Positions 1 through 24,050 of a DNA stretch of 24,050 nucleotides are shown here, piece after piece. The position numbers were made by a program, and so were the translations under genes. The number at the start of each line of letters is the position of its first letter. Position 1 is the stretch's first letter. Below the pieces are notes generated by a model. That model was not told the origin of the DNA. It saw only the letters and a list, made by a program, of their open reading frames with translations, and searched no databases. The stretch is from a virus. The stretch is taken from IMG/VR virus record IMGVR_UViG_3300025646_000364, positions 1 to 24,050 of that record, one strand, 5' to 3'.

Positions 1-66
1 AATAGCCCCGCTCTCATTGAGAACGCAGAGCCCGCCCTTCTTGCCTGGATCGATTCCGAGAAACAA
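1..66 (-). CDS. RuvC-like Holliday junction resolvase, N-terminal fragment (cut by window edge)
   Basis: Only the first 22 codons are inside the window; the gene runs off the left edge. Read from a TTG start it gives MFLGIDPGKKGGLCVLNESG, which contains the GIDPG-x-x-GG first strand of the RNase H-like fold of RuvC-type resolvases. The Asp of this motif is the first metal-binding catalytic residue in that family. A GAGG ribosome site lies 5 nt before the TTG, and no ATG is available before the upstream in-frame stop, so the TTG start is preferred. Phage resolvases cut branched recombination or replication intermediates before packaging, which fits the replication genes next door. Another RNase H-like protein is possible because most of the sequence is missing. 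Confidence 0.7.
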   Translation of the reverse strand, partial: MFLGIDPGKKGGLCVLNESGAI

Positions 67-298
67 ACCCGCCTCTTCCCTGAGAGATTTGCCAATGTGT
101 GTGATTGCTACCAAAAGATTACTCCGATGAACCCGGGAGGGCAAGGGGCCAAATCATTGCTCTGACATTGAGCAGATTTGGGGAAATTCAGGGCCAAGTG
201 ACATGACACACGCATGTCTCTATTGCTCCCTATATAATTTATATATTTATTACCTTTATTACCCTTTTATTTTATATATCTCTATTACTATATTTATT

Positions 299-321
299 TA
301 TATATTAGTCACTAATATATA
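299..321. repeat. 23-bp perfect palindrome in the AT-rich tract
   Basis: Two 11-nt arms around a central C at 310; the core reads TTAGTCACTAA. The centre carries GTCAC, a partial match to the GTGAC half of the neighbouring repeats. It could be a dimeric protein binding site or a small cruciform. AT-rich sequence makes chance palindromes commoner, so its function is unproven. Confidence 0.5.
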
Positions 322-350
322 TAAATAACTAAAAACATTGAAAAAACTGG

Positions 351-372
351 GTGACACATTCAGTGACACATT
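351..372. repeat. Tandem iterons GTGACACATT x2
   Basis: Two identical 10-mers at 351-360 and 363-372 are separated by 2 nt (CA). Inverted copies lie at 391-399 (9 of 10 bases) and 485-494 (10 of 10). The 12-nt period is close to one helical turn, so proteins bound at both would lie on nearly the same face of the DNA. Confidence 0.75.
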
Positions 373-428
373 AACTCTTAGTGACGCTGTATGTGTCACA
401 AGCTGCACCTTAATTGATCACTGTATAA

Positions 429-1946
429 TTATATATCTCTGATTAAAAATTCCTCAGTTGTCCCAAAACCCGAAAAACCGCTATAATGTGTCACTAAGCG
501 CACGATTTTAGGCGTTAAGTGACCGCCCATTTCTGGGTTAAAATCAGCACTCGGAACTTTAGCCCAACCCCTCGCGTTGTTCATTCTGTACTCAAATAAA
601 GTCGGTAGTCTCAGGTTTTTCAGGAACACTGTGGCATCTTTTGTGGTCCTTGGTCTGTATATTCCGCTCTGTTCAAGGATTTTTGACATCATTGATTTAG
701 GTATAAAGAAACAATGTTTTGATGTATCAAGCTTGCTTCTTTTCATCCAAGTAATTGGCGGGCTATATTGTTCCAGGTGATCATTGAGCCATTCTTCCAG
801 CTCTTCCCCTTGCCCTTCTTCTGCATTCTTATCTTTTTGTCTTTGTTTAAGTAGGTGAGCTGACTCAGGTGGAGCAAACCTTTCAAGAACATCTTCATGC
901 CACGACCTAAACCGGCAGTGCCAGGGGTGAGGGGTTCTCTTCTCCTTGAGCATGTTAATTATCTCAAAGACCACCTGCTGCCTTTTCTCAATACATATTT
1001 CATTGAATATTTTGTCATAATCTAGCCCGTGGCAAGCTTTTTTGATCTCGATAATGAACGCCCTACTGGCAAGGTCCGGGCTATAAGAGCCCCCATTGAT
1101 TGTGAAATAGTAGGTGAAATAGTTGAGAACCGACCCATCTCCAACATGTAAAGCTTCTGGCCCTCCGATTTCTTTAGATGTCAAAACATCCTCAAGCTCG
1201 CCGCTTGAGACTGTGAATTTTTTGATATTGTCAAAAAGAACAACTCTTCGGCTCATGTTTTGAGAATTAAGAATCCTTCTCCTTAGTCCTTTAACATCTG
1301 AGATATTGCAGCCCGAGTACATGCCTCCAGCCAGTTCTGCGGCCACTTTAACAAGCTCTGTTTTGCCATATCCTCTACCTCCGCCTTCTTTCATGTCTGT
1401 TGTGATAAATATGGCCGGCCTAGCCCCGGGTTTGCCGCCCCAGAACGGCGTGGCGATCGCGGCCTTCATAAGCGCATGATCATATTCCGTGGACGGGTTC
1501 CAGAGGCGAATGAGTCGATCAACAAGCCCCTCGGATTTGACCATCTCGAATTGCCTATAATAAACCCCGTCAATCTTTGGCTGATGAGGTGTTCCTGATT
1601 CAAAATCCATCTCAGGGGCTAGATCTCTCAGGGCTGCAAAAGCCTCTTCCTTTGAGAAGAATTGGTTTTGCTTAAACTGGCTGACAATTCCCATAGTTCC
1701 CATGAAGCTATAAAGCTCCGAGGCTTTGTCAATCCTTTTAACTCTTATGGTTTTCTTGTTCTTAAAGTCATTGCGGGCAATCATCAACCGAGACGCAACT
1801 CTGTAGAAATCGCATTCATTTTTGGAGAGTATGTTGACCAACTTATTTACGTAATTAGGCAAATTATCAAAAACCGTAAAATCTTTTCCATCTTCGTCCT
1901 GCACAACTTCAAAATTAGCAATATAATCTGGCTTTTTTCCGCTCAT
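429..1946 (-). CDS. Phage replicative helicase-like ATPase (SF3/D5-type AAA+)
   Basis: A 505-residue protein with a clear P-loop, GGRGYGKTEL (Walker A Lys195, Thr196), a Walker B-like VVLFDN (Asp239, Asn240), and a later FTING (sensor-like Asn284) followed by LASRAF (Arg295, candidate arginine finger). This order resembles the superfamily 3 and D5/P4-type helicase modules of phage primase-helicases, which unwind DNA as hexamers. No primase motifs are seen here; the primase is a separate gene upstream in the same operon. The C-terminal third (about 355-505) is unrecognised and may bind DNA or origin. The start is ATG with GAGG 13 nt upstream, rather distant. The repeats of the putative origin reach into the 3' end of this gene. 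Confidence 0.72.
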   Translation of the reverse strand: MSGKKPDYIANFEVVQDEDGKDFTVFDNLPNYVNKLVNILSKNECDFYRVASRLMIARNDFKNKKTIRVKRIDKASELYSFMGTMGIVSQFKQNQFFSKEEAFAALRDLAPEMDFESGTPHQPKIDGVYYRQFEMVKSEGLVDRLIRLWNPSTEYDHALMKAAIATPFWGGKPGARPAIFITTDMKEGGGRGYGKTELVKVAAELAGGMYSGCNISDVKGLRRRILNSQNMSRRVVLFDNIKKFTVSSGELEDVLTSKEIGGPEALHVGDGSVLNYFTYYFTINGGSYSPDLASRAFIIEIKKACHGLDYDKIFNEICIEKRQQVVFEIINMLKEKRTPHPWHCRFRSWHEDVLERFAPPESAHLLKQRQKDKNAEEGQGEELEEWLNDHLEQYSPPITWMKRSKLDTSKHCFFIPKSMMSKILEQSGIYRPRTTKDATVFLKNLRLPTLFEYRMNNARGWAKVPSADFNPEMGGHLTPKIVRLVTHYSGFSGFGTTEEFLIRDI

Positions 1947-2023
1947 AATAGTATGTTTTCCTCATGGAATTAGTAGGTTAATCGTGCTTTTTTCGGATTC
2001 CTTACCTTTCAATTTATCTTTAG

Positions 2024-2049
2024 AATCCCGGCGTCTTCCCGCTGGGATT
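2024..2049. promoter_or_regulatory. Strong hairpin in the helicase leader
   Basis: Two 10-nt arms (2024-2033 and 2040-2049) pair with a single G-T wobble around a 6-nt loop. The hairpin sits in the 107-nt gap between the small gene that ends at 2054 and the helicase start at 1946. On the minus strand no T-run follows it; on the plus strand TGTTTT follows. It may be an attenuator or processing site for the minus-strand operon, or a terminator for plus-strand (antisense) transcription. Confidence 0.4.
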
Positions 2050-2053
2050 TGTT

Positions 2054-2371
2054 TTATAATTGCCCAACATTATCGATCTCTTCAGCCGCTATAAATGCCA
2101 GCCCTTCGAGAAGATCCTCCCTTGTCACGTCGCCCCCTTCGTACCATTTAAAATCAATACTCATAAGCTCCATAAATGCCCTGAGCCGCCCCGGGTTCGT
2201 AAGGCTATAGTTCTTGTCATCATAGCGGGCGACCAACTTATCTTGGCTAAAAAACAGATCGACCTCCTGGTGCTCAAATATAGTCGCAGCCATGTCGATC
2301 AAAAGATCATAATCAATAAACCCACTGCCCGTCTTATTTGTGAAAATATTGGCCTTCAACATTACCTCCAT
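2054..2371 (-). CDS. Small hypothetical replication-operon protein
   Basis: A 105-residue acidic protein that I do not recognise. It has no membrane segment and no obvious motif; the second half is rich in Asp and Glu. It lies between the primase and the helicase, overlapping the end of the primase. Two starts are possible: ATG at 2371 without a clear ribosome site, or ATG at 2362, which overlaps the primase stop as TAATG and has GGAGG only 2 nt away. Its position suggests a helper of the primase-helicase pair, such as a loader or adaptor, but nothing in the sequence shows this. Confidence 0.6.
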   Translation of the reverse strand: MEVMLKANIFTNKTGSGFIDYDLLIDMAATIFEHQEVDLFFSQDKLVARYDDKNYSLTNPGRLRAFMELMSIDFKWYEGGDVTREDLLEGLAFIAAEEIDNVGQL

Positions 2372-3123
2372 ACTTTGTTAATGATTTCATCTATTTCAGA
2401 ATCAGGAAAACCTTCCCTGCTAAACTGCCCACTCATAACCCGGGTTCTTAGTTCATCCCGCCCCCAGCCATGCTGCTTGGTCCATCTTGAGATTCTCATA
2501 ATCATATCGTTTCGGCCAGAAGAACCCCGGCATGGCTCTCCCTTTTCAAGAAACCACGAAGCCCAGAAAGGCAAGGAACCCGCTGGATATGTTACAGGAG
2601 CAGTCTCAATCTTAGGCGGGGCTTTAAATACGTCCATATCTAGCCCTTCATCATTTGTCCACCACTCACAGCCCTCAAAGGGCCAAAAGAACCGGGCTCC
2701 ATCGACACAAGCTGGATCTGCCCCGTAGCGATCAGCAAGGCGCTTCATGGTGAACTTATAATCATCAAGGCTTGTTATCTCCCTCTCAAATGGGATGCAA
2801 ACCCGGAATCGGTCACACGCGGGCTTGCCGTCCTTCCCCTTCTGGTGGCTCTTTGTTGTGGCAATAGCGAACTGACAATCGGCAAAAATATTCTCCCGGG
2901 CTTCTTCGAGACTTACGCCTTCATCAAAATCAAACACACAAAGGCTTGCACCTTGAAATTTCGCAGCCTTACGGACTCCAAAGCACCAACGTATCGGGCT
3001 CCATACGTAGTTTTGACAGGCAAGGACAACATCAACCATGTTAGAATTTTCTCTGACTTTAAATCCGTCAAACTGGTGATTTGCTTGGTAATTCCCAGGT
3101 TCTTTATAACTTAGGTAATACAT
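2362..3123 (-). CDS. Archaeo-eukaryotic-type primase (prim-pol) with PriCT-like C-terminus
   Basis: A 253-residue protein with the three signature motifs of AEP primases in order. VFDFDEG carries two metal-binding Asp (65 and 67), TTKSHQ carries the His of the sxH motif (93), and CVDGARFFWP carries the third Asp (141). The C-terminal part, about 205-253, with GRNDMIMRISRW and a final SEIDEIINKVW, resembles the PriCT-1 helical domain often fused to phage and plasmid prim-pols. It should make primers at the replication fork. It starts divergently from the ribbon-helix-helix regulator and heads the operon with the helicase. Unlike many phage primase-helicases, primase and helicase are separate proteins here. 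Confidence 0.75.
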   Translation of the reverse strand: MYYLSYKEPGNYQANHQFDGFKVRENSNMVDVVLACQNYVWSPIRWCFGVRKAAKFQGASLCVFDFDEGVSLEEARENIFADCQFAIATTKSHQKGKDGKPACDRFRVCIPFEREITSLDDYKFTMKRLADRYGADPACVDGARFFWPFEGCEWWTNDEGLDMDVFKAPPKIETAPVTYPAGSLPFWASWFLEKGEPCRGSSGRNDMIMRISRWTKQHGWGRDELRTRVMSGQFSREGFPDSEIDEIINKVWR

Positions 3124-3126
3124 CTC

Positions 3127-3155
3127 TTGACACCCTCATATTATCTCTGTATTGT
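3127..3155 (+). promoter_or_regulatory. Sigma70-like promoter for the early rightward operon
   Basis: A perfect TTGACA at 3127-3132 is followed after 17 nt by TATTGT at 3150-3155. It begins 4 nt beyond the start codon of the divergent primase gene and lies just before the ribbon-helix-helix gene. The short divergent region means a repressor bound here could affect both operons. Confidence 0.65.
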
Positions 3156-3177
3156 CTTTGGCGATGGAGGGGTTTAT

Positions 3178-3342
3178 ATGAAAATTATTGCTATTGAGCA
3201 ACAACAAAAGACAGAACATCTCAATCTGAAGATTTCCAAGAATCAGAGGAAAGAGCTGGAAAAGGTAGCCAAGAGGTCAAAAGTCACGATCTCTGAGGCT
3301 GTTCGTCAACTTCTAGATTTTGGGTTAAAGCATGTTCTATGA
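3178..3342 (+). CDS. Ribbon-helix-helix (Arc/CopG-type) regulator
   Basis: A 54-residue basic protein. The ATG at 3178 is preferred because GGAGG lies 6 nt upstream and it falls after the promoter. A strand (about 13-19, with EHLNLKIS) is followed by two helices (KNQRKELEKVAKRS and TISEAVRQLLDFGL), the layout of small MetJ/Arc/CopG repressors, which dimerise and insert the strand into the DNA major groove. As first gene of the early operon, facing the primase operon, it probably regulates itself and perhaps the primase. No clear operator palindrome was found in the short divergent gap. An antitoxin role is less likely because no toxin gene adjoins it. Confidence 0.75.
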   Translation: MKIIAIEQQQKTEHLNLKISKNQRKELEKVAKRSKVTISEAVRQLLDFGLKHVL

Positions 3343-4123
3343 AATGATTAGCTACGATGAGTATGCAAAGCGCGAGGGGCTTCGGTCATCTCAGCTTAAA
3401 GATATGCGGGAAGAGCCTTACAAGGCTAGCCCGAGCTATAGATTTGAGAACCCGCAGGAAGAGACCACGGCCTTTACCTGGGGCAAAGCTGTTCACTCGA
3501 TGGTCGAGCATAGAGCTCATGAAACACCAGATATTGCTGTCTTCAGGGATGGCAAGACGAGGGGATCGAAGGCGTTCAAAGCTTTTGAAGCTAATAACAA
3601 AGGAAAAATTTTGCTATTAGAGTCGGAGTTTGATTCCACCAGTAACGCTTTCGATTCCCTTAATTTTAACGACGAAGTTCGGGAAGCCCTTGACTTCTCA
3701 GTTTTCGAGGCATCATGGTTCTGGACCGACAAAGAAACCGGGCTTAAATGTAAAATCCGCTCGGATATATATCAGCCAGAAACCCACCACGTTTATGATC
3801 TCAAGACAACCCATACATGCAGCCGCCGGGCCTTTGCTTATGATTCGAGGAAATACGGATACACTCACCAGGCGGCTTTTTATGCTGACGGGATTAAACA
3901 GATAACAGGCAAGCGTCCTGACTTCTTTTTTATTCTTGTCGCCAAATCAGCCCCACATAAGACAGCAATGGTTGAAGTCGATCACGCGCTTATTGACCAT
4001 TACATCAAGCTCAACAGGTTTTATATGCGTCAATATGCTGATTGTTTAGAATCCGGGAACTGGCCAAATAGCGATTATTTTACTTTGGAACTTAATGATT
4101 ATGAAAGGGAGCAGGATGTTTGA
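3332..4123 (+). CDS. PD-(D/E)XK exonuclease (RecE/DUF3799/Cas4-like)
   Basis: A 263-residue nuclease. GKAVHSMVEH (51-60) gives the His/Glu helix motif. KIRSDI (Asp145) and VYDLKTT (Asp156, Lys158) form the PD-(D/E)XK metal site. YTHQAAFY (Gln180, Tyr184) is the QxxxY motif of RecB-family exonucleases. Such phage enzymes resect DNA ends to start single-strand annealing or RecA-like recombination. It overlaps the regulator upstream by 11 nt and the ATPase downstream by 8 nt, so the three are co-translated. Neither the ATG at 3332 nor the ATG at 3344 has a good ribosome site; the first is kept. Confidence 0.85.
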   Translation: MFYEMISYDEYAKREGLRSSQLKDMREEPYKASPSYRFENPQEETTAFTWGKAVHSMVEHRAHETPDIAVFRDGKTRGSKAFKAFEANNKGKILLLESEFDSTSNAFDSLNFNDEVREALDFSVFEASWFWTDKETGLKCKIRSDIYQPETHHVYDLKTTHTCSRRAFAYDSRKYGYTHQAAFYADGIKQITGKRPDFFFILVAKSAPHKTAMVEVDHALIDHYIKLNRFYMRQYADCLESGNWPNSDYFTLELNDYEREQDV

Positions 4124-4853
4124 AGTTGAAAGTGGAAAAGTTAAGAAGCCTTGGAAGGGGCTCATTTACGGAGTCCCTGGCATTGGCAAGACAACAGCGG
4201 CCTCGTTTGCTCCGAAGCCCCTTTATATCGACCTCGAAGCCGGAAGTTCCGAGCTTGATGTTGCCCGCCTTAAGGGAACATTTAAGACCAAGGAGCAAAT
4301 AGTCTCAGCTTTGAGGTACTTCCTGAAATCCGACTTTGAGACGGTTGTCCTTGATACTGCTCAAGAAGTTGAGACGATACTTATTCGCCATATGTTAGAC
4401 CCTGACAACAAGAACCCGGATAAGCACTTCTCTGTTCTCGATATTCCATATGGCAAAGGCTATGAATACCTGATTGGGGAATGGAGGGATCTGATAAAGA
4501 TATTCGATCTTCTCAACAGCAACGGCAAGAACGTGCTTCTTCTTGGTCATGAAACAAGCCAGAAATACGAAGATCCGACTTCTGAGAATTATGACCGATT
4601 CAACGTTAGCCTCAACAAAAAAGCTGTCGGGTTCGTCACTGGCAAAATGGATTTTGTTCTTTTCGCTCGTCATGAAGTCAGCCTTGTTGATCGCAAGGGC
4701 AGCATGGACAAGAAAAGAGCCATCGGATCTGGCAAGCGAGTTCTTCACTGCGAAGAAACCCCGACCATTGTTGCCAAGAACAGATTTAATCTTCCGGCTA
4801 CCATGCCGTTTGATGGAAAAAAACTATTTGAACTAATTGAAGGGAGGAAATGA
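4116..4853 (+). CDS. Sak4-like RecA-fold ATPase (phage recombinase)
   Basis: A 245-residue protein from the ATG at 4116, chosen because GGGAG lies 4 nt upstream; an in-frame ATG at 4095 would overlap the nuclease gene more. The Walker A is GVPGIGKTT (Lys25) and the Walker B is ETVVLDTA. This size and motif set match the phage nucleotide-binding AAA_24/Sak4 group, single-strand annealing recombinases that depend on a partner SSB. It sits between an exonuclease and an SSB-like gene, the usual trio for phage recombination. The stop TGA overlaps the next start region. Confidence 0.82.
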   Translation: MFEVESGKVKKPWKGLIYGVPGIGKTTAASFAPKPLYIDLEAGSSELDVARLKGTFKTKEQIVSALRYFLKSDFETVVLDTAQEVETILIRHMLDPDNKNPDKHFSVLDIPYGKGYEYLIGEWRDLIKIFDLLNSNGKNVLLLGHETSQKYEDPTSENYDRFNVSLNKKAVGFVTGKMDFVLFARHEVSLVDRKGSMDKKRAIGSGKRVLHCEETPTIVAKNRFNLPATMPFDGKKLFELIEGRK

Positions 4854-5347
4854 TGTTTAACGTAGGTGAAGCGAAAGAAGAACAAAGTTATGAACTCTTG
4901 CCTGATGGCAAGTATGAAGTCGAAGTCACGAATGCTGAGATGAAAAACAACGACAAGGGAGACACCCGCCTTAATGTTACTCTAACCGTGAGCGAAGGAA
5001 AATTCAAGGGCCGCAAATTGTGGGATTCTCCCTGGCTTCAACATTCAAATGAAAAGGCAACGAGCTTCGGACATTCAAGGATCAAGTCGATCATGGCAGC
5101 AACTGGAAACGATGATTTTAGCTTCAGCTCATCTGATGATTTCCTAGCTAAGACAATGGGAACATGTTTTGACATCAATGTTGGCCGCGATACTTACAAC
5201 GACAAAACCAAGAACAAAGTCACGTTTGTTTTTGTCGCAAAGGAACCCGCTGATAACAGCATTGGTGGTGGACATGGAACAACGACAACTGTTGACGGCG
5301 GGCTCAAGAGCGATGATGTGCCAAGCCTGGACGACATCCCATTCTAA
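4853..5347 (+). CDS. Single-strand DNA-binding protein (DUF669-like) with SSB tail
   Basis: A 164-residue protein from the ATG at 4853, which has GGAGG 5 nt upstream (the ATG at 4850 is too close). The body has alternating strands typical of an OB fold, with LPDGKYEVEVTNAE and RLNVTLTVSEGKFKGRKLW, as in the DUF669 family beside phage recombinases. A Gly-rich linker leads to an acidic tail that ends SLDDIPF, close to the C-terminal tip of bacterial SSB, which recruits replication and repair enzymes. It should coat single strands and load the Sak4-like ATPase. Confidence 0.8.
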   Translation: MFNVGEAKEEQSYELLPDGKYEVEVTNAEMKNNDKGDTRLNVTLTVSEGKFKGRKLWDSPWLQHSNEKATSFGHSRIKSIMAATGNDDFSFSSSDDFLAKTMGTCFDINVGRDTYNDKTKNKVTFVFVAKEPADNSIGGGHGTTTTVDGGLKSDDVPSLDDIPF

Positions 5348-5357
5348 GAGGGGCGAA

Positions 5358-5513
5358 ATGGACGTAACAACATGGAACTGGATTAAACTCAACATCGGGG
5401 CAGTCTTATTTCTGCCCCTCATTTTACTAATGGTGATATATGTCAAAATCACAACAAACAGAGAACAAATCGAAGCTCTCTGTAGACATCTCAAGAATCC
5501 GGGAGCTTGCTAG
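5358..5513 (+). CDS. Small single-pass membrane protein
   Basis: A 51-residue reading frame with GAGG about 6-8 nt before ATG 5358, just after the SSB-like gene. After a short N-terminus (MDVTTWNWIKLN) there is a hydrophobic segment, about 13-31 (IGAVLFLPLILLMVIYV), then a short basic tail. I do not know its role; small early membrane proteins in phages often affect host membrane functions or superinfection. The next gene starts within it in another frame. Confidence 0.6.
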   Translation: MDVTTWNWIKLNIGAVLFLPLILLMVIYVKITTNREQIEALCRHLKNPGAC

Positions 5514-5640
5514 CGCTCCCTCGATAACCCGCAGAGATGGGGTTTACATGATCGGGCTGGCTGCTGAAATAGAAAGAATGAGGAAAGAAATTGAAAGACT
5601 TAGAATCCTTGCTGGAGAAGATAAAACCACCTTTAATTGA
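5440..5640 (+). CDS. Small coiled-coil hypothetical protein
   Basis: A 66-residue protein that overlaps the membrane protein gene by 74 nt in another frame. The second half (AEIERMRKEIERLRIL) is a clear amphipathic heptad helix, so it is probably oligomeric. The start is uncertain: ATG 5440 has only a weak GGTGAT, while the internal ATG at 5548 has GGGG 5 nt upstream and would give a 30-residue version. Function unknown. Confidence 0.5.
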   Translation: MSKSQQTENKSKLSVDISRIRELASAPSITRRDGVYMIGLAAEIERMRKEIERLRILAGEDKTTFN

Positions 5641-5743
5641 GATTGTTAAAACCAAGATTGTTATCAACGTATATTCTCCCAGAATCGTGCGGGTTTTCGC
5701 TGGAAAGTTCATGGATCTTTTTAAGAGGAAAGAGCCCGAATGA
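5591..5743 (+). CDS. Small TTG-start hypothetical protein
   Basis: A 50-residue frame starting at TTG with AGGA 6 nt upstream; it overlaps the coiled-coil gene by 50 nt. It reads MKDLESLLEKIKPP and later IVINVYSPRIVRVF, and ends in a charged KRKEPE. Its TGA overlaps the ATG of the next small gene as ATGA, the junction used throughout this operon, which supports it being real. No family is recognised. Confidence 0.45.
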   Translation: MKDLESLLEKIKPPLIEIVKTKIVINVYSPRIVRVFAGKFMDLFKRKEPE

Positions 5744-5841
5744 AATTTTACAACCAATTCAGAGCCAAACTGTTCTTATATGCCCTTGCCTTTGTGATGG
5801 TTGCCATTGGCTACCTGGCTGGGGTTATCAGCCACCTATAG
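5740..5841 (+). CDS. 33-residue membrane peptide, possibly longer by TAG read-through
   Basis: It starts at an ATGA junction with the preceding gene. A basic N-terminus (MKFYNQFRAK) is followed by a hydrophobic helix (LFLYALAFVMVAIGYLAGV) that spans the membrane, then ends at TAG 5839-5841. The same frame stays open past the TAG for 15 more codons (AVFNKIEEYSGDKSK) to a TAA at 5887-5889. A 49-residue product would therefore result from read-through or if the TAG were a recent mutation. Role unknown. Confidence 0.5.
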   Translation: MKFYNQFRAKLFLYALAFVMVAIGYLAGVISHL

Positions 5842-5899
5842 GCGGTATTCAACAAAATAGAAGAGTATTCTGGGGATAAGAGCAAGTAAAGGCGGTGGG

Positions 5900-6034
5900 A
5901 TGATTAGCAAAAAAGAGTGGTGGGAATACACCAAAGAGAAATACTGGTACACGATTTTATTCTTTGAGTGGATCGGCTTTGAAGAGTGCCTTATTTGGTT
6001 TTGGGAAATGGAGCAGCTACATGGCGATGATTGA
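5900..6034 (+). CDS. Trp-rich 44-residue protein, diverged copy of the gene at 6208
   Basis: It starts at ATG 5900 with a GGCGGTGGG stretch just upstream. It begins ISKKEWWEYTKEKYW and ends with WEMEQLHGDD. The same beginning (ISKAEWWEYTK) and end (EEMEERYGDD) occur in the 59-residue protein at 6208-6387; the middle here is shorter and aromatic. Both genes end in the same GGCGATGATTGA junction with the next gene. The two look like a tandem duplication in which this copy lost its central part. Function unknown. Confidence 0.55.
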   Translation: MISKKEWWEYTKEKYWYTILFFEWIGFEECLIWFWEMEQLHGDD

Positions 6035-6218
6035 CAAAACAAAAGGACCGCAAGCCTACAAAAAACCCTGGTATGAATACAAGTCAGATGCAGAAAAAGC
6101 CCTGCAAACAATAAGGCATATATTTGGCGATAATACATTTCACGAACATCAAAGAATAGTGGGATTTCTTGAAGGTTACGTTAGAGGTATGGAGTTTGTT
6201 GATAGGTATGAGGATTAG
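6021..6218 (+). CDS. Small hypothetical protein
   Basis: A 65-residue protein from ATG 6021, which has GGAG 7 nt upstream; an in-frame ATG at 6027 is possible. It has no membrane segment. It begins MAMIDKTKGPQAYKKPWYEY and contains a predicted helical region rich in charged residues (SDAEKALQTIRHIFG). It overlaps both neighbours, 14 nt upstream and 11 nt downstream. Not recognised. Confidence 0.6.
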   Translation: MAMIDKTKGPQAYKKPWYEYKSDAEKALQTIRHIFGDNTFHEHQRIVGFLEGYVRGMEFVDRYED

Positions 6219-6387
6219 CAAAGCTGAATGGTGGGAATATACCAAGAAACATTGCAAATGGAACGATGAGCATGCTCTTGTTGTCGATGTTACGTACAAT
6301 GGAGAGTTCTTTGCCCTGCAACCAACAACAAGACCTGAGTGCCATGTTTGGGTAGAGGAAATGGAAGAAAGGTACGGCGATGATTGA
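6208..6387 (+). CDS. Small Trp-rich hypothetical protein (fuller paralogue of 5900-6034)
   Basis: A 59-residue protein from ATG 6208, chosen because homology with the paralogue begins there (MRISKAEWWEYTKKH). The central part has strands (HALVVDVTYNGEFFAL) and the C-terminus is acidic (EEMEERYGDD). It overlaps the next gene by 8 nt as ATGATTGA. The N- and C-terminal matches to the 44-residue protein upstream mark a local duplication. Function unknown. Confidence 0.6.
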   Translation: MRISKAEWWEYTKKHCKWNDEHALVVDVTYNGEFFALQPTTRPECHVWVEEMEERYGDD

Positions 6388-6706
6388 CACCAAGAAGCTG
6401 AGAGCCTCTGCATTAGCGGCCAGTGACTACAACTCATACTCATTTGCTAAAGACAAGCCTATGCTGTGTAGTGTTGAACCCCAAACAATCCTCGCATTGC
6501 TAGGCCGACTGGAAAAGCTTGAGCAAGACAGGACAAACTTGATACGTGAAAACGCTGAACTTAGCAGTCAGCTCCAAGCAGCAAGGCGTGTCTGTGAAGC
6601 TGCTGAGAGGGTGCAGCACTATGACTGCGCTGTGGCAGGTAGGGAGACTTGTGTTTTGTGTCAAGCAATAGAAGCATACAAGCAAGCGGAGCGCGGGGAT
6701 GAGTGA
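6380..6706 (+). CDS. Coiled-coil phage accessory protein
   Basis: A 108-residue protein from ATG 6380, with AAAGG 7 nt upstream. The middle, about 39-73 (LLGRLEKLEQDRTNLIRE and LSSQLQAARRVCEAAE), is a long amphipathic helix. Near the end, ETCVLCQAIEAYKQ carries a CxxC pair. This general pattern, a leucine-rich helix followed by a VCEAA and CVLC segment, is common in variable early proteins of phages of unknown function. Its second half is related to the next gene, including a 17-nt identical stretch. Confidence 0.6.
   Translation: MIDTKKLRASALAASDYNSYSFAKDKPMLCSVEPQTILALLGRLEKLEQDRTNLIRENAELSSQLQAARRVCEAAERVQHYDCAVAGRETCVLCQAIEAYKQAERGDE
6572..6588 (+). repeat. 17-nt direct repeat, copy 1
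   Basis: CTCCAAGCAGCAAGGCG, identical at 6756-6772 in the next gene; both copies encode LQAARRVCE-type helix sequence. It marks duplication or recombination between neighbouring small genes. Confidence 0.85.
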
Positions 6707-6908
6707 AGAAGAGAAGATATTAACCTTAGACGGATATCTTAAACTGCTTAAAGAACTCCAAGCAGCAAGGCGGGTTTGTGAGTTGGTTCAAAGGAAGGTT
6801 AACACCGACGATTGGGAAGAAGATAATGCTAAGCGGCAAGAAAACCTCCAAAATGAACACGAGCTACTCAAAGCTCTAGAAGCCTACAAGCAAGTGAGGG
6901 GAGAATGA
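6699..6908 (+). CDS. Small coiled-coil protein, shortened relative of the preceding gene
   Basis: A 69-residue protein that overlaps the upstream gene by 8 nt (ATGAGTGA). It shares with that gene LQAARRVCE in the middle and EAYKQ near the C-terminus, but lacks its N-terminal half and the CxxC pair. It ends VRGE-TGA in an ATGA junction with the next gene. Probably a partial duplicate that still folds as a helix; function unknown. Confidence 0.6.
   Translation: MSEEEKILTLDGYLKLLKELQAARRVCELVQRKVNTDDWEEDNAKRQENLQNEHELLKALEAYKQVRGE
6756..6772 (+). repeat. 17-nt direct repeat, copy 2
   Basis: Identical to 6572-6588, in the same codon frame relative to the encoded LQAARR segment. The spacing between copies is 184 nt. 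Confidence 0.85.
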
Positions 6909-7078
6909 GCAATAAAATATGGGTAAACAGCCAAAGATGCCCGCCTGTAATTGATGGCTTTCACACAATAGAGGTACTGAAGTGGAAAGAAGAAACACTT
7001 GGAGCAGAGAGCGTTAGGAACATCCTAAGAAAAGGGATAATGGCACTAGCTAAAATTGCGGAGGCAATGGGAGAATGA
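6905..7078 (+). CDS. 57-residue hypothetical protein
   Basis: A short gene with ATGA junctions at both ends and GGGAGA immediately before its ATG. The same GGGAGAATGAGCA string begins both this gene and the next one. It reads MSNKIWVNSQRCPPVIDGFH and ends in a helical segment with NILRKGIMALAKIAEAMGE. No family is recognised. The double translational coupling is the main support for it. Confidence 0.6.
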   Translation: MSNKIWVNSQRCPPVIDGFHTIEVLKWKEETLGAESVRNILRKGIMALAKIAEAMGE

Positions 7079-7371
7079 GCAGGGAAATTGATGCGCTGGT
7101 TGCGGAGCATGTGATGGATGGAGACATTAGACCTTACTCAACTGTCATTCAGGCGGCATGGGCAGTGGTTGAGAAGATGAAAGTCCATGGTTACGAGCGT
7201 TTTGTTCTCAGTATTAACAATGAATATCCTGATGGCGTTTGGGATGCTGAGTTCGGGAAAGCAAGCGGCTTCCATGTTGCAGAATGTGGTGAGTCGGACA
7301 CCGCTCAAATGGCGATAGCGTTAGCAGCTTTGAAGGCTAAGGGGATTAAACCGGCTGACAAGGGGGAGTAA
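7075..7371 (+). CDS. Phage ABA-sandwich domain protein
   Basis: A 98-residue protein. The layout LVAEHVMDGD, then YSTVIQAAWAVVEKM, a strand region with FVLSINN and WDAEF, and a C-terminal helix with AQMAIALAALKAKG matches the phage ABA-sandwich domain family of small early proteins found in many phages and prophages. Its biochemical role is not known. It is the last gene of the tightly overlapped run; a 136-nt gap follows. Confidence 0.68.
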   Translation: MSREIDALVAEHVMDGDIRPYSTVIQAAWAVVEKMKVHGYERFVLSINNEYPDGVWDAEFGKASGFHVAECGESDTAQMAIALAALKAKGIKPADKGE

Positions 7372-7507
7372 ATATACTCTTTAACGTATCATTGCAGTGA
7401 GAATATGGCCTAAATATAGCGTTAAACAGGTCAATTACCACTAGGCTGAGAATGACTCTTACAGCTTACATTTTACTGTAAAAGAGACAAAGCAAGGCGC
7501 AGATATC
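7372..7507 (+). other. 136-nt gap between early genes
   Basis: No gene fits here. An imperfect hairpin at 7456-7486 (CTCTTACAG pairing with CTGTAAAAGAG, one bulged base, loop of 11) lies shortly before the next start. I cannot identify a good promoter; the hairpin may be a regulatory or processing site. Confidence 0.35.
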
Positions 7508-7717
7508 ATGAAATACATTTTTGAAACTGACGAACAAGAAGAAGCTGAAGTCCTTTTCAATGCTTTTGCCGTTAAATCTGCTCTCTGGGATTTTAGCAGC
7601 TGGCTTCGGGACGCTGTGAAATATGACACCGCAGGCATGGACTTCAAAACGTTAGAGGCAGTTCGAAAGGAACTATATGATAATTTCAAAGACTTTTCAG
7701 ATGATTATATAAGGTAA
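7508..7717 (+). CDS. Small conserved-looking phage protein
   Basis: A 69-residue acidic protein that begins MKYIFETDEQEEAEVLFNAF and contains SALWDFSSWLRDAVKY followed by a helical RKELYDNF segment. This resembles small phage proteins that begin with a YIFE-x-DE motif and carry an SALWD-like helix; no activity is known for them. The start ATG has only AAGG about 10 nt upstream. It is separated by 4 nt from the patatin-like gene and probably co-expressed with it. Confidence 0.6.
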   Translation: MKYIFETDEQEEAEVLFNAFAVKSALWDFSSWLRDAVKYDTAGMDFKTLEAVRKELYDNFKDFSDDYIR

Positions 7718-7721
7718 AAAC

Positions 7722-8495
7722 ATGACAGCAATTGTTAACATAGGATGCGCAGCCCTCGGGGCTATTCAGATGGCAGGACTCAGGCAACTTGACATAAAGA
7801 ACCCGGTTCAATACGGGATCAGTTCAGGGGCTTTTGTCTCGGCAATGTCAGCTCAAGTCGGAGCCGAAGAAGCGTGGAATTTATGGCATCAAATTAAAGG
7901 CCGGACTGATGTTTTCAGGCTTCACCTTAAGCCGTGGAAAGGGGTTTTTAACTTCGATCCTCTGCGTGAACTTATGGCTCCGCACTTTAAGAACCTGCCA
8001 CAAATGCAGGCTCATGTTTGCTGCCTTCATCAAAGAACGGGAAAGCTGACATGGTTTTCAAATCAGAAGTTAAAGCCCGAGGATTTTCTTGAAAGAACTC
8101 TTGACGCCGGAAGGATAGCCGGGTTTGTTCGGCCAGCTATGTTCATGGATGCAGGACCGGCAAAGCTTGCCCCCATCGGCAAGGCTATAAGAGACGGCCA
8201 TGAAGATATTGTTGTTATCTGCGGCTATCCCCCAGAACCCGAGACATTCGATCAAACTGAGACTGGCTGGAAGCTTGCGGCTCAGTCTTTTAATCGTTTG
8301 CTTCATAATCAGACCTACGATGATATCAGGCTGGCTTATGCAAGAAATGAAAACCCAAAATATAAAAAAGTGAAGATCAGGGTTTTCGGCCCCGATCAAC
8401 ACATGTATGACAGCTTTGATTTTTCAAAAACCACGGAAGGTCTAAAGGCAAAAGTTGTCGAGTTTTCCCTTAAGCGGATTTTAAGGGCCGAATAA
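7722..8495 (+). CDS. Patatin-like lipase-fold protein (putative acyl hydrolase)
   Basis: A 257-residue protein with patatin features in the right order. A glycine-containing loop starts the protein (NIGCAALGAIQMAGLRQL, residues 6-23), where patatins have G-G-G-x-R/K-G. The nucleophile elbow is GISSG with Ser34. MDAGPAKLAPIGKAIRDG has Asp143 in a DAG in place of the usual DGG/DGA, followed by the P-x-x-A-I stretch and EDIVVI strand. Patatins use a Ser-Asp dyad to hydrolyse phospholipid or other acyl esters. The oxyanion loop is degenerate (Leu at the usual Arg/Lys), so activity is not certain. A ribosome site AAGG lies 7 nt upstream. It is the last plus-strand gene and converges on the lysis operon. 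Confidence 0.72.
   Translation: MTAIVNIGCAALGAIQMAGLRQLDIKNPVQYGISSGAFVSAMSAQVGAEEAWNLWHQIKGRTDVFRLHLKPWKGVFNFDPLRELMAPHFKNLPQMQAHVCCLHQRTGKLTWFSNQKLKPEDFLERTLDAGRIAGFVRPAMFMDAGPAKLAPIGKAIRDGHEDIVVICGYPPEPETFDQTETGWKLAAQSFNRLLHNQTYDDIRLAYARNENPKYKKVKIRVFGPDQHMYDSFDFSKTTEGLKAKVVEFSLKRILRAE
8467..8487. terminator. Hairpin at the convergent gene ends
   Basis: CCCTTAA (8467-8473) pairs with TTAAGGG (8481-8487) around a 7-nt loop, inside the overlapping ends of the convergent patatin and late operons. Neither side has a T-run, so it is at best a weak or factor-assisted bidirectional terminator. Confidence 0.35.
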
Positions 8496-8805
8496 GATTA
8501 TATAGATCAAATAACCGAACAGAGTTTTGAACCAACAGCTCAACAATGGGCTCAAGCGGCCCCTCAATATCGATCTTGTCCTTAACATATTCGTTAAGCT
8601 CTTCTTTTTCATCGGCATCAAGATCGGCATATTCAAGCCTGGCTTCATGGATGTTTTTGGCTGCATTTCTTAGCTCTGAAAGCAACTTATATCCCTTGAT
8701 GCCAACCTTGATGATTGATCCGCCGTTCCTGTAAGCGTCGATAAGCTCGACCAGTTCGCAGAGAACCCCTAAGATGTCTTTTAATTTGTCGATGTCATGT
8801 TTCAA
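8470..8805 (-). CDS. Helical hypothetical protein, last gene of the lysis operon
   Basis: A 111-residue protein read from TTG 8805, which has AAGGAG about 6 nt upstream and overlaps the upstream stop as TTGA. It is rich in helix-forming charged residues (KLKDILGVLCELVELIDAY, LDADEKEELNEYVKDK) with a more hydrophobic C-terminal helix. No clear transmembrane helix and no known family. It ends opposite the patatin gene, sharing 26 nt. Its place after the small membrane proteins suggests a role around lysis. Confidence 0.6.
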   Translation of the reverse strand: MKHDIDKLKDILGVLCELVELIDAYRNGGSIIKVGIKGYKLLSELRNAAKNIHEARLEYADLDADEKEELNEYVKDKIDIEGPLEPIVELLVQNSVRLFDLYNLIRPLKSA

Positions 8806-8990
8806 AGTGCTCTCCTTGTTTTGCGATAAATAAACTTCATAATTTTTTTAGTATACCTGTAAATATAAGCCAATATCTTTTTGGCTACAATGAACGGGGC
8901 AAAAATAACCCTAACGGCTTTATTGACGAATATTTTAATTATTATGAGCTTCATTATGAAGCTAGTTCCACCTAGAATCGGTCCTATCAT
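8802..8990 (-). CDS. Small very basic membrane-associated protein
   Basis: A 62-residue protein with hydrophobic stretches (FIMKLIIIKIFV, VIFAPFIVAKKILAYIY) punctuated by Lys and Arg and a strongly basic end (KFIYRKTRRAL). AGGAAA precedes the ATG and the gene couples to its neighbour by ATGA. Size, hydrophobicity and basic tail suit a holin- or pinholin-like protein in the lysis cassette, but no holin family is recognised. Confidence 0.55.
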   Translation of the reverse strand: MIGPILGGTSFIMKLIIIKIFVNKAVRVIFAPFIVAKKILAYIYRYTKKIMKFIYRKTRRAL

Positions 8991-9202
8991 TTTCCTGCCT
9001 TTATTATGTGTTTTATAAGTATTTCTTGCCTGCCACGAACAACACCAAGATCTTTTTTTATTTCAGCAACATCATCGTGAATGATTTCCAGCTTCTCAAT
9101 ATCACGAGCCACAACCCGGGTTCTGTTGTCAATTGTTGTCAGCCAAATGATCCCGCCGGAAATAATCCCCAGAAGAGTTAAAAATTCAATAACAATTTTC
9201 AC
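8987..9202 (-). CDS. Small membrane-anchored coiled-coil protein (holin- or spanin-like candidate)
   Basis: A 71-residue protein starting at GTG 9202, which overlaps the upstream TGA as GTGA. An N-terminal membrane helix, about 4-21 (VIEFLTLLGIISGGIIWL), is followed by a charged helix with heptads (DIEKLEIIHDDVAEIKKDL) and a basic end. This layout is typical of phage haemolysin-XhlA-like holin partners and of inner-membrane spanins. The lipoprotein gene directly upstream makes a spanin pairing conceivable. Confidence 0.55.
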   Translation of the reverse strand: MKIVIEFLTLLGIISGGIIWLTTIDNRTRVVARDIEKLEIIHDDVAEIKKDLGVVRGRQEILIKHIIKAGK

Positions 9203-10053
9203 TTCAGAATCAACCTCGCAACATAAGCTTGATAAATATGGGGATACTCATCAGAGCCCCTGATATATGAAGGTATATAGCCCGACAGCAGCCTATCAGC
9301 GGCTGCTTCTCTCATATCGGACGCAGCAAAGAAGAGGGCATCTTTGTCATCGACTTCCCTCAACCCTTCAAGCATATCCAGCATGTTCTCAGTATACCCG
9401 CCATTAACCCGGGATACAAATTCGATCAGTAGGGCTTGGAGATGGCGCTCATAGTCTGCTTTGACAGGAAAGAAGACAACAGCCCCGGGCTTATCCGACC
9501 CGAAGGCCAGCCTTAAAACAGCCTGAAGATTGGGTTTAAGCACGACCCGGCCAATAACACTGATCGGCTTGCCTATAATCCAGTGATCCCGGCGGGCTCT
9601 TTCGTAGTATTCTTTTATTTTCCCAGCGTTTCCTGCTGCATGTTGCCCAAGAACCCAGCCGACAATCATGTCATTAGATATCGTGGACTTGCTGCCTCTA
9701 TCCTCACCGTCAAGCCAGCAAGGATCATAAGGCCTTCTGTGCAAAACATTGGGCTCATGTTCCGCGAGGCTTAGGTCTATCGACTCAATTCCAGCGGCTC
9801 TTGCGATGCCGTTAAACAGCAAAGAATCGCAATCGTGTGGGGCTATCCAAGACCCAAGGCTTGATAAATGTTTTATCTTGTCGCGGTATAATTGAGCAAC
9901 TGGAGACTGCCAGTCTGCTTTTGGAATAGGAAGACGTGACTCTATGATTTTGGTCACATATGGGTCATCGTTGCAACTAATCGTCAATAATAGGCTTGGA
10001 AGTGAGAGCAGTATAATAACCAAGCACCTTATCGACATAGTTTTGATTTGCAT
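9199..10053 (-). CDS. Exported lipoprotein-like phage protein of unknown function
   Basis: A 284-residue protein; AAGGA lies 8 nt before ATG 10053. Residues 7-26 form a signal segment (CLVIILLSLPSLLLTIS) that ends at Cys27, a possible but non-canonical lipobox. The mature part has APHDCDSLLF (71-80), LHRRP (104-108) with Cys112, and SKSTISNDM (121-129). This set resembles an uncharacterised phage family with CDSLLF, HRRP and STISRDM motifs. The clustered His, Asp, Cys and Ser could be a catalytic site. Its first 77 nt overlap the end of the transglycosylase gene in another frame. Confidence 0.6.
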   Translation of the reverse strand: MQIKTMSIRCLVIILLSLPSLLLTISCNDDPYVTKIIESRLPIPKADWQSPVAQLYRDKIKHLSSLGSWIAPHDCDSLLFNGIARAAGIESIDLSLAEHEPNVLHRRPYDPCWLDGEDRGSKSTISNDMIVGWVLGQHAAGNAGKIKEYYERARRDHWIIGKPISVIGRVVLKPNLQAVLRLAFGSDKPGAVVFFPVKADYERHLQALLIEFVSRVNGGYTENMLDMLEGLREVDDKDALFFAASDMREAAADRLLSGYIPSYIRGSDEYPHIYQAYVARLILK

Positions 10054-10498
10054 AAATTCCGTCCTTGTTTAGTCTTGGAATTCCGGCGTTATAAGCGGCC
10101 ACCACATCGGATATTTTATCATATTTCTTATGTATTAAAGAGAGCTTCAGACAACCATAAGAAAGCCCGACCTTAACCAGACATAGCTTGGGAAGCGGCC
10201 CTTTATAGCCACACTCACGAGCAACTCCTCCCATGATCTGAAGCATTCCCCAGGAGGTCTTTTGATGAGCCCGCTCCGTTATCTCTGTGATTCCAAGATC
10301 TTCGGCAAATCGTTCAGTCTTATAAACCCACTTGTAATCCTTCTCGAATCTAGTAGCCCAGGGGTTTCCCGAGCTTTCTGTCTGAACCATAGAAGCCACA
10401 AGCAGGGGATCAAGCCCGTAACGCCTGGCTTCTGATGATATCGAGTTCCAATGCAGCCTTAGCGCCCATTCGGTCCAGTTCAATTTTCTCTCTCCCAT
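9977..10498 (-). CDS. Lytic transglycosylase (SLT domain), phage endolysin
   Basis: A 173-residue protein with the full SLT pattern: the catalytic Glu41 in VQTESSGNPWA, SWGMLQI (82-88) matching the GLMQI block, AAYNAGI (134-140), and a late NYVDKV Tyr. Such enzymes cleave the MurNAc-GlcNAc bond of peptidoglycan and leave an anhydro end. There is no signal peptide or membrane segment, so release would need a holin or one of the small membrane proteins beside it. It overlaps both neighbours, 19 nt upstream and 77 nt downstream. An entry role as a virion lysin is less likely given its place. Confidence 0.85.
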   Translation of the reverse strand: MGERKLNWTEWALRLHWNSISSEARRYGLDPLLVASMVQTESSGNPWATRFEKDYKWVYKTERFAEDLGITEITERAHQKTSWGMLQIMGGVARECGYKGPLPKLCLVKVGLSYGCLKLSLIHKKYDKISDVVAAYNAGIPRLNKDGIYANQNYVDKVLGYYTALTSKPIIDD

Positions 10499-10710
10499 AA
10501 AGCTTGATCATCATTAACAACGGGCTCTCTTTTCTCATTGATCACAAATGAGCCCGATGGCGTGTTGATGATTTGCTTCTTTTTTGGCTTCTCAAAGCTG
10601 CGTTTTATTTTTGGTCGGGGTCTGAGGGCATATATAGTGAGCCAAGCTGCCCCCAATATGACCCCGATAGTAAGGAACTGGATAATCAAGAGTGATCTTA
10701 CAAAATCCAT
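10480..10710 (-). CDS. Small membrane protein of the lysis cassette
   Basis: A 76-residue protein with one N-terminal membrane helix (about 6-28, LLIIQFLTIGVILGAAWLTIY), followed by a highly basic segment (RPRPKIKRSFEKPKKK) and a polar tail. AAAGG lies 7 nt before the ATG. It is followed directly by the transglycosylase. A holin, holin-regulator or inner-membrane spanin role is plausible from the location; no family is recognised. Confidence 0.6.
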   Translation of the reverse strand: MDFVRSLLIIQFLTIGVILGAAWLTIYALRPRPKIKRSFEKPKKKQIINTPSGSFVINEKREPVVNDDQALWEREN

Positions 10711-11225
10711 TCGTGAGCCTTTGCGCTGAAAAGTATAGCATCGATATGCTTGCCGTTTTTGTAGTAGAAATCCCGCCGGGTGCCCTCGACGTGCATTCCG
10801 ATCTTTTTGAAGAGGTGCCGCGCCGGGTTCTCAGAAAAGGTCTCGCCCCAGATGATATTAAGCCCAAGTTCATCAAAGCCGTAATTAAATAGCGTATGAA
10901 GGGCCTTCTTAGCTATCCCACGGCGTTGCTTGTCGGGATCGATCCACAAGCTAAACTCAGCCTTGCGAACATGCATATCAATCGACGTGAGCCCGCAGAC
11001 GCCAGAAGGCTTCCCATCAACCTGGGGATCGCACCAAATCTCAAACATTTGAATGGTTTTATCATCGTTTTGAGCTTTAAACCACTTCTCTTGATCTTGC
11101 TCACTTATGAGCCCGACCTGTCGACACCACCCGCGTATTTCGGGGTTATTTCGACATCTGCGGTAAAAATCGACATATTTATGTTGCAGGGGAAGCAGAA
11201 CAACCCCTTTGTCATAATCAATCAT
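10698..11225 (-). CDS. GNAT N-acetyltransferase (PseH/RimJ-like)
   Basis: A 175-residue acetyltransferase. FSLWIDPDKQRRGIAKKAL (91-109) is motif A of the GNAT fold, with Q100-R-R-G-I-A105 forming the acetyl-CoA pyrophosphate loop. ENPARHLFKKIGM (132-144) is motif B. The HxxF and GTRRDFYYKNG end resembles RimJ/RimL- and PseH-type enzymes. PseH-type enzymes acetylate the 4-amino group of UDP-sugars made by a PseB dehydratase and an aminotransferase, and both enzyme types are encoded upstream in this operon. Acetylation of an amino sugar is therefore the preferred role, by inference; protein acetylation cannot be excluded. Confidence 0.75.
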   Translation of the reverse strand: MIDYDKGVVLLPLQHKYVDFYRRCRNNPEIRGWCRQVGLISEQDQEKWFKAQNDDKTIQMFEIWCDPQVDGKPSGVCGLTSIDMHVRKAEFSLWIDPDKQRRGIAKKALHTLFNYGFDELGLNIIWGETFSENPARHLFKKIGMHVEGTRRDFYYKNGKHIDAILFSAKAHEWIL

Positions 11226-11427
11226 TGGATGTCAACCTGTTGAAGATCTTGTAAACATCAAGAGCTGTGATTTGTTGGTTGGGCTGATAACCAGTTAGCT
11301 CTGTGAATGCCTGCACGAATTGAGAACCCTTTGATTGAGCCTCTGCTGCGTACTTCTCGACATGTTTGATAGCATCATCTAACTTATTATAAGTTGTGCT
11401 TCCATCTGGTTTAATAATTCCTGTCAT
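11218..11427 (-). CDS. Small hypothetical protein in the sugar operon
   Basis: A 69-residue soluble protein, MTGIIKPDGSTTYNKLDDAI and then a helix (HVEKYAAEAQSKGSQFVQAF). GAGGG precedes the ATG. It is coupled by ATGA to the aminotransferase upstream and by an 8-nt ATGATTGA overlap to the acetyltransferase downstream. Not recognised; too long and structured for a typical acyl carrier protein, and it lacks the DSL phosphopantetheine site. Confidence 0.6.
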   Translation of the reverse strand: MTGIIKPDGSTTYNKLDDAIKHVEKYAAEAQSKGSQFVQAFTELTGYQPNQQITALDVYKIFNRLTSND

Positions 11428-12611
11428 TTTTCCCTCACTTTCATTGAAAAAGGTGATGAAGGGGCTGGATATTCCATCTTAGCAAGCCCCTCTCCAATAC
11501 GTTCTTGAATCTCTTTAATTTGCGGCATAAATCCATATTTTTCTTTGGCAAGATCCCAGTTATAGAACCACGATTTGCAGAACAGCATTTTTGCCTTTGC
11601 TGCTTCTTGCATAAAGAGCCCGTGATCTCCCGTGATGATCCCTCGTGTGGGATAGCCTTCAAGCTGAATGGGTCCAAGAGAGTTGAATTCGTCCATAAAC
11701 TTTTGGCCTTCATCCCACAAGTTCTCGATGTTATAGCTTGGGTCTTTGAGAAGAAGATTAATAACAGCCTGACAAGCTGCAAGAGACGCCGTTTCTCCTG
11801 CGTAGGTCGATGAGACAAAATACTTTCTATCATCCATAACCCAAGGTCGGCCCCCAACAGCAGCCAAGGGAAAGCCCCCACCGATAGCTTTGCCAAGGAT
11901 AATCAAGTCGGGTTCTATGTTCCAATAGGCTGAGACTGAGAACTTAGGAAACCTGAACCCGGTTATGACTTCATCGAATATCAACATCACGCCGTTATCT
12001 GAACACTTTTGCCGAAGTTCTTTAAGCCACTCGCGGCGATTTGTCGATATGTCCGTCACAACCGGCTCAACAATAACAGCGGCAACATCATTTTTAATCT
12101 GGCTCAGATCTGTCAGCTTCCCAATGAAAGGATGATCAGGAACTCCGTGAGCGGGAGGGGTTAGACTGCAAAATTCATCATGCCAACCATGGTAAGCTTC
12201 AGATAAGACCTTATAGCGGCCTGTTGCGTTTCTTGCGATACGTATTGAAGCCGAACAAGCTTCTGAGCCTGTCTTAAGGAACTTCCAACGATCAACCCAA
12301 TGAAACATCTGCTTAAGCTTCTCGGCCGTCTCAACTTCGTAAACAGTCGGCAAGCTGTGGCAAGAGCCGTCATTAATAGCCCTGATCGCTTCCATTGTGA
12401 TCCGAGGGTTTCCTGTTCCGAATAAACCAGTCCCAAGCCCGCCCATGAAATCAAGCCACTTCTGGCCTTTTTCATCGGTCAGATAACAGCCATAACCCTT
12501 TTTGACATGAGTCGGAAATAGCCCATTAATAAGTGAATCAGGATGCTTTGAATTTGTCAGAGCCCCCTGAGCTATCGATCTTTGGGCTCTATGCCAGTAG
12601 CTTTCATTCAT
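11424..12611 (-). CDS. Class III PLP aminotransferase (glutamate-1-semialdehyde aminomutase-like)
   Basis: A 395-residue enzyme with the complete class III pattern. FLKTGSEACSASIRIAR (111-127) binds the cofactor phosphate, YHGWHD follows at 140-145, LIFDEVITGFRF (210-221) supplies Asp213 for the pyridine nitrogen, and LGKAIGGGFP holds the Schiff-base Lys241. Overall it is closest to the HemL/glutamate-1-semialdehyde type, but such proteins also occur in surface-sugar clusters. Between a cytidylyltransferase and an acetyltransferase it most likely adds an amino group to a keto sugar. The usual PseC/LegC aminotransferase in such pathways belongs to the DegT family, so this is an unusual choice. 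Length is slightly short for HemL (about 430). Confidence 0.85.
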   Translation of the reverse strand: MNESYWHRAQRSIAQGALTNSKHPDSLINGLFPTHVKKGYGCYLTDEKGQKWLDFMGGLGTGLFGTGNPRITMEAIRAINDGSCHSLPTVYEVETAEKLKQMFHWVDRWKFLKTGSEACSASIRIARNATGRYKVLSEAYHGWHDEFCSLTPPAHGVPDHPFIGKLTDLSQIKNDVAAVIVEPVVTDISTNRREWLKELRQKCSDNGVMLIFDEVITGFRFPKFSVSAYWNIEPDLIILGKAIGGGFPLAAVGGRPWVMDDRKYFVSSTYAGETASLAACQAVINLLLKDPSYNIENLWDEGQKFMDEFNSLGPIQLEGYPTRGIITGDHGLFMQEAAKAKMLFCKSWFYNWDLAKEKYGFMPQIKEIQERIGEGLAKMEYPAPSSPFSMKVREK

Positions 12612-13312
12612 ATTCTAAAGAACCCCCCAGGCTTGCTTTTAGCGAGGTTAATTTTTTTTTCCATGATCTCATGATAAGCGCGAACAAAATCAAGATCCTC
12701 TTCAGTATCAACCGAAAGCTTAAGGCTTGACGTGTCCTGATAACCCACAACATAAGCCGAACGAGCCCACTCCGGAGGCTGTCGCCTTAGAATCGTTGTT
12801 ACATGTTCTCTGTCGGACGGGCTGACAGCGTTAGCATTTGCCCACTTGAAAAGAGCCGATGATATGACTTCACAATCGAGCCCGTCTGCATAGGTGCGGG
12901 TTTCTTCATCGACGTTGGAAACATAATCATATTTGTACTTAACTGCATTGACGATGTGTTTGGTTATCAAGAAATGAGGGATTAAAGGACAATCTCCTGT
13001 GATCCTTGCTACGTAATCAGGAGCCTCGTTCTTAACCATAACCATATAACGACTCAGAACATCGTGCTCGGGTCCAGTGTATACCGTCTCAGAATCTCCA
13101 TATATTTCCTGGAGGGGATCGCCCTCGGGGACTAAGAGACAAACCTTTGCGAATATATTGCCGCCGTCAAAGTTGTTGATATACTTCGCAGATCCCTTGC
13201 AAGCCTTGAGAACCCAGTCAATAAGAGGACGGCCTGATATCTTCATTGTGGACTTCTTGGGAAGCCTTGAAGATGTCGATCTTGCCTGGATGCCGATCAC
13301 TACTTTGCGCAT
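12608..13312 (-). CDS. SpsF-like cytidylyltransferase (CMP-sugar synthetase family)
   Basis: A 234-residue nucleotidyltransferase. QARSTSSRLPKKS (9-21) is the nucleotide-binding loop of SpsF/CMP-Kdo/CMP-NeuAc-type enzymes; YVARITGDCPLI (100-111) and the Asp-containing LSVDTEEDLDFVR near the C-terminus complete the SpsF (COG1861) pattern. These enzymes transfer CMP from CTP to an acidic sugar. In this operon it would activate a product of the dehydratase and aminotransferase. No NeuB-type synthase that would make a nonulosonic acid is in the window, so the substrate is unknown. Confidence 0.82.
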   Translation of the reverse strand: MRKVVIGIQARSTSSRLPKKSTMKISGRPLIDWVLKACKGSAKYINNFDGGNIFAKVCLLVPEGDPLQEIYGDSETVYTGPEHDVLSRYMVMVKNEAPDYVARITGDCPLIPHFLITKHIVNAVKYKYDYVSNVDEETRTYADGLDCEVISSALFKWANANAVSPSDREHVTTILRRQPPEWARSAYVVGYQDTSSLKLSVDTEEDLDFVRAYHEIMEKKINLAKSKPGGFFRI

Positions 13313-13902
13313 TTATAAGCCCCCTCAAGAACCCGCTCATGGGCTTGGATCATGTACCTCTTGTTGCTTGCTGGCTGTTTGACCCATTCTTTAATCATGC
13401 GAACATAAGCAAGGTCCATATCACCTAGATTAAGCTCATGGCCGTTAATTTTGCATTTCCAAATAGGTGAATCATTGAAGATATGCGGCGGGCTCTTAGC
13501 AAGCCCGATGATGTTTATGCAGTCCCACTCCAGACCATCCGAGCCCGTCTTGAAATAGTTATAATGGGAGTCTTCGAGACCTCGACCCTCTGAAGGGGCT
13601 AGATGCTCATATTGGTTAACCATTCTCAAGCATTTAATCTTGTCGCAAACCTTGCGAACTTGATCGATATCTTTGCTTATGGGTTTCTCACACAGAACCT
13701 TGAAGTCATCAAGAATCATGAGATTTTCAAAATGGAATTCTGTCGGGCTAGCTACGATAATGCTATGAAGGTCTTTTTTGTATCTTGGAGCGTCTTGCCA
13801 GTCATGTTCATCAAACATAACAACATCGACGCCCAGCATCTCAAGGATTTTTTTGTACCTATTCCCCATATTACCGGAGCCGATTATACCAATTGCTTTC
13901 AT
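13300..13902 (-). CDS. Short Gfo/Idh/MocA-type oxidoreductase
   Basis: A 200-residue protein with an N-terminal Rossmann fold (GIIGSGNMG, glycines at 8, 10 and 13), VASPTEFH (50-57) and LCEKPIS (70-76), whose Glu-Lys-Pro is the hallmark of the Gfo/Idh/MocA family. Usual members have 320-380 residues; here the C-terminal sheet domain is much reduced. GGGAGG lies 8 nt before the ATG. It overlaps the dehydratase by 4 nt and the cytidylyltransferase by 13 nt. It probably oxidises or reduces a sugar hydroxyl in the same pathway; a degenerate or regulatory enzyme is also possible. Confidence 0.8.
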   Translation of the reverse strand: MKAIGIIGSGNMGNRYKKILEMLGVDVVMFDEHDWQDAPRYKKDLHSIIVASPTEFHFENLMILDDFKVLCEKPISKDIDQVRKVCDKIKCLRMVNQYEHLAPSEGRGLEDSHYNYFKTGSDGLEWDCINIIGLAKSPPHIFNDSPIWKCKINGHELNLGDMDLAYVRMIKEWVKQPASNKRYMIQAHERVLEGAYKCAK

Positions 13903-14747
13903 CCTAAAACCCTCCCAACAAGCTTAACCAAGTCTTCTCTCTCAAATTTATGGAAATGTTGGCTTGTGTACTTGTCATCTTTAACGTCAACGCTCCAGCC
14001 TATTTCTTCATGAATCTTTTCACCCGGCCTGATTCCTACAATATCAATTTCATAGCTTGAAACCCCCAGGTGATCGGCAACGACTTCAAGAAGTGCCAAG
14101 ATAGAGCTTGAACCAAGGGCTGGGACAAGCCTTCTTTTTGAACTTGAATCTCTGCTTCTCCAAAGGAATTCAGCAGCATCATCTAAGTGGAGCCAGAACC
14201 TTGTCATGTCCTTATGTGTGATGGGGATCTTCTCACCTGCAAGAAGTTTGTCTTTGAATATATGCAGGACCGAACCCCTTGAGCCCATGACATTTCCCCA
14301 CAAGAAGACAAGGGCATCGTCTTTATCTCTCAAGTACCTCTCACTCATGGCCTTAGCCATCCCGTAAGCATTGACGGGACGAACGGCCTTGTCTGTTGTT
14401 GTGAAGATATACTTAGCCCCAGAAACCCGGGCATATTTATATGTGTTGATTGTCCCGTGATAGTTAACATCGGCACAATATTCAACATTATCCTCGCAGA
14501 CCTCAATGTGTTTACTTGCTGCGAGATTGAACACGTAATCAGCTTTTTTAGGGAGTTTATCTAGCCATTCGTTGCCTCTTATGTCACCGAGGACATATTT
14601 TGCCGGGAATTTTTGTCGAAGCTCCTTTTGCCTCAATTCACAACGACTCACAATCCACACATTATAAGGCTCGGGATCGGCTTCTATCTGGCTACACAAC
14701 GCCTTCCCAAGAGAACCCGTTCCGCCAAATATAACTATATTTTTCAT
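13899..14747 (-). CDS. PseB/FlaA1-like nucleotide-sugar 4,6-dehydratase
   Basis: A 282-residue enzyme from ATG 14747, with AAAGGA 8 nt upstream. An in-frame upstream ATG would add 17 residues without similarity. FGGTGSLGKAL (7-17) binds NADP(H). TTTDKAVRPVNAYGMAK has Asp119-Lys120 and Tyr128-x3-Lys132, the same spacing as the Asp-Lys and Tyr catalytic residues of FlaA1/PseB. DMTRFWLHLDDAA and GIRPGEKIHEE are further family blocks. Such enzymes turn UDP-GlcNAc into a 4-keto-6-deoxy sugar, the first step of pseudaminic-type amino-sugar synthesis. It leads the sugar operon. Confidence 0.85.
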   Translation of the reverse strand: MKNIVIFGGTGSLGKALCSQIEADPEPYNVWIVSRCELRQKELRQKFPAKYVLGDIRGNEWLDKLPKKADYVFNLAASKHIEVCEDNVEYCADVNYHGTINTYKYARVSGAKYIFTTTDKAVRPVNAYGMAKAMSERYLRDKDDALVFLWGNVMGSRGSVLHIFKDKLLAGEKIPITHKDMTRFWLHLDDAAEFLWRSRDSSSKRRLVPALGSSSILALLEVVADHLGVSSYEIDIVGIRPGEKIHEEIGWSVDVKDDKYTSQHFHKFEREDLVKLVGRVLG

Positions 14748-14748
14748 T

Positions 14749-14961
14749 TTATTTATCCTTTGGAGAATACTCAAAGAGATAGGCGGGATCGAGAACATTC
14801 GTCACGACCACCGCCCCGCCACTTGTTAGTTCGGCGAGAAGTTCAGTTGCATCTTTGGTGAGCTTAGGCTGTGGGGATTTTCGTTTTCGGAGGATAAAAA
14901 GAGTCAATACTACATTAAGAAGCATTGACGCTGAAAGGATGATGATGGGCAAAATAGACAT
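14749..14961 (-). CDS. Small membrane-anchored protein heading the sugar-lysis operon
   Basis: A 70-residue protein from ATG 14961; a TTG at 14976 is an alternative start, and neither has a strong ribosome site (GAG 9 nt before the ATG). An N-terminal membrane helix (ILPIIILSASMLLNVVLTLFI) is followed by RKRK and a soluble tail (about 40 residues, with ATELLAELTSGGAVVVTN). It overlaps the region before the dehydratase start. No family is recognised; it is the first gene after the internal promoter. Confidence 0.55.
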   Translation of the reverse strand: MSILPIIILSASMLLNVVLTLFILRKRKSPQPKLTKDATELLAELTSGGAVVVTNVLDPAYLFEYSPKDK

Positions 14962-15014
14962 AATGAACACTCGCAATAGACAGTCAAAATATACAGAGGT
15001 ATCTTAGCTTTTTG

Positions 15015-15044
15015 CTTATAACTCTTCAAGATTTTTTTAGTCAA
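15015..15044 (-). promoter_or_regulatory. Internal promoter for the sugar-lysis operon
   Basis: On the minus strand TTGACT (15044-15039) is followed after 18 nt by TATAAG (15020-15015). It overlaps the stop of the tail-fibre-like gene and lies about 55 nt before the first gene of the operon. It would allow expression of the sugar and lysis genes separately from the structural genes. No clear terminator for the structural operon is seen here, so read-through is also likely. Confidence 0.55.
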
Positions 15045-15717
15045 TCACCCAAGAAAGACATGCTTCTGGTCCGCCTGTGTTCGTTCTTGATGTGTAACCC
15101 GCTCCAGTCCAATCTCTATATGACAGAAGAAGATTTCCGCTTGTTTGAACTTGACACCCGATAAGATAAGCTCCGAATTCAGCGAATACTGATTCAACAT
15201 TATCAGGTGGCAAAAACTGTGAAGGAATAAAAGACGAGCCTGTAGCGGGCTGTGCCATAGCGCTGTGGTTAGCACTATCTATTGACAGTGTTACAAGCTT
15301 CCCAACCCTAACAATTCTAACCGTTCCACCTGTAAAATTGCCCTCGCCAGAAAGGGAGTCTTCCCACTCTTCATAATAATCTAGATCATCATTACCAAAG
15401 TTAATATTGCCTTTAAATGTGTCGGCGTGTATTTCTGCGTGTTTCGAGCTAGACGTTCCGATGTCATAAGTTGAATCTGTCTTAACAACAATATCAGCCG
15501 CAATTGAACCCGTAATAGTTACATCATCACCGGAAGCGTTTCCAAGGGTCACGTTTCCATTGAATGAGGCAGCGCCCGCCACTGTTAATGCGTCGATAGA
15601 GAGAGACTTTGTGCCATCGGTTAAGCTGTTAATGATATCTGAGAAGTTGGTGTTAACCTCGGAGGCATCGGCTGCCGTTCCGTTTGAAAAGGTATAGGTT
15701 ACGCTTGGATTTGCCAT
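15037..15717 (-). CDS. Tail-fibre-like structural protein
   Basis: A 226-residue protein low in Cys and rich in Ser, Thr, Gly and Asn. The beginning (SVTYTFSNGTAADASEVNTN) and the following TVAGAASFNGNVTLGNAS are typical of phage fibre shafts and N-terminal anchors. TYDIGTSSSKHAEIHADTFK (about 81-100) is a repeat unit common in fibre proteins. The C-terminal half is a separate globular part, perhaps for host binding. GGAGG lies 9 nt upstream within the end of the previous gene (TAATG overlap). It is the last structural gene and fits a receptor-binding or fibre role. Confidence 0.7.
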   Translation of the reverse strand: MANPSVTYTFSNGTAADASEVNTNFSDIINSLTDGTKSLSIDALTVAGAASFNGNVTLGNASGDDVTITGSIAADIVVKTDSTYDIGTSSSKHAEIHADTFKGNINFGNDDLDYYEEWEDSLSGEGNFTGGTVRIVRVGKLVTLSIDSANHSAMAQPATGSSFIPSQFLPPDNVESVFAEFGAYLIGCQVQTSGNLLLSYRDWTGAGYTSRTNTGGPEACLSWVID

Positions 15718-17738
15718 TATTTAATTCCTCCGAATTCTGGGGCCATATTAATAAATGAGGGCGGCTGCTCATTGCCTGGGGTTAATTGCCTAAGCCCAAA
15801 TGCTCCGGCCCCTATTGCTTTTCCTGAGCCTATAAATCTTCCGGCTTTGGAAAATAAGTCTTGTCCAAATTGAGCCCGTGAGAGCAGGTTGAGCATTTGG
15901 GATCTCCCAAGAGAGCCCGCCTGTGATAATAGATTAAAAGTCTTGAGGAACTCAAGCCCCTGGGGGGTTCCCGAAGGCCCGATCATCGGCGGGATTGCGT
16001 CGAGATATATTTTAAGAGCTTCGGCCTTTTTGGCTGCGTTTTCCCCAAAGATTAGATTCCTTGTTTCTTGCGGGAGCTTATCAACAATTTTAGCAAGCTT
16101 GTTCGGGTTAATTTCACCCTTAAGCTCTGCCCTCTGAGCTATATCTTCGATCTTAGCGCTTCTCAGTCTTTCAAAAGCCTCTGGAAATGCCTTCTTTACC
16201 TTCATTATTTTAGCTGGGTCATTTGTTGCCAGGATCTTATTTATTCGGCTAATCTCTGGGGTTTTCTCAAAGAACTTACGAGTTACAGCTTTAGGTGAGC
16301 CCGCAATAACCCGGCCCCTTTGACCAAATATGTCTTGAACCTCGCGGGCTACCGTTGCATATATTCGATCGGCTTCAGGGATCTCTTTTGCAGCTTGTTC
16401 ATATATTTCAGTTCCGCCCTCAAACTCCGCAATCTTTAAAAGAGCATCAGACCTTGCGCCCGTTGTTTGATTATAAACCTCACCAAGAGCCCTTTTAACG
16501 GCTTCATTCTGGCTTGATCTTTGTTCTCTCCCTATTGCAGACCTAAACTTTTTAAGTTGGTCTAAAGTCTCAACAGAGCCCAGCTTTTTCTTGAATGACA
16601 AAAGAGCTGCAACAGCTTCATCATCAAACTCAAAAACATCGAGAACATCGTCAATGGTTCTCTCAATATCTTTTGGAGCTTCAACCAGCGGGGTTCTTTT
16701 GAACAGCGTTTCATATTTATTATAAATCGCTTCCGCTGGCCCTAGCTTTTCGCTTATCTTTTCCGAGAAGTCTTTTGCCGATTGTTCTCCAACCTCAAAA
16801 GCTGTTTGTTTGCCGGCTCTCTCAACAATAAGATCAGCAGCTTCTTGAGCTGCTTTTTGATTCTTTTTGATTTGCGATCTAAGCCCCATGCCGCCGACTT
16901 TGCCTACTGATTGATTAAGAGTCGATTCTAGTTTTTGAACAAGCTCAGAATCCAGCAATTGCCCCGGCGTAGCTTTCGCTCCGATATCTTGGGCAGCTTG
17001 TTCTATGGCTTCAGAGCCCGCTTTTTTCGGGGCCACAAGCCCTGCGGCTTTTCCGAGCCCTTTGCCCACAAACTGAAGTCCCTTGCCTGCCGCTGTAAAA
17101 GCCCCAGCCGTGCCGCCTCCAATCAAACCCGCCTGCGCTACCTGCCCCGGGCTCATGGTTTCCCTAACACCGAGGGCTTTCCCTAACATTTGCTTTCCAG
17201 CCTCAAAACCGGCGGCCCCTGCTGCCCCCGCTGCTATGGCTCCAGGCACGTTACCTGCTGCAAAGCCGAATGTGCCTGCTAGTCCTGTTACTGTGGCCTC
17301 TAGGGCATCTCCAACAACATCGAAAACATCGAAAAGATCAAAGCCCTCAGGATCGACAGCCATGTATTGAGGGTCACCCGGCTTTTTGGCTTGGAGCTGT
17401 TTTGTCTCGGGATCTATACGAGTTTGAAAGCCCTTTTTAACAAGGTACTGCTGCTGTAGTTGTGGCTCTCTGTCGAGTAAGTTCTTGACAGTGAACCGAT
17501 CTAAAAAAGGAACCCCGCCGCGCTCTTGGCTGGCTGGAGTATTGGCTGCAATTATGTCATAAATCTTGTTCTTGGCTTCAACAGCCTTCGGTTCGTCAGG
17601 ATTGGCCCGGATATGTCTCCATGCGCCTATAGCTTGATCTGTAACCCCTAGCTTTTGCATTGCAACGCTTGTTCTTGCATCTTCAGGATTGTCCGCAATG
17701 TAATTAAGTATCTTCTCTGTTTGCTGTGGGCTTGGCAT
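15717..17738 (-). CDS. Large ejection-type internal virion protein
   Basis: A 673-residue mostly helical protein. Residues about 145-210 form a glycine- and alanine-rich segment (GLAGTFGFAAGNVPGAIAA, AAGAAGFEAGKQMLG) with small-residue spacing typical of membrane-inserting ejection proteins. The rest is charged helix, including a long region from about 260 to 480. In podoviruses the largest of the proteins encoded after the tail genes (P22 gp16/gp20-like) is ejected with DNA and helps it cross the cell envelope. Assignment rests on size, composition and position, not on a recognised family. Confidence 0.6.
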   Translation of the reverse strand: MPSPQQTEKILNYIADNPEDARTSVAMQKLGVTDQAIGAWRHIRANPDEPKAVEAKNKIYDIIAANTPASQERGGVPFLDRFTVKNLLDREPQLQQQYLVKKGFQTRIDPETKQLQAKKPGDPQYMAVDPEGFDLFDVFDVVGDALEATVTGLAGTFGFAAGNVPGAIAAGAAGAAGFEAGKQMLGKALGVRETMSPGQVAQAGLIGGGTAGAFTAAGKGLQFVGKGLGKAAGLVAPKKAGSEAIEQAAQDIGAKATPGQLLDSELVQKLESTLNQSVGKVGGMGLRSQIKKNQKAAQEAADLIVERAGKQTAFEVGEQSAKDFSEKISEKLGPAEAIYNKYETLFKRTPLVEAPKDIERTIDDVLDVFEFDDEAVAALLSFKKKLGSVETLDQLKKFRSAIGREQRSSQNEAVKRALGEVYNQTTGARSDALLKIAEFEGGTEIYEQAAKEIPEADRIYATVAREVQDIFGQRGRVIAGSPKAVTRKFFEKTPEISRINKILATNDPAKIMKVKKAFPEAFERLRSAKIEDIAQRAELKGEINPNKLAKIVDKLPQETRNLIFGENAAKKAEALKIYLDAIPPMIGPSGTPQGLEFLKTFNLLSQAGSLGRSQMLNLLSRAQFGQDLFSKAGRFIGSGKAIGAGAFGLRQLTPGNEQPPSFINMAPEFGGIK

Positions 17739-17741
17739 AGT

Positions 17742-18710
17742 TTACCTATTAAGCTCTTGCATTAAAAATTGATCGAAAGCGTCCTTGTCAGATTGCTGTG
17801 GAGCTGCCTGCGCTTTAGGGAGAATCCCTCCCGAAGAACTGACGTTTCCAATATTTCCCGGCATGGTAAAATCAATCGGCTCAGGAAATATTGAATCAGG
17901 ATCAATAAATTGAAATATTTCTTGTTGGGTTTGCCCCGTCTTTTTAGCTAATGCGTCCGATATAAAAGATGCCTGCTTTCTTGCTGCTTCAAGTTTAACC
18001 TGTTGGATAACATCGGCGGCTTTGGCTAGTGCTATTCTTTCATTTGGAAGTATTCTCTCGCCTTCGGCTAATCTCTTATATGTTGCGAGAACTTGATCAG
18101 GAAGCGCCGGGCTGGCTCCCAATTGTTGCAAATCCTCAGCTCTAATTGCGCCAACATCGCCTGACATTCTAAACACGTTTCTCAGGGCAATTGCGTCCAC
18201 CACGGGTTCTTTTGCCTGAAGGAACTTTTTAACTTGATTGGCTGCTTCGTATGCGTCAACGGCTGCATTTATTTTCTTGTCTTTTGTTGCGAAATCAATC
18301 TTTGCATCAACAAGGGCCGCTTGATCTTCTTTATCTTTATCAATCTTTGCAGCTTGTTCGGCGATGATAGCTTGTCTGTCTTGTGGTGTTTGCATGAATA
18401 CTGGAGCGCCTTCTGGAGACTTGCCGAACTCTCTAAAGCCCTCTTTTGGCTCTGGAGAAAACAAAGCCCCCGATTGAGTGAGAGACATTTGTTTGGCAGG
18501 GGTCACAATTCCCTCACTTGCTGCCTTAGCTTCTTTGAGCTGTATGTCAGCCAAGGCTTGCTGCGTATCGGCTCCCTCTTGTTGTTTTGCCAGTAAGCTC
18601 AAACGTTCATTAGCCTGAGCGATCCCGTAAACAGAGCCCGCAATCTGAAGGCCACGGGCGATCTTTTCAAGAGCCGATTCTTTTTTTCCTGGTACGATGA
18701 CTTGTGCCAT
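17742..18710 (-). CDS. Helical ejection-type or internal virion protein
   Basis: A 322-residue Ala-, Gln- and Lys-rich protein, mostly helical (for example QQEGADTQQALADIQLKEAK). It starts MAQVIVPGKKES and then GLQIAGSVYGIAQAN. The start peptide MAQVI-x-P is shared with the next gene upstream in the operon. AGGA lies 8 nt before the ATG and the start overlaps the preceding stop as TAATG. It fits the group of three or four podovirus ejection proteins by order; no family is recognised. Confidence 0.6.
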   Translation of the reverse strand: MAQVIVPGKKESALEKIARGLQIAGSVYGIAQANERLSLLAKQQEGADTQQALADIQLKEAKAASEGIVTPAKQMSLTQSGALFSPEPKEGFREFGKSPEGAPVFMQTPQDRQAIIAEQAAKIDKDKEDQAALVDAKIDFATKDKKINAAVDAYEAANQVKKFLQAKEPVVDAIALRNVFRMSGDVGAIRAEDLQQLGASPALPDQVLATYKRLAEGERILPNERIALAKAADVIQQVKLEAARKQASFISDALAKKTGQTQQEIFQFIDPDSIFPEPIDFTMPGNIGNVSSSGGILPKAQAAPQQSDKDAFDQFLMQELNR

Positions 18711-19078
18711 TATGCCGTTCCTTCTCTTCTGGCTTGCATTAATGCCGCTAATATTGGGGCTTCAAATTGTTGCCGCTGTTCTGGAGGAAGTTGAGCGACT
18801 TCCATTCTTGCGGCTTCTAGTTCTTGCAGCGGTGAAGGTGCTTGAACCGTTGCCTGAGGGGCTTGAATTCGCCTTTGAGCCGCCTGGAGGCTTGGAGATT
18901 GCTTATTGCTTGATAAGAACCCGGCGGCTAGGTTTCCCGCTGCGGCCCCTGTTGTGGCTCCGGCTGCGGCTCCCATAGGCCCTGTTGGGGCTCCAGCTAT
19001 GCCACCCGCAACCATCCCGGCGGTTTGAAGTAGTTTGCCAGTTTTATCTTCTCTTTGTGGTTGAATAACTTGAGCCAT
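18710..19078 (-). CDS. Glycine-zipper protein, possible ejection component
   Basis: A 122-residue protein. Residues about 17-55 are a glycine-alanine zipper (GMVAGGIAGAPTGPMGAAAG, then TTGAAAGNLAAG), the kind of helix that packs in membranes. The rest is Gln- and Pro-rich with a helical end. It begins MAQVIQPQRED, like the 322-residue neighbour. AGAGGT lies 5 nt upstream. It may form part of the channel used for DNA entry; this is inference. Confidence 0.55.
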   Translation of the reverse strand: MAQVIQPQREDKTGKLLQTAGMVAGGIAGAPTGPMGAAAGATTGAAAGNLAAGFLSSNKQSPSLQAAQRRIQAPQATVQAPSPLQELEAARMEVAQLPPEQRQQFEAPILAALMQARREGTA

Positions 19079-19088
19079 TTCTTACCTC

Positions 19089-20003
19089 TTATATACTAAA
19101 ATCTATGCCGAAGATTCCGCCGCCGCCGCCGCCTGATCCACCACCAGAACCAAGCCCAGGCATTTCAAAATTGCTACCCCAGATATCTTTAAGTAACCCG
19201 CCTAAGAGCCCAGGGTCATTCATGGCGTCCTGTTGAATTTTTAGATTCTTGTTATTTATTCTAATCTCTTCGGCAAACTGTTGTTGAGCAAGATCCATTT
19301 GAGCTTCAAATTGCTTAATTGATTCCTCAAAAGATTGCTTGAATTGTTCGGCCTGTTGCGTTCTCGCTTTAAGAGCTTCAGAGCTTTGGAAGTCCCGCCC
19401 AAGTTTAGCCTGTTCGGCGGCAAATTCTTGCTGAACCCCAAGCTGTTCAATCCCGGCTTGTCTTGCGATTTCTGCTTGTTCGGCCGCAAATTGACGGCCT
19501 TTTTCAGCCTCGGATGCTTGAAATTGCCGTTGTTTCTCGATCTCTTGACGGCGCAAGATATCTTCTTCTTCGGCGCTCATAATGCCTTCTTGAACCCGGC
19601 CTAGTTGCTTTTGTCCGGCTTCTTCGGCAAGCATTTGAGTTTTGATATCAGCCCCAGAGCCTTGCTGACCTAATGCAGCAAATCGACGCTGCAAAGCCTC
19701 TTGTTGCGCCTGGGTTTGAGCCCCTTGCTCTTGCTTGGCTCTTTGCCTTAGTCTTTGAAATCTTGCGCTTGGATCGACCATGTTCCCACCTTGATCTTTG
19801 AGCCCTTCGGGGCTTTTATATTCAAATTTCTTGTTCTTTAGTTGCTCTAATCTTTTCCTTGATGCCTCAAGGGCTACTTGAAACGGGTCTTTTTTCTGGC
19901 CAGTTTGAACATTAACGCCGGATTTCTTTCGACTTTCTTTAAGCCCCTCTTCACGTCCTGTGAATTCGCCCGACTCCATATCTGATGTAAATTGGATGGC
20001 CAT
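19089..20003 (-). CDS. Long coiled-coil internal virion protein
   Basis: A 304-residue protein. From about 75 to 260 it is a near-continuous helix rich in Gln, Ala, Glu and Arg, with quasi-repeats such as RQFQASEAEKGRQFAAEQAE and QEFAAEQAKLGRDFQSSEA. It ends in a Gly-rich tail (GLGSGGGSGGGGGGIFG). Similar Gln-Ala coiled-coil proteins occur just after the tail genes in many podoviruses and are thought to be internal or ejected. Start ATG overlaps the stop of the tail protein gene upstream (TAATG). Confidence 0.6.
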   Translation of the reverse strand: MAIQFTSDMESGEFTGREEGLKESRKKSGVNVQTGQKKDPFQVALEASRKRLEQLKNKKFEYKSPEGLKDQGGNMVDPSARFQRLRQRAKQEQGAQTQAQQEALQRRFAALGQQGSGADIKTQMLAEEAGQKQLGRVQEGIMSAEEEDILRRQEIEKQRQFQASEAEKGRQFAAEQAEIARQAGIEQLGVQQEFAAEQAKLGRDFQSSEALKARTQQAEQFKQSFEESIKQFEAQMDLAQQQFAEEIRINNKNLKIQQDAMNDPGLLGGLLKDIWGSNFEMPGLGSGGGSGGGGGGIFGIDFSI

Positions 20004-21904
20004 TATCTTACACCCTTTGCATTATAGCTGAAATTCATTCCAAGGAGCTTAAACTTCTGATTAACGGCATTCTGATTGCTGAACTTAAATTGAATACGCT
20101 TGCCGCGTGTCGGTGCTATAAAAAGCCTCTGTTCTTTGTCGTCAGCTCCTGCGCTCCATTGATCGGTTCCCCAGACAAATGTTCCCCATAGACTGGAAGA
20201 GTCTGAGAGGTCCATTTGATATTGATTGCCACCCCCTGAATCAGAATCAGCCCTAACATTGATATTCATATAATAAGACCCTGACAGCTCAAAGAAAAGC
20301 CTCGCATCTCTAAAGTCTTTGTGAAGATACTCATCTCCCTTGACTCCTGAGAACTCTTTGGTCCATATATAAGAGTCTATCGCACTTCCGTCATCGTTAT
20401 AAGTATCCGTATTTAACTCATAAACAAACCCGTTATCGACTGAGCTTTGAACGTATAGTTTACCATCGAGTTCCGTGAAGCTATGGGCATTGATACCAGT
20501 CCAAGGAACCCAACTAGCCTTCTGTTGCTTGAGTTGCCCAAGGCTGAAGTCATAGACATAGATTCTATTATTTGATGTTTGGCTTTCACCATAAGGAACT
20601 GTGATATAAGCTTTGTTCTCAAAGACAAAGCTCGATATTTCTCCAGCTGCCCCTTCATTTATGAGAAGCATGTCGGGCTCTATCCGGTCAGATTGCATTT
20701 CAGAACCAACAGCCGATTGAGTCAAGATAGAAGCTGAAGGGGCTATTGTTTGCCCTTGGATTGCTGAGAACCCGAGGAATCTCCCACCCTGTATGGCTGG
20801 GAACATGACCCTATTCTCAAAGTTAAATGGGCCTAACGGGGAACGACAACCGAACGTTGCCCGAACACGTTGGACGCTCCAGTTTGTCGGGCTGGTGTCT
20901 GGCATGTAGATCAGCCAAGGATTGCGCTCGCAAAAGACAATAACTGAGTTGTCATAAATAGCGAGAGCCTTGGGCTTGTCTCCCGATGTGTCCCCTAGCC
21001 TCAAAAATGATGTGCTCTTGACCGTATATGGGTTTCCGATCTCTGAGTATTTAACAAGGTGATCCTCTGGGTCTATAAAGAAAAGTCTTGCCTGATGATA
21101 TATGACAGCTGAGAACTTAGGAGGCACACCGTTGTCGCTTGGAGCTTCAACCCCAAGGCTGCCATCGGCTATTCCATCATCATAAGTCGTTGTTGAGTTG
21201 TCTGATATCGTGGCAAGTCTTTTATAAGTCGAGCCCCCTGCTTCTGTTCTGTATAACCTTCTAGAATCAACCCCCCAGGACTGCGCAGCCGTTGGGAGAG
21301 ATGTTAGCCTTATGTCTTCACTAGCCGCCGTATGAGTGCCAAGAACCGTATAATCAGACTCGACAAGGTTAGTATTGACGTTGGTGATGGCATAGGCGTA
21401 TTCACCAGTTAAGTTCGTGCCACTTGGAGCTGTTGCGATCGAAGCTGTTGAAGATGGAGCATAGATCCCGTGACGGGTAAACTCATCGCCCTGGCCGCCG
21501 TATTTATAAGGGATCTCGGTTCCGTTGCAAAAGAAAATATGATTTTCATATTCCGCAGCATAAACCCGGGTTCCTGCGGTAAAGACTGATTGAGCTGAAG
21601 GTATTGTTGCAAAGGTCGAAGCCTGCCAGTCATAAGCAGTACCGTTCCACCAGGCGATCATTGTGTTTGTGCCGTCCTGATCGTGGCGGGTATATATCCC
21701 CTGAGCTGCATATGATCCGACTGCTGTTGTGTTGAGCTTGTCAGAGCCGCCGCGAGTTTGAACCGCACCGTCATCAAAAACAACATTCAAGCAATCCGGG
21801 CTCTCATTGTCCTGAATCTGGTTTCTCTCGAACTTGTTATTTAACCCGCCGTCAATTGTGAGACGTTCTTTTGCGGGATATCTTTTAGCTGTTCTCGATG
21901 TCAA
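20003..21904 (-). CDS. P22 gp10-like tail protein (DNA stabilisation or nozzle)
   Basis: A 633-residue, strand-rich protein. The start (LTIDGGLNNKFERNQIQDNE, then SPDCLNVVFDDGAVQTRGG) is the conserved beginning of a widespread podovirus tail protein; the body shows repeated blades (GTRVYAAEYENHIFFCNG, DNSVIVFCERNPWLIYM, NKAYITVPYG) compatible with the beta-propeller of gp10-type proteins. It would close the tail channel between adaptor and needle or fibre. Residues 573-583 (WGTFVWGTDQW) match a motif in the protein at 22533. It overlaps the adaptor gene by 4 nt. Confidence 0.72.
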   Translation of the reverse strand: MTSRTAKRYPAKERLTIDGGLNNKFERNQIQDNESPDCLNVVFDDGAVQTRGGSDKLNTTAVGSYAAQGIYTRHDQDGTNTMIAWWNGTAYDWQASTFATIPSAQSVFTAGTRVYAAEYENHIFFCNGTEIPYKYGGQGDEFTRHGIYAPSSTASIATAPSGTNLTGEYAYAITNVNTNLVESDYTVLGTHTAASEDIRLTSLPTAAQSWGVDSRRLYRTEAGGSTYKRLATISDNSTTTYDDGIADGSLGVEAPSDNGVPPKFSAVIYHQARLFFIDPEDHLVKYSEIGNPYTVKSTSFLRLGDTSGDKPKALAIYDNSVIVFCERNPWLIYMPDTSPTNWSVQRVRATFGCRSPLGPFNFENRVMFPAIQGGRFLGFSAIQGQTIAPSASILTQSAVGSEMQSDRIEPDMLLINEGAAGEISSFVFENKAYITVPYGESQTSNNRIYVYDFSLGQLKQQKASWVPWTGINAHSFTELDGKLYVQSSVDNGFVYELNTDTYNDDGSAIDSYIWTKEFSGVKGDEYLHKDFRDARLFFELSGSYYMNINVRADSDSGGGNQYQMDLSDSSSLWGTFVWGTDQWSAGADDKEQRLFIAPTRGKRIQFKFSNQNAVNQKFKLLGMNFSYNAKGVR

Positions 21905-22548
21905 AAAAGAACCCCCGGATGTGCTGGGATGTCTGCCTCATCTCTTACGACTGCATACATATCGCCATGCTTTGAGCGTTTTCTTTCGCGCTTTATTCGC
22001 CTTATTTCATCACGCCATAAGCTCATATGATAGCTTGCCATTTTGTCATTAAGTTCTTTTGCATGCATGTTGCTGATGCAAAAATGAATCAGACTCAAGT
22101 GATATTGAGCTGGTGTCGATAATGTCGAAGTTGCCGAGACCTCTGAAGGCATATCATAAGAAAAAACCTTTATCTGATCATCGTCAGTATCGGGAGTAGG
22201 AAACAAAATAAGCTCATTGTCCCAGATGGCGTATTCCGCAGGCGTTCCTGAGGGCTCTGTCAGTGAGGTCTTGGGGTCATCGATAAGCTCTCTCGGGACA
22301 ACCTTTACACCCTTGTATTCAACCCGTCTGATTGATATGGCGTTGTCGGGATAGGCATATTCGCGGGTTCCTGAGACGGAAACAGTTGTGTAGCTGTTCT
22401 CGATCACATTGGCCTCAAGAGCCAGCTCCATTTCAGCCTGATAGATAAGATTGTATATATATGTATCAGAGAAAAAGCTATCGCCTGTGGCGTTATAGCG
22501 TTCTCTTATTATTGTTGCTAAATTCGATGGGGTCACGCGTCCTCCCAT
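21901..22548 (-). CDS. P22 gp4-like head-to-tail adaptor
   Basis: A 215-residue protein. A helical start (ATIIRERYNATGDSFFSDTY, then NLIYQAEMELALEAN) is followed by a strand region (GTREYAYPDNAISIRRVEYKG, YAIWDNELILFPTPDTDDD) with the pattern Y-x-Y-P-x-x-x-I-x-I-R-R-V and LFPTP. This is the usual pattern of tail adaptors in P22-like and T7-like phages. A basic end (RRIKRERKRSKHG) may face DNA. It sits directly before the gp10-like gene, as in P22. Confidence 0.7.
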   Translation of the reverse strand: MGGRVTPSNLATIIRERYNATGDSFFSDTYIYNLIYQAEMELALEANVIENSYTTVSVSGTREYAYPDNAISIRRVEYKGVKVVPRELIDDPKTSLTEPSGTPAEYAIWDNELILFPTPDTDDDQIKVFSYDMPSEVSATSTLSTPAQYHLSLIHFCISNMHAKELNDKMASYHMSLWRDEIRRIKRERKRSKHGDMYAVVRDEADIPAHPGVLF

Positions 22549-22970
22549 GAAGGTGATGATGGGGTTCTCGCAGTGTAACCGGGATCGGTTGCTGACTCTT
22601 GCGAATATTCTACTACATTTCTATCATTTAAGTCATCAACCCCAAGCTGATATCTTTTCCAGCCCGAAGCTGTATTTAGCGAATAATCAACAGCGTCCGT
22701 GCTGATTGTCACGCTATTTGATATTGATCTTGTGATTGACTTGTTTGTTGTTGTCGCAATGGATATGGCATTTGAAACAAGCTTAGAAACATCAAAATCT
22801 TGGGCTGAAGCTAACGATAGGCTATTATCGAGAACTTTCTCGATTTGGAAGTCAGTATCTCTATCTGAGCCCCAGACATCGGTGCCCCACTGCATTGTTC
22901 CCCAATAGCTAACAGAACCCGGTCCATAGACAAGGATTCTGTTGGATATGGTAATTGCATGGTTTGCCAT
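22533..22970 (-). CDS. Small structural protein with WGT motif
   Basis: A 145-residue protein rich in Ser, Asn, Thr and Ile, of strand type. Residues 22-34 (YWGTMQWGTDVWG) match the C-terminal motif of the gp10-like protein. The middle consists of repeated NSLSLAS/NAISIAT/NSVTIST units. The end (SSPSWEDA) is polar. It starts at TAATG with the gene upstream and overlaps the adaptor gene by 16 nt. Likely a virion or tail accessory protein; no family is recognised. Confidence 0.6.
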   Translation of the reverse strand: MANHAITISNRILVYGPGSVSYWGTMQWGTDVWGSDRDTDFQIEKVLDNSLSLASAQDFDVSKLVSNAISIATTTNKSITRSISNSVTISTDAVDYSLNTASGWKRYQLGVDDLNDRNVVEYSQESATDPGYTARTPSSPSWEDA

Positions 22971-23437
22971 TAGCTAAATGTTATCTCGGTTGTCACAACG
23001 AGCGTGTCACCCGCCGCTTTATTGATAACGCTTTCAGTATCTCTTGAGAACATGGTTCCGCCTGTCGATGAACTAAATAGTCCATACTCGACAATGGCTC
23101 CTGTTCCAGTTCCAGCTGCAAATGTAGCCGTGACCCTGTAAACAGCATCGGAAACATAAGAAGCCGTCCCTGTGGTTCTGGCTAACTCCGTCCCTAGGGC
23201 TGTATTAGAGGCAGCTTCGGCTGTTGCATCGGTGCCAATTGCTATTTGGTCCATGTCCCAAGTTCCAGCACCTGCAACAGCTGAGTTAAGAAATGAGGCA
23301 AGAAAAGAAAGCCCGTTCTCAGTTATGACATTCTTTCCGCTGATATCTTCCTTTAAGACACCGTTGGGACCGTAGTTCTTAATGTACCACTTCCCCATGA
23401 TCTCAACATTCTTGCCGTCATATTCTTTTTTAAACAT
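22970..23437 (-). CDS. Virion decoration- or fibre-like protein
   Basis: A 155-residue protein. NVITENGLSFLASFL (31-45), QIAIGTDATAEAASNTALG (about 65-83), then IVEYGLFSSSTGGTMFSRD form the pattern of a recurrent phage structural domain (IAIGT, T-x-L-x-x-E, E-x-G-L-F, M-x-x-R). Such domains are found in capsid-decoration and fibre proteins. The place between a zinc-finger gene and the tail genes favours head-associated decoration, by inference. Confidence 0.6.
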   Translation of the reverse strand: MFKKEYDGKNVEIMGKWYIKNYGPNGVLKEDISGKNVITENGLSFLASFLNSAVAGAGTWDMDQIAIGTDATAEAASNTALGTELARTTGTASYVSDAVYRVTATFAAGTGTGAIVEYGLFSSSTGGTMFSRDTESVINKAAGDTLVVTTEITFS

Positions 23438-23805
23438 TATGCTTCCTCAAGTTTATCTCTCGCTTCATCATCAACCATCAAATGAGCGTGATTTGACCGG
23501 ATATGGCTTTTTAGTCCTGCCGCTGACTTGGCTACGAACCCGCAGGCTTGGCAGACTAGATCCTTTTCAACCGGGATCTCTGGAGCCTGCTCCTTCTCTG
23601 GGATTGGTTCAAGTTTGAGCATCTTCATCGACTCAGGGGTTTGAAGCCCATTGCCGTTGAACTTGGGAGGAAAGAAATTGCTCTTAAACAGAACAGCGTC
23701 TTCTCTCTCCATCTCAATGAACCCGCCCGCTGGGATTCTGACAGTATCGCCTCGGAACTTCTCAACATGATCAAAAACGTTATTGTTTACGATTCTAACT
23801 CTCAT
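23437..23805 (-). CDS. Structural-region protein with C-terminal C2H2 zinc finger
   Basis: A 122-residue protein. Residues 1-65 are a strand-rich domain (RVRIVNNNVFDHVEKFRGDT, then IPAGGFIEMEREDAV) like small proteins near phage capsid genes. After a Pro-Glu linker comes a classical zinc finger: Cys85-x2-Cys88-x12-His101-x4-His106. AGAGG lies 6 nt before the ATG. The role is unknown; zinc fingers here could bind DNA, protein or stabilise the fold. It follows the possible capsid-associated gene. Confidence 0.72.
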   Translation of the reverse strand: MRVRIVNNNVFDHVEKFRGDTVRIPAGGFIEMEREDAVLFKSNFFPPKFNGNGLQTPESMKMLKLEPIPEKEQAPEIPVEKDLVCQACGFVAKSAAGLKSHIRSNHAHLMVDDEARDKLEEA

Positions 23806-23835
23806 AATAAACCTCTAAATAAATAAAATTAACGA

Positions 23836-24050
23836 TTACCTACCGTATACGGTCACATAGATCTCATCGCCTGAGGCAACGCCTGTGATTGCGATGTTGC
23901 CAGCTGAGGCTGTACCTGCTGCTAGTTCATCTTTCTTGATGCTAAATGGTGCCGATGCCATTGAAGCAGGAGAAGCTTGAACAGCAACAACCGTCCCTAA
24001 TCCCGTATCAATAACACCCGTGGCAGCATCTGCTGTGATTGTGTAATGAA
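23836..24050 (-). CDS. C-terminal fragment of a structural protein (capsid-associated?), cut by window edge
   Basis: The last 70 codons before a TAA; the gene starts outside the window. It reads Thr-, Ala- and Gly-rich strand sequence such as TADAATGVIDTGLGTVVAV and ends GDEIYVTVYGR. A Thr/Ala/Gly-rich strand domain at this position, first in the visible late order, suggests a decoration protein or the C-terminus of a capsid or head-stabilising protein. I cannot be more exact. The first full codon in frame starts at 24048. Confidence 0.55.
   Translation of the reverse strand, partial: HYTITADAATGVIDTGLGTVVAVQASPASMASAPFSIKKDELAAGTASAGNIAITGVASGDEIYVTVYGR

Follow-up and report, generated by a model that had tools for sequence, protein, structure and literature searches.

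Repeats at the 3′ end of a phage SF3-type helicase gene probably mark a replication origin of the phage-satellite kind

Introduction

Where does the virus of the IMG/VR record IMGVR_UViG_3300025646_000364 begin to copy its DNA, and which of its proteins would find the site? The window analysed here comprises positions 1–24,050 of this record (24,050 nt). It contains short repeats and an AT-rich stretch at the 3′ end of a helicase gene, originally predicted to be an iteron-like origin that might be bound by the helicase, the primase, or a 105-residue protein.

The type of origin considered here is known from phage satellites and is said to occur in no other known bacterial replicon. PICIs have their origin directly 3′ of the initiator gene, in the form of an AT-rich region flanked by two sets of iterons (PMC6092414), and SaPI Rep uses its C-terminal domain to recognise iterons just past the end of its own gene (PMC7581432). 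The SCCmec protein Cch2 and its isolated C-terminal domain both bind direct repeats located downstream of the gene encoding it (PMC7581432). In pRN1, a stem-loop 3′ of the primase-SF3 helicase gene is required, whereas in phage BIP-1 such a stem-loop is only proposed (PMC4234260). The kind of origin is thus already known from the PICI/SaPI, SCCmec, and pRN1 literature (PMC6092414, PMC7581432, PMC4234260). The proposal for BIP-1 is the one description of such a phage origin recognised in the literature covered (PMC4234260); subscription papers lie largely outside that coverage and may hold an earlier one. New are the phage setting, the orphan helicase, and a GTGAC word common to phages and PICIs.

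We propose that positions 198–523 are very probably a phage replication origin of the pri-rep-ori kind of PICIs and SaPIs, at which the helicase would be the initiator, binding GTGAC and melting the AT-rich stretch.

Repeats and an AT-rich stretch adjoin the end of the helicase gene

The window is continued by another IMG/VR contig (G001, 19,252 nt), which encodes the same helicase and contains the same repeat region, both at 100% identity. G001 extends 2,142 nt beyond the left end of the window, so that 26,192 nt (26.2 kb) were analysed in total.

The word GTGACACATT occurs in two exact direct copies on the + strand, at 351–360 and 363–372, the second 12 nt after the first, and in one exact inverted copy on the − strand at 485–494, within the 3′ end of the helicase gene. 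The second inverted copy of the original prediction is GTGACACATA at 390–399 on the − strand, which has one mismatch to GTGACACATT. Three exact copies compare with 0.01 expected, and none of 100 shuffles reaches three. When two mismatches are allowed, the word is not in excess in the window (16 found, 16.7 expected).

Of the 31 sites for the core of the word, GTGAC, in the window and the additional 2,142 nt, eight fall at 198–523 (198+, 308−, 351+, 363+, 381+, 395−, 490−, 519+). The sites outside the longer repeats are at 198–202 (+), followed by TGACAC at 204; at 308–312 (−); at 381–385 (+), within GTGACGCTGT; and at 519–523 (+). The helicase open reading frame ends at 429, which places sites 490 and 519 within the gene, and the repeats do enter it as predicted. 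The highest-scoring cluster of repeated 9-mers is above chance (score 12; maximum of 100 shuffles 11), and the best 5-mer cluster is not (score 8.0; mean of 30 shuffles 5.8, maximum 9.3).

The AT-rich stretch, a putative DNA unwinding element, is located at 221–345, and the 120-bp segment with the highest AT fraction in the 26.2 kb lies within it (0.858, next 0.742). Its description as nearly pure A/T was too strong, since 106 of its 125 positions are A or T. Six GTGAC sites are on the helicase side of the stretch, one is within it, and one, at 198, is on the far side; because this single site lies beyond the stretch, an arrangement of two iteron sets is weak in the window. The 23-bp palindrome TATATATTAGTCACTAATATATA at 299–321 is perfect and has the GTGAC site at 308 in its centre. 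GC skew, which had been suggested as a check, points to no origin position: over the whole window it tracks gene direction, and at third codon positions the signs are mixed on either side of the repeats with no clear switch. No origin claim is therefore drawn from it.

A search of viral_contigs for two exact copies of GTGACACATT within 30 nt returns 16 contigs, including one from the same virus. Searched by tblastn with ten proteins of the virus, the remaining 15 give weak methyltransferase matches in L012 and L019 only. The whole 10-mer was consequently rejected as a conserved word; what relatives have in common with the window is the GTGAC core, so that the predicted conservation of the repeats holds for the core and not for the full word. 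In some of the contigs with a pair of GTGACACATT, the words adjoin integrase-like sequence, as judged by eye, and four of these contigs have one coding stretch in common, presumably queE. Arrays of GTGACACATT-like words are also present in the unrelated viral contigs L012, L016, and L022, and the L016 array follows the apparent end of an integrase gene.

The repeats lie between two leftward genes of a phage

Three leftward (− strand) genes precede the repeats. They encode a DNA primase of 253 aa (2362–3123; phrog_2135 DNA primase, 3.2e-13), a 105-aa protein without a family match, here called p105 (2054–2371), and the 505-aa helicase (429–1946), which is assigned to the SF3/D5 type by homology and profile comparison and is the proposed initiator. 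Beyond the repeats, the 5′ part of a RuvC-like resolvase gene occupies 1–144 on the − strand, and the rest of it lies outside the window (L003 6803–7387; phrog_1770, 5.9e-19); the + strand open reading frame at 1–165 is its antisense. On G001, the resolvase gene is followed on the helicase strand by genes for a ParB-like/DNA methyltransferase protein (phrog_498, 3.3e-122) and the small terminase (phrog_309, 3.8e-16), which starts at L003 8751, about 2 kb from the repeat sites. This gene order places the repeats between two leftward genes, after the helicase and ahead of the resolvase.

Virion structural and tail protein matches are present within the window, and the small terminase gene adjoins it. 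Because it carries such genes, the virus differs from a PICI, which is a satellite needing a helper phage for its virion. The window as a whole has no near match among phage records, the primase alone retrieves only the same virus from viral_contigs, and no relative emerged from two scans of genome_contigs. A divergent Sak4-like gene is common to the window and loci L027 (42%) and L051 (41%).

A gene with weak CopG/RHH matches (3127–3342, +) and the primase gene have their starts back to back, and the same arrangement with a primase gene is seen for the annotated arc repressor gene of L007. The − strand of the window at 10698–14798 contains acetyltransferase, class-III aminotransferase, cytidylyltransferase, oxidoreductase, and polysaccharide-biosynthesis genes in one block, which looks like phage-borne sugar or surface modification.

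The helicase belongs with the SF3/D5 type and is a Pfam orphan

The helicase of the window has no meaningful match in Pfam, PHROG, NCBIfam, or PDB sequences, and none in phage records at 1e-5; with the limit raised to 10, only matches with E of about 7 appear. A search of viral_contigs with the helicase alone finds only the same virus. Relatives identified by motif and profile scans are the helicase halves of primase-helicases in G002, G003, and L084, with homology to the window helicase at 9e-42 (G002) and 9e-24 (G003). The G002 relative matches DUF5906 just below the Pfam cut-off (9.1e-6; 26.7 versus 27.6 bits), and a profile-profile comparison of the ATPase core of the family with DUF5906 helicases gives an E of 0.00022 (probability 45). 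Judged from these comparisons of sequences, the helicase belongs with the SF3/D5-type helicases, as an orphan of Pfam. A scan based on the primase provided 49 loci, including ones in which a small primase is followed by a DUF5906 helicase (L027, L030, L035, L051). The helicases of L027 and L083 have no match in phage records.

The predicted structure of the window helicase is of low confidence (pLDDT 43, and below 50 for residues 358–505), and Foldseek relates it weakly to D5-type and SaPI5 helicases. Because the model is poor, a C-terminal DNA-binding domain in this protein is only putative. The helicase of L051, a phage with GTGAC iterons, reaches a pLDDT of 80.8 when modelled with nine sequences. 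Its end is formed of a strand (407–416), two helices (417–426 and 431–445), and two further strands (448–451 and 456–463), and the predicted elements at 407–463 can be read as a winged helix. In a second comparison, the best solved match of the L051 model is the SaPI5 primase-helicase (Z 20.4, rmsd 6.2, 360 aligned residues, model residues 35–466), followed by poxvirus D5-type helicases about one to two Z units lower; in the ranking of Foldseek itself, SaPI5 is second.

Repeat clusters track the 3′ ends of SF3-type helicase genes

The position of repeats was compared among loci by selecting, in each, the 400-nt window richest in repeated 9-mers on either strand. A locus was counted as positive if the median position of the cluster repeats was between −100 and +400 nt from the SF3 helicase stop codon. 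An initial form of the scan, based on the window start (6/7 and 8/14), was abandoned in favour of the cluster median since ties made its count depend on order. For the virus studied here, the cluster extends from −69 to +78 with a median of +43 nt from the helicase stop and is the top cluster of the 26.2 kb.

In the first set, 11 of 14 loci are positive, with 0.59 expected. Among the 3′ ends of other long open reading frames in the 14 loci, 3 of 117 are positive, and control primase 3′ ends without a recognised SF3 helicase give 1 of 26 (1.09 expected). Five loci found later add three positives (L102, where the result rests on a tie of 11 and 11, L103, and L108) and two negatives (L106 and L107). 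In total, 14 of the 19 phage and satellite loci encoding an SF3-type helicase have the cluster at the helicase end. The window, L027, L051, L083, and L085 had been seen for repeats before the scan, and the blind part of the result is therefore 9/14. The positive loci are not fully independent, because L098 and L099 are alike and L088 and L103 have similar iteron words. The negatives are L030, L087, L095, L106, and L107. In L087 the cluster at the helicase end is second best and the AT-richest 100 bp are at +54; the corresponding values are +80 in L030 and +83 in L106, which has seven ATCTAC words.

Of the streptococcal satellite records listed, four were taken (L097, L098, L099, L108). Duplicates and further cuts of loci were left out (L028, L029, L036, L037, L086, L089–L094, L100, L101, L104, L105), as was L084, in which the contig stops 193 nt past the helicase stop. 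The controls are 26 of 42 primase loci (L007, L009, L026–L074) without an SF3 helicase seen beside the primase, as judged by motif and reading rather than by family search, and some of the 26 are interrelated; the other 16 were judged short, cut, or near-duplicate. Among the controls, L074 shows its second-best cluster at the primase end. Seven of the eight phage-sized contigs searched that contain such loci have a large terminase match, in agreement with hmmscan of their proteins.

An iteron-like origin is the best reading of the locus, and of the three binders suggested originally the recurrence of repeats at helicase ends favours the helicase as the probable one, in line with the initiators described for PICIs and SCCmec (PMC6092414, PMC7581432). 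p105 is less likely to be the binder or initiator: in a tblastn search of the 49 primase loci (E 0.01), relatives of it appear only in the same virus.

GTGAC is common to phage and satellite loci

The stretch from −120 to +400 around the helicase stop was searched for enriched words in the 18 loci other than the window. Among 5-mers with at least two G/C, GTGAC ranks first and reaches p<1e-3 in six loci; the next, overlapping word does so in four, and then the number falls to two. The six are the phage contigs L051 (9 copies), L035 (10), L087 (9), and L102 (5), and the streptococcal satellites Javan757 (L097, 11) and Javan204 (L108, 10). GTGAC is not enriched at p<1e-3 in the other twelve, among them the nearest helicase relatives, L083 and L085. 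Outside these stretches, the 520-nt segment richest in GTGAC contains 2 to 5 copies in each of the 19 loci, and control primase ends contain 0 to 2. Comparison of nine helicase-end stretches by blastn gave no similarity at E<0.01. In several loci the orientation of the sites flips at the AT-rich middle, most clearly in L051, where three forward sites are followed by six reverse ones.

Other loci have other words: TGATCA in L088 and L103, GTAGACACTT in L083, and TGTCCCGGG in L027. The TGATCA-based iterons are at 6179–6418 in L088 and near the helicase stop in L103; since TGATCA contains the Dam methylation site GATC, initiation in these two could be sensitive to methylation. The near-identical contigs L027 (about position 5978) and L028 (2896–3002) are of one virus and differ by about 105 extra nucleotides in L028, some 250 nt past the helicase stop, which may reflect an indel next to the repeats.

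GTGAC might be a recognition word of SF3-type initiator helicases across very divergent replicons, from environmental tailed phages to streptococcal PICIs, a generalisation that we regard as tentative and rather doubtful. If it is true, the PICI-type replicon would be an old module swapped between phages and satellites. As an exchanged module, it could allow a satellite initiator to start replication at a phage origin and a phage initiator to do so at a satellite origin. If the origin reading is true, the origins of many unannotated phages could be found just 3′ of the SF3 helicase gene, and the common iteron word would make the link between phages and satellites testable.

Proposed initiation and alternative functions of the region

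The leftward genes for the primase, p105, and the helicase would be followed directly by the origin. We infer from the sequence that the C-terminal part of the helicase binds the GTGAC iterons on both strands, and that helicase rings form beside the AT-rich stretch and melt it at 221–345. The primase from the same gene block would then prime the forks, which would leave the origin in both directions. The support for this scheme is comparative throughout.

An operator or promoter is an unlikely alternative. Positions 198–523 are directly upstream of the leftward resolvase, ParB-like/methyltransferase, and small-terminase genes, whose repressor or activator could bind the GTGAC sites; inverted sites, which are usual in operators, are present, and the RHH/CopG-like gene with its weak matches could encode the regulator. 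However, a scan for sites of the sigma-70 type finds none on the − strand at 1–1000, and the sites span 330 bp and enter the upstream gene. The GTGAC sites nearest to the start of the RHH gene are at 2812 and, within the gene, at 3283, and the cluster tracks the SF3 helicase in loci with different downstream genes.

A pRN1-like origin, recognised through a folded stem-loop or palindrome with the short repeats being secondary, is very unlikely. In addition to the perfect palindrome at 299–321, the repeat region as single-stranded DNA is predicted to fold better than all of 200 shuffles (z −3.15), and stem-loops downstream of primase-SF3 helicase genes are described for pRN1 and phage BIP-1 (PMC4234260). 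Nevertheless, the predicted fold is partly that of the inverted iterons pairing with each other, and the GTGAC core is common to several loci.

A function in partition or packaging is highly improbable. An RHH-like protein that could bind a centromere-like array and a small terminase gene that could accompany a pac site are both nearby, but there is no ParA-like gene among the subset of window open reading frames scanned, the distance from the sites to the start of the small terminase gene is about 2 kb, and the position of the cluster follows the helicase. A chance cluster in AT-rich intergenic DNA, which the 5-mer score inside the shuffle range would allow, is hardly credible given the exact 10-mers, the 9-mer cluster, and the place and core kept in relatives.

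Comparison with known systems

In origins of the lambda O type, iterons adjoin an AT-rich stretch and the array is partly within a replication gene. The window likewise has iterons beside an AT-rich stretch and two sites inside the helicase gene. In contrast, the gene next to its iterons encodes a helicase and not an O-like initiator, six of the eight sites are outside the gene, and no match to an O-like initiator was found among the window proteins scanned.

In pRN1 and BIP-1, as in the window, the site is directly 3′ of a primase-SF3 helicase gene, and the window also has a palindrome; however, the pRN1 stem-loop is about 100 nt long and lacks iterons, whereas the window combines iterons with a 23-bp palindrome (PMC4234260). 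In the phage P4 alpha protein, a winged-helix part of the primase-helicase binds origin repeats, as the helicase of the window may do, but the Toprim primase and helicase are one protein (PMC4234260). SCCmec Cch2 is an initiator-like helicase with a C-terminal domain that binds repeats just downstream, an arrangement that the window helicase would share; SCCmec differs in being a chromosomal cassette with three iterons and another primase system (PMC7581432).

PICIs and SaPIs (PMC6092414; SaPI5 primase-helicase, PDB 7ola) have the same order of a primase, an SF3/D5-type helicase, and then an origin of iterons and an AT-rich region. The virus of the window differs from them in being a phage that itself encodes virion proteins and a small terminase. 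Its helicase is orphaned in Pfam, the primase and helicase genes are separated by one for a 105-aa protein, two sites are inside the helicase gene, and the far-side iterons are sparse. The GTGAC core of the window is nevertheless the same as that in the streptococcal satellites Javan757 and Javan204.
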